A stretch of DNA of 64,000 nt from Frankiales bacterium. Lineage in GTDB: Bacteria > Actinomycetota > Actinomycetes > Mycobacteriales > Jatrophihabitantaceae. Shown one piece after another: positions 1 to 64,000 of the stretch. Position 1 is the first letter of the stretch, and the number at the start of each line of letters is the position of its first letter. A model generated the notes under the pieces. It saw nothing but the letters and a program-made list of their open reading frames with translations, was not told the DNA's origin and ran no database searches. The stretch is taken from positions 62,001 to 126,000 of the forward strand of contig JAOPUZ010000021.1 in assembly GCA_025966315.1 (NCBI GenBank). The letters are read 5' to 3'. The position numbers were made by a program, and so were the translations under genes.

Positions 1-1477
1 CGGCCAGTACCTGCAGGACGGCTCGGACGTCGGCGACTTCGGGCAAGGTCAGAAGCCCGCCGAGATCGACAACCTCAACCGGCAAGCCGGCGTGCCGTAG
101 CGCCTTGGCAATTTCGGCAATCCCCGACCGCTTCCTGACGAGGACCGCCAAGGTGCGCCGATCATCGGTCCAGCCCCGGTGTGAATCCCAGATTTCCCTG
201 AATTCACCGGCCAGCCAAGCCGCCTCGTCCACGACGGTGCGGGTGAACGCAAGGCTCACCCGTCCATCGCCAGCGTCGGGACGGGGCGACAATTCGCCCA
301 GTGCAAGCGGGGAATCATCGACGTCGACGCTGCCGATGAGTCGGCGCAATGGTGTCGACACGCGATTCGCGGCGGACAGAATCCGACGATCGTTACGCCA
401 ACTTGTCAGTAGTGGGTACACCTGCGCCGGCTCGCCGTCAGTGGTTCGGAACCGTTCTGAGAAGCGATTGATATTGCCGGCGCTGGCCCCACGCCACGAA
501 TAGATGGACTGCAACGGATCCCCCACTGCCGTCACCGCTCGGCCGTCCGCAAACAAACCCACGAGCATTTCGATCTGCGCAAAACCGGTGTCCTGATATT
601 CATCGAGCAGGACGACGGGGAACCGCTCGCGCTCGGCGGCGACCACCTGCGGTAGCACCGCCAATCGCGCACCCAGCACCATTTGGTCCGCGAAATCGAT
701 GACCGCGTCTTTTCGCTTGGCCGCGTCGAACTGCTCGATCAACGGCAGCAACTCGGAGCGGCGGGTAGCGGCCTGCCGGAACTTCTCGACCAGCTCCGGC
801 CACGGCCGCCGCGCGCGTAGTTTCAGCGGCAGTGGTTCGAGCTGGTCGAGCAAGTAGCGCGAGTGCTGGCGAACCGCGTCCGACGCAGCCAGGTGATCTG
901 CGAGCTGCCCGCTCAGTCCCAGCATCCGCTCGGTGACCGTGGCGACCACTCCGGGCTCGATCGAGAACGAACCGGAGTACTGCCGAACCACCGAGTCCGC
1001 CAGTTGCCAGCGGGCTGCCTCGCTCAGCAACCGCAGCCCCGGTTCGGCCCCGAGCAGCATCGCGTGTTCGTCCACCAGCCGCCCGGCGTAGGAGGAGTAG
1101 GTCAGCACGGTTGGTTCACCGGACAGTTCGTTGCCGCCGCCAATAGCTCGCCGCAATGACCGGAGACGGCTGCGAATTCGCTGTTGCAATTCGCCGGCGG
1201 CCTTACGCGTAAAGGTCAAACCCAGGATCTGATGCGGTTCCACGAAACCGTTCGCGACCAGCCACAGCACACGAGAAGCCATTGTTTCAGTCTTCCCGGA
1301 ACCGGCGCCGGCGATGACCACAGCAGGCTCCAGCGGCGAAGAAATGACCTCGGCTTGCTCCGAGGTGGGTGCGAAGCGATCGAGCATCCGAGCAATGTCG
1401 GCGGGCGAATACCGCGCCACCCGGGCTGGCGAGGCGGCAAGTCTGCGTGGTTCGGCGCCCGGCAGAGTACTGGTCAT
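1..1477 (-). CDS. adnB: AdnB-like UvrD/PcrA helicase-nuclease subunit (3' end outside window)
   Basis: This is the N-terminal 492 codons of an SF1 helicase, running off the left edge. Reading the minus strand from ATG at 1477 gives Walker A GAGSGKT (residues 57-63), Walker B LLDEYQDT (290-297) and the SF1 motif QSIYSWRGA (323-331). The start overlaps the stop of the upstream helicase gene by 4 nt (ATGA), so the two subunits are translationally coupled. In mycobacteria AdnA and AdnB form a heterodimer that resects double-strand breaks, and each subunit combines a UvrD-like motor with a C-terminal RecB-type nuclease. The tandem order and canonical motor motifs support AdnB. The nuclease domain of this subunit lies beyond the window and could not be checked. 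Confidence 0.9.
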   Translation of the reverse strand, partial: MTSTLPGAEPRRLAASPARVARYSPADIARMLDRFAPTSEQAEVISSPLEPAVVIAGAGSGKTETMASRVLWLVANGFVEPHQILGLTFTRKAAGELQQRIRSRLRSLRRAIGGGNELSGEPTVLTYSSYAGRLVDEHAMLLGAEPGLRLLSEAARWQLADSVVRQYSGSFSIEPGVVATVTERMLGLSGQLADHLAASDAVRQHSRYLLDQLEPLPLKLRARRPWPELVEKFRQAATRRSELLPLIEQFDAAKRKDAVIDFADQMVLGARLAVLPQVVAAERERFPVVLLDEYQDTGFAQIEMLVGLFADGRAVTAVGDPLQSIYSWRGASAGNINRFSERFRTTDGEPAQVYPLLTSWRNDRRILSAANRVSTPLRRLIGSVDVDDSPLALGELSPRPDAGDGRVSLAFTRTVVDEAAWLAGEFREIWDSHRGWTDDRRTLAVLVRKRSGIAEIAKALRHAGLPVEVVDLGGLLTLPEVADVRAVLQVLA

Positions 1478-4400
1478 GACGTCACCTGCTGGCCCTCGAC
1501 TTGCACGGGGCAGCTCGGACGGACGGGGCACCGCTGGCAACCAGGCCCGGGACGTGCGGTCACCACATCGCCGCGCAGCACGGCCGCGATGCGAGCCAGC
1601 TCCACCCGGACCCACTCCGGATCGTCGAAGTCGGCCATCGGCAACTGTGCCTGCGCCCCGGGGGACGCGGCACCAACCTGGACGAGCTGCGCCCCGCCGG
1701 GCTCGGCGGGGCGCCCCTCGGTGAATGCGCCCTCGCGAACCGCCAGCTGATATGCGGCCAGTTGCGGATGATCTGCTACCTCGCGGGCGCTCGGCTTGCT
1801 CTTGCTCGTCTTCAGGTCGATGACCACCAATCGCCCGCCGGCATCGCGTTCGAGGCGGTCCACGGTGCCCGACAGCACGGCATCGCCGATCTCTACCCGG
1901 AACGGCTGCTCGCGCGCCACCTCATCGAGTTCGGTGCGGCTGGAAACGAGCCACTCCGCCAGGGCAGCCATCATGCGCTGCGCCCGGCCTCGTTCGACCG
2001 CGGCGTGCCACGGCGCCGAGAAATCCAGCTCGGCCCACCGTTGCTCGAGCAACTCCGTGAGTGCCTGTTCAGTTATGTCCGCTGGCGCCTGCTCGGCAAC
2101 CCAGTGCACCAACGTACCCAGCGCAGCGGCGGTCCCCTCTTGTGCGTCGACGCCACCCAGATCGGTCAACAACGCCCGCAGCTCGCACTCGGAGTAGGCC
2201 TGGAATCGCGACGGCCGGATCGGCACCGGGCCCGTTTCAACCGGGCGCAGCGGCGCCCTCGTCGACAGCTCGGGTAGCCCCCACCATTGCACCGGATCGG
2301 CGCCGGATACGCCGTCACGCGCCAGTTTGGCCAGCAGCTCAGCGGCGATGGTCTGTTCCTGGGTCGACGAGGACGGGTCGATCAACGCCGTCCGCAACTC
2401 CGCGACCACCCCACTCAGGGCGAACGGACGGGTGGGTGGTGCAAGCAGGCGTCGGTCCACCTGATCGGGCAGCGGGTCCAGCTCGTCCAAGAACTGCGAC
2501 GGAATCTCGTCGTCGTTGTCCACCGCGGTCACGTGCAGACGTTCCTGGGCGCGAGTCACGGCGACATAAAAGAGCCGCCGTTCCTCAGCCAGTCGTTCAG
2601 CCAGCATGCCGCTCACCGCGGCCGGCCGGCCGGCGAGCACATCGACCAACAGCTCAGCGCCCAGCAGGGACCCGCGGCGGCGAAGGTTCGGCCACACGCC
2701 CTCCTGAACGCCGGCAACGCACACCACGCGCCACTGCCGTCCCTTGGCCGCATGAGCGGTCGTGAGCGTGACCGTCTCACCCGGCTGGCCGCGTTCGGCC
2801 ACGCCCGAGTCGGTGATCTGCAGTTGGCTGACCCATCGATCCAGCGCCTCAGCGCCACTGCCCGGCGCGCGCTCGGTGACCTTGGCCGCCTCGCCGAACA
2901 GGGCCATCACGGCATCGAGGTCGCGGTCGGCGCGGACCGCGTCCGAGCCGATCGCCAGGCTGCGCCGTTCGAGTCGGGCCGATAATCCCGTCGCATCCCA
3001 CACCGCCCACAGCACATCCTCGGCGGTGCCGAATCGCGCGATACTGAGTTCGCCGGCTTCGAGTACAGCCCGGACCCGTTCGATCGGGGCTCGCAACGCC
3101 GGATTGAGCAACGACACTGCGCCCGGCTCGACGATCAGCTGAACCAGCGACATCGGTCCGTCTGGCAACCGGCGTAGTTGCCGTCTGACTCGCATCAATT
3201 GCAACGGGTCCGCTCGGCCGACCGATCCGATGAGCAGCGCCTCAGCGTCGGATTCGGTGACCGATTCGGGGCGAACCAGGCAACGAAGCAACGTGAGCAG
3301 TTGGACGACCAACGGTTCGTCGACCAATGCGCCACGGACCAGCTGGACCACGGGAACACCACCGGTCGCCAACCCGCGCCGAATCGCGTCGGCGGCCGGC
3401 CCGGCCGAACGCACCAGCACCGCCATCTGCGACCAGGCGACGCCGTCCTCCAGATGTGCGCGGCGCAGGGTAGCGGCCAGATCTGCGGCCTCATGACTGG
3501 CCGACGGGAAGACCGCGACCCGGACGTTGCCGAGCGGCGCATCCGGTGCGACTCGCCGTTGCCGACTGGGCGGCGTGCCCGGCAGCCGGTCGGCGACCCG
3601 TTGCGAGCTCTGCACCACTGCGGCCGAGCTGCGGCAGTCGTGGTCCAGCACGACCGTGTCCAGCTGAGCCAGCGGTCCGTTCGGACGTACGAAGCGCTGC
3701 TCGACTTGATTCATCACCTGCTGCTCGGAACCGCGGAAGCCGAAGATCGACTGGTCCGGATCACCGAACAACACCAGCTCGTCTGCGGCAGCGGAGACCA
3801 ACGACAACAGCTCCAGCTGGGCTGGGTCGGTGTCAGCAAACTCATCCACGAAAATCCGACGCCGCATTGCCTGCTCGGCCACCAGCAGGTCCGGATGACT
3901 GCGCAGATCAAATACGGCGCGCTGAATCAGCTCGGCGGCGTCGAACGCGCCCGGCGCCTGCAGCGCGGTGACCTGCAAGTACTCGCGCAACACATCGGCG
4001 GCCACCGTCCAGTCGGGACGATGCTGTTGTTGCCCGAGCTGAGCCAGCAACTGAGGCGAGACGTCACGCTCCACGCAACGCATGAGCAATTCGCGCAGTT
4101 CGTCGGTGAAGGCGCGGGTACGGACGGCTGCCGCGAGCTCGCCCGGCCAGTCGTCCACGTCGTCGGCCAGGCGACCGGCCAGCAACTCGCGCAGGATGAC
4201 GTCCTGTTCTGAGCCCGACAGCAGCCGCGGGGGTGGGTTACCGGATTCCGCCGCGGCACGTCGGACCAGGCCATAGGCGTAGGAGTGGAAGGTACGCGCC
4301 ACCGGCTGCGAGATCGTTCGATGCAGCCGGGCGGTCACCTGATCTCGGAGCTCGCCCGCTGCCGCTCGCGAGAAAGTAAGCATCAACACGTCGGCGACCG

Positions 4401-4593
4401 GGATGCCGCGACCGGTTACCCGATTCGCGACCGCTTCGATGAGGGTGGCGGTCTTGCCCGTCCCGGGACCGCCGAATACGCGCAAGACGCCGGCACGATG
4501 CTCGATCACCTGCCGCTGAGCGGGGGTGAACTGCAAGGGCGGCCGACCGCTTGCCGCGGGGCGTAGAAGTCGGAACTCTTTAGTCGAAGCCAC
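1474..4593 (-). CDS. adnA: AdnA-like helicase-nuclease subunit
   Basis: The protein has 1039 residues, close to mycobacterial AdnA (about 1050). It has Walker A GGPGTGKT (41-48), a Walker B DEFADTD (250-256) and SF1 motifs through the middle. The C-terminal RecB-family nuclease has the catalytic IDLKTS signature (D926, K928). Three cysteines near the end (C1019, C1022, C1028) and one near the start of the nuclease domain (SECELRALL, about residue 785) match the four-cysteine Fe-S arrangement of AddB/AdnA-type nucleases. With AdnB it would form the actinobacterial substitute for RecBCD/AddAB in double-strand-break end processing. The next gene starts inside its stop codon. The assignment rests on domain order, length and tandem arrangement. 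Confidence 0.93.
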   Translation of the reverse strand: MASTKEFRLLRPAASGRPPLQFTPAQRQVIEHRAGVLRVFGGPGTGKTATLIEAVANRVTGRGIPVADVLMLTFSRAAAGELRDQVTARLHRTISQPVARTFHSYAYGLVRRAAAESGNPPPRLLSGSEQDVILRELLAGRLADDVDDWPGELAAAVRTRAFTDELRELLMRCVERDVSPQLLAQLGQQQHRPDWTVAADVLREYLQVTALQAPGAFDAAELIQRAVFDLRSHPDLLVAEQAMRRRIFVDEFADTDPAQLELLSLVSAAADELVLFGDPDQSIFGFRGSEQQVMNQVEQRFVRPNGPLAQLDTVVLDHDCRSSAAVVQSSQRVADRLPGTPPSRQRRVAPDAPLGNVRVAVFPSASHEAADLAATLRRAHLEDGVAWSQMAVLVRSAGPAADAIRRGLATGGVPVVQLVRGALVDEPLVVQLLTLLRCLVRPESVTESDAEALLIGSVGRADPLQLMRVRRQLRRLPDGPMSLVQLIVEPGAVSLLNPALRAPIERVRAVLEAGELSIARFGTAEDVLWAVWDATGLSARLERRSLAIGSDAVRADRDLDAVMALFGEAAKVTERAPGSGAEALDRWVSQLQITDSGVAERGQPGETVTLTTAHAAKGRQWRVVCVAGVQEGVWPNLRRRGSLLGAELLVDVLAGRPAAVSGMLAERLAEERRLFYVAVTRAQERLHVTAVDNDDEIPSQFLDELDPLPDQVDRRLLAPPTRPFALSGVVAELRTALIDPSSSTQEQTIAAELLAKLARDGVSGADPVQWWGLPELSTRAPLRPVETGPVPIRPSRFQAYSECELRALLTDLGGVDAQEGTAAALGTLVHWVAEQAPADITEQALTELLEQRWAELDFSAPWHAAVERGRAQRMMAALAEWLVSSRTELDEVAREQPFRVEIGDAVLSGTVDRLERDAGGRLVVIDLKTSKSKPSAREVADHPQLAAYQLAVREGAFTEGRPAEPGGAQLVQVGAASPGAQAQLPMADFDDPEWVRVELARIAAVLRGDVVTARPGPGCQRCPVRPSCPVQVEGQQVTS

Positions 4594-4646
4594 CTGGTGA
4601 TCCCATCACAGGCCTCCGACAATTCCGGTCCAAACCCCCGGCTGAT

Positions 4647-4946
4647 TCAACGTCCGTTCCAGCGAGCCCTGGCCATATCCACCCGCTGGCCCCGAATCGC
4701 CACGCCCTCGGCGCGCAGCCGGGCCAGCTGTTCGTCGCGGAGGTGCTCCGCGCAGCTGCCGTCCTGCCGGACGACTCGATGCCATGGCACCGAACCACCT
4801 TCGGTCGCCAAGATCCGCCCGACGTTGCGGGCGGCTCGGGAACCGACGTACTCGGCGACGTCGGAGTACGACATCACCTTGCCCGGCGGAATCCGCTCGA
4901 CGCTCGCAAGTACCTGCTCAGTCAGCGACGGGCCAGCGCCCGCCAC
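4647..4946 (-). CDS. Alkyltransferase-like (ATL) DNA-damage recognition protein
   Basis: This is a 99-residue MGMT-fold protein. It keeps the C-terminal DNA-binding region of O6-alkylguanine transferases, including the arginine-finger region (SRAARNVGRIL). The active-site PCHRV is replaced by PWHRV, so the alkyl-acceptor cysteine is tryptophan. That is the defining change of ATL proteins, which bind O6-alkylguanine and hand lesions to nucleotide excision repair without reversing them. The GTG start at 4946 lies one base after the moeZ stop, so the gene is probably translated by coupling to moeZ. An equivalent gene sits in this neighbourhood in Mycobacterium (Rv3204 region). Catalytic transfer is not expected; a role in alkylation tolerance is inferred from the family. 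Confidence 0.88.
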   Translation of the reverse strand: MAGAGPSLTEQVLASVERIPPGKVMSYSDVAEYVGSRAARNVGRILATEGGSVPWHRVVRQDGSCAEHLRDEQLARLRAEGVAIRGQRVDMARARWNGR

Positions 4947-4947
4947 C

Positions 4948-6108
4948 TCAGTACGAAGGCAACGACGGATCGATCTGGTTCACCCACGCCGTCACGCCGC
5001 CTTGCACGTGCACCGCGTCGGAGAATCCTGCCGCCTTGACTGCGGCCAGCGTTTCAGCCGACCGCACGCCCGTCTTGCAGTACAGAATGATCTGCCTGTC
5101 CTGTGGCAGTTCGGACAGCCGTTCGCCACGCAGGATGCCGTCCTTGGGGATCAGCACCGCCCCCGGGATCGAGACGATCTCCCACTCGGCCGGCTCACGC
5201 ACATCGATCAGCGCGATCGGTTTGTCCGAATCGAGCAGCTCCTTGAGTTCGGCGGCCGTGATGGTGGAACCGACCGCGGCGGCCTGAGCCTCTTCGCTGA
5301 CGACGCCACAGAACGCTTCGTAGTCGATCAACTCAGTGATCGGCTCGGTCGCCGGATCCTTGCGGATCTTGATCTCGTTCCACTCCATGTCCAGGGCGTC
5401 AAAGACCAGCAGCCGGCCGAGCAGCGTCTCACCGATGCCGGTGATCAGCTTGATCGCCTCGTTGACCATCACTGAACCGATCGCGGCGCAGATGACGCCC
5501 AGCACACCACCCTCGGCGCACGAGGGAACCATGCCGGGCGGCGGCGGGCTCGGGTACAGATCGCGGTAGTTCGGACCGTACTGGTCCCAGAACACACTGA
5601 CCTGACCTTCGAACCGGTAGATCGACCCCCACACATAGGGCTTGCCGAGCAGCACGCACGCGTCGTTGACCAGGTATCGGGTCGCGAAGTTGTCGGTGCC
5701 GTCGACGATCAAGTCGTAGTCGGCGAAGATCTCGAGCGCGTTGGACGAATCCAACCGGGTCTCGTGCAAGTTCACCGTCACGTACGGGTTGATCTCCAGC
5801 ACGCTGTCGCGCGCTGACTGCGCCTTGGACCGGCCGATATCGGACTGGCCGTGAATTATCTGGCGTTGCAGGTTGGATTCATCGACCACGTCGAATTCGA
5901 CGATCCCCAGCGTGCCTACGCCGGCCGCCGCCAGGTAGAGCAGGGCGGGCGAACCGAGACCACCGGCGCCGATGCACAACACCTTTGCGTTCTTGAGGCG
6001 CTTCTGCCCGGCCATTGCGACGTCCGGGATGATCAAATGGCGGCTGTACCGGCGGACCTCGTCGATGGTTAGTTCGGCGGCCGGTTCAACCAGAGGTGGC
6101 AGGGACAC
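4948..6108 (-). CDS. moeZ: MoeZ: MoeB/ThiF-type adenylyltransferase fused to rhodanese
   Basis: The 386-residue protein has a ThiF/MoeB E1-like domain with nucleotide loop IGAGGLGS (46-53) and a likely thioester cysteine in PSCAEGG (C197). The C-terminal rhodanese domain has active-site loop YCKTGVRS (C344). The family adenylates the C-terminal glycine of small sulfur carriers (MoaD, CysO, ThiS types) and then thiocarboxylates it with rhodanese-bound persulfide. It supplies sulfur for molybdopterin, cysteine or thiamine synthesis. The start is GTG at 6108 with GAAAGGA upstream. Its stop is one base from the ATL gene start. The domain fusion and length are typical for actinobacteria. Confidence 0.95.
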   Translation of the reverse strand: MSLPPLVEPAAELTIDEVRRYSRHLIIPDVAMAGQKRLKNAKVLCIGAGGLGSPALLYLAAAGVGTLGIVEFDVVDESNLQRQIIHGQSDIGRSKAQSARDSVLEINPYVTVNLHETRLDSSNALEIFADYDLIVDGTDNFATRYLVNDACVLLGKPYVWGSIYRFEGQVSVFWDQYGPNYRDLYPSPPPPGMVPSCAEGGVLGVICAAIGSVMVNEAIKLITGIGETLLGRLLVFDALDMEWNEIKIRKDPATEPITELIDYEAFCGVVSEEAQAAAVGSTITAAELKELLDSDKPIALIDVREPAEWEIVSIPGAVLIPKDGILRGERLSELPQDRQIILYCKTGVRSAETLAAVKAAGFSDAVHVQGGVTAWVNQIDPSLPSY

Positions 6109-6222
6109 GACAGATCCTTTCGAGATCTCGCTATGACTTCGAGTTCACAACGCCGGGTACCGGCACCGTGATTCCCGTGGCGTAACCCATTGTCTCCCAC
6201 GGTGCTGCCGTAGCGCGACGGC

Positions 6223-7521
6223 TCAGGAGTTCAGCCTGAAGAACGCGTTGTCGGCGTCGTCGCCCGGCTGTTCGGCCCCCGGCGCGCCCGCCGCGTCTTT
6301 CGGATACGGCCACGGATTGGCCTGACAAATCCGTCCCGACGCGGTTTTCGTACCGATGGTCTGCTGCATCATCACCGGCGCCAGGCCGCTCTTCAGACAG
6401 TCGTGAGCGTGATTGTGTCCCAGGGCGTGACCGACCTCATGGTTCACCGCATACAACCGGTAGGTGGTCAGGTCGCTGACGTAGACCTTCGCGCCGCGGA
6501 CCCAGCGGGCGTCGTTAAGGACCACCCGCGACTGACTCCCGTCGTAACAGGACGTCTCGACCGGCAGGCTGTAGCCGCACAGCGAGCGAACCGTCATCGA
6601 CGAGGTCATCGAGATGTGAAAGTCGACCGGGCCTGAATCCACCCGTTGCAGGCCAATGCTCGGGTCAGCGATCCAGGACTGGGAACTGCTCAGCGCCTGC
6701 ATCACCACGGCGGCGAACTTCGCGCGGTCAATACCGGTAACGCCGTTCTCTACCTCGATCGAGAACTTGCGGACCGGCCCGCGGCCGATCACGGCCGACG
6801 TGCCGGCAATCACGGCATAGGTGCCGTTGCCGCGGGTGGCGTAGGCCGGCCCGGGGGGTAGGGCCAGGGCCGGCAGGGCCTCGCTGACCGAACCGGCGGC
6901 TGGTTGGTCGGTCTTGAGTTGGCTGTTCGATGCCGCTGTCGGCGGCGCGGACGGGCGCGTCGTGGTGGCCGCCGGTCCGCCGGCAGCGTGGATAACCTCG
7001 CGCACCGTGGAGGTCGGCGAGTGGGTGGTCAGCAGCGCGAGAACGGTGATGATCGCCAGCGCGGGCAGCGCATACGCTCGCCAGCCGTAACGCCGTACGA
7101 AGGATTGCCATCGACCCGGCCGGTGCGGTGGTCGGCCCGGACCCGGCCCGGCGGCTGGTGCTGTTGGCGGAACCGATGAACCTGGTTGGCCCGGTGTGCC
7201 CGGTGTGCCCGGTGTGCCTGGTGTGCCTGGTGGCTTCGGTTTCCCCGAATCGCCCAGCGGCCGTTCGCGCGCGGCCGCCAGCGCGGTCGGCCCGGTCGTG
7301 CCGGTCGTGCCGGTCGTGCCGGTCGTGCCGGTCGTGCCGGTCGTGCCGGTCGTGCCGGTCGTGCCGGTCGTGCCGGTCGTGCCGGTCGTGGTTCTCGCAC
7401 GCGCGGCCAAGGTTGGATTGCCCGAACGCTGCGCCGCGGCAGCACGACGCTGCGCATCAGCGTGACGTTCTGCCACCGAGCGCGGTTCGGGGGTCGGCGG
7501 CGGTCGACCTGCGGGACTCAC
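6223..7521 (-). CDS. DUF3152 protein: predicted membrane-anchored metzincin-type metalloprotease
   Basis: The call uses GTG at 7521, four bases after the stop of the upstream hydrolase; GTG 7566 and ATG 7542 are in-frame alternatives that would overlap that gene. From 7521 the protein has about 432 residues. An N-terminal low-complexity region contains a Gly-Thr-Thr run (about 45-74) and a Gly-Thr-Pro run. One membrane segment follows (about 146-162), then an extracytoplasmic domain. That domain contains HEVGHALGHNH (361-371), a full HExxHxxGxxH zinc site, followed by a possible Met-turn (APVMMQ). DUF3152 proteins are widespread in actinobacteria and this one matches Rv3207c in position. Proteolysis is inferred from the zinc motif; the substrate is unknown. 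Confidence 0.85.
   Translation of the reverse strand: MSPAGRPPPTPEPRSVAERHADAQRRAAAAQRSGNPTLAARARTTTGTTGTTGTTGTTGTTGTTGTTGTTGTTGTTGPTALAAARERPLGDSGKPKPPGTPGTPGTPGTPGQPGSSVPPTAPAAGPGPGRPPHRPGRWQSFVRRYGWRAYALPALAIITVLALLTTHSPTSTVREVIHAAGGPAATTTRPSAPPTAASNSQLKTDQPAAGSVSEALPALALPPGPAYATRGNGTYAVIAGTSAVIGRGPVRKFSIEVENGVTGIDRAKFAAVVMQALSSSQSWIADPSIGLQRVDSGPVDFHISMTSSMTVRSLCGYSLPVETSCYDGSQSRVVLNDARWVRGAKVYVSDLTTYRLYAVNHEVGHALGHNHAHDCLKSGLAPVMMQQTIGTKTASGRICQANPWPYPKDAAGAPGAEQPGDDADNAFFRLNS
7294..7383. repeat. Ten perfect tandem copies of a 9-bp unit (GGTCGTGCC)
   Basis: The 9-mer occurs ten times without a mismatch inside the DUF3152 gene, flanked by one imperfect copy on each side. It encodes the Gly-Thr-Thr spacer on the minus strand. 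The repeat length keeps the frame, so copy-number change would lengthen or shorten the spacer without breaking the protein. A shorter repeat of GGTGTGCCC type (about 7194-7230) encodes the neighbouring Gly-Thr-Pro run. Confidence 0.95.
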
Positions 7522-7525
7522 GCGG

Positions 7526-8506
7526 TCAGAATCCCACACCATCCTCAGCCGAACGCTGATTTGCACGCTGACGCAGGGTGAGAATCATGCGAGCGGTGTT
7601 GATTGGATCCTCCAACTGGGCAGTGTGCCCGACCTCGTCGAGGATGAGCAGCTCGGCATCGCGGAGCGTCGCGGCGACCCGAGGGGCGTTGCCCACGTCC
7701 ACCAGCCGATCCGCGGTACCCCAGATCACCGCGGTGGGTGCCACTATCCGGGCCAGTTGTGACCACGGTGCCCGCGGACCGCGACGCAGGTAAGTACGTA
7801 CCAGGCCGCGCAGCGAGGAGACCATCGCGTCGTGGGACCACGCCTGTTGGCGCCGCTCGGTGACGTCCTCCATCGCTTCGTGCAGGCGGTTCGGCGGCAC
7901 CAGATCCGGCCGGGCGAAGCACAGCTCGATCGTTGCTCGCGCGCGGCGCTCCGGGGTCATCTTGTCCAGCCGGCGCATCAGCGCGGGTCCGAGGCCGGGC
8001 AGCATGACCAGCGGCATGACGACGTCCTGGCGATGCATCCGCAGGTCAGGCACCGCCGGCGAAATCAGCGTCAGGGTCCGGACCAGTTCCGGGCGTTGCG
8101 CCGCGATGGCAATACAGATTGACCCGCCCATCGAATTCCCGACCAGATGCACCGCGCCTCGATCCGAGGCTTCCAGATAGTCGACGACGGTCGCGGTGTG
8201 CGAGTCGAGCGAGTAGTCGGCACCGGCGGGCGGCCCGGATCGCCCGAAACCCGGCAGATCGATCGCGACGCCGTCGAACCATGGGGCGAGCAGATTCGCG
8301 AGGTCGGTGAAGTTCGTCGAAGCCCCGCCCAAACCGTGTACGTAGACCGCGGGCTCGCTGCTCGCGCCGTCCATGCCGCCGCTGGGCGTGCGGCGCAGGT
8401 AGAGATCGACGCCGCCAATCCGGCGGTATTGGCCCGGCCATGGTGGTCGTCCGGTGTCCAAGGCGGGCAGCGGGAATTGCCCGAGCCGAGACTGATCGGT
8501 AGCCAT
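7526..8506 (-). CDS. Alpha/beta-hydrolase fold protein
   Basis: The product has about 326 residues from ATG at 8506; a GTG at 8545 would add 13 residues and run through a palindrome, so it was not preferred. It has the HGLGG oxyanion region, the nucleophile elbow GNSMGGS (serine about 125), a likely acid in the GTADRLVD segment and the catalytic histidine in EVGHTAQLED. These are the hallmarks of esterases, lipases and C-C hydrolases. It is transcribed divergently from a TetR regulator across about 100 bp and just upstream of the DUF3152 gene. The substrate cannot be read from the sequence. Its pairing with TetR suggests a hydrophobic or lipid substrate, which is inference. Confidence 0.88.
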   Translation of the reverse strand: MATDQSRLGQFPLPALDTGRPPWPGQYRRIGGVDLYLRRTPSGGMDGASSEPAVYVHGLGGASTNFTDLANLLAPWFDGVAIDLPGFGRSGPPAGADYSLDSHTATVVDYLEASDRGAVHLVGNSMGGSICIAIAAQRPELVRTLTLISPAVPDLRMHRQDVVMPLVMLPGLGPALMRRLDKMTPERRARATIELCFARPDLVPPNRLHEAMEDVTERRQQAWSHDAMVSSLRGLVRTYLRRGPRAPWSQLARIVAPTAVIWGTADRLVDVGNAPRVAATLRDAELLILDEVGHTAQLEDPINTARMILTLRQRANQRSAEDGVGF

Positions 8507-8538
8507 CGGTCGGGTCCGCCGCCCGATCGCGCCGCTAT

Positions 8539-8550
8539 TACCCACGGGTA
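8539..8550. promoter_or_regulatory. Palindrome TACCCACGGGTA between tetR-type gene and hydrolase gene
   Basis: TACCC and GGGTA are exact reverse complements around a 2-bp centre, near the middle of the 102-bp divergent gap. A TANNNT-type -10 candidate for the TetR gene (TAGAGT, 8549-8554) overlaps its right edge. Its position suits an operator for the adjacent TetR protein. Binding is inferred. Confidence 0.4.
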
Positions 8551-8608
8551 GAGTTTGCCAGGTCCGGCTGCGCGGGCGCGAGCAGTCTTGTACCGGCGAG
8601 AGGCAACC

Positions 8609-9247
8609 ATGGCGGCGACCACTGATAGCACTCGCGGCGCGCGCCTACCCCGCTCAGCACGGCGACAGCAACTGCTAGCCGCGGCGCAGGAGGTTTTCGT
8701 CAATCACGGCTACCACGCAGCGGCGATGGACGACATCGCCATCCAGGCCGGCGTCTCGAAGCCGGTCCTCTATCAACACTTCCCCGGCAAGCTCGATCTG
8801 TACCTGGCACTGCTCGACACTCACGCCGAGGACCTGATCGAGGCGGTACGCAGTGCCTTGGCCGAGACGCTGGACAACCACCAGCGCGTGCACAATGTGG
8901 TCACCGCGTATTTCGATTTCGTCGACGGCGCGGCTCGCGGTGACGAAGGTGCCTTTCGGCTGATCTTCGAGTCCGATCTGGGCAACGAACCCGCGGTGCG
9001 TGAGCGGGTGGCCAGTGTCACGCGCTCCACGATGCAGGCGGTCGCGGACACCGTCGCCGCCGACACCGGGTTGTCCCGTCCGCAGGCCGAACTCCTCGGC
9101 GTCGCGCTGACCGGCGCCGCGCAGATGGCGGCGACCTGGTGGCTGGATGCGGACCGGCCGGTCGACAAGGCCGAAGCGATCCGGCTACTGGAAACATTGC
9201 AGTGGCGAGGTATTTCGAACTTCCCACTGGCCTCGCCCGGCGCCTGA
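8609..9247 (+). CDS. TetR-family transcriptional regulator
   Basis: The 212-residue protein starts at ATG 8609, preceded by GCGAGAGG. The N-terminal helix-turn-helix reads LLAAAQEVFVNHGYHAAAM then GVSKPVLYQHFPGK, a typical TetR DNA-binding domain. The remainder is a helical ligand and dimer domain. It occupies the position of Rv3208 and is probably autoregulated and acting on the divergent hydrolase gene through the palindrome in the gap. The in-frame TTG at 8555 is a less likely start because it lies in the promoter region. The ligand is unknown. Confidence 0.93.
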   Translation: MAATTDSTRGARLPRSARRQQLLAAAQEVFVNHGYHAAAMDDIAIQAGVSKPVLYQHFPGKLDLYLALLDTHAEDLIEAVRSALAETLDNHQRVHNVVTAYFDFVDGAARGDEGAFRLIFESDLGNEPAVRERVASVTRSTMQAVADTVAADTGLSRPQAELLGVALTGAAQMAATWWLDADRPVDKAEAIRLLETLQWRGISNFPLASPGA

Positions 9248-9369
9248 CGGCTTGTTCGCTCAGAGCGCAGGTGTCTGGGTAGGGCGCGGCGGACCCGCTC
9301 GGCTAGCGTGGTCGGTACCTAGATCCGATCCGCAGCCGCGGGTTCGGCGAATACGCAGGAGGCTCTGTC

Positions 9370-9594
9370 GTGGAGGTCAAGATCGGCGTGCTGCACACGC
9401 CACGAGAGATCGTGCTCGAAAGCACGCAGACCCCCGAAGAGGTCGAACAGCTCGTCGCGACGGCGTTGAAGAGCGTTGACGGGCAGCTGTCCTTGACCGA
9501 CGAACGCGGCCGCCGGGTGATCATTCCCGCGAATCTCGTGGCCTACATCGAGATCGCGCAGGCGGACGTACGTCGAGTCGGTTTCGCCGGCTGA
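9370..9594 (+). CDS. DUF3107 small conserved protein
   Basis: This is a 74-residue protein that begins MEVKIGVLHTPREIVLES and ends with a beta-rich segment, IPANLVAYIEIAQAD. It corresponds to the actinobacterial DUF3107 family (TB9.4 / Rv3208A). The start is GTG at 9370 with a strong AGGAGG at 9357-9362, seven bases upstream. It lies downstream of the TetR gene on the same strand, with a 122-bp gap that could hold its own promoter. No molecular function is established for the family that I can state with confidence. Confidence 0.9.
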   Translation: MEVKIGVLHTPREIVLESTQTPEEVEQLVATALKSVDGQLSLTDERGRRVIIPANLVAYIEIAQADVRRVGFAG

Positions 9595-9621
9595 ATTTGC
9601 CCGGTGGGGTTCGCCGGCGCA

Positions 9622-10275
9622 TCAGTTCGACAGGCCGATCTCGGTCATCCGCTTCATGTGGCGGTCGGTGATCCGCCCGATCAGCGCCGCGACGCCGGTT
9701 AGGTCGCCCGTCCCGCGAATGATCAGTTCGGCCAACGCATCGCGTTCGGCCGCCACCTGCTGCGACTGACTGATGGCCTCGCCCACCAGTCGGCGACCCC
9801 ACAGCGAAAGTCGCGCCGCGGCGGTCGCGTCGCGACTGATCAGTTGTTGCACCTGTTCGATCGCGAAAGCCGAGCTCTCCGAATCGGCCAGCGACTCGTT
9901 CACCAGGATCCTGGTCGGCTCATCGACGAACAGGGCTACCTCGCGGTAGAAGTCCGCCGCCAGGCCATCGCCGACGAAGGTCTTGACGAGCACCTCGCCC
10001 CACGTGCTGGGTTCGGTCCGTCGATGAAAGGTGTCCACGGCGGTCACAAAAGGGGCCATCGCGACCACCGGATCGCCACCGAGTTCGCGAATGCGCTGTG
10101 CCAACGCCGCGTAGTGGTTGATCTCGAGGGCGGCGATCTCGGCCAGCGACGCTCGCAGCCCGAGGTTGGGGGCCAATCGGGCGTCCGCGGCCATCCGGTC
10201 GAAAGCGCTGAGTTCGCCGTAGGCCAGCACGCCGAGCAGGTCCAGGATTGCGTCGCGTCCCTGCGGATCCGTCAT
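9622..10275 (-). CDS. Ferritin-like fold protein (Rv3210c-type)
   Basis: The 217-residue protein is all-helical, with the pattern of a four-helix ferritin-like bundle. Helix 1 contains LAYGELSAFDRM, helix 2 EIAALEINHYAAL (ExxH type), and later helices DFYREVALFVDE and ESSAFAIEQV, giving the carboxylate and histidine ligands of a di-iron centre. The fold is related to MiaE-type hydroxylases and other ferritin-like enzymes. It starts at ATG 10275 with GGGAGAG upstream and converges on the DUF3107 gene. The neighbourhood matches the equivalent mycobacterial locus. Whether it stores iron or is an oxygenase cannot be decided from sequence. Confidence 0.85.
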   Translation of the reverse strand: MTDPQGRDAILDLLGVLAYGELSAFDRMAADARLAPNLGLRASLAEIAALEINHYAALAQRIRELGGDPVVAMAPFVTAVDTFHRRTEPSTWGEVLVKTFVGDGLAADFYREVALFVDEPTRILVNESLADSESSAFAIEQVQQLISRDATAAARLSLWGRRLVGEAISQSQQVAAERDALAELIIRGTGDLTGVAALIGRITDRHMKRMTEIGLSN

Positions 10276-10380
10276 CTACTCTCCCTCGACCGGTGACCCT
10301 GGTGTGGCGACCCGAGCCCCATCGGTGTTGCCATCGACCACGCTAGCGCCCCGGATGCCGGACTCTGTGCCATTCGCCGG

Positions 10381-10386
10381 TACAGT
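10381..10386 (+). promoter_or_regulatory. Candidate -10 element (TACAGT) for the DEAD-box helicase transcript
   Basis: TACAGT fits the actinobacterial TANNNT -10 pattern and lies 160 bp upstream of the helicase start. Transcription would start near 10393, so the mRNA would carry a leader of about 150 nt. No clear -35 box was seen. Confidence 0.4.
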
Positions 10387-10395
10387 AGGGGTCTG

Positions 10396-10431
10396 ATGGC
10401 TGGCGTCTTCTCGCCGCTCTCAACGTCCTAG
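10396..10431 (+). CDS. Possible 11-residue leader peptide upstream of the helicase gene
   Basis: ATG at 10396 opens an 11-codon frame (MAGVFSPLSTS) ending in TAG at 10429-10431. If transcription begins near 10393 this frame would be leaderless or nearly so, a common arrangement in actinobacteria. It lies upstream of a 9-bp inverted repeat and the helicase start. It could be a regulatory leader; expression is not shown by the sequence. Confidence 0.3.
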   Translation: MAGVFSPLSTS

Positions 10432-10492
10432 CGGGTGTCTGCCGCGCTGGCGGCCGATTCACCGACCGGGTCCGCACTGGTTGAGGCCGCGC

Positions 10493-10522
10493 CGCAGGTG
10501 CCCACTGAAGTCAGCACCTGCG
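10493..10522 (+). promoter_or_regulatory. Stem-loop in the helicase 5' leader
   Basis: CGCAGGTGC (10493-10501) and GCACCTGCG (10514-10522) are perfect 9-bp complements around a 12-nt loop, ending 23 nt before the helicase start codon. No U-tract follows, so a simple intrinsic terminator is unlikely. A role in message stability, attenuation or autoregulation by the helicase is inference. Confidence 0.55.
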
Positions 10523-10545
10523 CGTAGAAGTGGACTACCTAGACC

Positions 10546-12180
10546 ATGAATGAACTGAACCGCTTGGATGACGACGACACCGGTACGGCCGGCCTCGAAC
10601 TGTCTGACTCCGCCGACCTCGCCGAAGTAGCGTCACCCGCACCACTGGCCGCACATGCGCCGGTAGCGCCGGAAAGCCCATTGTTCTCCGACTTTCCCAT
10701 CAAGCCCGAAATCGTGGCCTCGCTGAAGGCCGTCGGGATCGAACGAACGTTCGCCATCCAGGAGCTAACGCTTCCGGTCGCCCTCAATGGTTCCGACTTG
10801 ATCGGCCAGGCCCGTACCGGCACCGGCAAGACCCTGGGCTTCGGCGTTCCGATGCTCAACCGGCTGGTGCTGCCGAGCGCGCCCGGCGCGGCGCCGCAGG
10901 CGCTGGTCATCGCCCCGACTCGGGAACTTGCCGTCCAGGTAGCGGGCGACCTCACCACCGCCGGCCGCGGCCTCGGCGCCAAGGTGGTCACGATCTACGG
11001 CGGTCGGGCCTACGAGCCGCAGATCGAAGCATTGCGTTCTGGTTGCGACGTCGTCGTCGGCACGCCCGGCCGGTTGCTGGACCTGATGCAGCAAGGTCAC
11101 TTGCAGTTGGGAAATGTGCGCTGCCTCGTTCTCGATGAAGCGGACGAGATGCTGGACCTCGGATTCTTGCCGGACATCGAACGGCTGATGGCCACCCTGC
11201 CCGCGGCCCGGCAGACGATGCTTTTCTCGGCGACCATGCCCGGCCCGATCGTCTCGCTGGCCCGGCAGTTCCTGAATCAGCCGCTACAGATTCGTGCTGA
11301 GAGCGAGAGTTCCATCCCGGCGACCGAACACGTAGACCAGTTCGTCTACCGGGCGCATGCGATGGACAAGATCGAAATGCTGGCCCGAATCCTGCAGGCA
11401 TCCAATCGTGGACTGACGATGATCTTCACCCGTACCAAGCGCACCGCGCAGAAGGTCGCGGACGAACTGGTCGATCGTGGGTTCGCCGCCGGCGCCGTGC
11501 ACGGCGACCTCGGTCAGGGCGCGCGGGAACAAGCGTTGCGGGCTTTCCGGTCCGGCAAGGTCGATGTGCTGGTCGCCACTGACGTGGCCGCCCGAGGGCT
11601 CGACGTTGATGACGTCACCCACGTCATCAACTACCAGTGCCCCGAAGATGCCATGACCTACGTTCACCGGATCGGCCGAACGGCGCGCGCCGGAAAGTCG
11701 GGCAGCTCGGTCACTTTCGTCGACTGGGACGATCTGCCTAAGTGGAAGCTCATTTGCGACACGCTCAATCTGCCTTTTCACGAGCCGGCCGAGACGTACT
11801 CGACGTCGCCACACCTGTACCTCGAGCTTGGAATTCCGGAAGGCGTTCGGGGCACGCTGCCGCGATCCTCGCGCACCCGGGCCGGCCTCGCCGCGGAAAC
11901 CGTCGAAGATCTCGGCGGTCCGAAGAAACGTGCACCTCGCGATGCGGGCCGCTCCGCAAGCGGTTCAGGCAGCGCGGGTGCCCCGGCCAGTTCGTCGCGT
12001 CGTCGTACGCGATCTGACGGCGAGGTCAAGCGTAGCGAGGCTCCAGCCGGCGAGGCCCCAAGCTCGAAGTCGCGCAACCGTCGTCGCAGCCGTACCCGTT
12101 CCGGCGCGCCGGTCAGCGAAGGCGGCGCTAGCTCCTCAGCCGGCGGAGCGGATACGGCGAGCGCGGCGACTAGTAACTGA
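10546..12180 (+). CDS. DEAD-box ATP-dependent RNA helicase
   Basis: The 544-residue protein has all the core motifs of the family. They are the Q-motif region (FAIQELTLPVAL), Walker A ARTGTGKT (89-96), APTREL, GGRAYEPQI, TPGRLLD, DEAD (197-200), SAT (228-230) and HRIGRTARAG. The C-terminal tail of roughly 100 residues is rich in Arg, Ser and Lys and probably binds RNA. In position and type it matches RhlE of mycobacteria (Rv3211). Such helicases unwind structured RNA in ribosome assembly, mRNA decay and cold adaptation. It starts at ATG 10546 after a long leader with a hairpin, suggesting post-transcriptional control. Confidence 0.96.
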   Translation: MNELNRLDDDDTGTAGLELSDSADLAEVASPAPLAAHAPVAPESPLFSDFPIKPEIVASLKAVGIERTFAIQELTLPVALNGSDLIGQARTGTGKTLGFGVPMLNRLVLPSAPGAAPQALVIAPTRELAVQVAGDLTTAGRGLGAKVVTIYGGRAYEPQIEALRSGCDVVVGTPGRLLDLMQQGHLQLGNVRCLVLDEADEMLDLGFLPDIERLMATLPAARQTMLFSATMPGPIVSLARQFLNQPLQIRAESESSIPATEHVDQFVYRAHAMDKIEMLARILQASNRGLTMIFTRTKRTAQKVADELVDRGFAAGAVHGDLGQGAREQALRAFRSGKVDVLVATDVAARGLDVDDVTHVINYQCPEDAMTYVHRIGRTARAGKSGSSVTFVDWDDLPKWKLICDTLNLPFHEPAETYSTSPHLYLELGIPEGVRGTLPRSSRTRAGLAAETVEDLGGPKKRAPRDAGRSASGSGSAGAPASSSRRRTRSDGEVKRSEAPAGEAPSSKSRNRRRSRTRSGAPVSEGGASSSAGGADTASAATSN

Positions 12181-12197
12181 CCTCTGCTGAGGCGACG

Positions 12198-13412
12198 ATG
12201 GTTCCGGTGATAGCGCCAGACGAACCCACGGTTCTCGCGGACTATCGGCGGCGTACCCGCCGATCGATGCGGATCTGGGGCGCGATCGTCCTGGTGCTGG
12301 TCCTGCTGGCGATCGGCGCAGTGCGTTTGGCTTATTCGCACGGCGATATCACGAAAGTGAGCAAGCAGTCCGCAGCCCCGGTCTCGGCGATACCGCCGGC
12401 GGCTTTGGCCAGCACGCTGCGCCTCGGCTGGCATACCGGCGATCGAGCGGCAAGCGGAACCCCTTACGCCGACGGCATCGTTGTCACCTGGTCGGCCCAC
12501 ACGGTGTCAGGACGGGACGCCCGCACGGGTGCGGTGCGCTGGTATTACACACGGTCGGACAGGCAGTTGTGTGGCGTCGTCCAGCAGGACGGATCCACGA
12601 TCGCGATCTACCGCCATGACGGCAACTGCGACGAGGTAACAGGCTTTGTCACCGGCACCGGCGTCGCCAAGTGGTATCGGACGCTTATCGACGACGGCGA
12701 CCTGGCGTTGTCGAGTGCATCCAACGTGGTGCTGATGGTGTCGGCAACCGGCGTGCACGCCATCGACAACGCCGGTGGTTTGGACCGTTGGGATTTTGAG
12801 TCGCCGTCGGGCTGCCTCGTCGACCGGGCGCTGATGGGATCCGCCGGTGTCCTGATCAGCTATCACTGCGGTGCCCAATATCATTTAGCCCTGCACCAAC
12901 TCACCGGTGACTCGATGCAATGGACCATCGACTCATCCGCCGAGGCCGTACCGATGACGGCCGGACAGTTCGTCAGCAGCGCAGATCCGGCTTCGGGCGC
13001 ACTGAACGTTTACACCGCGAGCAAGGACGGCAGCGCCACCGCAACGCCGCACGGCACCCTGCCGTCAACGATTCACGGCGGCTTGACGAAACTACCGAGA
13101 TCGCAGGCCGCGCTGGAGGTCGGCGACAACGATGGCGTACAGGTCATTGATGTGAACGGGAGACTCGTGGCGTTGCGCAACGACACGACGGTGGCCTGGC
13201 AGCTCGCCGTGGCGGGGCCGGTGAGCCAAGCGGACGATTCGTTGTTGGCTCCGATTGATTCCACTCGCATCGCATTGATCACCGGGACGACTGGCGCCGA
13301 GGCCGCAATCGCGCGCCTGTCACCGATGACTGCGCCCGGCGACTCCGCCTTTGCGGTCGGGTCCGGAGCACTGCTGGTCGGAAGCGACACCAGCATGTTC
13401 ATACCGGCCTGA
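12198..13412 (+). CDS. Membrane-anchored PQQ-like beta-propeller protein (Rv3212-type)
   Basis: The 404-residue protein has one N-terminal membrane segment (about 29-48, AIVLVLVLLAIGAV) after a short basic cytoplasmic part. The long extracytoplasmic domain has repeats of the kind TGAVRWYYTR, GTGVAKWYRTL and NAGGLDRWDFE, where a Gly/Trp pattern recurs as in PQQ-like beta-propellers. It is 17 bp downstream of the DEAD-box gene with GAGG before the ATG, so it is probably co-transcribed. It is syntenic with Rv3212. No catalytic residues were identified; a structural or binding role at the cell surface is likely. Confidence 0.8.
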   Translation: MVPVIAPDEPTVLADYRRRTRRSMRIWGAIVLVLVLLAIGAVRLAYSHGDITKVSKQSAAPVSAIPPAALASTLRLGWHTGDRAASGTPYADGIVVTWSAHTVSGRDARTGAVRWYYTRSDRQLCGVVQQDGSTIAIYRHDGNCDEVTGFVTGTGVAKWYRTLIDDGDLALSSASNVVLMVSATGVHAIDNAGGLDRWDFESPSGCLVDRALMGSAGVLISYHCGAQYHLALHQLTGDSMQWTIDSSAEAVPMTAGQFVSSADPASGALNVYTASKDGSATATPHGTLPSTIHGGLTKLPRSQAALEVGDNDGVQVIDVNGRLVALRNDTTVAWQLAVAGPVSQADDSLLAPIDSTRIALITGTTGAEAAIARLSPMTAPGDSAFAVGSGALLVGSDTSMFIPA

Positions 13413-13451
13413 GGCTTGGGCCCTTACTCGCGGTTGCGGTCTCCGCTGGAC

Positions 13452-14339
13452 TCAATCTTGCTCAACGTCCTGGACGTCACCGGCCAGCACCCCCAAGCCG
13501 TCCCAGCCTTCCCGTCGCGTGGAGGCTGCTTGACCTTCGGGGCACAGCTTTCGAAAGTCGCACCAGCTACACGATGGCCCAGGTGCTGGAGCGAAGACCT
13601 CATCGGGATCAGCACCACCGGCAACCGTGTCGATCGCGCCAATGATGTCGATCGCCGTCTGTTCGGCACGATTGAGCTGCCGAGCGAGCGAGGCTTCCGT
13701 GTGCTCATACGAGGCGACCGTGCCGGTGGGCAGGTGATGCAATTCCACCGTGCGGCAGCGTTGCCGCAAGGTGCGCTCCGAAGCCAGGGCGTAGAGCGCC
13801 AGGGCTATCGAACCGCGCGCGTCGTCGTCGGTGAGGACGGAGCGGCCTGTTTTGTAGTCGACCACCACGAGCTCGCCGTCACGTTCATCGATGCGATCGG
13901 CCCTACCTGAGATCGACAACGTCTCGGTCCGGGTGGCGACGGTTCGTTCGACGCCGCGGGGTTCTTCGTTCCCCGGGCGTCTGATCTGTTCGTCCTGTAA
14001 ATACCGCTCGACCCAGCCCGCGGCTTGCTCGCGCCACGCCGCCGACTGAGCTGCACTGGCGAAGCCGTCGTGTTGCCAGTGCCGTCGTACCAGCGTCGCA
14101 CCAAGCTCTGGAGTGCGCTGAGCTGCCGAATGTTGCCACCAGCGAGCAAGGGCAACATGGACGGCTGCGCCGACTGTGTTATGCGCCCAGGGCTGCCCTT
14201 TCGGAGGAGCCGGGCGCACAAGGTAGGTGAATCGGTAGCGACGTGGGCAGTCAAAAGCGGCGAGTTTAGAAGGCGTTGCCGGAAACAGCGGTCTGGGCAG
14301 TCCGGCGAATTCGAGCTGCTCGCCGGCCACACCGGTCAC
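13452..14339 (-). CDS. RecB-family PD-(D/E)XK nuclease with Fe-S cysteines
   Basis: This is a 295-residue stand-alone nuclease domain. The catalytic core is GELVVVDYKTG (D161, K163), preceded by an SISGRADRID strand. Four cysteines, C31 in FDCPRRYRF and C257, C260 and C266 near the C-terminus, fit the Cys-x(n)-Cys-x2-Cys-x5-Cys Fe-S site of AddB/Cas4-like nucleases. There is no helicase domain. It starts at GTG 14339, overlapping the stop of the upstream membrane protein gene by 4 nt (GTGA). It may act in DNA repair or processing like other RecB-like exonucleases; the partner helicase, if any, is unknown. Confidence 0.9.
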   Translation of the reverse strand: MTGVAGEQLEFAGLPRPLFPATPSKLAAFDCPRRYRFTYLVRPAPPKGQPWAHNTVGAAVHVALARWWQHSAAQRTPELGATLVRRHWQHDGFASAAQSAAWREQAAGWVERYLQDEQIRRPGNEEPRGVERTVATRTETLSISGRADRIDERDGELVVVDYKTGRSVLTDDDARGSIALALYALASERTLRQRCRTVELHHLPTGTVASYEHTEASLARQLNRAEQTAIDIIGAIDTVAGGADPDEVFAPAPGPSCSWCDFRKLCPEGQAASTRREGWDGLGVLAGDVQDVEQD

Positions 14340-15655
14340 CAGTCACCACCTCCGCCGCCACCGCCGCCACCGCCCCAGTCGCCGCCGCCTCCCCAGTCTC
14401 CGCCGCCACTACCCCAGTCGCCGCCGCCGCCGTTGCCCTGCGCCGAATCCTGTCCGGCGTCGTAACCACTGTTGAACCCGCTGTCGTAGCCGGATCCGTA
14501 CCCATATCTGCCCCATCCGCCGCCGAATCCCCAACCCCAGCCGGGCGAAAGTGCCTCCGCAATCAGTAACGTTTGCCAGAACGGCATGGAATACCAGCCA
14601 CCGGCATAACCACCACCGCCGGCGAAGTAATATGGCGCACCCGGCGTGTAGGAGGGATACCCCTGGACGTTCTGCCCGCCAACGTTGATCTGCTGCTCTT
14701 CGCTGAGCTGCGGGGCCGTCGTCTCGGCCAGCGGCGGCAGGTCAGGGCCGGGGTCGAGGCCTAGCGCTACCCGCGCGGTACGCGTTGCCTGCAGGCCCTC
14801 GAGAATCGAACGTCGCGCTCCCCCTAGTTGGGCAATCGAGGTCGCCGAGGCCATCTGCGACCCTCCGGAGTTGTAGCGCTCGGACGCGTCCGACATGGCC
14901 TGTCGCGCGGTCGCGTTATCCCCGGGCTGCAGCGAGCTCACATCGCCGGCGAGTCGGTCGTAGAAAGGCTGGATCGCCGCGCGGGCGTCGGCCAGAGCGC
15001 TCTGGTCCTTACGCTTGCGGCGCCAGACCAGCGCCCCGATGGCCGCCGCACCGAGTACACCGAGGCCGGCAATGACTCCCCAGCCGCCACCCGAACTGCC
15101 GTTGCCGGTTGACGACGAGGGGTCGGTATCCCCTGCTGATCCGCCTGAGCCGGTTCCTGAACAGCTGCGGTTCGTCGGGGCGCTGTGCGCAAGTTCGGCG
15201 AATCGTTCGATGCTCGCCGTCAGGTCCTTCGTGCTCGTGAGCTGGTCCTTGTTTTCGTCAACGGCTCGATTGATCGCGACTCCGGCGCAACCACTGCCGA
15301 GCGCACTCGACCCGGCACCGAACTTCGTACCACTGAAAACACCCACGGTGAGCTTGACACCCAAGCTGGCGCCGAGCTGCTGTCCGATTTGCTTGGCCAA
15401 GGACACCGGATCGCCGGCATCGGGACCTAACACCGCGACCTTGATGGGGTTCGGTGATTGGACAGACGAGAGCGCAGATCGAACCGCATCCTCATCGAGT
15501 TTCAGATCGCCGATATCACCAGCGGTGTAGAGCGAGTCCGAAGTCAGCTTGGCAACTGCATCGCTGACTGCGTCTGCATGGGCTGGCCCGACCGTCATAG
15601 CCGCAAAACCGGCCGCGATCACGATTGCGGCGAGCAACGAACGTACCCGCGTCAT
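14336..15655 (-). CDS. Exported, membrane-anchored TPM-like domain protein with Gly/Trp-rich tail
   Basis: From ATG 15655 (AGGAG and GAGGG upstream) the product has 439 residues. It has a signal peptide (MTRVRSLLAAIVIAAGF, cleavage near AHA-DA), then a globular extracytoplasmic domain resembling the TPM or Rv1476-like families. A membrane segment (VIAGLGVLGAAAIGALVW) is followed by RRKRKD. The cytoplasmic part has helical segments and ends in a long Gly-rich tail with repeated GGGDWG units. An upstream GTG at 15703 would place 16 residues before the signal peptide and is less likely. It is the first gene of a two-gene unit with the RecB-like nuclease. Function is not established. Confidence 0.75.
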   Translation of the reverse strand: MTRVRSLLAAIVIAAGFAAMTVGPAHADAVSDAVAKLTSDSLYTAGDIGDLKLDEDAVRSALSSVQSPNPIKVAVLGPDAGDPVSLAKQIGQQLGASLGVKLTVGVFSGTKFGAGSSALGSGCAGVAINRAVDENKDQLTSTKDLTASIERFAELAHSAPTNRSCSGTGSGGSAGDTDPSSSTGNGSSGGGWGVIAGLGVLGAAAIGALVWRRKRKDQSALADARAAIQPFYDRLAGDVSSLQPGDNATARQAMSDASERYNSGGSQMASATSIAQLGGARRSILEGLQATRTARVALGLDPGPDLPPLAETTAPQLSEEQQINVGGQNVQGYPSYTPGAPYYFAGGGGYAGGWYSMPFWQTLLIAEALSPGWGWGFGGGWGRYGYGSGYDSGFNSGYDAGQDSAQGNGGGGDWGSGGGDWGGGGDWGGGGGGGGGGDW

Positions 15656-15699
15656 GACGGCATCGCCCTCAGCTCCTCTAGGTGTATCGACACGCCTGC

Positions 15700-16572
15700 T
15701 CAACGCCGGTCGGAGTGAATGAGTTCAATGCCGCTTGCGGCGCCGATCAGCCGCCGATACATCGGCTCGGAGGTGGTCTGGGCACCCAAGCGGACCGACT
15801 TGCGATTGCCGTGGTAATCGGACGAACCGGTCTGGATGACGTCGAGTTCCGTCGCGAGTTCAGCAAGGCGTTCCCGGTCTGCCACAGTGTGGTCGAGGTG
15901 GTCGACCTCGATGCCGAGCAGTCCCATCTCGACCAGTTCTCGGATGGCGTCCTCGGTAAGTACGACCCCGCGGCTGCGCGCCCACGGATGCGCGATTACC
16001 GGCACCCCCCGTGCCTGGGTGATGAGTTTAATTGCATTCTCCACCGGCATGTCCTGCTTCTTGACGTAGTAAGGCGAGCTGTCGGCCAGCAGGTCGGCGA
16101 AGGCCTCGTCGACCGAGGACACCACACCGGACTCGAGCAACGCTTGCCCGATGTGCGGTCGGCCGACTGCGCCACCGGCGGCAATGGCCTCGACTTGAGC
16201 CCAGGTGATCGGGTGGCCCGCGGCGACCAGATTGGAAACAATCGCGGCGCCACGCCCGAGCCGGTTCTCACGCAGCTCGGCGCGAGCCGTCCGCAGCGCG
16301 CCAGCCTCGGGATCGAACAGATAGCCAAGCAAGTGGAGACCGATCCGATGACCCGCGTTGTCGACGTAGACACATGAGAACTCGGTGCCTCGTACGAGCG
16401 TGAACGGTTGTTCGAGTGATAACGCAGTCTCTGCGGCTGCCGCCCACCCCGCGGTCGTGTCGTGATCGGTGATGGCGAGCACCCGCACGCCGGCCGATGC
16501 CGCACTCAGCACAAGGTCGCGCGGCGAGTCAGAGCCGTCGCTGGCGTTGGAATGAGTGTGCAGGTCGATCAC
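15700..16572 (-). CDS. PHP-domain metal-dependent phosphoesterase
   Basis: The 290-residue protein opens with IDLHTHSNASDGS (metal ligands H5 and H7), followed by ITDHDTT (D36, H37, D38), VIAHPWARS and a late SSDYHGN. These are the four PHP motifs that bind a trinuclear metal centre. It resembles the YciV/RNase AM and nucleoside-3',5'-bisphosphate phosphatase group in length and motif spacing. That group hydrolyses pAp or short 5' RNA ends. It starts at GTG 16572 with GGTGGG upstream. The exact substrate is inferred only at family level. Confidence 0.9.
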   Translation of the reverse strand: MIDLHTHSNASDGSDSPRDLVLSAASAGVRVLAITDHDTTAGWAAAAETALSLEQPFTLVRGTEFSCVYVDNAGHRIGLHLLGYLFDPEAGALRTARAELRENRLGRGAAIVSNLVAAGHPITWAQVEAIAAGGAVGRPHIGQALLESGVVSSVDEAFADLLADSSPYYVKKQDMPVENAIKLITQARGVPVIAHPWARSRGVVLTEDAIRELVEMGLLGIEVDHLDHTVADRERLAELATELDVIQTGSSDYHGNRKSVRLGAQTTSEPMYRRLIGAASGIELIHSDRR

Positions 16573-16665
16573 AGTTGCCCACCCTAGGGCCAGTGGCCGA
16601 CAGTTTCCGTTTGGCTGAGCATTCTTGCCCGCCGCGGGGTGTACCTAATCGGTGCTCGGTGCTGG

Positions 16666-17298
16666 TTATCGGGACGTCGGGCGCAACCGTTCGCTCGCTT
16701 CGCCCATCGTCGGAGGTGTGTATTCGCGCGAGCGGACGTCGATGAGTGACAAGTTCTCCAGCACCGCGTATCCGGCGTCGGCCGGAAAACTCACCAGCCA
16801 GAGCCAAACGCCGCCGGCTTCACCCACGTAGGCGCTGCGATCCGGTGACGAATCGGGAACGGCCCACAACGATGTCGGGTGGGCGTGCGCGTGAATCTTG
16901 GCGGGCGGGGAATCTCCGTCCGCGGTCGGCGATGTCGTTTCCGGTGTCCCGGCGTAGGCGGCGCCGAGACCAACGCCGGGCTCCTCGGCGATGATCAGCC
17001 ACTCGCCCTGGCCGCCCAGCGGGGCCGGGCCGCGAAAAGCCGTCGCCGTGGCGCGTATCCGGCTCCGCGCATCGCCGGCGACGGCCAGCCCAGCCGGCTC
17101 CCAACCGAGCGGCACCGGATCGGGAAACCAGAGGGGCACCTCGGTCTGCTCGACGACGTGATCGATCACCGCCCGGTCAAGGCGGTGATAGGAATTGAGC
17201 GGCAGAACCTGCCCGTGGCTGGCGCAGCGCCATGCACTGCTGTAAGGGCCGGGGGCAACCAACTCAGACCCGCATCTCGGACACCACGACGTACCCAC
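16666..17298 (-). CDS. DUF6758-type protein with N-terminal zinc ribbon
   Basis: A longer open frame extends to 17826, but coding character starts near GTG 17298, where MGTSWCPRCGSEL begins. That gives 210 residues. The start shows a zinc-ribbon knuckle (CPRCG, then a Cys in SAWRC). A hydrophobic C-terminal half contains GGVWLWLVSFPADAGYAVLENL and an HAHAHPTS segment. It resembles the actinobacterial DUF6758 family, which is commonly next to a PHP phosphatase gene as here. The upstream extension overlaps the divergent Nudix gene and looks like antisense noise. No function is known. Confidence 0.7.
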   Translation of the reverse strand: MGTSWCPRCGSELVAPGPYSSAWRCASHGQVLPLNSYHRLDRAVIDHVVEQTEVPLWFPDPVPLGWEPAGLAVAGDARSRIRATATAFRGPAPLGGQGEWLIIAEEPGVGLGAAYAGTPETTSPTADGDSPPAKIHAHAHPTSLWAVPDSSPDRSAYVGEAGGVWLWLVSFPADAGYAVLENLSLIDVRSREYTPPTMGEASERLRPTSR

Positions 17299-17428
17299 GG
17301 GATCAAGGTGCTCCGATCCGGGCGCTTCGTCAACGACCACGCCCAACAACACCCCGGCCGCTGGGCCCGTGGATGGTAGTCGTCGTCGGCCCGCAGTAAG
17401 CAATCTGGGTCGTGGCAGACTTCTCGCT

Positions 17429-17842
17429 GTGTTGATCCCGGCTGCAGGCGCGCTGGTGTTCGACGCCGCCCAGCGGTTGTTGCTGGTTCGGCGAGGGCGG
17501 CCACCGCAGGTCGGCGCCTGGACGATCCCGGGCGGCAAATGTCTGAGCGGAGAGTCGCCCCAGGACGCCGCGGTGCGAGAGACGAAAGAGGAAACCGGCC
17601 TGCACGTTCGGGTAGTTCGCCATGTCGGCCGGGTTCGTCGTGAAGTGCCTACGCCGGCTGGCTCGGAATCCGCCTGGTTCGTGATCGACGATTTTCTGTG
17701 CGAACGCGTGAGTGGACAAGTTGTCGCCGGCGATGACGCTGCCGAGGTCCGTTGGTGCGCGCGGCCCGAATTCGACTCGCTGCCGCTGGTCGAGCAGCTA
17801 TCCGAGACGCTCCGCGACTGGCACATGCTTCCCTCGGATTAG
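17429..17842 (+). CDS. Nudix hydrolase
   Basis: From GTG 17429 the protein has 137 residues. The Nudix box is complete: G36-x5-E42-x7-R50-E51-x2-E54-E55-x-G57-L58, in the sequence GESPQDAAVRETKEETGL. Nudix enzymes cleave a nucleoside diphosphate linked to another group, and the small single-domain form is often a nucleotide-pool cleaner. An in-frame start at 17369 would add 20 residues with no better ribosome site. The gene is divergent from the DUF6758 gene, sharing a gap of about 130 bp. The substrate is unknown. Confidence 0.88.
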   Translation: MLIPAAGALVFDAAQRLLLVRRGRPPQVGAWTIPGGKCLSGESPQDAAVRETKEETGLHVRVVRHVGRVRREVPTPAGSESAWFVIDDFLCERVSGQVVAGDDAAEVRWCARPEFDSLPLVEQLSETLRDWHMLPSD

Positions 17843-17943
17843 GCGTCGCCGCGGGATCGACGTTCGCTGTTCACTGGGACGTCAACCGTGAGATTGCCGA
17901 ACCGCTGGTCCTCGTTGGCGCCGACGTAGCAGAATACGAGTCG

Positions 17944-19020
17944 ATGCCTGCTTTGCCGTTGCGACCGGCCCGCCGCGCTCTGCGCCGCGGTGGCTCACAC
18001 CTGCCCTGGATTCCCGAGGTGGATCGTTCGACGGCGATTGTCGATTGTGCCGTTTACCGTGACGGCGTTCGGCAGCCGAATGCCGAATCGTGGCAGCAGG
18101 CGCTGCGTGGTCTGCGCGATGACGAATTTTTGTGGATCGGTCTTCACGAGCCGAGCGAGCGCCAGTTGGCAGGTATCGCCGACGCCTTCGACCTGCATCC
18201 GCTAGCGGTCGAAGACGCCGTGCACGCCCACCAACGGCCGAAGCTGGATCGGTATGACGAATCGTTGTTCGCGGTGGTGAAGACGGTGCACTACGACACC
18301 GATGGCAAGGCGGTCACGGCGGAGGTGGTCGAGACCGGCGAAGTGATGGTGTTCCTAGGACGCAATTTTGTTATCACCGTGCGGCATGGGGAGCACGGCG
18401 GGCTACGAACCCTGCGCAAGCGTCTGGAGTCCACGCCGGAACGACTGGCCATGGGCCCATCAGTCGTCCTGCACGCCATCCTCGACCAGGTCGTGGACGA
18501 CTATCTAGTCGTAACCTCCGAACTTCAGACCGACATCGATGAAGTAGAAAACTCCGTCTTCGCCGGATCGAACCGTTTCGCCGAGGCGAACCGGATGTAT
18601 GCGCTCAAACGCGAGGTGTTGGCCCTGCGCCGGGCCGCGGGGCCGCTGTCGGCACCACTTCGCTTGCTCGCTGAGCGCCCGATGCGATTCGTTCAAGAGG
18701 ACGTCCGGGAATACTTCCGCGATGTAGACGACCACCTGACCTTGGTCGTCGAACAGGTGGCCGGTTTCGACGATCTGCTCACCACGTTGGTTTCGGCGAA
18801 CCTGGCGCAGGTCAGTGTCGTGCAGAACGAGGACATGCGCAAGATCAGCGCGTGGGTCGCGATCGTGTCCGTACCGACGATGGTCGCCGGTATTTACGGA
18901 ATGAACTTTGATCACATGCCTGAGACACACTGGACTTACAGCTACCCCGTTGTCGTCGTTATCACCATCGGCATTTGCTTCATGCTGCATCGAGCGTTCA
19001 AGCGCAACGGTTGGCTGTAA
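17944..19020 (+). CDS. corA: CorA-family divalent metal ion transporter
   Basis: The 358-residue protein from ATG 17944 has a large N-terminal cytoplasmic domain followed by two C-terminal membrane helices (about 300-318 and 335-349). The invariant pore signature GMN is present at 319-321 in GIYGMNFDHMPE. CorA forms pentamers that import Mg2+ and sometimes Co2+ or Ni2+. The upstream in-frame extension to 17752 overlaps the Nudix gene and is not conserved-looking. It ends convergently with the SUFU-domain gene. The ribosome site is weak (ACGAG). Confidence 0.95.
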   Translation: MPALPLRPARRALRRGGSHLPWIPEVDRSTAIVDCAVYRDGVRQPNAESWQQALRGLRDDEFLWIGLHEPSERQLAGIADAFDLHPLAVEDAVHAHQRPKLDRYDESLFAVVKTVHYDTDGKAVTAEVVETGEVMVFLGRNFVITVRHGEHGGLRTLRKRLESTPERLAMGPSVVLHAILDQVVDDYLVVTSELQTDIDEVENSVFAGSNRFAEANRMYALKREVLALRRAAGPLSAPLRLLAERPMRFVQEDVREYFRDVDDHLTLVVEQVAGFDDLLTTLVSANLAQVSVVQNEDMRKISAWVAIVSVPTMVAGIYGMNFDHMPETHWTYSYPVVVVITIGICFMLHRAFKRNGWL

Positions 19021-19080
19021 AGCGCGTTGCCCTCGTGGCCCTCGTTGCCCACATGGCCCGCGTGGACGCCCCTCGGCGTT

Positions 19081-19659
19081 TCAATTCAGATCGACCCCGG
19101 AACGTTGCAGATCGGCCAAATCAGTGCCGGACTCGAACCAACGTTGCTGCAGCGCCTCGCTTCCGTGCACGCGGGCCCACGCCAATTCATTCTGTGTTGC
19201 CGGTAGCAACTGAAGAATCACGACCTCGCCATCAGCACCGACGTTGACCGGTCGCAGCGCACCGGCGGCGAGGACACCGCCCGTACACTGCGAACCCGGC
19301 ATGAGTGGCTCGCCGATGTCGACTCGATTCCCCACGGAATACACGATGCCCTCGACCGCGGGTGCCGCAGCCAGGATTGCGACTCGGCGCCACAGGTCGC
19401 TGATGCCCGAACGAACGGACATCAGCAATTCAGCCCGCGGACCTGATTCGGTTAGCAGCTCAGCCCCAGCGTCGGTCATGGGATGCCGCGACATACCCAA
19501 GCTGAGCAGATGATCCAGCGGGCCTTCGCGATAACGCAGAATCTCGATCGGCTCGACCCCGACAAAGGACACCGACGCCCGATCGGGGACGACCTCGAAG
19601 TGCTCACGGTAGGCAGCAGCCACAATCTCCAATACCGCGATCTCAGCTGCGCTCACCAC
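19081..19659 (-). CDS. Suppressor-of-fused (SUFU) domain protein
   Basis: This 192-residue protein resembles the bacterial SUFU-like domain: an early FVGVEPIEILRYREGPLDHLLSLGMSRHPM segment and a late VVILQLLPATQNELAWARVHGSEALQQRWFE segment are characteristic. It starts at GTG 19659, or the adjacent GTG 19656. In bacteria SUFU-domain proteins are often immunity proteins or are found beside secreted toxins. The next gene upstream is the WXG100 gene of a type VII-like locus, so a protective or accessory role is possible but not shown. No toxin gene is visible in the window. Confidence 0.75.
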   Translation of the reverse strand: MVSAAEIAVLEIVAAAYREHFEVVPDRASVSFVGVEPIEILRYREGPLDHLLSLGMSRHPMTDAGAELLTESGPRAELLMSVRSGISDLWRRVAILAAAPAVEGIVYSVGNRVDIGEPLMPGSQCTGGVLAAGALRPVNVGADGEVVILQLLPATQNELAWARVHGSEALQQRWFESGTDLADLQRSGVDLN

Positions 19660-19775
19660 CCGAACGCTACCGATCGATCCTCATGCCCACCGCACGCAGG
19701 TGTCGCAGTCGGCGCGCAGGTCACTGCCGTGGGTCTCACTGCAACTGCCTCGACGCGTGTGGCGTGACGGCAATC

Positions 19776-20069
19776 TCAGCCTCGGAATGACGCCGCGATC
19801 TGCTGTTCAACGGAGGCATAGCTCGAGCCGGCCTGTGACAACAACCGACCGATGCCATCCAGCGACGTCGAAAGGCCTTCGGCACTCTTGGTGAACTGCT
19901 CGTACAACGCCGCGAACTGGGCCGAGGCGGTGCCGGACCAATCGGCGCCGAACAGCGGCGACAACTGTGTCTTGAGTGAGATGTGCTGGCCGCGCACGTC
20001 GGTCGCCGTCCGATTACAACTGCCGCCGAGCGACGTCAACTGCTGCGGCGTAACCCTGAGTCCGCTCAT
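19776..20069 (-). CDS. WXG100-family secreted protein (ESAT-6-like)
   Basis: The 97-residue protein starts at ATG 20069 with AGGAG eight bases upstream; an in-frame start at 20093 has no such site. It is a helical hairpin with the central W-x-G turn as WSG (44-46) and heptad-like hydrophobic spacing either side, the hallmark of type VII secretion substrates. Only one copy is present, so it may form a homodimer like firmicute EsxA. It is divergent from an EssC/EccC-like ATPase gene 178 bp away, its probable export motor. Confidence 0.88.
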   Translation of the reverse strand: MSGLRVTPQQLTSLGGSCNRTATDVRGQHISLKTQLSPLFGADWSGTASAQFAALYEQFTKSAEGLSTSLDGIGRLLSQAGSSYASVEQQIAASFRG

Positions 20070-20160
20070 GATTGGTACTCCTAACCCGGCCATTTGTGGG
20101 GCCGTAGATCGTTGATGACGGGACAGACGGTACGCACATTTTCACCGCCACAAACCGCCC

Positions 20161-20169
20161 TGTGGACAA
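20161..20169 (-). promoter_or_regulatory. DnaA-box-like site (TTGTCCACA on minus strand)
   Basis: The plus strand reads TGTGGACAA, the reverse complement of the actinobacterial DnaA box TTGTCCACA. It lies in the WXG100/EssC-like divergent gap, 27 bp from a second box in the opposite orientation. Function is inferred from sequence only. Confidence 0.5.
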
Positions 20170-20187
20170 CCTGGCTTCCTCCCCTAG

Positions 20188-20196
20188 TTATCCACA
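20188..20196 (+). promoter_or_regulatory. DnaA box (TTATCCACA)
   Basis: This is an exact match to the classical DnaA box, 52 bp upstream of the EssC-like start codon and inverted relative to the site at 20161. Two sites this close would be uncommon by chance, but an origin would need many more. A regulatory role is the simpler reading. Confidence 0.55.
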
Positions 20197-20247
20197 GATT
20201 GTGTAGTCGGTCCGCGCGCCCGTGACAGTTCCGCCAGACTAAGCAAC

Positions 20248-23200
20248 ATGAAAGTCGTCCTGACCATTCGTGAGGCGAGCGGTGCCGAGCATGACGTGGC
20301 CGTTACCGCAGCCGTCGGTACGCGGTTGGACGCCGTCAAATCCGAGATTGCCCGCGCGGTCGGATCGAGCCAGCTCGAGTCCCTGTTCGTCGGTGACGCG
20401 GTAGTACCGCCCGAGTCCGTCATCGGCGATCGCGTGTTGCGTTCTGGGATCACGCTCGGTGTGGATCAGCCCACCCCTACGTCGTTTTGCGCGGGGCAGG
20501 CTTTGCAGCTACGCGTCGTCGGCGGCCCCTCGGCCGGTGAGGTCCGCGATGTGCTGCACACCCGGCTTCGCATAGGTCGGTCCGTCGACGCCGATATCCG
20601 GTTGGCGGACCCCGATGTGTCCCGACTGCACGCGGAACTGCAGGTGGCGCCCGGTCAGCTTCGAATCCGAGACCTCGGATCGACCAACGGCACGACGGTC
20701 GCAGGGCTCCAGATAACCGCAGAACTCACTACGATCGATTTCGGCAGCCGCATCCAAGTCGGCGGTTCGACTCTCGCAGTTGTGCGGGGTGCCGAACCAC
20801 CCGCCTCGCTGACCCTTACGTCCGACGGTCACCTGGCCGTGAATCGGCCACCGGTACTGCGTGGCTGCCCCCCGGCCCAAGACGTTGAGTTTCCGGTGCT
20901 CGTCGAACCCGCACGGCCAGCGAAGGTGGACTGGCTCGCGGCCCTGCTGCCTGCGGTGCTTTCCGTCGGGCTCGCAGTCCTCATGCATAACCCGCAGTTC
21001 CTCGCGTTTGCCCTACTTTCACCGGTAACCATGTTGGCCGCCTTCGGAACCCAGACCCGAAACTGGCGCAAGGCCGTGCGTATCGCCAACCGAGAGTTCG
21101 CCGCGGAAGAGGACGTCGCCGAGCAGAATCTGCGCGCGTCGCTAGCGATCGAGGCGGACGGCCGCCGACAAGAGATGCCCGATCCCGCGGCGGTATTCCT
21201 CGCTGCGACGACACCTGATTCACGTCTCTGGGAGCGTCGTCTCGGTTCTGAAAGCTTCCTTGTCGTGAGCACCGGCACCGCCGACCTGCCGGCACGCACG
21301 ACCGTTCGCCGATCGAGCGGCGCACTACCCTCGGCGAGCGTGCCGGCGGTTCCGGCAACAGTGGGACTAACCGATGGCCCGTGTGGGATCGCCGGACCGC
21401 TAGCCGCCGCGCGGGGGACGGCGCGCTGGCTCGTTCAGCAGGTGCTGGTACTGCACTCCCCCGCGGACTGCACCGTGTGGCTTTTCACCGACGACGATGC
21501 CGATCATTGGCGATGGGCCCGCTGGCTGAACGACTCTGCGGTGCGGATCTTCCTCTGCGAGCAGACACGTCGGACGGCTATGGACGATCTCCTGTCCTTG
21601 ATGCAACAGCGCGAGCGCGCGTCCCTTCATGGCCAGACTTGGTCCATGGACTGGATCGTCGTTGTAATCGACCCAGCAACTCTGCTGCGTGGAACCACCG
21701 CTCTGAACCGGGTCATCCAGGACGGCAGCCGTTACGGAATAACGGCAATCTGTGTCTCTGAGGAACTGTGCGATTTGCCGTCGTCCTGCCGTAGTGTCGC
21801 GCAGATCGACCGTGGCACGCTTGCCACCTTGTCGTTGTCGACCTCGTTTTCGTCTGACGCGATCGAGGTTGCCGCGGATCAGGTTGGCATCCCATGGTGT
21901 GAGGAGGTCGCCCGAGGGCTAGCTCCGCTTCGTGACACCGCAACACAGCGAGCATGCGTCTTGCCGGATACCGTCAGCTTGGGTTCGCTGCTGTACGCAG
22001 AGCGCTCGATCGAACGAGGAATTGCCGAGGACTGGCGAGCGGGTCCACACACTCGGGTGCCTATTGGTGTCATGGCCAGCGGGCCGGTCGAACTCGACCT
22101 CGAGGTTGACGGCCCACATTTACTCATCGCGGGTAGCACCGGATCCGGCAAGTCTGAGTTGCTGAGAACGCTCGTCGCCGCCCTTGCCGCTCGAAACGCG
22201 CCTGAACATCTGTCGTTTGTGCTCATCGATTACAAGGGGGGCGCCGCGTTCTCGACCTGCGAGGAGCTTCCCCACACATTAGGTTTGGTCACTGACCTCG
22301 ACGAACACCTCACCAGACGGGCACTGCTGTCCCTGAACGCCGAGCTTCGTCGGCGTGAACGGCTCTTCGCGGATGCTGGAGTTGCCGAACTCGACACCTA
22401 TCGGCGAGCTGCTGAGGCCAGCGGCGCCGCCAAACTGCCACGTCTGCTGCTGGTGGTCGACGAGTTTGCCACCTTGGCCGAAGAGCTGCCCGACTTTCTT
22501 GCCGGGTTACTGGGCATTGCGCAACGAGGCCGGTCGCTCGGAATCCACTTGATTCTGGCCACGCAGCGTCCCACCGGGGTTGTCTCCCCCCAGATGAAGG
22601 CGAACCTGGCCCTGCGGATAGCGCTGCGAGTGACCGATCCGATGGACTCGGTGGACCTGCTCGGAACCGATTCAGCAGCCAGCCTGCCGAAGGATCGACC
22701 CGGTCGCGCGGTCGGCCGGTTCGCCAACGGTTTGCGGGAATTCCAGACGGCGCTGGTGAGCGTATCCGGCCCACGCTCGGAGCGCCCCAGCGTCACGCTG
22801 CTCGATTCGTGGCATCGGCCAGCGGACGTCGAGCTACCCACGGCCCACGTCGGCTCCGACCTCAGTCGGATTGTCGCCGCGGTCCAAGACCTCGCCACAA
22901 GGCACGACTTTCGTGGTCACAAACCCGTGAGGCCATGGCTTCCACCGTTGCCGCAACAATGGACGCCAAGCGAGTCGATGACGCCGGCGGCCAAATCGGT
23001 GAACGATCCGGAATCAGCCGACAACACCGCGACAATCGTGCTCGGTCTGGTGGACGATCCGGCCAGCCAGGCGCAGTACGAATTGCGCCACGAGTTACTG
23101 GTCGGTGGTGCGATCGGGATCATCGGCGGTCCGCGATCGGGACGGACGACAGCCATGCGAAGCTATCTGGGTCAGCTGACCGCTAAGCGCGATAGCGAGT

Positions 23201-24510
23201 CGTTGCACTGCTACATCATCGACTGCTCGGCCGGGGCATTTGATCAGGCCGCTGGATTGCCGCAGGTCGGCGCCGTCATCACCGCACGCGATCCAACGGC
23301 GATCGCGCGCCTGATCGCCCGATTGCAACAGTCGTTCGAGCGACGCCAAAAGGACATGGCCGATATCGGTGCCGCGGACCTTCGACAAGCGCGCGAGGCC
23401 GGCGTGCCGATGGCACCGATCCTGTTGATCATCGACAACTGGGACATGTTCGTCTCCGTCTGCGATGACTTCGACGCCGGGCGGACGATCGAAACCATGC
23501 GCACACTGCTTCGCGACGCTACGGCGGCTGGTATGACGATTCTGGCGGCCGGCGATCGTGGCATGCTCGGCGTTCGAACGGCCCCGCTGTTCGGTCGACG
23601 CTTCGTCCTGGAGTTACTAGACGCCAGCGACTACGCGATGGCTGGTATCCCCGCCAACGCGGTGCCTGCAAGTCCCGGGCCGGGCCGGGCGATTGCCACG
23701 CATCTTGGGCTCGAGGTGCAACTTCCTTTACTCGACGACGATCCCGAGGCTGCCACGCAATGGTCGATCTTGCTCCGCTCGGCTCAGCGAGCCGAGCCCG
23801 CACCTGGCCTAGGACCAATGCAGATCCGCCCACTGGCGCAGTTCGTGTCACCGTCCCAACTGACTGATCAGCTCCTCGACCAGCAAGTCGTCGCGCTAGG
23901 CCTAGGCGGCGACGACGGCGCGCCTGTTGTCATCCACGAACGTGACCTGACGCCGGGGTTCCTCATCGCCGGACCATCACGCAGCGGTCGCAGCGGAGCA
24001 CTGACGACGATCGCTTCGCAACTTCGCATCGATCGCCTCGGCGGTCTCGTCATCGCCAACGCTCGATCGCCGTTGCGGGCGTGGGGATCCCGGCACAGGC
24101 TGGCGGCCACGTGGTCGGACGACGACTGCGGCCCCGCGATCATCAGCCGCTTCAATGGCGACGTGCTCATAGTCGACGACGTCGACAAGCTTGGCGGGAG
24201 CCCACTGGAGGACGCTGTTCTGCAACTACTCGTCACCGGCCGGGCGCTGGTCGTCGCAGCCGGACGCTCCGAAGATCTACTGACCAGCTATCGCGGAGTC
24301 GGGGTCGAACTGCGCCGCAACCGGACCGGTTTGTTGCTCAATCCTGGCATGGCCGACGGTGACCTGCTCGGCGTCCGCACGGCGGCCGGAGCCACTAGCC
24401 GGCTGCACGGACGAGGGGTGTTGGTGCTTGATCGCCTGCGCGTCGATCATCCCAACGGCATGAGCGTGCAACTCTTGGCGCCGAGCGAGGAGCAGCCTCA
24501 GACGCACTGA
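20248..24510 (+). CDS. EssC/EccC-like type VII secretion ATPase with FHA domain
   Basis: The protein has 1420 residues. Residues 1-75 look like a ubiquitin-like beta-grasp domain. An FHA domain follows, with GRS (110-112), SRLH (125-128) and GSTNGT (144-149). Two membrane segments lie at about 229-245 and 250-267. Three FtsK/SpoIIIE-type ATPase modules follow. Module 1 has a canonical Walker A GSTGSGKS (629-636) and VVDEF (736-740). Modules 2 and 3 have GPRSGRTT (961-968) and GPSRSGRS (1242-1249), where the P-loop lysine is arginine. This is the motor of a WXG100 export system. The FHA-first layout resembles firmicute EssC more than mycobacterial EccC, which lacks FHA. No eccB, eccD, eccE or mycosin gene is in the window. 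Confidence 0.9.
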   Translation: MKVVLTIREASGAEHDVAVTAAVGTRLDAVKSEIARAVGSSQLESLFVGDAVVPPESVIGDRVLRSGITLGVDQPTPTSFCAGQALQLRVVGGPSAGEVRDVLHTRLRIGRSVDADIRLADPDVSRLHAELQVAPGQLRIRDLGSTNGTTVAGLQITAELTTIDFGSRIQVGGSTLAVVRGAEPPASLTLTSDGHLAVNRPPVLRGCPPAQDVEFPVLVEPARPAKVDWLAALLPAVLSVGLAVLMHNPQFLAFALLSPVTMLAAFGTQTRNWRKAVRIANREFAAEEDVAEQNLRASLAIEADGRRQEMPDPAAVFLAATTPDSRLWERRLGSESFLVVSTGTADLPARTTVRRSSGALPSASVPAVPATVGLTDGPCGIAGPLAAARGTARWLVQQVLVLHSPADCTVWLFTDDDADHWRWARWLNDSAVRIFLCEQTRRTAMDDLLSLMQQRERASLHGQTWSMDWIVVVIDPATLLRGTTALNRVIQDGSRYGITAICVSEELCDLPSSCRSVAQIDRGTLATLSLSTSFSSDAIEVAADQVGIPWCEEVARGLAPLRDTATQRACVLPDTVSLGSLLYAERSIERGIAEDWRAGPHTRVPIGVMASGPVELDLEVDGPHLLIAGSTGSGKSELLRTLVAALAARNAPEHLSFVLIDYKGGAAFSTCEELPHTLGLVTDLDEHLTRRALLSLNAELRRRERLFADAGVAELDTYRRAAEASGAAKLPRLLLVVDEFATLAEELPDFLAGLLGIAQRGRSLGIHLILATQRPTGVVSPQMKANLALRIALRVTDPMDSVDLLGTDSAASLPKDRPGRAVGRFANGLREFQTALVSVSGPRSERPSVTLLDSWHRPADVELPTAHVGSDLSRIVAAVQDLATRHDFRGHKPVRPWLPPLPQQWTPSESMTPAAKSVNDPESADNTATIVLGLVDDPASQAQYELRHELLVGGAIGIIGGPRSGRTTAMRSYLGQLTAKRDSESLHCYIIDCSAGAFDQAAGLPQVGAVITARDPTAIARLIARLQQSFERRQKDMADIGAADLRQAREAGVPMAPILLIIDNWDMFVSVCDDFDAGRTIETMRTLLRDATAAGMTILAAGDRGMLGVRTAPLFGRRFVLELLDASDYAMAGIPANAVPASPGPGRAIATHLGLEVQLPLLDDDPEAATQWSILLRSAQRAEPAPGLGPMQIRPLAQFVSPSQLTDQLLDQQVVALGLGGDDGAPVVIHERDLTPGFLIAGPSRSGRSGALTTIASQLRIDRLGGLVIANARSPLRAWGSRHRLAATWSDDDCGPAIISRFNGDVLIVDDVDKLGGSPLEDAVLQLLVTGRALVVAAGRSEDLLTSYRGVGVELRRNRTGLLLNPGMADGDLLGVRTAAGATSRLHGRGVLVLDRLRVDHPNGMSVQLLAPSEEQPQTH

Positions 24511-24525
24511 ACGAGTAAGAAAGGA

Positions 24526-25029
24526 TCAGTCATCCAGCAATTCCAAGAGCGAACCGACCTCTTGAATCGCATACCACGACAGTTCGTATCCCTCCGCGTC
24601 ATCGACAGTGGCTTCGGCTGCCTCATCGCCAATGTCCGCCTCATCCACCACGGCCGCTGCAGCAGCAACGGTAGGTTCGGCGTCGGCGTCGTCGATGTGG
24701 ACGGAGGCACAGTCGGTAACGGCGATCTGAGTCGCGACGCGGACGACCCCCCGGTCGAGATCGTCGCGCACCTCGATCACGTCGTCGGCAACGTCTGCCG
24801 CTATGACTACGCGGCGCGGCTTCGCCGAGGCGTCGTTGGCGATCAACCGGAGTGAGGCCCGCGCCGCTTCGCTGCTCGCGGCGTATTCGAGCTCCTCGAG
24901 ATCACCCTCTGCGTACCATTCCCGCAATCCAGGGGTGACCGCGAAAGCCGTGAGCGGACTCGGGCCGATGACTCCGTCGGTGACGAGCCGTTGAAGCAGC
25001 GTCGTGGACGCCGGGATGTAAACCCTCAT
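24526..25029 (-). CDS. DUF6912-type conserved hypothetical protein
   Basis: This 167-residue protein begins MRVYIPASTTLLQRLVTDG, with the conserved block FAVTPGLREWYAEGDLEELEYAA typical of the actinobacterial DUF6912 family. The middle is rich in acidic residues and alanine, and the end is ELSWYAIQEVGSLLELLDD. Its ATG overlaps the stop of the patatin gene by 4 nt (ATGA), so the two are made together. It converges on the EssC-like gene with a 15-bp gap. No function is assigned to the family to my knowledge. Confidence 0.85.
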   Translation of the reverse strand: MRVYIPASTTLLQRLVTDGVIGPSPLTAFAVTPGLREWYAEGDLEELEYAASSEAARASLRLIANDASAKPRRVVIAADVADDVIEVRDDLDRGVVRVATQIAVTDCASVHIDDADAEPTVAAAAAVVDEADIGDEAAEATVDDAEGYELSWYAIQEVGSLLELLDD

Positions 25030-26036
25030 GCGGTGTCCGGGTGCCGTGTCGCCGTGGACCGCGGGGGCTCGGTCTGGGTGCGCAGGATTCTTGTGGACGT
25101 GCGCAACGAGGTATGCAACACCTCGGTTCGCCGTCGGGGGTTCATCAAGTTAGGTCCCATCGCTTCCAGATCCTCAGGCCCGGGCGTAAGCAGGCGCACA
25201 TTTGAGCCGGTGCGGCGAAGCCGCTCGACATCATGTTCAATCCCCCGCGTGATCGATCGACGCAAACGGCGTTCGACCATGACAATCGGAGATCGCGGGC
25301 TGTCCAGCTCCAAGGCAGCCATGGGGGCGAGAACGAACACCTCATCCCATTCACCGTCCTGAAGCAGATCGACGGAGGCGTTCGAGCGAGTTCCCCCGTC
25401 GATGTAGGCCGAGCCGTTGATCTCCACCGGGGCATACCACGCCGGTATCGCGCACGAGGCACAAACGGCATCGGCCAGACCGGCTGCCGGCTGATCGTCT
25501 TGCCCGAATACGACCCGGCGCCCGGTCCCATAGTCCGTCGCAACGATCCAAGTCGGCTGCTGCGGCCAGTCGGCGTCGCCGAGCGCCTCAGCAACAATGC
25601 TGTCGAGCATGTTGTGAATGGGTCGCAACGATCCCCGCCCGCGCGGCAACAGGCCGCTCAGTGCAATTGCGGGATTCACCGACGTTGGGCTTCGAACGCT
25701 ATTCCACAGCAACCGCGGCGATCCTGGACGCCAGCCGGGCCGGGGCGGTAACGCTCCCCCACTGCCGGACTCGTAGTTCCAGCTGACCGGAGGATCCTCA
25801 GGCAACGGCATGCCGAGCTGGTGCCGGCGGATGCTGTCGATATCAATGCCACAGCCGAGCAATCCCGCTACGACGGCGCCGGCGGAGGTGCCCACGGTCA
25901 GGTCTGCTGCGCCGGGCTCGACGCCGAGCTCGCGCTTCAGCGCTGTGAGTGCGCCGACAATCCAGGCAAAGCCGAGCACGCCACCGCCGCCGAAGACAAA
26001 GGCCCGGCGCGGTGCTGCTGTTGCCGAGCCCGCCAT
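25026..26036 (-). CDS. Patatin-like phospholipase
   Basis: From ATG 26036, preceded by GGAGG seven bases upstream, the protein has 336 residues. It carries the Ser-Asp dyad of the patatin family: glycine-rich oxyanion loop GGGGVLG (16-22), nucleophile GTSAG (S51) and the catalytic aspartate in YIDGGTRSN. Family members are acyl hydrolases acting on phospholipids or neutral lipids. An in-frame start at 26117 adds 27 residues but lacks a ribosome site. It is coupled to DUF6912 and lies next to a wax-ester/DGAT gene, so a role in lipid turnover is plausible. Confidence 0.92.
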   Translation of the reverse strand: MAGSATAAPRRAFVFGGGGVLGFAWIVGALTALKRELGVEPGAADLTVGTSAGAVVAGLLGCGIDIDSIRRHQLGMPLPEDPPVSWNYESGSGGALPPRPGWRPGSPRLLWNSVRSPTSVNPAIALSGLLPRGRGSLRPIHNMLDSIVAEALGDADWPQQPTWIVATDYGTGRRVVFGQDDQPAAGLADAVCASCAIPAWYAPVEINGSAYIDGGTRSNASVDLLQDGEWDEVFVLAPMAALELDSPRSPIVMVERRLRRSITRGIEHDVERLRRTGSNVRLLTPGPEDLEAMGPNLMNPRRRTEVLHTSLRTSTRILRTQTEPPRSTATRHPDTA

Positions 26037-26242
26037 GCCTGGCCCTCCGAGTCGATACCGCGGCGTACCGGTCGGTTGAGCTGATCGCCCACCGTCGGTA
26101 TCACTCGCTTCAATCATGCCAAGGCCGCAGATCGAGCCGACGGCGGGCCGCCACGCGGTGACTCAGACGCATACGGACGGCGACCAGTGGGGCTGTGTTC
26201 GGCCCGACATGGCGCGCGTCGTATGCGCGTCGCCGGTGCGAC

Positions 26243-27655
26243 CTAGTCTCGTCGGTTCACCGAGGCGCGGGATGCGTCGACCAGCTCCGCCAGAGATTCC
26301 TCGATGAGCGAGGCGATGACATCCACGTCATACATCGCTTCGCGGTCAGCGTTGAGGCCGTAATAGATTCCGCCGTTGTATGACGTGGATCCGATTGCGA
26401 GCGCTTGGCCGCCCGGGAGCGGTACGACGGGAAACATCTCTAGCATCCGAGCCCCGGATGCGAACAACGGAAACTGCGGGCCGGGCACATTGGTGACGAT
26501 CAGGTTGAAGACGCGGCTGGAGAAGCTGCTCGCCACCCGCGCGCCCATCGCGTGCAACGTTGGTGGCGCGAAGCCGGACAGGGCCACGATCGTCGCGGCG
26601 CCGACCGATTGACCCGACTCCTTGTGGGCCTGCATTGCGTACGTGACCTGGGAGAGCCGGACCACCGGATTCGGCTCGCCCACCGGCAGATCAACCAAGT
26701 AGGAAGACACCCGGTTACCCAGGCGGCCACCTTCGGCTTCCGAACGAACGCTCACCGGCACCATGGCACGCACCACGCTGGCCGGCGTCACCGGCTCACC
26801 ACGCGATAGCAGCCAGCCACGAATCGCGCCGGCAATGGTTGCCAGCAGGACGTCGTTGACTGTTCCGCCTGACTTCTCACGAATGCGGCGGTAGTCGGCA
26901 AGATCCGTTCGGGCGACCGCGAACCGACGTTGTGGGCCGATCGCCAAGTTGAGCGGCGAGCCGGGGGCGGGTCTCGCGGCCGCCCTGGCCGCCGACAAGA
27001 GGCCGCCAACTGTTCTGGTGACATTCTCCGCTGTGCTCCGCGCGTCGGCCAGCCCAAGGCGAACGGTGTCGACCAGGGCGCTTGGCCGCCGGGCGATCTC
27101 AGTGACGGCATCGAGGACTAGACCCGCCGCGGTCGGTTCCGGCCGGGCAGTCCAGTCGTCCGGCGGCAGCTCCCTGACCACGGGGCTCACGTCCAGGATC
27201 ACCTGCGCGATGTCGACGGCGCTGATCCCGTCCACCATCGCATGGTGTGTCTTGGTGATGATGGCGATGCGTTCGTCCGATAGCCCCTCGACGAGGTACA
27301 TCTCCCACAACGGACGCCGTCGGTCGAGAGCCCGAGATTGCACGCGCGCGACGAGTTCACGAAGCTGCGCATCCGATCCCGGGCGCGGCAAAGCCGACCG
27401 CCGCAGGTGGTAGCTGAGATCGAAGGACCCGTCGTCGACCCAGACCGGGTTGGCCAAGTGCCCCGGGACCCAGCGGATCTTCTGTCGATATCTGGGAACG
27501 AGGGAGATCCTGGCTTCGATCAAGTCGGCCAGGGTCTCGTAGTCAAAACCCGCGGCAGGTAGGTCGAACACCGCGACACCACCGACGTGCATCGGCGTCA
27601 CCGGTCCCTCGAAATACAGGAACGAGGCGTCTAGGGGGCTGAGCCGGTCCACCAT
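26243..27655 (-). CDS. Wax ester synthase / diacylglycerol acyltransferase (WS/DGAT)
   Basis: The 470-residue protein has the family length and the active-site motif HHAMVDG (H137, H138, D142, G143). Its N-terminus, LSPLDASFLYFEGPVTPMHVGG, and a C-terminal VTNVPGPQFPLFASG block are both characteristic. These enzymes transfer acyl groups from acyl-CoA to diacylglycerol or fatty alcohol to make storage triacylglycerol or wax ester, and are abundant in lipid-storing actinomycetes. It starts at ATG 27655, 14 bp after the CpaE-like gene ends, so it may be read from the same transcript. The choice between wax ester and triacylglycerol cannot be made from sequence. Confidence 0.95.
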   Translation of the reverse strand: MVDRLSPLDASFLYFEGPVTPMHVGGVAVFDLPAAGFDYETLADLIEARISLVPRYRQKIRWVPGHLANPVWVDDGSFDLSYHLRRSALPRPGSDAQLRELVARVQSRALDRRRPLWEMYLVEGLSDERIAIITKTHHAMVDGISAVDIAQVILDVSPVVRELPPDDWTARPEPTAAGLVLDAVTEIARRPSALVDTVRLGLADARSTAENVTRTVGGLLSAARAAARPAPGSPLNLAIGPQRRFAVARTDLADYRRIREKSGGTVNDVLLATIAGAIRGWLLSRGEPVTPASVVRAMVPVSVRSEAEGGRLGNRVSSYLVDLPVGEPNPVVRLSQVTYAMQAHKESGQSVGAATIVALSGFAPPTLHAMGARVASSFSSRVFNLIVTNVPGPQFPLFASGARMLEMFPVVPLPGGQALAIGSTSYNGGIYYGLNADREAMYDVDVIASLIEESLAELVDASRASVNRRD

Positions 27656-27669
27656 CGGTCATCGACTCC

Positions 27670-29007
27670 TCATCGCTTGACACGGCGGCGACCCCGCTCA
27701 GCCGGCATTCCCAAGATCGAGCCCGCAAGATCAGCCAGTGCGCCACGAAGCGGGCTGCTCGGTGCCGAAGCCATCAGGCTCCGTCCGGCGCTCGCTGCGG
27801 CATCCAGGCTAGATCGATCATAGGGAAGGAATGCGGCCGGTGTCCGTTCAGCGAAGCGCAGCAACGCTGCCTTCAGTTCGGCAGTCGAACTACGGCCGGC
27901 CGCCGCGGGTTGCACGCGATTGAGCACGACCCATACCGGAGTCTCGATATCAGTGTCGCCGAGCTCACCCAGACCGCGCACGAGGCGTTGCATTCCGACG
28001 GGGTCAGCCGATCCGACTGCGATTATCAGGTCCGCTTCAGTCAGGGCGGCGAGTGTGGCGCCGTTGCGACGCGGCGCGACCGTGTCGAAGCTGAGCTCCT
28101 CATCGGTTTCGAGGCAGAAGCCGACGTCCACGACGGTGATCGGGGCTAGTCCGCGAGCGAGTCGAAGAGTTTCGCCCAGTGCGGCCGGCCGGATCTCTGG
28201 CCATCGATCGGCGCGGGCGATCCCGGTAAGGACTCGCAACCCGGGTTCGAGCTGCCAGGCCAGGCTCGCCAGCACCGCGACGTCCAACTGGTGGTTGTGC
28301 GCATGGCGACAGGCTGCGGCCAGGCCAGGCGACTCGTCCAGCAATCCGAGCAGGCTCGACACGGCGCCGCCGTACACATCCGCATCGACGAGCAGTACGC
28401 CTTGACACCGACACACAAGTTCGTGCGCCAGCCCAACCGCCACAGTTGTCCGGCCGGGCGCCCCGGTCGGCCCCCACACAGCGATCACGGCGCCAGCCGC
28501 GCTGTCCAGTCCCAACTCTGGGGCGCGCAGCTCAACGTGACTCTCGTCCGGAAAGGCAGGGTCAGCTGTCACCGCGCCGGCGACGCGCCCCCGCGTCGTC
28601 GCCCACGGCTCGGAAAAGTCGTAACCAGCGCTGCCGGTGTCAGCCGTCCCACCACGAACCGCTACGCCGGCAACGGATGCGAATACTGCCGCCTGCGCGT
28701 GGGCGGGCACCACGTACTCGATCCCGAGGGATGCGAAGTGCGCACGTTCGTTCCGATCATCGACTTCCACGACGCCGACCGCTACGACGCCGCATACGCG
28801 CAAGCGTGCAACGACATCAGCGTCCAGGTCGACGACCGCGACTGAAATGAAGGCAACTTCACCGAGGCCGACCTCTGCTGCCGCAAGCAATTCGACGACG
28901 TCAACGCATCGCTTGCGTATCAGCAGCTGGTCCGACGGGGTTAGACCCGACAGCAGGCGCCCTTCCCACGAAGCTCCGGCGGCGGATACCAGAGCTGAGA
29001 CGGTCAC
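27670..29007 (-). CDS. CpaE-like MinD/ParA-family ATPase
   Basis: From GTG 29007 the protein has 445 residues, with a divergent N-terminal domain of about 175 residues followed by a MinD/ParA-type fold. The P-loop reads GPTGAPGRTT, with arginine where ParA-type proteins have the nucleotide-contacting lysine. LLVDADVYGG and ITVVDVGFCLE mark the later nucleotide-site strands. CpaE-like proteins localise pilus or secretion machinery in Tad systems. The start overlaps the stop of the SAF-domain gene by 4 nt (GTGA), so the two proteins are coupled. No Tad pilin, prepilin peptidase or CpaF gene is present here. The longer frame upstream to 29247 is antisense or overlap noise. Confidence 0.8.
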   Translation of the reverse strand: MTVSALVSAAGASWEGRLLSGLTPSDQLLIRKRCVDVVELLAAAEVGLGEVAFISVAVVDLDADVVARLRVCGVVAVGVVEVDDRNERAHFASLGIEYVVPAHAQAAVFASVAGVAVRGGTADTGSAGYDFSEPWATTRGRVAGAVTADPAFPDESHVELRAPELGLDSAAGAVIAVWGPTGAPGRTTVAVGLAHELVCRCQGVLLVDADVYGGAVSSLLGLLDESPGLAAACRHAHNHQLDVAVLASLAWQLEPGLRVLTGIARADRWPEIRPAALGETLRLARGLAPITVVDVGFCLETDEELSFDTVAPRRNGATLAALTEADLIIAVGSADPVGMQRLVRGLGELGDTDIETPVWVVLNRVQPAAAGRSSTAELKAALLRFAERTPAAFLPYDRSSLDAAASAGRSLMASAPSSPLRGALADLAGSILGMPAERGRRRVKR

Positions 29008-29699
29008 GACTGAACCGCTTGGCAGGCCCGTGGATCGAAATCGGCGTTGAGGCCGGGCTGGTCGTGGGACAGCACAGCGAAGCGCACGACGGGCGAGTCC
29101 AATGCCAGCGACATGAGCACCTCTCGGGCCTGCTTGTCGGAGACGAGGACCGAGATACTCGGGCCCGTCGCTGAGGCGAAAGCACCACTGGCGGCAGTGT
29201 GGACGGCTTGCACCGTGACGTCGCCGAGCACTACGCCACCGCGACACTGCTTGCTGTTGAGCCAGACTGCAACCCGTGCACCTCGTACCACTTGCGCAGA
29301 TGCCACTTCGCTCGAGGCGATCGTCAGCGAAACACCTCGAGTGGCGGGCCCGATCTCGTCACGCCCGACCAACTCCCCTGCCACCAATTGGGAACGTACT
29401 CGCAGCCCGGCAACGCTTGTGCTGGCTGGCAAGTAGCGGTCGCTCACGTCGCCGAGTTGAACGGCGACAACTCGCACGTCGTTCGCGTTGAGGACAGTGC
29501 CGACGGCGAGATCCCGATTAGCGATCAACATTCGGACGCGATGGTCCGCGGCCGAAACCAACCACGAACCGGCAAGGACACAACCCAGGACGAGAGCTAT
29601 GCCCGACAGCAGGCGCGGATCGAACCAACGAGGACGCTTCAGGCGTTGCGGTGAGGGCGACGGTGGCACTGCGAGGCCAGCGGCGGAGGGAAAGCTCAT
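29004..29699 (-). CDS. SAF-domain membrane protein (CpaB/RcpC-like)
   Basis: From ATG 29699 the product has 231 residues. A proline-rich cytoplasmic N-terminus is followed by one membrane helix (about 30-52, LLSGIALVLGCVLAGSWLV). An extracytoplasmic SAF domain follows, reading IANRDLAVGTVLNANDVRVVAVQL, and a C-terminal beta-rich part. SAF domains occur in CpaB/RcpC pilus proteins and flagellar FlgA, where they bind glycans or guide assembly. The arrangement with a CpaE-like partner recalls Tad loci, but the pilus genes are absent. The start of the longer frame at 29927 would bury the divergent promoter region and was not used. Confidence 0.82.
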   Translation of the reverse strand: MSFPSAAGLAVPPSPSPQRLKRPRWFDPRLLSGIALVLGCVLAGSWLVSAADHRVRMLIANRDLAVGTVLNANDVRVVAVQLGDVSDRYLPASTSVAGLRVRSQLVAGELVGRDEIGPATRGVSLTIASSEVASAQVVRGARVAVWLNSKQCRGGVVLGDVTVQAVHTAASGAFASATGPSISVLVSDKQAREVLMSLALDSPVVRFAVLSHDQPGLNADFDPRACQAVQS

Positions 29700-29751
29700 G
29701 GATCTGATTTTTCCCGATGGCGAGCACTGCGTCTGACCGCAGCGGCAAAGC

Positions 29752-29760
29752 TGTGGATAA
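29752..29760 (-). promoter_or_regulatory. DnaA box (TTATCCACA on minus strand) upstream of the SAF gene
   Basis: The plus strand reads TGTGGATAA, the exact reverse complement of TTATCCACA. It lies 53 bp upstream of the SAF-gene start in its divergent gap with the HTH gene. It repeats the placement seen upstream of the EssC-like gene. Confidence 0.5.
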
Positions 29761-29874
29761 CTTCTGCGCCTGTGCACGACGAAGTGCGAGACTGGCCTGA
29801 CTGATGCTGCGACGGGGCGATACCCGAAGCGACTACCACGTAGCACCAATACGATCGGCGAGAGAAGGATGTGG

Positions 29875-30147
29875 ATGACCGAGACGCGATTTCTCACCCT
29901 GGCTGACGTCGCCGAGGTATTGAACATCTCCGGCTCACAGACCTACGCCCTGGTTCGCTCAGGCGAACTCAGAGGTATCAAGATCGGCGGCCGCGGCCAA
30001 TGGCGCGTCGAGCGCGAACAACTCGAATCGTTTATCCATCGGATGTACGACGAGACGAGCAGCTTCGTTGCGGCACACCCGCTGATCGATGACGACTCGG
30101 TAACGCGCACAACAAACGAGACTAGGTCGATCGCTGGATTGCGCTGA
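29875..30147 (+). CDS. Excisionase-type (MerR-like) helix-turn-helix DNA-binding protein
   Basis: From ATG 29875, with GAGAAGG six bases upstream, the protein has 90 residues; ATG 29869 would add two. The N-terminal two-thirds are an excisionase/BldC-like winged helix: LTLADVAEVLNISGSQTYALVRSGELRGIKIGG then QWRVEREQLESFI. The rest is a short acidic tail. Such single-domain proteins bind direct repeats as cooperative filaments in the BldC case. It is divergent from the SAF gene and lies within the envelope-gene group, so it is a good candidate for its local regulator. Nothing suggests a phage origin. Its last 26 bp overlap the end of the convergent gene. Confidence 0.88.
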   Translation: MTETRFLTLADVAEVLNISGSQTYALVRSGELRGIKIGGRGQWRVEREQLESFIHRMYDETSSFVAAHPLIDDDSVTRTTNETRSIAGLR

Positions 30148-30676
30148 GAGCGTTCCAGGCAATACACGCGGTCTCCCGAACCGCGTCGCGTCGACGAAAC
30201 TCCGAACCGGGATGCCTTGCCAGCTCGATGAAATCGGCGGCAACCCGATCCAGAGTCCCGTCGATGATTGACCCGTCCGCGCAATGCACCACCACTGCTG
30301 AACGATCGCGAGCGATCCCACGGAGCGCGTGGCCCATTCCCAGTCTGCTGTCGGCGCCCACCGCACCAGCGCGGTTCCTACTCGCTTCTTGTATCGACAG
30401 CACCTGGATGGCCTCAAGCGGCACCACGAATTCACGCCGATTCCCGTCCTGCAGCAGCAACCACCCGGCGCCGACACGGTAGATCTCACCAACGAGATCC
30501 AACCGTCCGCGACAAGCCAGTCGCACCTGAGAACGAACAAGTGCGGCGACGCGATCCTGCCAGCTGAGTGAACCCAGCAGGATCCGCGTTTGCTCGCCTA
30601 CCTCGACCGCGCGTTCAGCCTCGCGAGCCATTGACGCTTGCCCCTCCAAGTCGGCAAACAACGCGTCCCATCTCAT
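30122..30676 (-). CDS. Conserved-looking hypothetical protein, about 184 residues
   Basis: I do not recognise this family. From ATG 30676, with GGCGAGG upstream, it begins MRWDALFADLEGQASMAREAERAVEVGEQTRILLGSLSWQDRVAAL. A beta-rich middle section follows (DLVGEIYRVGAGWLLLQDG and VVPLEAIQVLSI), then ADFIELARHP and a helical end. The two short strand-rich blocks could be Sm-like or SH3-like barrels, which is only an impression. No signal peptide or membrane segment is seen. It shares a divergent control region with the LysM gene and overlaps the 3' end of the HTH gene by 26 bp. The longer frame to 30874 lacks a ribosome site. Confidence 0.7.
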   Translation of the reverse strand: MRWDALFADLEGQASMAREAERAVEVGEQTRILLGSLSWQDRVAALVRSQVRLACRGRLDLVGEIYRVGAGWLLLQDGNRREFVVPLEAIQVLSIQEASRNRAGAVGADSRLGMGHALRGIARDRSAVVVHCADGSIIDGTLDRVAADFIELARHPGSEFRRRDAVRETACIAWNALSAIQRST

Positions 30677-30799
30677 AGATACCTCGCCATTTCGAATGTT
30701 TCTTGCCTGCTGGGTGACCCTCCGGCCTGCAGACCGTCGGAGGTGTCGCGTCCGTGCCGACGAGTCTGACCGGCGCGGCGTCTGGCTCGGACGCCAACA

Positions 30800-30832
30800 C
30801 TCCGACTGAGAACCAAGACGCTCCGACTGAGA
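30800..30832. promoter_or_regulatory. 12-bp direct repeat CTCCGACTGAGA phased at 21 bp
   Basis: Exact copies lie at 30800-30811 and 30821-30832, and the match continues loosely as CCAA on the right of each. The 21-bp period is two helical turns, so a protein could bind both on one face of the DNA. The site lies between two divergent genes, about 110 bp upstream of the LysM start. Confidence 0.5.
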
Positions 30833-30882
30833 CCAAACGGGCAAAGATCTACCAACTTTCGGCCCAAAATGCACGATCGAGC

Positions 30883-30911
30883 TTGAACCGCCCCACCGGA
30901 CTGTCTACGAA
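30883..30911 (+). promoter_or_regulatory. Candidate promoter of the LysM/Rv3235-family operon
   Basis: TTGAAC (30883-30888) and TACGAA (30906-30911) are separated by 17 bp, close to sigma-70-type -35 and -10 consensus. Transcription would start near 30918, leaving a leader of about 24 nt that carries GAAAGG before the ATG at 30942. The direct repeat at 30800 is just upstream. Confidence 0.45.
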
Positions 30912-30941
30912 TGGAAATACACGCAAACGAAAGGTTCATCG

Positions 30942-31649
30942 ATGGTCAGCGGAATTCGTCGGCTCGAGTTGGCAATCATTGCAGGCTTGGACGTGGCCGC
31001 GATGGCGCAGTTATATCCCGACTGGTCGCGGGTTGCGGCCCTCTGCGGCTCACCCAATTCTATTGTCGCCACGATCGGTCCAGATCGCGCAATCGCCGAG
31101 TTGACCGGCGGCCTGCTCTGGTGTGCGGCTGTTTGGTTCGGCCTCGGCCTGCTGACCACCGCCATTGCTCGGCTGCCCGGTGCGGTCGGCGCTGCCGGAA
31201 CGTCCTTATTGCACAAGGCTTATCCCAAGGTCGTGTGCCGGATGCTGGTGGGAGCGGCAGGCGTGTCCATCGCGCTCACACCGCTGGCGGCCGACGCGCG
31301 ATCCTTCTCCGACACCGCGGACCACGGCCAGTCGTCATCAGCCGTCGTTGTGGCCGGTTGGCCTAGCGACACCTCGTCGCCCCAGCCGTGGTCCAGCATC
31401 GAGTGGCCAACCGGCGGTACGAGTACGCACGAGCCCCCGGCGGGCCAGCAGGAACCAGCGCTGACCGTGCAGCGTGGGGATTCGCTGTGGTCCATCAGCA
31501 AACGAAGCCTGGGCGCAAGGGCAGAACCGGCGGCCGTAGCCGCCGAGTGGCCACGGTGGTACGCCGCCAACCGCGACACGATCGGGGCCGACCCGAACCT
31601 GATCAAAGCCGGGATGTCCCTGCAAATGCCGACCGAAGAGAGTCACTGA
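30942..31649 (+). CDS. Membrane-anchored LysM-domain protein
   Basis: The 235-residue protein has two hydrophobic segments in its N-terminal half (about 57-77, GGLLWCAAVWFGLGLLTTA, and about 100-118, MLVGAAGVSIALTPLAA). A Pro/Ser-rich linker follows, then a C-terminal LysM domain reading LTVQRGDSLWSISKRSLG and ending PNLIKAGMSLQMP. LysM binds N-acetylglucosamine in peptidoglycan, so the protein probably links the membrane to the wall. Its stop overlaps the next start by one base (TGATG), so the two genes form an operon. LysM proteins of this shape are seen near Rv3235-type genes and secA in actinobacteria. Confidence 0.87.
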   Translation: MVSGIRRLELAIIAGLDVAAMAQLYPDWSRVAALCGSPNSIVATIGPDRAIAELTGGLLWCAAVWFGLGLLTTAIARLPGAVGAAGTSLLHKAYPKVVCRMLVGAAGVSIALTPLAADARSFSDTADHGQSSSAVVVAGWPSDTSSPQPWSSIEWPTGGTSTHEPPAGQQEPALTVQRGDSLWSISKRSLGARAEPAAVAAEWPRWYAANRDTIGADPNLIKAGMSLQMPTEESH

Positions 31650-32233
31650 TGTCGTCCGCGATCGCGTTGACCGCACCCGAAACCGTTGAGTTCGATCCGC
31701 CCTCTGGTATGAGTTCCAAGCGGCTGGTTCTCAGACCAGCGCCACCGCGCGAACCTCCCTACGATGACGAACTCAGCGGCCCGAGCATCTCGCAAGCGGG
31801 GCCGTTCGACCGCACGCTGCCCTTCGAACCCGTCGACGTCTCGCTGCCGTCAGCGCTCCGGCTAGTCCGCAACACCGAAGACTTCGCCGCGCAACCAACG
31901 GCGCGAAGTGAACTGCCCGAGCTCATCGCCTTCAGCCGACGTTTTGCGATCGGCATCATCGAGGTCGTCACGGGCCGACGAACTCCAGCGCAGCTCGCAA
32001 TGAACGCCGCCCCCGCCGTACAGGTCGGCTTGGCCCGCGATGCCGGCCACCTCACCCGGCTGGGCAGCGCCCGCCGTCCGGCCACACTGCACTCGGTTCA
32101 TGTGAGCGAACCTGCGGACGGAGTCGCCGAGGTTGCCGCGATCGTCCGGCTCGGGGACCGGTTTCGGGCGATTGCCTTCCGATTGGAGGGGCTCGACGGT
32201 CGTTGGCGTTGCGTACGCCTACAAATCGGCTAG
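31649..32233 (+). CDS. Rv3235-family protein
   Basis: From ATG 31649 the product has 194 residues. The N-terminal half is Pro/Ser/Arg-rich and looks disordered. The C-terminal half carries the family pattern: LIAFSRRFAIGIIEVVTGRRTPAQL, then LARDAGHLTRLG, SVHVSEPADGVAEVAAIVRLGDRFRAIAFRLEGLDGRWRCVRLQIG. Rv3235-family proteins are actinobacterial, of unknown function, and lie near secA as here. The gene is translationally coupled to the LysM gene and ends four bases from the convergent secA. A much longer upstream frame to 31388 overlaps the LysM gene and is rejected. Confidence 0.85.
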   Translation: MSSAIALTAPETVEFDPPSGMSSKRLVLRPAPPREPPYDDELSGPSISQAGPFDRTLPFEPVDVSLPSALRLVRNTEDFAAQPTARSELPELIAFSRRFAIGIIEVVTGRRTPAQLAMNAAPAVQVGLARDAGHLTRLGSARRPATLHSVHVSEPADGVAEVAAIVRLGDRFRAIAFRLEGLDGRWRCVRLQIG

Positions 32234-32237
32234 GCGA

Positions 32238-35084
32238 CTAGCGCTTGCGCTTGTTACCGCGCGAGCCGCGATTCGGGTTGGCCCGCCGCTGGCGCGATGC
32301 GGTCGCACGGCTTCCTGCCGCTGGCTCTGCGTCGCCGGCTTCTGTGTGGACTTCCGGCGCATCCGAGCCCAACGTGGGCGAGCTGTACGTCAGGGGTGCC
32401 GACCCGTTGGTACGGCTCAGCCCCTTCGCGGAGATCTGCGGGTGACCGTTCCCAGCGCCACCTGCCGCCAGTTCGGCCACCACTCGCTCCGCGTCCAGCT
32501 CAGGCTCGGGCACCGACGGGCCAACGCCGTCGCCATCGCCATCGCTGGCATCCACGACGCCAGGCGCACCACCGAAACCTGCGGACGGATCATCGACCTG
32601 GACATCCAGGTTGAACAGGAAGCCGACGGACTCCTCCTTGATCGCATCCATCATGGCCGCGAACATGTCGAAGCCTTCTTTTTGGTACTCGACCAGCGGA
32701 TCGCGTTGCGCCATAGCGCGCAAGCCGATTCCCTCTTGTAAGTAGTCCATCTCGTAGAGGTGCTCGCGCCACTTGCGGTCAAGCACGGACAACAGCACCC
32801 GACGTTCCAACTCGCGGACGACCTCTGGGCCGAGATCTTCTTCGCGCTGGTCGTAGGCCGCCTGCGCATCGGCGACGATCTCTTCGACGAGGAATTCTCG
32901 CGTCAGATCATTGCGATTGCCGCCGGCTGTCTCGATGGCCTCATCAACGGTGAGCGAAATGGGGTACAGCGTCTTCAATGCGACCCACAGCTGGTCGAGC
33001 TCCCACTCCTCCGGGTAACCCGAGGCGGTAGCGCCCTCGACATAGGACGTCACCGCTTCAGTGATCATCGGCCTGATCTGATCAGACAGGTCAGCGCCGG
33101 ATAGCACCTGGCGACGTTCTTCGTAGATGACCGTGCGCTGCTTGTTCAACACCTCGTCGTACTTGAGGACGTTCTTCCGAATCTCGAAGTTCTGCTGTTC
33201 CACCTGGGTCTGGGCGGACTGAATGGCCTTGGCCACCTGCTTGTTCTCGATCGGAGTGTCCTCGGGCAGCCGCATGAAGTTCATGATCGACGCGATCCGG
33301 TCTCCGTTGAAACGGACCATCAGATCATCGCCCAGCGAGAGGTAGAACCGTGAGACTCCCGGATCACCCTGACGCCCGGACCGCCCCCGCAACTGGTTGT
33401 CGATGCGGCGCGACTCGTGCCGCTCGGTGCCGAGCACGTAGAGCCCTCCGAGTTCGAGGACTTCGTCATGTTCCAGGGCAACCTCCGCCTTGGCCTTGGC
33501 CAATACCTCGGGCCAGGCCGCCTCGTACTCCTCCGCCGTCTCGGCGGGGCTGAATCCGCGTTCGCGTAGTTCTGCATCAGCCAGGAATTCCGGATTGCCA
33601 CCGAGCATGATGTCGGTTCCACGGCCGGCCATGTTGGTAGCGACCGTGATGGCGCCCTTGCGTCCGGCCATCGCAACGATCGCCGCCTCACGATCGTTCT
33701 GCTTGGCGTTCAACACCTCGTGCGGAATCCCCCGCCGCAGCAGCAGGTTGGACAGCAACTCCGACTTCGCCACGCTGGCGGTACCAACCAGTACCGGCTG
33801 CCCGCGGCCGTGCCGTTCGGCCAGGTCGTCGATCACCGCGGCGAACTTGGCCTCTTCGGTCTTGTAGACGTAGTCGGTTTCGTCCTGGCGAACCATGTCG
33901 CGGTTGGTCGGGATCGGCACCACGCCCAACTTGTAGATCTGGTGCAGCTCGGCGGCCTCGGTCTGCGCCGTTCCGGTCATACCCGACAGCTTCTTGTACA
34001 GCCGGAAGAAGTTCTGCAAGGTGATCGTCGCCAGCGTCTGGTTCTCTTGCTGGATGGCCACGCTTTCTTTCGCCTCGATGGCCTGATGCATGCCCTCGTT
34101 GTAGCGGCGACCCGACAGCACCCGCCCGGTGAACTCGTCCACGATGAGTACTTCACCGTCGCGGACGATGTAGTCCCGGTCGCGCTTGTACAGTTCTTTG
34201 ACCTTGATCGCGTTGTTCAGATAGCCGACCAGCGGCGTGTTGGCCGACTCGTACAGGTTGTCGATACCGAGCTGATCCTCGACGAATTCGACGCCGGCCT
34301 CGGTGATCGCGATGGTTCGCTTGCCTTCTTCGACTTCGTAGTGCTCGTCCTTCTTCATACGCGGGGCGAGCCGCGCGAATTCCGGGTACCAGCGCTGATT
34401 GTCGTCGGCGGGGCCGGAGATGATCAGCGGCGTACGCGCCTCATCGATCAGAATCGAGTCGACCTCGTCCACGATGGCGTAGTTGTGCCCGCGCTGGACC
34501 AGGTCGTCGGTGCTCCACGCCATGTTGTCGCGTAGGTAGTCGAAGCCGAACTCGTTGTTCGTGCCGTACGTAATGTCGGCGGCGTAACTGGCTCGGCGCT
34601 GGTCCGGGGTCATGTTCGAGAGGATTTTGCCCACCGACAGCCCGAGGAAGCGGTGCACCCGGCCCATCCAGTCCCCGTCACGCGAGGCGAGGTAGTCGTT
34701 GACCGTGACGACATGCACGCCGTCGCCGGACAGCGCGTTCAAGTACGCCGGCAGAGTTGAGACCAGCGTCTTGCCCTCACCGGTCTTCATCTCGGCAATG
34801 TTGCCCAGGTGCAGTGCGGCGCCGCCCATCAGCTGGACCTTGTAGTGGAACTGGCCCAGCGTCCGGCGCGCAGCCTCGCGCACCACGGCAAACGCTTCCG
34901 GTAAGAGTTCGTCCAGCGTCTCGCCCTCGGCGTAGCGCTCCTTGAACAGATCGGTCTGCGCACGTAGCTCAGCGTCGCTGAGGTCTACGTAATCCTCTTC
35001 GAGGGACTCGATGTGATCGGCGATGGACGAAAGGCGCCGGACGATCTTGCCTTCGCCGGCGCGCAGCAGCTTGTTGAGAACCAC
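32238..35084 (-). CDS. secA: SecA preprotein translocase ATPase
   Basis: The 948-residue protein has all SecA features: Walker A MKTGEGKT (99-106), [13 protein letters not shown], the preprotein cross-linking domain, GRQGDPG and the helical scaffold. The C-terminal tail is acidic, then basic (ending RGNKRKR), without the zinc-binding CxCxSGxxxxCH motif, as in other actinobacterial SecA1 proteins. It drives export of unfolded precursors through SecYEG. The start is GTG 35084; no strong ribosome site is visible. It converges on the Rv3235-family gene. A second SecA, if present in the organism, is not in this window. Confidence 0.98.
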
Positions 35085-35189
35085 GACAAGATACTACGGG
35101 GCTTGGCTTGGCGGAGCGCACCTGACGAGAGGACTTGTCCGAATTTGTTGAGCAAGTCGCCCGGATCTGCCGTTTTGGTGGCCTGCTGG

Positions 35190-35804
35190 TCAGCGCCTGT
35201 ACAGCGAATGCTTACCGATGTACTGCACGATTCCGTCTGGCACCAGGTACCAGACGGGACGCTCAGCGCCAACGCGGTCGCGCACCGTCGAGGAAGAGAT
35301 CGCCATCGCGGGCACGTCCAGCAGCGTGACCGACGCCGTCGGCAGGTGATCGCCCGACAGGTGATAGCCGGGTCTGGTCACGCCCACGAAATGACACATC
35401 GCGAACAGTTCCTCGGCGTCCTTCCACGACAGAATCGCGTTCAGCGCGTCGGCGCCGGTGATGAAGAACAGCTGCGCACCGGGCCTGATCCCCGCGATAT
35501 CCCGGACGGTATCCACCGTGTACGTCGGTCCCGGACGGTCGATATCCACCCGACTGACCCAGAATCGCGGGTTGGACGCCGTGGCCACCACCGCCATCAA
35601 GTAGCGGTGCTCGGCCGGGCTGACCTCACGTTCGGCCTTCTGCCACGGCTGGCCGGTGGGTACGAAGACGACCTCGTCGAGTTCGAACAGGTCGGCAACC
35701 TCACTGGCCGCAACCAGGTGGCCGTGATGGATGGGATCGAAGGTGCCGCCCATGATGCCCACCCGCCGAGGTCGCGTATCGGGCTGCTCGGTGTCGAGGC
35801 TCAT
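35190..35804 (-). CDS. nadD: Nicotinate-nucleotide adenylyltransferase
   Basis: The 204-residue protein carries the nucleotidyltransferase signature [11 protein letters not shown] (19-29) and the C-terminal [10 protein letters not shown], which binds the ATP phosphates. It converts nicotinate mononucleotide to deamido-NAD in NAD synthesis. The usual actinobacterial order proB-proA-nadD is interrupted here by gltD. The ribosome-silencing factor gene rsfS, which commonly follows nadD, is not downstream; the next gene is secA after about 105 bp. It starts at ATG 35804. Confidence 0.95.
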
Positions 35805-35834
35805 GGGCGCATCCTACGAATCAGCCCGGCCGAA

Positions 35835-37286
<1,452 letters not shown>

Positions 37287-37446
37287 TTAGCGGGCCTCAC
37301 TCCGGTTCGGGACAACAAATGGCGACGGGACGGCAGCGGCCCGACCTGTCACGGTACTTGACTGGTTCGGCTGTGCGCACCACGCGTTACGAACGCCTCA
37401 CCGTGATGTTTCCGACGGGAGCATCCGGCCAAGCGGTGGCAGCGGA

Positions 37447-38694
37447 TCAGCGGATCTGCCCGTCCCCGTAGACGACCCATTTCGTCGAGGTCAGCTCCGG
37501 CAGACCCATCGGACCGCGGGCATGTAACTTCTGCGTCGAGATGCCGATCTCGGCCCCGAAGCCGAATTCCGCACCGTCGGTGAACCGGGTCGAGGCATTG
37601 ACCATCACGGCGGCCGAATCGACCTGGGCCACGAAGCGGTTCGCGGCCTCGAGGTCGCGGGTGACGATGGCCTCGGTGTGGCCGGACGACCAGCGCCGGA
37701 TGTGCTCGATGGCCTGATCGGTGGAATCGACCACTCGCGCGGCCATGTCCAGCGAGAGGTACTCCGCGGCCCAATCCTCGTCGCTCGCCGGGACGACACC
37801 CGACTGGCCGGCAAAGGCCGGGTCGCCGTGCACGGTGACGCCGGCGGCCTGCAGCGCCGAGGTGATGCGCGGTACGAACTCACCGGCGACGGCACGATGC
37901 ACCAGCACCGTCTCGGCCGAGTTGCAGACACTCGGACGGGACACCTTGGCGTTCACGACGATCTTCTCGGCCATGTCCAGATCGGCGGTGGCCTCGACGT
38001 ACACGTGCACATTGCCGATACCGGTCTCGATCACCGGCACGGTCGAGTTGGTGACCACGTACTCGATCAGGCCTGCGCCGCCGCGTGGAATGACGACGTC
38101 GACCAGCCCGCGGGCGTGCAACAGGTGACTGACGCTCGATCGATCGGTGCCCGGCACGAGTTGGATCGAGTCGCTCGGCAGCCCGGCTTTTTCGGCGGCG
38201 TCGGCCAGCACCTGGACCAGCGCGAGATTGGAGTGATACGCACTACCCGAGCCTCGCAGCAGCACCGCGTTGCCGGATTTGACGGCCAACCCGGCGGCGT
38301 CGACCGTGACGTTCGGCCGTGCCTCGTAGATCATCGCGACGACTCCGAACGGGACCCGGACCTGGCTGATCCGCAGGCCGTTCGGCCTGGTGTAGCCGCG
38401 TACGACCTCACCCACCGGGTCGGCCAGGTTCGCAACATCGCGCAAGCCGTCGGCCATGGCCGTGATCCGGTCGGCGGTAAGCGTCAAGCGGTCGATCAGC
38501 GTTTCGGCCGTATTGTCCTGGCGGGCCGTTTCCACGTCGCTCGCATTGGCCGTCAAGATCGCCGGGGCCGCCGCTTCGATGGCATCGGCCATGCTGAGCA
38601 GGGCCGCGTCCTTCAACGCCCGCGTCGCGGTGGCCAGCCCGACCGCGGCCACCCGCCCTCGTCGAGCCACGTCATGCACTTCTGCCTCGCTCAT
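37447..38694 (-). CDS. proA: Gamma-glutamyl phosphate reductase
   Basis: From ATG 38694 the protein has 415 residues; an in-frame start at 38721 adds nine. It is an aldehyde-dehydrogenase-fold enzyme with the catalytic cysteine in [14 protein letters not shown] and the ProA blocks [21 protein letters not shown] and [11 protein letters not shown]. It reduces gamma-glutamyl phosphate to the semialdehyde with NADPH, the second step of proline synthesis. proB is 35 bp upstream, so the two are probably one transcript with obgE. Confidence 0.97.
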
Positions 38695-38729
38695 AAGGCC
38701 CAGCCTAAGGCTGATATCCACAGCATTGG

Positions 38730-39812
38730 TCAGAGCACGACCAGGTCGTCGCGGTGCACTACTTCGCGGCGCAGATCCGGTGGCAATTCGTGGCTGGATC
38801 GACCGAGTACCGCGGCCAGATCCTCGCTGTCGAAACCGACCAAGCCCCGCGCCCGCACTACGCCGGCCTCGTCCACGATCTCAACCGGGTCGCCGATGGC
38901 GAAGTCGCCGGCCGTACTGGTCACCCCGGCCGCCAGCAGGGACATCCGCTTCACCGTGACCGCCGTAATTGCGCCAGCATCGAGGGTCAGCTGGCCGCGC
39001 GGAGCGGTGGCGTGCCGCAACCAGAACAGCCGCGACGTGGTTCGCCGTCCGGCCGCGGCAAAGAACGTGCCCCCCTCGCCACGAAGCCCGGCGCCGACGG
39101 ACGGAGCGTCGATCAGCAGGACCGGGATGCCCGCCCCGGACGCGATCGAGGCGGCATCGAGTTTGGTCGCCATCCCGCCGGTGCCTACCCCGGACCGGGC
39201 GCCGCCGACCCGGATCCGTGCGAGGTCGTCCGGACCGCTGACCTCACTGATCAGCCGGGCACCATCCAGTCGGGGATCCTCCGTGTACACGCCATCGACG
39301 TCGGAAAGCAGCACCAACGCGTCGGCTTGGACGGCATGTGCGACCAGTGCGGCCAAGCGATCGTTGTCACCGAAGCGGATCTCGTGGGTCGCCACCGTGT
39401 CGTTCTCGTTCACGATCGGGATGACGCCGAGGGCCAGCAATCGATCCAGGGTGCGTACCGCATTGCGGTAGTCGCCTCGGCGATGCAGATCGCCTGCCGT
39501 CAGCAGTACCTGACCGACGGTCAGCCCGAAGCGGGCAAAGGATGCGGCGTAACGCTCGGCCAGCAGCAATTGACCGACGCTGGCCGCCGCCTGCTGGGTG
39601 GCCAGATCACGCGGCCGGCTCTTCAGACCCAGCGGCCCGATTCCAGCCGCGATGGCGCCGGAGGACACCAACACGACCTGCTGCCCACCGGCTCGGCGGG
39701 CCGCCAACGCCTCAACCAGGTGGTCCAGCCGGTCGCCGTGCAACCGGCCGCGCTGGGTAATGGACGAGGATCCGACCTTGACGACGGTGCGGGACGCCAC
39801 CGCGATAGCCAT
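38730..39812 (-). CDS. proB: Glutamate 5-kinase with PUA domain
   Basis: From ATG 39812 the protein has 360 residues. The amino-acid-kinase domain shows [40 protein letters not shown] and [13 protein letters not shown]-terminal PUA domain of about 75 residues follows, as in many long-form ProB enzymes. It phosphorylates glutamate to begin proline synthesis and is usually feedback-inhibited by proline. It lies 25 bp after obgE. The frame extends to 39917 but overlaps the end of obgE, so the downstream ATG is preferred. Confidence 0.96.
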
Positions 39813-39837
39813 CCGCCGGGAGCCATCGTCGGACACC

Positions 39838-41274
39838 TCAGGAGTCCAGCTCGTGCGGAACGCGGCGGCCCTTCTTCGCGGCGAGCCGGTCATCGGCGTT
39901 CGGGCGGGTATCCACACTCAATCGCTCGTCGGTGCCACGCCGGTGCGGCTGGTACTCCTCGTCGGCCATGCCGGACGTCGGCTCGAAGTCGAAGACGTAG
40001 TCACCGATCACCACGGAGGCACCGGGTTCGGCTCCGAGCTTGGCCAGTTCCTGTTCAACGCCAAGGCGGGCCAGTCGATCGGCGAGATAACCGACGGCTT
40101 CGTCGTTGTCGAACTGGGTCTGCCGTACCCACCGTTCCGGTTTGCTGCCGCGGACGATGAACGTGTCGGCTTCGCTCGGGTCGGGTGACACCGTGAAGCC
40201 GGAATCGTCGACGGCCCGCGGGCTGATGATGATTCGTTTGGGTGCGTCACTGGCCCGGCTGGCCCGATCAGCGGCAACCAGGGCGGCGAGGGCAAAGCTC
40301 AGTTCACGCAGCCCCTCGTGCGACACCGCGGAAATCTCGAACACCCGGTAGCCACGCTCGACCAGGCTGGCCGTCACCAGGTCCGCCAGATCACGCGCTT
40401 CGGGGACGTCGATCTTGTTCAGGGCAACGATCCGGGGCCGATCCTGCAGGTCGGCAACCGACTCGAAGTACTGCGCCAGCTCGGCCTCGATGGCGTCGAG
40501 ATCGCTGACCGGATCACGACCGGGATCGAGGGTCGCGCAGTCGAGCACGTGGACCAGCACCGCGCAGCGCTCGATGTGACGAAGGAAGTCCAGGCCTAGA
40601 CCTTTGCCGTCCGCGGCACCCGGAATCAAGCCGGGCACGTCGGCAACGGTGTAGACGACCTCGCCGGCACTGACCACGCCCAGGTTGGGGACGAGGGTGG
40701 TGAACGGGTAGTCCGCGATCTTCGGTCGGGCGGCCGACATCGCCGCGATCAGCGATGACTTGCCGGCCGACGGGAAGCCGACCAGGCCGACGTCGGCCAT
40801 AGACTTGAGTTCGAGCACGACGTCCATCGACTCACCCGGCTCACCGAGCAACGCGAAGCCCGGCGCCTTGCGGCGGGTGGACGCCAGCGAGGCGTTACCC
40901 AGACCCGCCCGGCCGCCACGCGCGACCACGAATTGCGCGCCGGCACCGGTCAGGTCCGCCAGCACCGCGCCGTGCTCGTCGTGCACCACGGTGCCGTCCG
41001 GGACGCGCAGCTCCAAGCCAGCCCCGTCACCGCCGTTGCGGTGCTTGCCCGCGCCCGGACGGCCGTTGCCGGCGCTCTGGTGCGGGTGATGGTGAAAATC
41101 GAGCAGGGTGTGCACGCTGGGATCAACCGTCAGCACGACGTCGCCACCGCGACCGCCGTTGCCACCATCAGGACCACCTAGCGGCTTGAACTTCTCGCGA
41201 TGCACTGAGACACAGCCGTGCCCACCATTACCGGCGGTCGCATGCAGGACGACCCGATCGACGAACCTCGCCAT
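39838..41274 (-). CDS. obgE: Obg GTPase
   Basis: The 478-residue protein has a glycine-rich N-terminal Obg fold ([12 protein letters not shown] and similar). The G domain has Walker [10 protein letters not shown] (near residue 165) and NKID, and an OCT domain of actinobacterial type sits at the C-terminus. Obg binds the large ribosomal subunit in assembly and links growth to GTP and ppGpp levels. The order rplU-rpmA-obgE-proB is standard. A strong hairpin separates it from rpmA, so its level may differ from that of the ribosomal genes. Confidence 0.97.
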
Positions 41275-41349
41275 TTCGGACGTCCCTTCTCGGTCACTCG
41301 GTTAGTTCACTTCAATCGCTTCGGAAAGCGGGTACTGCCATAACAACGC

Positions 41350-41383
41350 CGAAGCGGGCTCGGAGTAATCCGGGCCCGCTTCG
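41350..41383 (-). terminator. Hairpin between rpmA and obgE (partial terminator or processing site)
   Basis: CGAAGCGGGC (41350-41359) and GCCCGCTTCG (41374-41383) pair perfectly. The stem extends inward through a wobble pair and CGG/CCG to a 6-nt loop, giving about 14 pairs. No U-run follows on the minus strand, so it may attenuate obgE transcription or protect the 3' end of the L27 message. Confidence 0.6.
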
Positions 41384-41426
41384 TACTGCGTTGTGGATCG
41401 AGGTCAGTGCGCCGACCGCCGGAGGC

Positions 41427-41702
41427 TCAGGCTTCGACGGGTACGGGGACCTCGACCGGCACGATGCTCACGGTTTTGCGGCCGCGCCGCGTGCCGAACA
41501 GCACGTTGCCGGCGGACAGGGCGAACAGGGTGTCGTCCTTGCCGCGGCCGACCAGGTCACCGGGGTGGAACTTGGTGCCACGCTGGCGAATGATGATCTC
41601 GCCCGCGTTGACGAGCTGGCCGCCGAAACGCTTCACTCCGAGTCGCTGGGCATGCGAGTCGCGGCCGTTGCGCGAACTCGATGCACCTTTCTTGTGTGCC
41701 AT
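41427..41702 (-). CDS. rpmA: 50S ribosomal protein L27
   Basis: The 91-residue protein begins [16 protein letters not shown], the conserved L27 N-terminus that reaches toward the peptidyl-transferase centre, and includes [15 protein letters not shown]. No N-terminal cleavable extension of the firmicute type is present. It lies four bases after rplU, so the two are co-translated. It ends in a short acidic and proline-containing tail. Confidence 0.98.
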
Positions 41703-41706
41703 ATCG

Positions 41707-42021
41707 CTACTTCCCGCTCTCGATGCCGGTCACCTTGACCTGGGACAGCTTCTGGCGATGGCCCTGGCGCTTGTGGTAACCGGTCTTGTTCTTGAACTTG
41801 TGAATCTTGATCTTCGGGCCCTTTATCTGACCGAGAACCTCACCGGTGACGGCGACCTTGGCCAGTGCTGAAGCATCAGTGGTGACGTCCGCGCCGTCGA
41901 CCAGCAGAATTGCCGGCAGAGCCACGCTGGCACCCGCCGCGACGTCGAGCTTCTCGACGGTCACGACGTCACCCACGGCGACCTTGTATTGCTTGCCGCC
42001 GGTTTTGACGATGGCGTACAT
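41707..42021 (-). CDS. rplU: 50S ribosomal protein L21
   Basis: From ATG 42021, with AGGAG upstream, the protein has 104 residues. It begins [19 protein letters not shown] and ends [18 protein letters not shown], both L21 hallmarks. L21 binds 23S rRNA near L20. It is first in the rplU-rpmA pair, with a candidate promoter about 170 bp upstream. The frame reaches 42078 but the extension lacks conservation. Confidence 0.98.
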
Positions 42022-42186
42022 CGTGGATCCACTCCTGTCGAACAACACCCGACGCTTCGAATCTCGAAAGATCGGCAACTGCTGGCAATTGCTACCGGCC
42101 CGAATCGGCAGGATCCCGAAGGATCTGCCGCCCAGGTTCCCGAGAGCTTGGCTGGCGGCCCGCTCACGTTCTGAGGGCCGTCGTAC

Positions 42187-42216
42187 AGATTACGGTACGA
42201 GCGTGGCGGCAAGCAA
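42187..42216 (-). promoter_or_regulatory. Candidate rplU-rpmA promoter
   Basis: On the minus strand TTGCTT (42216-42211) and TAATCT (42192-42187) are 18 bp apart, resembling -35 and -10 boxes; TAATCT fits TANNNT. Transcription near 42180 would give a leader of about 160 nt before L21, long enough for ribosomal autoregulation. Confidence 0.5.
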
Positions 42217-42242
42217 AACAACCGCCCTCGTTCGCGTTGCGG

Positions 42243-45203
42243 TCAGCCTCCCGACGAACCCACCGGCACCGAACTGGTGACCGGCGGCCCGGCCGGGCGG
42301 CTAGCAGCTCGACGCCGGCGCGGACGAGAGTTCCGTGACGGGGGCGCCGCGTCGGCCTCGACGAGCGCCTCCTCTTCGGCCGGTTCGGTGTCGGAATCGT
42401 CCTCGTCCAGCGCGAGACCTACGTCCAGTGAGATGTCGGCGACCGTCGCGGCCAGATCGTCCGCGGCGGCTTCCACCACCTCCGGCGGCAGATCGTCACG
42501 ATGGCCACTGGCCGCGGCGATCGCAGCGATCGCGTTGGCGGCCGCACGGCGCCGTTCGGCTTCCGCGGCCTGCTCGGCTTCGCTCAGCTGGTCGGTGGGC
42601 TCCGTCTCGCCGCTGGCCGACGGGCTGCTGCCGTTGGCTCCGGAGGTCGATTTCCCGCGACGGTTGCGGCGGCCGCTCTTGGCCGAGCGATCATCCTCGA
42701 CCGGCGCGCCGCTGGTCGGGCTGGGCGTGGAGCCCTTCTTCTCGATCGGCTCCGCGTGGATGATCAGGCCGCGCCCGCCGCAGTGCGGGCATGGCTCGCT
42801 GAACGCCTCCAGCAAACCCTCACCGACTCGCTTACGAGTCATCTGAACCAGCCCCAGTGAGGTCACCTCGGCGACCTGATGCTTCGTGCGGTCGCGCCCC
42901 AGGCACTCGGTGAGCCGGCGCAGCACCAGATCCCGATTGCTTTCGAGCACCATGTCGATGAAGTCGATCACGATGATGCCGCCGATGTCGCGCAGCCGCA
43001 GTTGGCGCACGATCTCTTCGGCCGCTTCGAGGTTGTTGCGGGTCACGGTCTGCTCGAGGTTGCCGCCCGAGCCGGTGTACTTACCAGTGTTGACGTCGAC
43101 CACGGTCATGGCCTCGGTCCGATCGATCACGAGCGATCCGCCCGAGGGCAACCAGACCTTGCGGTCCAGCGCCTTGGCCAGTTGCTCGTCCACCCGCAGA
43201 TCGTGGAACAGCTCGCCCGTGCCGGTGTACAGCGAGATCCGGTCGGCGAGGTCCGGGGCCACGTCCGCCACGTAGGACGTGATGGTCGCGTGGGTATCCG
43301 CGCCGGCGACAGTCAGTGAGGAGAAGTCGTCGTTGAAGACGTCCCGGACGACCCGAATCGCCAGGTCGGGCTCGCCGTACACCAAGGACGGCGCGCTGCC
43401 CGATCGGCTGTCGGCCTCGCCGGTCTTGGTCTGGATGAGTGCCCACTGGGCCTTGAGCCGTTCGACGTCGCTGACCAGGTCCTCTTCCGAAGCGCCTTCG
43501 GCGGCGGTGCGGACGATGACGCCGGCGTCCTCCGGGACGACCTGCTTCAGGATGGCCTTGAGACGGCTGCGTTCCACGTCGGGAAGCCGGCGACTGATAC
43601 CGGTCATGCCGCCACCGGGCACGAAGACCAGGAAGCGCCCGGCGAGTGACACCTGACTGGTCAGCCGAGCACCCTTGTGTCCAATCGGGTCCTTGGTGAC
43701 CTGTACCAACACGGCATCGCCCGGGTTGAGGGCGTTCTCAATGGATCGCGCCTTGCCTTCCAGGCCGGCCGCGTCCCAGTTCACCTCACCGGCGTAGAGC
43801 ACGCCGTTGCGGCCGCGGCCAATATCGACAAAGGCCGCTTCCATCGAGGGCAGCACGTTCTGCACACGCCCGAGGTACACGTTGCCGACGGCGCTGCTGG
43901 CCGAGGCCCGGGTCACGTAGTGCTCGACCAGAATGCCGTCTTCGAGGACCGCGATCTGGGTCCGGTCGTCGGTCTGGCGTACCGCCATCACCCGCTCCAC
44001 GGATTCGCGGCGGGCCAGGAATTCGGCTTCGGTCAGGATCGGAGCCCGGCGCCGCCCGGTGTCGCGGTTGTCCCGGCGACGCTGACGCTTGGCTTCGAGA
44101 CGGGTCGAGCCCTTGACGCCGCGAACGCCGTCGTCATCAGCCGCGCCACCACCGCCACCGCCGCCACCGCCACTGCCACGGGACGAGGAGCGCGTCTCGC
44201 GGACGTGGACCACGGTGTTCGGCGGATCGTCCTCGGTTGCGTCTTCGCCGGAGGTGCTGGACCGCCGCCGACGCCGGCGACGCCGGGCGCTGGCGGACAG
44301 CGCCGCCTCGGCTACTTCTTCGGCGTGATCCTCAAGTTCGGACTCCGACGCGACCTCGTCGACGTCCTCGTCGATGTCGGCGTCGGTTTCAGCCACGATC
44401 TCGCCAGCCGGGTCCGCCGTGCGGGACCCCCGACCGCGGCGCCCGCGACGACGCCGCGGTCGCTGACCCGAGTCTGCATCGTCACTCTCATCGACCGCGT
44501 CAGCAGCTTCGCTGGCTTCGGCGTCCGGGTCATCGTCGACGTCGAGCGCGATCTGTTCGACCGGCGGCGCCGCCTTCGCGGCACGACGCCGTCGGGTCGG
44601 CGCGGCAACCTCGGACGGCGGCTGGAACAGCACGACCGGGGCCGACAGGGCCGGTGTGGCCGTCGACGGAGAGTCGCTGACCGCAGCCTCGGTGGATCCA
44701 TCGTCGGCGGGCGCGGCCGTTGCTTGATCAGCGTCCGATGCCGCCGCCTTGGTTGCCCTGGTCGTGCGCTTACGCGCGGTCTTCTTGGCCGGCGCGGCGT
44801 CAACGGGCAGCGCCTGCGTCGGTTCGCCGTTGAGCGCTGGTTCCGGCGTTTCGGCTCCCGGGGTGCGGTCAGCGGTCGCCGCGGCACCATCGGCTGAGTC
44901 TGCGTCAGCTACTGGGGCAGCAACCTTCTTGGCGGCTCGCTTGGCCGGGGCCTTACGGGCGCGGGCGGCAACCGGAGCGGCCGATTCGGTGTTACCGGCG
45001 TCGGCGCCGGCGGGCACGGCAGAGTTCGACGCCTCATTCGACCCGGACTCGGTCGCAGCCGGTGCGGCGGTTTTCTTGGCTGTTCGTTTCTGGGCCGGCC
45101 GGCGAGCGGCCTTCTTGGCCGGCGCGGCCGCGTCCGGGCCGCCGGCGTTGGGGGTGCCTGATTCGGTTGATTCGGGGGTGTTGTCGTTCGTGGCATCGAG
45201 CAT
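42243..45203 (-). CDS. rne: Ribonuclease E/G family endoribonuclease
   Basis: The 986-residue protein begins with about 400 residues of low complexity: Ala/Lys/Pro-rich, then acidic and Arg-rich blocks and a glycine run. The S1 domain is near 435-475 (VGNVYLGRVQNVLPSMEAAFVDIG). The catalytic DNase I-like domain has VVDVNTG (D703) and IDFIDM (D747). A zinc-link CPHC (805-808) and a short basic tail follow. It cleaves single-stranded RNA in rRNA maturation and mRNA decay. In actinobacteria the scaffold region is N-terminal, as here, rather than C-terminal as in E. coli. The start is ATG 45203 with AGGAG 12 bases upstream. It follows the radical SAM pair. Confidence 0.96.
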   Translation of the reverse strand: MLDATNDNTPESTESGTPNAGGPDAAAPAKKAARRPAQKRTAKKTAAPAATESGSNEASNSAVPAGADAGNTESAAPVAARARKAPAKRAAKKVAAPVADADSADGAAATADRTPGAETPEPALNGEPTQALPVDAAPAKKTARKRTTRATKAAASDADQATAAPADDGSTEAAVSDSPSTATPALSAPVVLFQPPSEVAAPTRRRRAAKAAPPVEQIALDVDDDPDAEASEAADAVDESDDADSGQRPRRRRGRRGRGSRTADPAGEIVAETDADIDEDVDEVASESELEDHAEEVAEAALSASARRRRRRRRSSTSGEDATEDDPPNTVVHVRETRSSSRGSGGGGGGGGGAADDDGVRGVKGSTRLEAKRQRRRDNRDTGRRRAPILTEAEFLARRESVERVMAVRQTDDRTQIAVLEDGILVEHYVTRASASSAVGNVYLGRVQNVLPSMEAAFVDIGRGRNGVLYAGEVNWDAAGLEGKARSIENALNPGDAVLVQVTKDPIGHKGARLTSQVSLAGRFLVFVPGGGMTGISRRLPDVERSRLKAILKQVVPEDAGVIVRTAAEGASEEDLVSDVERLKAQWALIQTKTGEADSRSGSAPSLVYGEPDLAIRVVRDVFNDDFSSLTVAGADTHATITSYVADVAPDLADRISLYTGTGELFHDLRVDEQLAKALDRKVWLPSGGSLVIDRTEAMTVVDVNTGKYTGSGGNLEQTVTRNNLEAAEEIVRQLRLRDIGGIIVIDFIDMVLESNRDLVLRRLTECLGRDRTKHQVAEVTSLGLVQMTRKRVGEGLLEAFSEPCPHCGGRGLIIHAEPIEKKGSTPSPTSGAPVEDDRSAKSGRRNRRGKSTSGANGSSPSASGETEPTDQLSEAEQAAEAERRRAAANAIAAIAAASGHRDDLPPEVVEAAADDLAATVADISLDVGLALDEDDSDTEPAEEEALVEADAAPPSRNSRPRRRRAASRPAGPPVTSSVPVGSSGG

Positions 45204-45332
45204 GTGCTCGCACTACTCCTGTCTGGCAGCCGGGGCCGTCAGACCGGATCTTGCCTCGGTCCGTGCGGCCGCGCAGCGGCACTGTGGTGTCTCGGCCCGC
45301 AAGCAGAGACTAAGTCTGATGGTGCTCGTCGA

Positions 45333-46106
45333 TCAGCGGGTGCTGACCGGCGTTCCGGTGTCCTTCACTGTCGTTATTCGCAGCGGATCGCCGACCGCTC
45401 CGTTCTCGGAGAGCGGTCCCTGCGCCAGTCGGGTAGCCCGTGGGGGCTGAGACGGGGCGAAACCAGCTACCGAAGTCAAGGCGGCCAGCACATCGTCGGG
45501 TCGGACGGCCGGAGTTGCTTGGCGTACGACCAACTCGATTATCGCACGAGACTGGTCCTCGGTACCGGCCGACACGATTCCGGTCACAATTGCGGCCCTG
45601 GCGTCGATGCTTCGCTTGCCGTCCTTGGTCAACCGATCGACCATCACGGACTCGTGTCGCATCAGTTCCGCGACCGCCTCGACCAGCACCGCCGGATCGT
45701 CGGCGAGCTCGAGGCGCCAGTGCGAGGCTTGGATCTGATCGGGCAGCGATCCGGGCGGCGCGTCCAGCACATCAACGGCCAGCACCATGTCGAGTCCGTC
45801 GGGCAGTACCGCATCGATGGCCGCGATCACATCCGCCGGCTCGCACCGTTCAGCCAGCGCGATCTCCAGATATTCGGCTTCGGAACCGACCCCGGTCGGG
45901 GCCGCCCCCACGTAGCTGATCTTCGGGTGCGGGTGAAAGCCCGCCGAGTACGCCATCGGGACGGCGGCCCGACGCAAGGACCGTTCGAATGCGCGGGCGA
46001 AATCGCGGTGCGAGGAGAACCGCATCCGACCTCGTTTGGCGTATTGCACGCGGATGCGTTGCACGATCGGTGCCGGCGGCGGGCCTTCCGGCTGACGACG
46101 AGCCAT
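45333..46106 (-). CDS. DUF2344 radical-SAM-associated protein (TIGR03936 type)
   Basis: The 257-residue protein begins with the conserved block IVQRIRVQYAKRGRMRFSSHRDFARAFERSLRRA and continues with AYSAGFHPHPKISYVGAAPTG, characteristic of the DUF2344 family. In some bacteria this domain is fused to the end of the neighbouring radical SAM enzyme; here it is a separate gene two bases downstream of it. The pair is usually next to rne, as here. Function is uncertain, but a role in RNA or ribosome-related modification is often suggested by the context. Confidence 0.9.
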   Translation of the reverse strand: MARRQPEGPPPAPIVQRIRVQYAKRGRMRFSSHRDFARAFERSLRRAAVPMAYSAGFHPHPKISYVGAAPTGVGSEAEYLEIALAERCEPADVIAAIDAVLPDGLDMVLAVDVLDAPPGSLPDQIQASHWRLELADDPAVLVEAVAELMRHESVMVDRLTKDGKRSIDARAAIVTGIVSAGTEDQSRAIIELVVRQATPAVRPDDVLAALTSVAGFAPSQPPRATRLAQGPLSENGAVGDPLRITTVKDTGTPVSTR

Positions 46107-46108
46107 GG

Positions 46109-48079
46109 TCAGCGTTTCGGCGTGGCCGCGGCCAACGGGAGCAGGCTGCGGCCGGTCGGCCCGACCTGGATGTCAGTGCCCATCGTCGGGCAGACCCCGC
46201 AGTCGAAACACGGAGTCCAGCGGCAGTCGTCCTGCTCGTAGCCGGTCAGCGCGTCCTGCCAGTCGTCCCACAACCACTGCTTGTCCAGGCCGGAATCGAG
46301 GTGATCCCACGGCAGCACCTCGTCCGCGTCACGTTCACGGGTGGTGAAGAAGCCGATATCCACGCCGTGTGCGGGTAAAACCGCGTCGGCGGCGTCCAGC
46401 CATCGTTGGTAGGAGAAATGCTCGCTCCAGCCGTCGAACCGGCCGCCGGAACGCCAGACCCGCTCGATCACGGCACCGACCCGACGATCGCCACGCGAGA
46501 GCAAGCCTTCGATCAGTGAAGGTTGCCCATCGTGATAGCGCATTCCGATATTGCGACCGAGGGAACGGTCGGAATTGATGGCGTCGCGCAGCTTCTTCAG
46601 CCGGCTGTCCACGACCTCCGGTGCGGCCTGGGCGGCCCACTGGAACGGTGTGTGCGGCTTGGGTACGAAGCCGCCGATCGAGACGGTCGCCTTGATGTCA
46701 CGGGACCCGGTGGCCGTCCGCCCGGCCCGGATCACATCCTGGGCCATCGTGGCGATTTCGAGGACGTCCTCGTCGGTCTCGGTGGGCAGGCCGCACATGA
46801 AATAGAGCTTCACCTGCCGCCAGCCTTGGGAGTACGCGGCCGTCACCGTCGAAATCAGGTCTTCGTGGCTGACCATTTTGTTGATCACCCGGCGCAGCCG
46901 CTCGGAACCGCCCTCGGGGGCAAACGTCAAACCCGAGCGACGACCGTTGCGGCTGAACTCATTGGCCAGGTCGATGTTGAACGCGTCCACGCGGGTCGAG
47001 GGCAGCGACAGCGACACCCGCGACTCTTCGTACCGGTCGGCGAGCTGCTTGGCCAGCGGCCCGATCTCGGAATGATCTGCACTGGACAGGGAGAGCAAGC
47101 CGACCTCTTCGAATCCGGTGGCGGCAAGCCCGCTCTCGACCATCTTGCCGATGCCCTCAATTGAGCGTTCCCGCACCGGACGGGTGATCATGCCGGCCTG
47201 GCAGAACCGGCAGCCGCGGGTGCAACCGCGGAAGATCTCCACGGACATCCGCTCGTGCACCGACTCGGCCATCGGCACCAAAGGCGTTTTGGGATAAGGC
47301 CATTCGTCGAGATCCATGACGGTGTGCTTGCTGACCCGCTCGGGCACCCGGTCCCGATTCGGTCGCACCGACGCGAGCTGGCCGGCGCTCGGGCCATCGA
47401 GGACGTAACTGACGTCGTAGAAACGCGGCACGTACACGCCACCGGTTTCAGCGAGCCGCACGAGCAATTCGTCCCGGCCACCGGGCGAGCCCGCTGCCTT
47501 GTGGGCCGCGATCACCTCGGTGATGGCACCCACGATCTGCTCGCCGTCGCCCAGCACGGCCGCATCGATGAAGTCCGAGATCGGCTCGGGGTTGAAGGCG
47601 GCGTGGCCGCCACCCAGAACGATCGGATGCTCGTCGCCGCGATCGGCCGCGTGCATCGGGATGCCGGCCAGGTCCAACGCGGTCAGCATGTTGGTGTAGC
47701 CGAGTTCGGTCGCGAACGAGACGCCGAGGACGTCGAAGGCGCCAACCGCGCGATGCCCGTCGACGGTGAACTGCGGCACCCCGTGCTCGCGCAGCAGCTT
47801 CTCCAGATCCGGCCACACCGCATAGGTGCGCTCGGCCAGTGCGTCGCTGCGTTCGTTGAGCACTTCGTACAGGATCTGCACGCCCTGGTTAGGAAGACCG
47901 ACCTCGTACGCATCCGGGTACATCAGCGCCCAGTGCACCGGAACCGAATCCCAGTCCTTGCTGCGCGCGTTCAACTCGCCGCCGACGTACTGGATCGGTT
48001 TGCTGACCTGAGTCAGTAACGGATCCAACCGGTCGAACAGCGACTCCGGGCTTTGATACTCCGGCTTGTTGGCGCTCAC
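46109..48079 (-). CDS. B12-binding-domain radical SAM protein (TIGR03960 type)
   Basis: The 656-residue protein has an N-terminal cobalamin-binding-like Rossmann domain (residues about 50-200). A radical SAM core has the cluster motif C286-x3-C290-x2-C293 in RGCTRGCRFCQAG. A C-terminal domain has four more cysteines (DCRWTPCFDCGVCP), likely a second cluster or zinc site. It is a TIGR03960-type enzyme and is two bases from its DUF2344 partner. The substrate is unknown. The position beside rne and rplU is conserved in many bacteria. Confidence 0.93.
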   Translation of the reverse strand: MSANKPEYQSPESLFDRLDPLLTQVSKPIQYVGGELNARSKDWDSVPVHWALMYPDAYEVGLPNQGVQILYEVLNERSDALAERTYAVWPDLEKLLREHGVPQFTVDGHRAVGAFDVLGVSFATELGYTNMLTALDLAGIPMHAADRGDEHPIVLGGGHAAFNPEPISDFIDAAVLGDGEQIVGAITEVIAAHKAAGSPGGRDELLVRLAETGGVYVPRFYDVSYVLDGPSAGQLASVRPNRDRVPERVSKHTVMDLDEWPYPKTPLVPMAESVHERMSVEIFRGCTRGCRFCQAGMITRPVRERSIEGIGKMVESGLAATGFEEVGLLSLSSADHSEIGPLAKQLADRYEESRVSLSLPSTRVDAFNIDLANEFSRNGRRSGLTFAPEGGSERLRRVINKMVSHEDLISTVTAAYSQGWRQVKLYFMCGLPTETDEDVLEIATMAQDVIRAGRTATGSRDIKATVSIGGFVPKPHTPFQWAAQAAPEVVDSRLKKLRDAINSDRSLGRNIGMRYHDGQPSLIEGLLSRGDRRVGAVIERVWRSGGRFDGWSEHFSYQRWLDAADAVLPAHGVDIGFFTTRERDADEVLPWDHLDSGLDKQWLWDDWQDALTGYEQDDCRWTPCFDCGVCPTMGTDIQVGPTGRSLLPLAAATPKR

Positions 48080-48139
48080 GCCTGGCCATGCTACGGGCCG
48101 AGCGCGCCACCGCCGACCGAAAACGGGCTCGGGGACCGG

Positions 48140-49483
48140 TCAGCCAGCCCGGACGGCACCCGGAAAGCTGAAGACGTGACCGGGGAACAGCAACTCCGGA
48201 CGAGCCAGGCCGAGACGCTTCTTGCTGATCTCGCCGAGTACGTCGAAGGCATTGTTGAAACCCGGCACGTCGCCGTCCACCAGCGATGCACCACTGAGCT
48301 GGGCCCACCTGCCGTGCACGTGGCCGCCGACCACGCCGCCACCGAGCAGCCACATGAGCGAGCCGTGGCCGTGATCGGTGCCGCCGCTGGCGTTCATCTG
48401 CACCCGGCGACCGAACTCGGTGACGACCACTACGGTGACCCGCTTGCGGCGGGTCGGTCCGAGGTCGGTCATGAAAGCGGCCAGGGTCTTGGCCGCCGAG
48501 GCGAGCTGGCGGTCCAGTTGGTTGGCCTCGTCGGTGTGCGTGTCCCAGCCGCCGACGTCCACGGTCGCCACCTCGACACCGACTTCGGCGCGAAGCATGG
48601 TAGCCAGGTCCGCGAGCGCGGTGCCGAAGTTGCCGGATGGGTACTTCGCCCCGTTCTGGGGCGCGGCCTTGGTGCGGGCGGTTTGCGCTGCGGCCAGCGC
48701 GGCCAGCGTGGTCGGCACGTCCTGGGCCAGCGGGCCGGACATCCCGCGATACAAAGTGCGCAGTGCAGTCTCGCTCTTGGCCGCTACACCGTCCCAACCA
48801 GGGAAAGTGAATGATTTCAAGGAATTCATGACCAACTTGGTCTGGCTGCCGCTCATCGACGACGGCAGGGCCGAGCCTTCGGCGATGGCCCGGAATGTCG
48901 TGCCCGGGCCGAGTTGCTGCAGGGCGCGATCCAGCCAGCCGGTGCTGGCGGTGTCCGAACCACCGTGCTCGATGTACTGCTGAGCCTGGAAATGGCTACG
49001 CGACACACCGCCGGCAGAAACGCCCGGCACGAACGCCAGCTCTCCGCTCGTCCAGAACGGCAACAGCGGGGCCATCGCATTGTTGAGCGCCCAGCCCGAC
49101 GTACCGGACAGCGCGGTCAGATTGGCGTCTGACGGGATGAGCTGCGGGCGGATCGCGCGCAGGTAGTCGATGCCGAGCGCGGCCGACGCCGGCACCAGGA
49201 TCCGCAGGCCGTCTGCCGCACCACGCAGGAACACGGTGACCAGGGTGTTGCCGGTGCGCGACGCGGCCGCCCCATACGCAACGCGGGTGGTGACCAGCTG
49301 GCTGCCCAGCGCGGCGACGCCGACCATGCCCATCCCGTTGAGGAACTTGCGCCGGGTCCAGCCCTTGGTGCCCCATTTTTCGTCCTGCTCGCAGAGTTCG
49401 GACCGCACCTGCGCCGCATGCGCGGCCAGCGCGGCCGGAGCAGCGTGCGACGGGTCAGCCCCGGGCATCGATGACTTGCTCAC
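48140..49483 (-). CDS. DUF1501 protein with twin-arginine signal
   Basis: From GTG 49483 the protein has 447 residues. A Tat signal is near 42-75: WTRRKFLNGMG then a hydrophobic stretch (VGVAALGSQLV) and AYGAA. The mature part has VTVFLRGAADGLRILVPA, GGWDTHTDEA and VVTEFGRRVQMN, typical of the DUF1501 fold, which is related to alkaline phosphatase/sulfatase folds. It lies about 106 bp after the DUF1800 gene. DUF1501 and DUF1800 genes are often paired; Tat export means the protein folds, and may bind a cofactor, before crossing the membrane. Enzyme activity is unknown. Confidence 0.88.
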   Translation of the reverse strand: MSKSSMPGADPSHAAPAALAAHAAQVRSELCEQDEKWGTKGWTRRKFLNGMGMVGVAALGSQLVTTRVAYGAAASRTGNTLVTVFLRGAADGLRILVPASAALGIDYLRAIRPQLIPSDANLTALSGTSGWALNNAMAPLLPFWTSGELAFVPGVSAGGVSRSHFQAQQYIEHGGSDTASTGWLDRALQQLGPGTTFRAIAEGSALPSSMSGSQTKLVMNSLKSFTFPGWDGVAAKSETALRTLYRGMSGPLAQDVPTTLAALAAAQTARTKAAPQNGAKYPSGNFGTALADLATMLRAEVGVEVATVDVGGWDTHTDEANQLDRQLASAAKTLAAFMTDLGPTRRKRVTVVVVTEFGRRVQMNASGGTDHGHGSLMWLLGGGVVGGHVHGRWAQLSGASLVDGDVPGFNNAFDVLGEISKKRLGLARPELLFPGHVFSFPGAVRAG

Positions 49484-49508
49484 TAGAGTTTCCGGCTCTT
49501 CACGGGAG

Positions 49509-49560
49509 CGCTCATCGCTGCCATTCGCTCCGCTCCTCACTCGCTGACGCTCGTTGTGAT
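49509..49560. repeat. Repetitive GC-rich segment between the DUF1800 and DUF1501 genes
   Basis: Short near-copies of CGCTCNNCGCT type recur here (GCTCATCGCT, CGCTCCGCTC, CTCACTCGCTGACGCTC). The core CGCTCCGC reappears as its reverse complement in the tandem repeat near 63903. It may be a small dispersed intergenic repeat; two loci are not enough to define a family. Confidence 0.3.
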
Positions 49561-49589
49561 GCCGCACTCCTGCGTGGTCTGCGTCGTGG

Positions 49590-51068
49590 TCAGCGCAGGG
49601 CATGCTGCGGGGCATCCAGAATCAGTGGGATCAGATGGTCGAGATACCAGCGCAGCTGCGACTTGGCCAGCGTCGTGCTGGCCGGCTCGGCCAGAAAGGA
49701 CTGCAGTGCCTGGCGGTGAGCGGCCGGAAATGTGCTGCCGGTCAGCCGCTTGGTCAGGGCGTCGATGGCGGCACCGCTGGTTTTGGCCGTCCCGTACAGG
49801 GCTGGCGTGTTCAGCTTGGCGAAGCCGTCGTACCAGTTCTGGGTGAGACCGCGGTGGAATCCCCACAGGTTGAGCAGGCTGCCCGAGGAGCGCCAGGCGG
49901 CCGCGACGTCGGGATAGCCGTTCGGCGCGGCCCAATCCAGTGGCACGTTGCCGACCGAGGACGTCATCCAGTGCAGGCTGTTCAGCGCGTCAGCCAGCTT
50001 GGCCGGCCGCACGCCCAGGGCTCGAATCGTCGCGATCAGGTTCTCGGCCGGGCGTCGCACCTTCAAACCACGGCTGGACCAGAATTCGTCCGAACGAAAA
50101 ATTGTCGCCAGCATCGGGACGATCTGCGTCTTACCGGCCAGATAGGACCGCGTGACGGCGGCAATCAACGCGGCTGACGGCGCATCGGAGACGAAGCGGA
50201 CACAGAGTTTGGTGGCCAGCAACTTGGCCGTGCTGGGGTGACTGGCCAGGTAGCGAAGGTAGGCGTCACCGACGGCTTCCCCACCGGCCGCGGTGGCGTT
50301 GGCGTGCGAGAAACCGAGGACCCGAACCGGCCCGGTCCAATGCCGGTCGGGACGAAAGTAGTACTTGAAATCGTCGTCGAGCGTGCGGCCGGTCAGGATT
50401 CGGGCCGAGAACTTGACGTCGTTCTCGGAATAGACGCGCCCTACCGTGTGCAATTCGAGCAATTCGCGGCCGTAATTCTCGTTGATCGCCGACTTCTTGG
50501 ACTGGGCCAAATTGAGGAATTGCAGCATTGCCGGGTTGCGGGCCGAGGCCAACAACATGTCGGCGTACGAGCCGAGAGCATGCGCGCGAATCACGTCGCG
50601 ATCCATCGTGTGCCTTGTGGACCAGACGTCCCCGCTGTGGTTGGCCACGTTGAGGTGGTTGGCGAAGAAGTCAACGACCGTCTCATAGAGCTGGGCCTGG
50701 CTCCAGGTCTGCATGCCCAGGGTGACCCGGGTCAGCTGATCCATCGCGTCCCAGCCGTATTCATTGCCGCGGGCCTTGAGCCAGGCCCGAACATCGGCCG
50801 GATCCTTGGCCAGCAACGGACCCTGGGCCGCCACTCCCGGCGACCCTCGGTAACCGGACAGCCGGCGACCGGCAGAGATCTCGTTGGCGAACCAGACGTC
50901 CGGCCCACGCTGGGTAAAGGACGCGCGGGTGGACGTGGTGGGCCCGAAGGTGAATCGCGACAGGGCGTGCCCGGCTGGATCCCAGCTGAGCGGAGCCTTG
51001 GCGGTGTGGCGAGCATGCTGGATTGCCAGGCGAGCCGAGGGCCAGATATGGGTCACCGGTCTTGTCAC
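49590..51068 (-). CDS. DUF1800 family protein
   Basis: From GTG 51068 the product has 492 residues. It has the family blocks HALSRFTFGPTTSTRASF, LYETVVDFFANHLNV, ALGSYADMLLASARNPAML, NENYGRELLELHTVG and HPSTAKLLATKLCVRFV. No N-terminal signal peptide is evident, in contrast to its DUF1501 partner. The frame runs on to 51122, but that part contains a promoter-like element and an inverted repeat. The two genes are likely co-transcribed. DUF1800/DUF1501 pairs occur in several phyla without a defined biochemical role. The start is uncertain within about 20 residues. Confidence 0.87.
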   Translation of the reverse strand: MTRPVTHIWPSARLAIQHARHTAKAPLSWDPAGHALSRFTFGPTTSTRASFTQRGPDVWFANEISAGRRLSGYRGSPGVAAQGPLLAKDPADVRAWLKARGNEYGWDAMDQLTRVTLGMQTWSQAQLYETVVDFFANHLNVANHSGDVWSTRHTMDRDVIRAHALGSYADMLLASARNPAMLQFLNLAQSKKSAINENYGRELLELHTVGRVYSENDVKFSARILTGRTLDDDFKYYFRPDRHWTGPVRVLGFSHANATAAGGEAVGDAYLRYLASHPSTAKLLATKLCVRFVSDAPSAALIAAVTRSYLAGKTQIVPMLATIFRSDEFWSSRGLKVRRPAENLIATIRALGVRPAKLADALNSLHWMTSSVGNVPLDWAAPNGYPDVAAAWRSSGSLLNLWGFHRGLTQNWYDGFAKLNTPALYGTAKTSGAAIDALTKRLTGSTFPAAHRQALQSFLAEPASTTLAKSQLRWYLDHLIPLILDAPQHALR

Positions 51069-51091
51069 TCTCCGTAGCCGAGGAAGTCCAG

Positions 51092-51135
51092 AGAGTAAAA
51101 CACAGGTTAAGTCTCTTAGCAAACGCGGACTTAAC
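51092..51135 (-). promoter_or_regulatory. Promoter-like element with inverted repeat upstream of DUF1800
   Basis: GTTAAGTC (51106-51113) and GACTTAAC (51128-51135) form a perfect 8-bp inverted repeat with a 14-bp centre, AT-rich in GC-rich surroundings. On the minus strand TACTCT (51097-51092) is a TANNNT -10 candidate, with TTGCTA 19 bp upstream as a weak -35. The repeat lies across the -35 and spacer, a typical repressor position. Confidence 0.5.
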
Positions 51136-51363
51136 GTCTGGCTTTGGAGCGCTACGCCTGGCCGACGAATCCGCCTTCGCGTGGGTCGTGCACAACTCCC
51201 GCGGCGGCATCCTGGACTATGGCCGCCTACTACATACCGTCACCTTGGCGCGACGCGCAGCGAAGACCCATTCGCAACCGCGCGCACTCAACGGCCGCGT
51301 CCAGTCAAAGCGACCTGGCCCCAGCGTCGTCGGGCAACGGTCGTCGGGCAGCGGTCGCTGGGC

Positions 51364-52542
51364 CTACCGCTGACTCGATTGCCGGTTCGTCCTGTGGATG
51401 GCTTCGAGCGTTCCCACCGCCAAGCCCATTGCGAACATCGACGAGCCGCCGTAGGACACGAATGGCAAGGGCAGGCCGGTTACCGGGGTCAAGCCCAGGT
51501 TCATGCCGATGTTCTGGAACGCCTGGAAGCCGATCCAGCACACGACACCGGCGGCGACGTACCTGGACGTTTCCGTCGCAGCCAGCGCGATCCGCGTCCC
51601 GCGCCACAGGACGACCCCGAACAGCGCGATCACAGCGGCCGAGCCCGCGAACCCCAGCTCTTCGCCCGCGACCGAGAACACAAAGTCGGTCTGCTGCTCA
51701 GGCACGAACGCGCCCGAAGTCTGCGCGCCGTGAAAGAGCCCTTGCCCCAACAGCCCCCCGTGCGAGATGGCGATGTCGGCCTGGGTGATGTTGTACGCCA
51801 CACCCTGGGGATCCTGGCCGGGATGGGTGAAGGCCGCGAACCGGGCCAGCTGGTATTCGGCCAGCAATCCAGCGTGAATCGCCAGCACCGCCCCGACCAC
51901 GCCGACCGCGATCATGGCGACGATCCAGCGGGTTTGCACGCCCGCGCTCAGAAACACCCCGAACGTTGCCGCCACCAGCACCATCGCCGAACCGAGATCG
52001 GGCTGCAGCATGATCAAACCGAGCGGGACGATGGCCAGCACCAGCGCGCCCAGCAGTTCCCTCGGACGAGGTGGCATCCCCGCCGCTCGTCGCTCCGCCC
52101 GCTGGCCGAACAACACGGCCAAGGCCAGAATCAGACCGAGCTTGGCAAACTCTGCCGGCTGAATTTCGAAACCGGCGGGCAGCACGATCCAAGCGTGGGC
52201 CCCGTTAATGGTGGAACCGAAGACGAAAACCGCAAGCAGACCAAGGATGCTGGCCAGGTACAGGGCCGGCCCGAGCAGTCGGAGCAGCCGCGAGTCGACC
52301 CGCGAGGCCAGCACCAGCAACACCGCACCGAGCGCGGTGTTCAACACCTGCTTGGCGAGGTAGGTCTGAGGGTTGGCGCCCTCGTCCAGCAACCGGGTCC
52401 GGGTGGCCGACCAGACCAGCAACGCCCCGATGACGCAGAGCAGGAACACCGCAACCAGCAGCACCCGGTCGTACGATCGCAGCCGGCCGCTCGACCGAGA
52501 CGGTCCAGTGGTGGGGCGATACGGCCGTAGGACGGCGGTCAT
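51364..52542 (-). CDS. rodA: RodA peptidoglycan glycosyltransferase (SEDS family)
   Basis: The 392-residue multi-pass membrane protein has about ten hydrophobic helices and SEDS motifs: GAHAWIVLPAGFEIQPAEFAKL, LIMLQPDLGSAMV and the C-terminal NLGLTPVTGLPLPFVSYGGSSM. RodA polymerises lipid II during cell elongation together with a class B PBP. Its start overlaps the PBP2 stop by 4 nt (ATGA), and the two act as a complex. It is the last gene of the mre cluster; about 300 bp without another gene follow it before the DUF1800 start at 51068, holding only the promoter-like element. Confidence 0.95.
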   Translation of the reverse strand: MTAVLRPYRPTTGPSRSSGRLRSYDRVLLVAVFLLCVIGALLVWSATRTRLLDEGANPQTYLAKQVLNTALGAVLLVLASRVDSRLLRLLGPALYLASILGLLAVFVFGSTINGAHAWIVLPAGFEIQPAEFAKLGLILALAVLFGQRAERRAAGMPPRPRELLGALVLAIVPLGLIMLQPDLGSAMVLVAATFGVFLSAGVQTRWIVAMIAVGVVGAVLAIHAGLLAEYQLARFAAFTHPGQDPQGVAYNITQADIAISHGGLLGQGLFHGAQTSGAFVPEQQTDFVFSVAGEELGFAGSAAVIALFGVVLWRGTRIALAATETSRYVAAGVVCWIGFQAFQNIGMNLGLTPVTGLPLPFVSYGGSSMFAMGLAVGTLEAIHRTNRQSSQR

Positions 52543-54905
52543 CGCCGCCGTCCCATCGAGGTACCCGCGGTCGGAACCGCATCCGGCAGCCCGCTGGGTG
52601 CCGAGGTTACGGATCGGCTGGCGGTGGCCGAGTGGCTTGCGTTCGCGGACTGGCCGGTGTTCGCGGACGGGCTGGCGTTCGCGGACTGGCTGGCCGTGGC
52701 CGCCGGCGGCGCGCCCGGCGACGACGAGGGAGCCGCCGAGGCGGCCGTCGTGGTACGTACCGTGGGCGCGATCTTGGGCAGCACCGTCGCGGGGTGGCCG
52801 CCAGGTGAAATGGCCGGGGCGGATGCGCCGAGCAACCCTTCGAACACCTTCCGGGCGATCGGGGCAGCCGCACTCGCGCCGGTGCCCGCCTGCTCGACCA
52901 TGCTCACCACCACATACTTGGCGTTACTGACCGGCTGCCCCGGCTGCACCGGCCCCCAGGACGCAAACCATGACGTGTCCTGCTTGCCGTACACCTCCGC
53001 GGTGCCGGTCTTGCCACCGATGAGGGTCTTGATCGGCGAACCGTCGAAGGCCAGCGCGCCGGACACCGCATGCGAATCGTCGAAATGCAGCGAATCACCG
53101 AAGAAATCAAGCACCTGCTTGCTCACCGGCACCTTGCGGACCACCTTCGGGGTGATCGTCTTGGTGACCTTGCCGTTCTGGTTCACTTCGGCCCAACCCA
53201 GCGTCGGGGCGTACAGCGTGCCGCCGTTGACCATGGCCGAGTACGCGGTGGCCAACTGCAGCGGCGACAGCGTGGTGTCGCCCTGCCCGATGGCGAGGTC
53301 GGCGTTGTCGCCGGCCCGGTACCGCCACCCGTCCGTGCAATTCTCCGACGCGAGCAGCGTCAGATACGCGCGGTTGGTGGGATTGGTGACCTCGGGATAG
53401 CCCCGTTTGGCGTCCGCGCAGTACTGCGTCTTGTTGGCGTCCCACCGCGCCTGCCGGGTGGCGCGGCCGGCGATAGTCCCGCTGGCCTGCTCGTCGGCCG
53501 GCAGGTCCACGCCCGGCGCGGACGAGAAGCCGAACGCGCGCGCCATTGCCTGCTCCTGCTCCAGCGGCTTCTGCTTCTTGTCGACCCGAGCCTGATCGGC
53601 GTAATACTCCGCCACCGCCGGGGCGTAGAAGAAGGTGTCGCACGAAACCTGCAGCGCGAACTTGGGCGTGATGGCCCCGCCGAAGGACTCGCCGTCGTAG
53701 TTGGTCTTGACCCGGCCGTCGACGGTCAGCGATCCGGGACAGGGGTACTGGCCGTCCAAGCTCATGGCCCCGGACATCACGTCGTCGGACAGGCTGACCA
53801 GCTTGAAGGTCGACCCCGGCGCGTATTGCCCGGCGATCGCCCGGCTCACCAGCGGATCGTTGGCTGCCGGCGCGGTGAGCTTGGCGTAGTCGGCGTTCGA
53901 GATTCCCCCGACGAACAAAGCCGGATCGTAAGTTGGATAGCTGGCCGCGGCAATGATCCGGCCGGTGTGCGGATCCATCACGACCACCGCACCCGACGGC
54001 GCCGCATTGCCGGCTTTGCGTGATGTCGCGATCTGATCGGACAGTGACTTCTCGGCCAGCTGTTGCACCTTCGAATCGATGCTGGTGACCAGGGTGTCCC
54101 CCGGCTTGGCGGCGACGCTCGGCCCCGTACCGACCGCCTCGCCGGTGGGGGCCAGATCGACGTACTGAGTGCCGTCGACCCCGCGCAGCACCTGGTCGTA
54201 GGACTCTTCCAGGCCGCTGCGGCCGATGGTGTCGGCATCGACCAACGCCTTGTCCGTCTTCTTGTCCGCCTCGCTGACCGCCCCGGCGTAGCCGAGTAGG
54301 TGCGCGGCGGACGAACCACCCGGGTAGGACAGCTCAGATTGGGTTTGGACGGCCACACCTGGGTAATCCTCGGCGTGCTCGGATACCGCCAGGATCACCG
54401 ACGCACTGATCCCGGTGGCGACCGGCACCGGTTCGTAGGGCTCACCCGTCCAGCACGGCGCGGGCACGGTGCTTCCGCAGGGCGTGATCTCCCGTCGCAG
54501 GTCGGCCGCCGGCGTGCCGATCAGGCCGGCCAGCCGGTCCAGTACTGCGATGCCTTTGTCGTCGAGCGCGTCCAGGGCCGACCGGTTGACCGTCAATACC
54601 TGGACCGCGGCGTTGCCGACCAGAACCCTTCCGCGGGAATCCACGATGTCACCGCGCGGCGCCGGCACGGTGATTGCGCCGAGGTGAGTGAGACCGGCCG
54701 ACTGAATCGGCTTGTTCGGATCAATCAACTGGACGTAGGCCAGCCGGGCCAGCAAGGTCAGCAGCAGCGAGGCAAGCAGCACGGTCAGGACGAAGACCCG
54801 TGAGCGGTGGGATGCCGGGCCGTAGTACGTCGATCGCCGCGGCCGTGGGCGTGCGCCGCGAGGCAGCCGGCCCGGTTGGTAGCTGGCGCCATTACCGGAG
54901 CGCAC
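52539..54905 (-). CDS. mrdA: Class B penicillin-binding protein 2
   Basis: From GTG 54905, with AAGGAGGT just upstream, the protein has 788 residues. It has one N-terminal membrane helix, a PBP dimerisation domain and a transpeptidase domain. The active-site motifs are STFK (365-368), SCD (421-423) in place of SxN, and KTG (632-634). The C-terminal tail of about 75 residues is rich in Ala, Ser and Pro. It cross-links peptidoglycan made by RodA during elongation. It overlaps mreD by 14 bp and rodA by 4 bp. Confidence 0.95.
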   Translation of the reverse strand: MRSGNGASYQPGRLPRGARPRPRRSTYYGPASHRSRVFVLTVLLASLLLTLLARLAYVQLIDPNKPIQSAGLTHLGAITVPAPRGDIVDSRGRVLVGNAAVQVLTVNRSALDALDDKGIAVLDRLAGLIGTPAADLRREITPCGSTVPAPCWTGEPYEPVPVATGISASVILAVSEHAEDYPGVAVQTQSELSYPGGSSAAHLLGYAGAVSEADKKTDKALVDADTIGRSGLEESYDQVLRGVDGTQYVDLAPTGEAVGTGPSVAAKPGDTLVTSIDSKVQQLAEKSLSDQIATSRKAGNAAPSGAVVVMDPHTGRIIAAASYPTYDPALFVGGISNADYAKLTAPAANDPLVSRAIAGQYAPGSTFKLVSLSDDVMSGAMSLDGQYPCPGSLTVDGRVKTNYDGESFGGAITPKFALQVSCDTFFYAPAVAEYYADQARVDKKQKPLEQEQAMARAFGFSSAPGVDLPADEQASGTIAGRATRQARWDANKTQYCADAKRGYPEVTNPTNRAYLTLLASENCTDGWRYRAGDNADLAIGQGDTTLSPLQLATAYSAMVNGGTLYAPTLGWAEVNQNGKVTKTITPKVVRKVPVSKQVLDFFGDSLHFDDSHAVSGALAFDGSPIKTLIGGKTGTAEVYGKQDTSWFASWGPVQPGQPVSNAKYVVVSMVEQAGTGASAAAPIARKVFEGLLGASAPAISPGGHPATVLPKIAPTVRTTTAASAAPSSSPGAPPAATASQSANASPSANTGQSANASHSATASRSVTSAPSGLPDAVPTAGTSMGRRR

Positions 54906-55488
54906 CGGACCTCCTTTGCCCGTCGACCGAAGCGCTCCGAATGAACACATCGGCGGGACGGCCCAATAACACCGCGTCAGCCCGGGGCGGCCGGATCGAA
55001 TAGGCCCTCAACAACTTGCGGATCAACGGAACCAAGAGCAGACCCAGCAATGCATCGGTGAGGGCGATGGGCACGGTCCAGGCAACGGCCGACGTCACGC
55101 TCGGCACCGGATAGCCCAGGACCGCAAGGATGAGCGTGACCGACAGCGAACTACCCGCGGCCAGTACCGCGGCCAGACCCGCGACCGCGCGGGTCCCGTA
55201 CCGGCGTCCGACGGCCAGGCCGCCGACTCGGCCGGCGAGCAGGCCCGCACCCAGCCAGCACAGCGCTTGCACACCGGCCGGATGCGCACTGCCGAGATCG
55301 GCCACCAGGCCGACCGCGAACCCGAAGCCCACCCCGACTCCCGGGCCCGCGTAAATGGCCACGATCACGACCAGCAGGGCCGGCAGGGACACCGGCACCG
55401 GAAAGGTCAACGGGGAGATCAGGGTGGCCTGGACGAGCAGCACGGTGAGCACCCCGGCCAGCGCCAACGCTATCCGCGAGAACGTCAT
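54892..55488 (-). CDS. mreD: MreD rod-shape-determining membrane protein
   Basis: The 198-residue hydrophobic protein has about five membrane helices, beginning IALALAGVLTVLLVQATLISPLTF and including VGFGFAVGLVADLGSAHPAG. The length and the position between mreC and the PBP2 gene identify it as MreD of the elongasome. Its start overlaps the mreC stop by 4 nt (ATGA). It helps anchor and organise the MreC-RodA-PBP2 complex. Confidence 0.92.
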   Translation of the reverse strand: MTFSRIALALAGVLTVLLVQATLISPLTFPVPVSLPALLVVIVAIYAGPGVGVGFGFAVGLVADLGSAHPAGVQALCWLGAGLLAGRVGGLAVGRRYGTRAVAGLAAVLAAGSSLSVTLILAVLGYPVPSVTSAVAWTVPIALTDALLGLLLVPLIRKLLRAYSIRPPRADAVLLGRPADVFIRSASVDGQRRSGALR

Positions 55489-56351
55489 CCGGCTCCCAAC
55501 GTCCCGCCCACCGACGTCAACGGGGCCCGAGCGGTTGTGCGGGGCTGCTGGAGCACCACGCCGATCAGGTTCAATCCGGTCTGCGCCGCGGCCGGCCGCA
55601 CCGAGACGGTCACGGATCCGCCGGCCGTCGTGGTCACCGAGGTCACGGTGCCGACCGCGATTCCGGCCACATACGTGCTCTGACCGACCGGGCCGGTGAC
55701 CAGCTGGTCGCCCTTTCGGACGTCGAGTTGGTTGTCCAGCGGCGTGGCCAGCATCCCGGTGACGCCGGTGCCCTTGGCCAGCAACAACTCACCGGAGCGG
55801 GTATCCCGTACCCCGACCGCGCTGTTCTTGTCCGCGACCAGCAGTACCACCGAGGTCGTCGGATAGACCCGTAACACCCGGCCGATCAGCGCGGCCCCGT
55901 CCGTGACGGTCTGCCCAGCCGTGATGTGTTCACGGCTGCCGACGTCGACGGTGACCGTCCACTGGAAGCCGGCGCCCGGACCAGTCGCCACCACCCGGGT
56001 GGGCATCGTCTGCCAGCCGGCCGAATCGGCCTGCAGCTGCAGGCCCTTAAGCTGCTGGGCCGTGCTGGCGTCGGCGGCCTGATCGGTGAGCTGGGCCCGC
56101 AGCCGGGCGTTGTCCTGCTGCAGCCGCGCCAGCTCGGTGCGATCGCGTCCGACATCCGGAATGCCCTGAACGAATCGGCGGGCCGGCCCGACGATGGCGT
56201 CGGTACCTCGATAGAGCGACCCCAGTGCGCCGGTGGTGCCGCCGCGGGCGCCCGAAAAGGCACCGCCGGTGAAGTCGAGCGTGATGAACAGCAGCGCCAG
56301 CACGGACAGCGCCGCCGCGGCAATCTGCTGGCGACGGGTGAGGCTACGCAT
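55485..56351 (-). CDS. mreC: MreC rod-shape-determining protein
   Basis: The 288-residue protein has a single N-terminal membrane helix (about 10-28). A coiled coil (RTELARLQQDNARLRAQLTDQA) and an extracytoplasmic beta-barrel domain with repeated VGRVLRVYPTTSVVLLVAD-like strands follow. It is the scaffold that activates PBP2 in the elongasome. It lies 17 bp after mreB and overlaps mreD. A short Arg/Ala-rich tail ends the protein. Confidence 0.95.
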   Translation of the reverse strand: MRSLTRRQQIAAAALSVLALLFITLDFTGGAFSGARGGTTGALGSLYRGTDAIVGPARRFVQGIPDVGRDRTELARLQQDNARLRAQLTDQAADASTAQQLKGLQLQADSAGWQTMPTRVVATGPGAGFQWTVTVDVGSREHITAGQTVTDGAALIGRVLRVYPTTSVVLLVADKNSAVGVRDTRSGELLLAKGTGVTGMLATPLDNQLDVRKGDQLVTGPVGQSTYVAGIAVGTVTSVTTTAGGSVTVSVRPAAAQTGLNLIGVVLQQPRTTARAPLTSVGGTLGAG

Positions 56352-56368
56352 GTGGTCGAGGTGGCCGG

Positions 56369-57418
56369 CTAGCGCCGGTGCCCGTCGACGACGACCTTGT
56401 GCAGCGAGTCGAATTGCTCGACCACGGTGGCCGTGCCCAGCACGACGGAGTCGAGTGGACGATCAGCGACCAGCACCGGGATGCCGAGATCATGATGCAA
56501 CCGGGCATCGAGGCCGCGCAGCAGCGCGCCGCCGCCGGTGAGCACAATCCCGCGTGACACCAGGTCCCCGGACAGCTCCGGTGGGCAGCGGTCGAGGGTG
56601 GCCCGAGCGGCGGCCACGATCCGATTGATCGGCTGGGTCATGGCGCGCCGCAATTCGTCCGCGGAAACGACGACGTTGCGCGGCAAACCGGAGGCAAGGT
56701 CCCGGCCACGGATCTCTGCGCGAACCGGACCGGAAATCGGGAACGCGGACCCGATGGAAATTTTCAGTTCCTCGGCCGTTCGCTCACCGATCAGCATCGA
56801 GAACTCGGCGCGAATGTGATCGACGATGGCCCGATCGAGAGCGTCGCCGGCCACCCGCAGGCTCGTGCTGGCGACAATGCCGGCCAGCGCGATGATCGCC
56901 ACTTCGGTGGTGCCGCCGCCGATGTCGATGATCATCGAGCCGGACGCCTGACTGACCGGCAACCCGGCCCCGATCGCCGCGGCCATCGGTTCGGAGATGA
57001 TGTGCACCCGCCGGGCGCCGGCTGCGTACGCCGACTCGCTGACCGCCCGCTGCTCGACGGAGGTGATGCCGCTGGGGACGCAAATGACCACCCGCGGCCC
57101 GGCGAAGGTACGCCGACCGGTGACCTTGCGGACGAAGTAGCGCAGCATCTCGGCGGTGATGTCGTAGTCGGCGATTACCCCGTCTTGTAAAGGGCGAACC
57201 GCCTTGATGTGACCCGGGGTACGGCCGATCATCTGCTTGGCCTCGGTGCCGACCGCCACCACCGCACGGGTGGTCGTATCGATGGCGACGACGGACGGTT
57301 CGTTCAGCATGATGCCGCGGCCGCGCGCGTACACCAGGGTGTTGGCCGTGCCGAGGTCGACCGCCAGGTCACCGCCGAGAAAGTCGCCACCCAGCAGCGA
57401 CATCGGGGTGAAGGCCAT
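56369..57418 (-). CDS. mreB: MreB actin-like cytoskeletal protein
   Basis: From ATG 57418 the protein has 349 residues; an in-frame start at 57445 adds nine and ATG 57403 would remove five. It shows the actin-fold motifs LAVDLGTANTLVY (phosphate 1), DIGGGTTEVAII (phosphate 2) and VLTGGGALLRGLD (adenosine). MreB filaments direct lateral wall synthesis in rod-shaped cells. Its presence with mreCD, PBP2 and rodA suggests the organism grows by dispersed lateral elongation rather than only polar growth, or uses MreB at a special stage such as sporulation. Confidence 0.96.
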   Translation of the reverse strand: MAFTPMSLLGGDFLGGDLAVDLGTANTLVYARGRGIMLNEPSVVAIDTTTRAVVAVGTEAKQMIGRTPGHIKAVRPLQDGVIADYDITAEMLRYFVRKVTGRRTFAGPRVVICVPSGITSVEQRAVSESAYAAGARRVHIISEPMAAAIGAGLPVSQASGSMIIDIGGGTTEVAIIALAGIVASTSLRVAGDALDRAIVDHIRAEFSMLIGERTAEELKISIGSAFPISGPVRAEIRGRDLASGLPRNVVVSADELRRAMTQPINRIVAAARATLDRCPPELSGDLVSRGIVLTGGGALLRGLDARLHHDLGIPVLVADRPLDSVVLGTATVVEQFDSLHKVVVDGHRR

Positions 57419-57612
57419 GGCGTACTCGCAACCTCGTCTGCGCACCGGCTGGGACGCGTGTTACTGGTGTGAACGGACGAGTCGATGGTATGGCGCGGAC
57501 ACAACGTTTCTTCGGCGCGACGCGCCGCGAGAATGCCCCTATGTTTTCTGTGTATCCGGCGTAAGCGGACCGATCAGGGCGCGATCTTCCGAGTTCGGAG
57601 AGCAGGCGACGA

Positions 57613-58095
57613 TCAGTCGTCGGCGCCGGCGAACCAGAGACCGATCTCGCGGTCGGCCGATTCGACCGAGTCCGAACCATGGACCAGATTCTGCTGGACG
57701 GCCAAGCCCCAATCCCGACCGAAATCGCCGCGGATGGTGCCGGGCAACGCCTTGGTCGGATCGGTCGCCCCAGCCAGCGCCCGGAAACCTTCGATGACGC
57801 GATGACCCTCGGCGACCACGGCGACCACCGGCCCGGACAGCATGAAGTCCACCAATGGCTGGTAAAACGGCTTACCGACGTGCTCGGCGTAATGCTCGGC
57901 CAGTAGGTCTGCGGTGGCGCTGCGGTGGCGCAGGGCCACCACGCGGTAGCCCTTTCGCTCGATGCGGGCGAGGATTTCGCCGATCAGGTTGCGCGCGACA
58001 CCGTCAGGCTTCACCAGGATCAACGTGCGTTCTACGACCTCACTGGCAGTGGAGTCGGTGGAATTGGCAGTATTTGCAGGCTGGGATGCGGTCAC
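57613..58095 (-). CDS. ndk: Nucleoside diphosphate kinase
   Basis: The 160-residue protein has the phosphohistidine H139 in QQNLVHGSDS and the family blocks LILVKPDGVARNLIGEI and DWGLAVQQN. It balances nucleoside triphosphate pools using ATP. About 21 residues precede the conserved core, rich in Thr, Ser and Ala; the true start may be the in-frame GTG just before VERTLILVKPDG. The gene lies between mreB and DUF4233, as in many actinobacteria. Confidence 0.96.
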   Translation of the reverse strand: MTASQPANTANSTDSTASEVVERTLILVKPDGVARNLIGEILARIERKGYRVVALRHRSATADLLAEHYAEHVGKPFYQPLVDFMLSGPVVAVVAEGHRVIEGFRALAGATDPTKALPGTIRGDFGRDWGLAVQQNLVHGSDSVESADREIGLWFAGADD

Positions 58096-58132
58096 GTCGC
58101 TCAGCGTATCGGGCGGGTTCGACCCGCCCGTC

Positions 58133-58546
58133 TCACGACACCAACATCCGCCAATCGGTCGGCGTACCCACCAATTGCGTACGCAGTCGCAATAGATAAA
58201 TCCACAGGCCCAGGAAGATCACTACGACCACCGCGATGATCGGCACCAGCGCGATGGTGAACGCGAGCACGACCTGCAGTACCGAGCCGAGCCCGATCCC
58301 CCAGCGCCGTTTCAGCAGGAATCCAGTGACCACCAGCAGCACCGCCAGCCCCACCAGCACCCAGGTCTTGGTCGCCGACAAACCTTCGCTGGTCTGGGCG
58401 ATGGTGCGCGGAATGAGCAGCACCACGAAAGCCTCCAGGCACAGGATCGCGGCGAGCGCACCGCGAGTGGCTCGGTTGGCCCGCACTCGGCGCTCGGCCA
58501 GCTCTTCCTCCGACGGCGGCTCGTCTTCGCGTTCGGGTTCGCTCAC
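58133..58546 (-). CDS. DUF4233 small membrane protein
   Basis: The 137-residue protein has an acidic N-terminus and four hydrophobic helices (starting GALAAILCLEAFVVLL, then TWVLVGLAVLLVVTG and VVLAFTIALVPIIAVVVVIF). The DUF4233 family is found between folC and ndk in actinobacteria, exactly as here. It lies 10 bp after folC, so it is part of the valS-folC operon. No function is known. Confidence 0.92.
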   Translation of the reverse strand: MSEPEREDEPPSEEELAERRVRANRATRGALAAILCLEAFVVLLIPRTIAQTSEGLSATKTWVLVGLAVLLVVTGFLLKRRWGIGLGSVLQVVLAFTIALVPIIAVVVVIFLGLWIYLLRLRTQLVGTPTDWRMLVS

Positions 58547-58556
58547 TGGTGCATCC

Positions 58557-59921
58557 TCAGCTGCTCCCGCGAGCCAGCAGGGTGCGGGCCTCGCCGGCCG
58601 TGACGACCGAGCCGGTGATCAGTACGCCGGCACCGGCCAGCACGCCGTCTGGGGTGTCCTCGGCCAACCGGATCGCCGTCTCGATCGCGTCGTCCAGCCG
58701 CGGCTCGACGCTGACCCGTTCCGGGCCGAAGATGCCCACCGCGATCGCGGCCAGCTCATCGGCCACGAACGCCCGCGAGGACGAGTTCTGGGTCACGACG
58801 AGGTGGACGAGCACCGGCTCCAGGATCTCCAGGGCCTGGCGCGCGTCCTTGTCGGCCAGCATCGACACCACGCCCACGAGCTGGCGGAAGTCGAAGCCCT
58901 CGTTCAGCGCCTCGATCGTTGCGCGCATGCCGGCCGGATTGTGACTGGCGTCGATCAGCACGGTCGGCGCGGATCGAACCGCTTCGAGCCGACCCGGGGC
59001 CGAGACGGCGGCGAACGAGCTGCGCACGATATCGAGATCGATCGGACCGGTGGCAGCACCGGACCCGAAGAAGGCCTCGACGGCAGCCAGCGCACAGGCC
59101 GCGTTCTGCGCTTGGTACGCACCGTGCAACGGCAAGAAGATCTCGTCGTAGACGCCACCGAGTCCTTGCAAGGTGACGACCTGCCCACCCACCGCCAGCC
59201 GTCGCTCCTGCACGCCGAATTCCATGCCCTCGCGCGCCACTGGGACCTGCAGCTCAACGGCCCGCTTGATCAGCTCGGCCGCAGCCTCGGTGGGTTGCGC
59301 GGCCAACACCGCCGACGAACCGGCGTGAATGATGCCGGCTTTTTCGATGGCGATCTTGGCCACGGTGTCGCCGAGGTACTGCACGTGGTCCAGGGCGATC
59401 GGCGTGACGACGGCGACCGGTGCCTGCAGCACGTTCGTAGCGTCCCAGGAGCCACCCATCCCGACTTCCACCACGGCCACGTCGACCGGTGCGTCGGCGA
59501 AGATCACGAACGCCAGGGCGGTGATGGTCTCGAAAAAGGTCAGCGGGATATCCGAACGCTGATCGACGAGGTCCAGATAGGGCAGCAATTCGTCGTAGGC
59601 GTCAGTGAAGGTGCGGTCCGGCACCGGCTCCCCGTCCAGCACGATGCGCTCGGTCATCGACACCAGATGCGGGCTGGTGTACCGGCCGGTCCGCAAGCCG
59701 AACCCGCGCAACAACTCATCGATCATCCGGGCCGTCGACGTCTTGCCGTTGGTGCCGGTGATGTGGATCGAGCGGTAGGAATGCTGGGGCTGGCCGAGCA
59801 GGTCGAGCACCGCCTCGATCCGTTCCCGTGACGGGCTGATCTTGGCCTCACCCCAGCGGCTCAACAGGGCCTGCTCGACCTCGACCCGCCGGGCGAGCTC
59901 CAGCTTGCCGGCGCTGGTCAC
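58557..59921 (-). CDS. folC: Bifunctional folylpolyglutamate / dihydrofolate synthase
   Basis: The 454-residue Mur-ligase-type protein has the ATP loop [10 protein letters not shown] (56-65), followed by [50 protein letters not shown] and later ligase blocks. It adds glutamates to folate and may also convert dihydropteroate to dihydrofolate. Its start overlaps the valS stop by 4 nt (ATGA). The length is usual for the family. Confidence 0.96.
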
Positions 59922-62623
59922 GGGGCCGTACCTGCGTCCGGCGTGGGCGGAAGTTCGGCCAGCGCGCGCTCGATACGCTGGATGTCGGCCACGGCAGCTT
60001 CGTTGCGGGCACGGATGCCAGCGACGATGTGTTCCGGCGCCTTGCCGAGAAATGCCTCGCTACCCAGCTTGCCCGCGGTCTGGTCCCGCTCCTTCGAAGC
60101 GCCGGTCAGGTCACGTTCCAGCCGGGCCCGTTCCGCGGCCACGTCGACGGCGGTAGACAGATCCAGCTCGATACGCACCCCTGCCGCAGTGGTCAGGGAC
60201 GCCGTCGGAGTGAACCCGGCCGCAGGTTCGTCCAGGCGCAGCAGGGTACGGATCTCTGAGGCGTAGCCGGTCAGCCCGACGAACCGGGCCGGGATGCGTT
60301 GCGACGGCTTCACCCCTTGATCGCTGCGGAACCGGCGCACCTGCAGGACGACATCCTGCATCAGTTCGACGGCCTGCTCGGCGCCCGGGTCGAGCCGGTC
60401 TGGATCGGCCGTGGGCCACGGGGCGATGACGAGGGATTCCGCTGCGGTCAGCGCGGTCCAGAGCTTCTCGGTCACGAACGGCATCATCGGGTGCAGCAGC
60501 TTGAGCAGGCCGTCGAAGACCTCACCCAGCACCCGTCGCGTCACCGCGGCGCGTTCCGGCGAGCCATTGAGCGATACCTTGGCCAGTTCCAGGTACCAGT
60601 CGCAGACCTCGTCCCAGGCGAAGTGGTACAGCGCATCGGCGATCTTGGCGAATTCGTAGTCCGCGTAGTAACCGTCGACCTCGGCGATGACGCGGTTCAA
60701 CCGCGACACGATCCACGCGTCCGGTCCGGTCAAATCGGCGGCGAGGTCACCGTCCGTCGTCGCCCCGTTGAGTAGCCCGAAGCGGACGGCGTTCCACAGC
60801 TTGTTGCAGAAGTTGCGCGAGCCCTGAACGGCCTCCTCGCCGATGGGCACGTCGGCACCGGGGTTGGCTCCGCGGGCGAAGGTGAACCGCATCGCGTCCG
60901 TCCCGAACCGGTCCATCCAGTCGATCGGATCGATGCCGTTGCCCCGGGTCTTGGACATCTTGCGGCCGAACTGGTCACGCACCATGCCGTGCAGCGCGAT
61001 GGTGTGGAAGGGCACGTCCCGCTCGGCGCTGTCGTCCTTCATCGCGTACAAGCCGAACATCATCATGCGTACGACCCAGAAGAACAGGATGTCGTAGCCG
61101 GTGACCAGGACCGTGGTCGGATAGAACTTGGCCAGATCCGGGGTCTCGTCCGGCCAGCCCAACGTGGAGAAGGGCCACAATCCGGAGGAGAACCAGGTGT
61201 CGAGCACGTCCGGGTCCTGCCGCCAGCCGTCGTCCTCGGACGGTTGCGGATCGTCGGGGCCGACACACACCATCTCGCCGGTGGGCGAATACCAGACCGG
61301 GATGCGGTGCCCCCACCACAGCTGCCGGCTGATGCACCAGTCGTGCAGGTTGTCGGTCCAGGCAAAGTAGCGGCTGGCCATCTCGGGCGGACTGATCCGC
61401 ACCCGGCCGTCGCGCACGGCGTCACCGGCCGCCTCCGCCAACGGCGCCACGTTGACGAACCACTGCAGCGAGAGCCGTGGCTCGATCGGTTCCTTGGACC
61501 GCTCCGAATGCCCGACCGAATGCAGGTACGGGCGGGTTTCGGCCACGATGCGGCCCTGCTCGCGCAGCTTCTCACGGACGGCCACCCGGGCTTCGAAACG
61601 GTCCAGCCCGTCGAACTCGGTGCCCGTATCACTGATCCGGCCCTGCTCGTCCATGATCGTCAGCATCGGAAGGTTCGCGCGCTGCCCGATCGCGAAGTCG
61701 TTCGGATCGTGGGCGGGCGTGACCTTGACCGCGCCGGTACCGAATTCCGGGTCGACGTGTTCGTCGGCGATAACCGGGATCATCCGTCCGGTCAACGGCA
61801 GTTCGAGGTCGGTGCCGATCAGGTGGGCGTAGCGCTGGTCGGTGGGGTGCACCGCAACGGCCGTATCACCGAGCATCGTTTCAACCCGGGTGGTGGCCAC
61901 CACGATGTGCGGCTCGGCGTCCTCGAGCGAGCCGTAACGCATCGAGACCAGTTCACCTTCGACTTCTTCGTGCACGACCTCGGCGTCGGACAGCACCGAC
62001 CGCAGCACCGGCGACCAGTTCACCAGCCGCTCGGCGCGATAGATGAGGCCATCGTCGTAGAGGCGTTTGAACATGGTTTGCACCGCTCGCGACAACCCGG
62101 CGTCCATCGTGAAGCGTTCGCGGGACCAGTCCACGCCGTCGCCGAGCCGGCGCATCTGGCTGAGGATGGCGCCGCCGTGCTCGTCCTTCCACTGCCACGC
62201 CCGCTCGACGAACGCTTCCCGGCCGAGCTCGCGGCGGTTCGTGCCCTCGGCGGCCAGGGCCCGTTCGACCAGGGCGTGCACCGCGATGCTGGCGTGGTCC
62301 GTCCCGGGTAGCCACAGGGTCTCGAAGCCCTGCATGCGCGCGCGGCGAGTCAGTGAATCGATCAGGGTGTGCTCGAAGGCATGGCCGATGTGCAAGCTAC
62401 CGGTGACGTTCGGCGGCGGGATGACCACGGTGAACGGCGGCTTGTCGGATTTCGCGTCGGCCACGAAGTAGCCCCGTTGGACCCAGCGCTCGTAGAGCCC
62501 ACTTTCGACCTCGGCCGGGGCGTACTGGCTGGGGAGTTCGGCCTGCCCACGAAGAACGGTCTGGCTGGGCAGCCCGGACTGGGAATTCTCGCCAGGATCA
62601 CTGGCGGGCTGCGAGGTAGTCAC
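59918..62623 (-). CDS. valS: Valyl-tRNA synthetase
   Basis: The 901-residue class I synthetase has the HIGH motif at 78-81 ([14 protein letters not shown]) and KMSKTRGN in the catalytic site. A large editing domain lies between them, with an anticodon-binding domain and a C-terminal coiled coil ([19 protein letters not shown]). It charges tRNA-Val and removes mischarged threonine. It is the first gene of the valS-folC-DUF4233 unit. The 39-bp gap upstream is too short for a T-box leader. Confidence 0.97.
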
Positions 62624-62662
62624 CCATCAATCCTACGGATGCGGTTACCGCACGCGGGTTGG

Positions 62663-63661
62663 CTACCAGCGTGCGAAGACCAGCCCCGCGAGTTCAGCGA
62701 ACAACTCGTCCGGATCGCGCCGCACACCGCGGGCGGCGAACCAGGTGCACACGTTGACGCAGTCGCGTTGGAGGTACTGCATCCCGTTCGGATTGGCGAC
62801 CACATCGACGATCTGTGGCAGGTCGATCATCACCACCCGCCGTTGGTGAACCAACAGGTTGTAGGCCGACAGGTCGCCGTGGGCCAGCCCCAGGCCGGCC
62901 AGCGCAATCATCATTTCCAGCACCTGCGCGAAGAGGTCGGCGAGGTCGGCGGGGGCGACCTCCTCGACCGGCTCGGAACCAGGCGGACCCAAGGCCGGCG
63001 AGCCGGCACGAATCTCGGCGAGCCGGGGCGCTGCTTGCCGGCCGTCGCCGATGAACTCGAGCAGGATCTCGGTCTCGTCGACCTGGACCGGATACGGCAC
63101 GGGCAGACCGCGTTGCCACAACTGGGATAGGGCGCTGAACTCGGCAGCGGCCCATTGACCGGCGCGGAGTTGGACGCCGTACCGGGTGCGCCGTTCGATG
63201 GCGCGCTGATCCCGGCTGCGTCGGGCGGTGCGCCCGTCGGTATACGCCGCGTCCCGGTGGAAGTCGCGGTGCTCGGCGGCTCGGTACCGCTTCGCCGCCA
63301 GCAGCACGCCCGGGCCGTCCGGGATTGCCCGCTCGAGCAGGAACACATCGGCTTCCTTGCCGGTTATGAGGACGCCCAGCTCGGTGTCGATGGCGGCATC
63401 GGAGGTGATGACCCAATCCGGGCGGGGCCCGGGACCGTGGGATCCCTTGACCACCGACGACCAGGTCGACCAGCGTCGGTCCGGGCCGGGGTCGGCTAGT
63501 TCCTGGAAGTGAAGTTGGCCGTCGAAGCGACGGGCATAGGCGCCATGGACTTCATCAGCCTCATCGACATGGTGATCGCTGTGGTGGCTGTGGTGGCTGT
63601 GGTCGCCGTGGTCATTGTGGTCGCCGTGGTCATTGTGGTCGTTGAGATGAAGGTCGCGCAC
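62663..63661 (-). CDS. RIO-type atypical protein kinase with His-rich N-terminus
   Basis: From GTG 63661, with AGGAG eight bases upstream, the protein has 332 residues. Residues 7-31 contain 11 histidines in NDH, GDH and SHH units. The kinase domain follows with a loop GKEADVFLL (101-109), the ATP lysine in AAKRY (K124), the catalytic HGDLSAYN (261-268, D263) and metal-binding MIDLP (D280). This is the RIO signature, lacking the activation loop of ordinary protein kinases. RIO proteins elsewhere act in ribosome maturation; the bacterial role is not settled. A start at 63733 lacks a ribosome site. Confidence 0.9.
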   Translation of the reverse strand: MRDLHLNDHNDHGDHNDHGDHSHHSHHSDHHVDEADEVHGAYARRFDGQLHFQELADPGPDRRWSTWSSVVKGSHGPGPRPDWVITSDAAIDTELGVLITGKEADVFLLERAIPDGPGVLLAAKRYRAAEHRDFHRDAAYTDGRTARRSRDQRAIERRTRYGVQLRAGQWAAAEFSALSQLWQRGLPVPYPVQVDETEILLEFIGDGRQAAPRLAEIRAGSPALGPPGSEPVEEVAPADLADLFAQVLEMMIALAGLGLAHGDLSAYNLLVHQRRVVMIDLPQIVDVVANPNGMQYLQRDCVNVCTWFAARGVRRDPDELFAELAGLVFARW

Positions 63662-63699
63662 TGCAGCGGCTCCTGAGGAAAGCCGGGCCGGCGCGCGAG

Positions 63700-63762
63700 T
63701 CAGCGACGCGGCAGCCCGAGGGGTGAGAGGCATGGATGGACGGTGCGAACCCGCATGGTCAT
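63700..63762 (-). CDS. Possible 20-residue leader peptide upstream of the RIO kinase gene
   Basis: An ATG at 63762 follows a good ribosome site (GGGAGG) and opens MTMRVRTVHPCLSPLGLPRR, ending in TGA 38 bp before the kinase start. The frame differs from the kinase. A short translated leader could regulate the kinase gene. Coding by codon bias cannot be judged at this length. Confidence 0.3.
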   Translation of the reverse strand: MTMRVRTVHPCLSPLGLPRR

Positions 63763-63847
63763 GCCTCCCTTCTTCCGCAGTGCGCCGACAGAGTACGGCT
63801 CAGGAGGTAACTGTTCCCGGTAGCCCGAGGTTCGGCAACTCAATTAA

Positions 63848-63957
63848 GGGACGCAGCGCAATAATGGACGCAGCGCAATAATGGACGCAGCGCAATCAAT
63901 GAGCGGAGCGCAACCAATGGACGCCAGCGTCAACTAGTGGACGCAGCACCGAAACGG
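63848..63957. repeat. Degenerate tandem repeat, unit about 17 bp
   Basis: The unit GGACGCAGCGCAATAAT occurs twice exactly (63849-63865 and 63866-63882) and once with two mismatches (63883-63899). Three more diverged copies follow to about 63957. Lengths vary from 17 to 20 bp, there are no unique spacers, and no open frame spans it. The stretch from 63763 to the window end otherwise shows no gene that I can support. Confidence 0.8.
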
Positions 63958-64000
63958 TCACGTCCATAGTGATACGAGCTGGCGCGGGGTGAGGTTACCG

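What the first reader, a model, noticed from the sequence alone, without database searches (positions are those of the whole stretch)
19776..24510. Minimal WXG100 plus EssC-like export locus with a firmicute-type ATPase layout
A single WXG100 gene is divergent from a 1420-residue ATPase that carries an N-terminal ubiquitin-like part and an FHA domain before two membrane helices and three FtsK modules. Mycobacterial EccC lacks FHA; EssC of firmicutes has it. No eccB, eccD, eccE or mycosin gene lies in the 64 kb. This could be a stripped-down type VII system, distinct from ESX.
Basis: partly seen in the sequence, partly recalled or inferred. Interest (0 to 1): 0.68.

Follow-up and report, generated by a model that had tools for sequence, protein, structure and literature searches.

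The report
Two-gene secretion locus with DnaA boxes
This is a conserved two-gene protein-export locus of actinobacteria (a membrane motor plus its small partner protein) that is neither the tuberculosis-type nor the Staphylococcus-type system, and its shared promoter carries a pair of binding sites for the DNA-replication starter DnaA found nowhere else in this genome.

Summary
A WXG100 protein (start corrected to 20069; 97 aa, WSG, C-terminal YASVE) diverges from a 1420-aa ATPase built as ubiquitin-like domain, FHA, membrane helices and three FtsK modules. The genome also has a complete ESX cluster on contig C67 (EccB, EccC, EccD, mycosin) and a second FHA-type ATPase on C5 beside a Tad operon, so this is not the only type VII system. 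It is not a piece of ESX: in a 73-sequence tree the ATPase lies in an actinobacterial clade (100/97) apart from EccC (100/100) and Firmicutes EssC (100/100). That clade includes Bifidobacteriaceae and kinase-linked Micrococcales loci resembling T7SSd (described 2024). New here: (1) the ubiquitin-like TsxB that T7SSd was reported to lack appears fused to the ATPase N-terminus; (2) the divergent promoter holds an inverted pair of perfect DnaA boxes, unique in the 4.56-Mb genome, at the same place in 16 family genomes, spaced 16-18 or 27-28 bp; (3) two complete relatives lost the ATPase but keep WXG100, its neighbour and the operator (one mismatch). 'Firmicute-type' is wrong; 'minimal and distinct from ESX' is fair. 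New variant of a known kind.

The parts
19776..20069 (-). WXG100 protein (97 aa), WSG turn and C-terminal YASVE export-type motif
   Evidence: Pfam PF06013 2.7e-18; start from alignment of 37 homologues and Shine-Dalgarno; orthologue in all 24 family genomes
20161..20169 (-). DnaA box TTGTCCACA (distal half of inverted pair)
   Evidence: matches the S. coelicolor/M. tuberculosis high-affinity box in PMC4285127 Table 1
20188..20196 (+). DnaA box TTATCCACA (proximal half, start at -60 from the ATPase ATG)
   Evidence: matches the E. coli/B. subtilis box in PMC4285127 Table 1
20248..24510 (+). TsdC/EssC-like ATPase, 1420 aa
20248..20469 (+). ubiquitin-like domain (residues 1-74)
   Evidence: AlphaFold pLDDT 92.4, Foldseek SUMO/ISG15/ubiquitin and EccD5 Ubl 7npt_D8
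20500..20787 (+). FHA domain (residues 85-180) with intact GR, SRLH, STNGT
20926..21057 (+). hydrophobic stretch, probably two membrane helices (residues about 227-270)
   Evidence: read from the sequence; no membrane predictor run
22060..22797 (+). motor module D1 (residues 605-850), Walker A GSTGSGKSE, Walker B VVDEF
   Evidence: 57-68% identical in family relatives while other domains are 20-50%
23020..23817 (+). module D2 (residues about 925-1190), P-loop Lys replaced by Arg (GPRSGRT)
23860..24447 (+). module D3 (residues about 1205-1400), P-loop Lys replaced by Arg (PSRSGRS)
19081..19659 (-). SUFU-domain protein downstream of WXG100, conserved in the family; possible accessory
   Evidence: PF05076 1.2e-20; synteny

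Best explanation
This is a vertically inherited, compact type VII secretion locus of an actinobacterial ATPase clade that also holds T7SSd-like systems. Mechanism, mostly inferred from family knowledge: the ATPase sits in the membrane as a multimer; its only canonical motor module is D1, while D2 and D3 (Arg in place of the P-loop Lys) act as regulatory or substrate-docking modules. The WXG100 protein folds as a helical-hairpin dimer and is recognised through its C-terminal YxxxE tail, then exported. The ubiquitin-like part that is a separate EsaB/TsxB or an EccD domain in other systems is fused to the ATPase N-terminus, and the intact FHA domain probably docks a threonine-phosphorylated partner, so activity would answer to a Ser/Thr kinase encoded elsewhere. 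The two genes share a divergent promoter with an inverted pair of DnaA boxes on one helix face, so transcription is probably set by DnaA. Shown: gene layout, domains, motifs, phylogeny, the conserved operator. Inferred: export, kinase control, DnaA binding.
For: Tree of 73 ATPases: FHA-type clade 100/97, EccC 100/100, Firmicutes 100/100. D1 P-loop Lys in 93 of 93 scored family members; Arg in D2 for 68 and in D3 for 74. D1 57-68% identical within the family while other domains are 20-50%. WXG100 within 2 kb of the ATPase in 68 of 94 clade loci. Ubiquitin-like fold and FHA fold. Conserved synteny. Inverted box pair once in the 4.56-Mb genome; of 18 such pairs in 24 family genomes, 16 lie here; spacing only 16-18 or 27-28, proximal box about 60 bases before the ATPase start, 0 of 2000 shuffles; 2 of 186 control genes have a box.
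Against: In two complete genomes (G017, G022) the ATPase is missing while WXG100, SUFU and most of the operator remain, so WXG100 has a role or an export route without it. No kinase or TsdI-like gene was found in the window (one seed each). No secretion or DnaA-binding data exist. Orthologous promoters are not independent samples.
Confidence: 0.62

Rival explanations
1. The WXG100-SUFU pair is the real conserved unit and is exported by the ESX (EccC) system; the FHA-type ATPase is a fast-evolving neighbour that modulates it or is being lost.
For: ATPase absent in two complete genomes with WXG100, SUFU and YxxxE kept; WXG100 53-82% identical in the family versus ATPase 35-45%; complete ESX in the own genome.
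Against: ATPase kept in nearly all other family genomes, D1 strongly conserved; shared operator placed at a fixed distance from the ATPase start; Geodermatophilaceae keep WXG100 plus ATPase without SUFU.
Confidence: 0.2
2. It is an ordinary T7SSd whose other components (kinase, TsdH, TsdI) are encoded elsewhere in the genome.
For: Same ATPase clade as Bifidobacteriaceae and kinase-linked Micrococcales loci; phosphothreonine site intact.
Against: None of those genes is conserved at this locus in the family, and the window lineage lies outside the Micrococcales/Bifidobacteriaceae subclade.
Confidence: 0.15
3. The inverted box pair is an operator for another regulator whose site resembles a DnaA box.
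For: No binding data; only two boxes, in a promoter rather than an origin.
Against: Both 9-mers are exact high-affinity DnaA boxes, including the actinobacterial TTGTCCACA form (PMC4285127).
Confidence: 0.35
4. The SAF and ParA/TadZ-like genes 3-5 kb downstream are parts of this secretion system.
For: SAF and ParA genes also sit by FHA-type ATPases in C5 and Streptosporangiaceae loci.
Against: The window-type ParA gene is kept in many genomes without the FHA-type ATPase, for example G017, G022, G024, G026, G031, G034.
Confidence: 0.05

Closest known systems
T7SSd of Actinomycetota (Olsenella, Bifidobacterium; PMC11217815)
   Same: Related ATPase clade, single WXG100, FHA domain with intact phosphothreonine site, no separate ubiquitin-like gene seen
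   Different: No kinase, TsdH or TsdI found at the locus; ubiquitin-like domain seen fused to the ATPase; own subclade with a secA-linked location
T7SSb (EssC/YukBA of Bacillota)
   Same: FHA before the membrane part, three FtsK modules, single WXG100
   Different: Separate clade; FHA intact rather than degenerate; N-terminal domain is ubiquitin-like; no EsaA or EssB in the genome
T7SSa / ESX (EccC, EccB, EccD, mycosin)
   Same: Membrane FtsK motor with WXG100 partner and YxxxE motif
   Different: Separate clade; no EccB, EccD or mycosin at the locus; a real ESX cluster lies on another contig
Solo-WXG mobile T7SS with a three-module ATPase noted in PMC3482391 (footnote; proteobacteria and others)
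   Same: WXG plus ATPase only
   Different: There only the middle module is said to be active; here D1 has the only canonical P-loop

Membership tests
Type VII secretion, general | EccC/EssC-type membrane FtsK ATPase | tested here: met
Type VII secretion, general | WXG100 protein with WXG turn and C-terminal YxxxD/E | tested here: met
Type VII secretion, general | ATPase-dependent export of WXG100 | not testable with these tools
   needs a culture-filtrate assay
T7SSa / ESX | ATPase inside EccC clade | tested here: not met
T7SSa / ESX | EccB, EccD and mycosin at the locus | tested here: not met
   EccB found once, on C67; EccD and mycosin beside it there; none among the genes scanned around the window ATPase
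T7SSb / Ess-Yuk | EssB/YukC and EsaA in the genome | tested here: not met
T7SSb / Ess-Yuk | ATPase inside Firmicutes EssC clade | tested here: not met
T7SSd | ATPase in the TsdC clade | tested here: inconclusive
   Groups with Bifidobacteriaceae and Micrococcales ATPases, 100/97; the reference Olsenella uli TsdC was not available
T7SSd | FHA with phosphothreonine-binding residues | tested here: met
T7SSd | Ser/Thr kinase TsdD at the locus | tested here: not met
T7SSd | TsdI Ig-like envelope protein at the locus | tested here: inconclusive
   one seed only, from a plasmid locus of Rothia
T7SSd | TsdH single-helix protein | not tested
   no model on hand
DnaA-bound promoter | high-affinity DnaA boxes in conserved spacing | tested here: met
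DnaA-bound promoter | DnaA binding and transcriptional effect | not testable with these tools
   needs gel shift, footprint or ChIP-seq

The most novel reading that the evidence does not exclude
A replication-coupled type VII system: DnaA binds an inverted box pair on one helix face and controls the WXG100 and ATPase promoters together, so export follows the replication cycle. The ATPase carries a built-in ubiquitin-like subunit and an FHA phospho-sensor, which makes a near-complete exporter out of two genes.
Probability: 0.33. Interest if true: 0.78.

Novelty: new variant of a known kind. Interest (0 to 1): 0.57.

Why it matters
A 2024 survey called it surprising that T7SSd has no ubiquitin-like protein; the fused N-terminal domain offers a direct answer that can be tested. 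The clade is found in about one in ten sampled actinobacterial genomes and is annotated only as 'FtsK/SpoIIIE domain-containing protein'. A DnaA-box operator unique in the genome would tie a secretion system to chromosome replication, and the relatives that lost the ATPase are natural knock-outs for asking what WXG100 does alone.

Tried and rejected
SAF and ParA/TadZ-like genes as partners: rejected for this lineage, since ParA is kept in many genomes without the ATPase. Duplicated ESX parts: rejected by the tree. Firmicute-derived EssC: rejected by the tree. Mobile element: nothing supports it, because the locus is syntenic with secA, DUF6459, DUF6912 and patatin genes across the order. Consensus sigma-70 promoters: none found; terminator-like sites at chance level. 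A phylum search of 400 genomes failed and was rerun with 198. Papers: no report linking DnaA boxes to type VII loci was found in the held library.

Full report
Observation. The two genes are real and as described. Pfam and NCBIfam place the long ORF among EssC/EccC motors without reaching any curated EssC/EccC cut-off (EssC 462 bits, EccCa 327), and the small ORF is a clear WXG100 (2.7e-18). Homologue alignment and a TTAGGAG Shine-Dalgarno move the WXG100 start to 20069.

Anatomy of the ATPase. AlphaFold with 56 relatives (pLDDT 90) and on residues 1-79 alone (pLDDT 92) gives a ubiquitin-like domain, then an FHA sandwich. Foldseek returns SUMO, ISG15 and ubiquitin, plus the EccD5 ubiquitin-like domain of ESX-5 (7npt_D8, 7np7_D2), for the first, and GarA, OdhI and FhaA FHA domains for the second. 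The FHA phosphothreonine residues (GR, SRxH, NG) are intact here, and in 52 of 91 family members overall; they are lost in the Streptomyces, Streptosporangiaceae and own-C5 lineages. D1 has a canonical P-loop in all 93 members scored; Lys is replaced by Arg in D2 (68 of 95 rows) and D3 (74 of 95). D1 is the constrained part (57-68% identity to relatives within the family), the remainder 20-50%.

Relatives elsewhere in the genome. EccB, EccD, EccC and a mycosin-like protease form an ESX cluster on C67. A second FHA-type ATPase on C5 has two WXG100 genes and a T7SS_signal protein, next to a Tad operon with ParA, SAF, a T2SSE ATPase and a weak T2SSF match. EssB and EsaA are absent.

Phylogeny. 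On the membrane-to-D1 region (648 columns, LG+C20, 73 rows) FHA-type actinobacterial ATPases are one side of a branch with 100/97, EccC 100/100, Firmicutes 100/100. The tree is unrooted. Bifidobacteriaceae and Micrococcales members, several with a kinase and a separate FHA protein beside the ATPase, form a subclade that matches the description of T7SSd in PMC11217815. I could not place the reference Olsenella uli TsdC, so the T7SSd label is inferred. One Bifidobacteriaceae member with its N-terminus present (L164) also shows the ubiquitin-like stretch; another (L156) does not align there. That paper reports no ubiquitin-like gene in T7SSd and calls this surprising; fusion to the ATPase would explain it. 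In an even draw of Actinomycetota, 19 of 198 genomes carry a family ATPase.

Locus conservation. SUFU, WXG100, ATPase, DUF6912, patatin, wax-ester synthase, ParA, SAF and an excisionase-like gene, next to DUF6459 and secA, are syntenic through the family and in part through other families including Geodermatophilaceae. ParA is kept without the ATPase in many genomes, so it is neighbourhood, not machinery. WXG100 is present in all 24 family genomes. In two complete genomes (G017, G022) the ATPase is cleanly absent between WXG100 and DUF6912, while WXG100 with its WXG and YxxxE motifs, and SUFU, are kept. SUFU proteins are known as immunity proteins of polymorphic toxins (PMC3482391), but no toxin gene was recognised beside this one.

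Operator. The 178-bp divergent intergenic region holds TTGTCCACA (minus strand) and TTATCCACA (plus strand), the high-affinity DnaA boxes of S. coelicolor/M. tuberculosis and of E. coli/B. subtilis (PMC4285127). Only three perfect TTRTCCACA sites occur in 64 kb, against 0.27 expected. The inverted pair occurs once in 4.56 Mb. Of 18 pairs in 24 family genomes, 16 lie in this intergenic region; 16 other genomes of the order gave one pair. Start-to-start spacing is 16-18 or 27-28, about one helical turn apart, with the proximal box 59-63 bases before the ATPase start in the loci where that start is well placed; 0 of 2000 shuffled regions gave such a pair. Both spacing classes occur within single genera (g1 and g9), so the spacer changed by about a turn more than once. 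One locus (L075) shows no pair. The two genomes without the ATPase keep the pair with one mismatch. Upstream of other genes in these loci 2 of 186 have a box; seven of 64 FHA-type loci outside the family also have boxes within 200 bp, 9 against 0.15 expected. Promoters of orthologues are related by descent, so these numbers describe conservation, not independent events.

Mechanism and limits. Export by D1-driven translocation with YxxxE recognition is inferred from EccC/EssC biology. FHA docking of a phosphorylated partner and DnaA control are hypotheses with strong sequence support and no experiment. The locus may depend on components encoded elsewhere.

Noticed in passing
L007 1-14500 and L201 8500-12100 (own contig C5): Second FHA-type T7SS ATPase, with a degenerate FHA, two WXG100 genes and a T7SS_signal protein, next to a Tad pilus operon; similar SAF and ParA adjacency in Streptosporangiaceae loci. 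PMC11217815 noted Tad adjacency for T7SSg and T7SSh of Bacillota.
   Followed up: partly
L070 4863-15952 and L071 3381-14176: T7SSd-like cluster in two genomes of the window's family: WXG100, FHA-type ATPase, Ser/Thr kinase (1.6e-57), a separate FHA-like protein and a divergent PASTA protein of about 930 aa.
   Followed up: partly
L194 7994-9612 and L195 9821-11507: ATPase cleanly missing while WXG100, SUFU and flanks are intact: natural knock-outs.
   Followed up: yes
L182 18087-28530: A very long hypothetical protein gene (record 139419-155369, about 5300 codons) three genes downstream of an FHA-type ATPase on a Streptomyces plasmid.
   Followed up: no
window 27670-29927: SAF-domain plus TadZ/ParA-like gene pair near secA, kept across many genomes of the order with or without the FHA-type ATPase; function unknown.
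   Followed up: partly
L008 9647-10298 (own contig C56): A tandem pair of WXG100-like genes with no secretion ATPase recognised nearby.
   Followed up: no
L090, L100, L133 upstream of the ATPase: Two or three DnaA boxes in direct orientation upstream of FHA-type ATPases of Streptomycetaceae and Streptosporangiaceae.
   Followed up: partly
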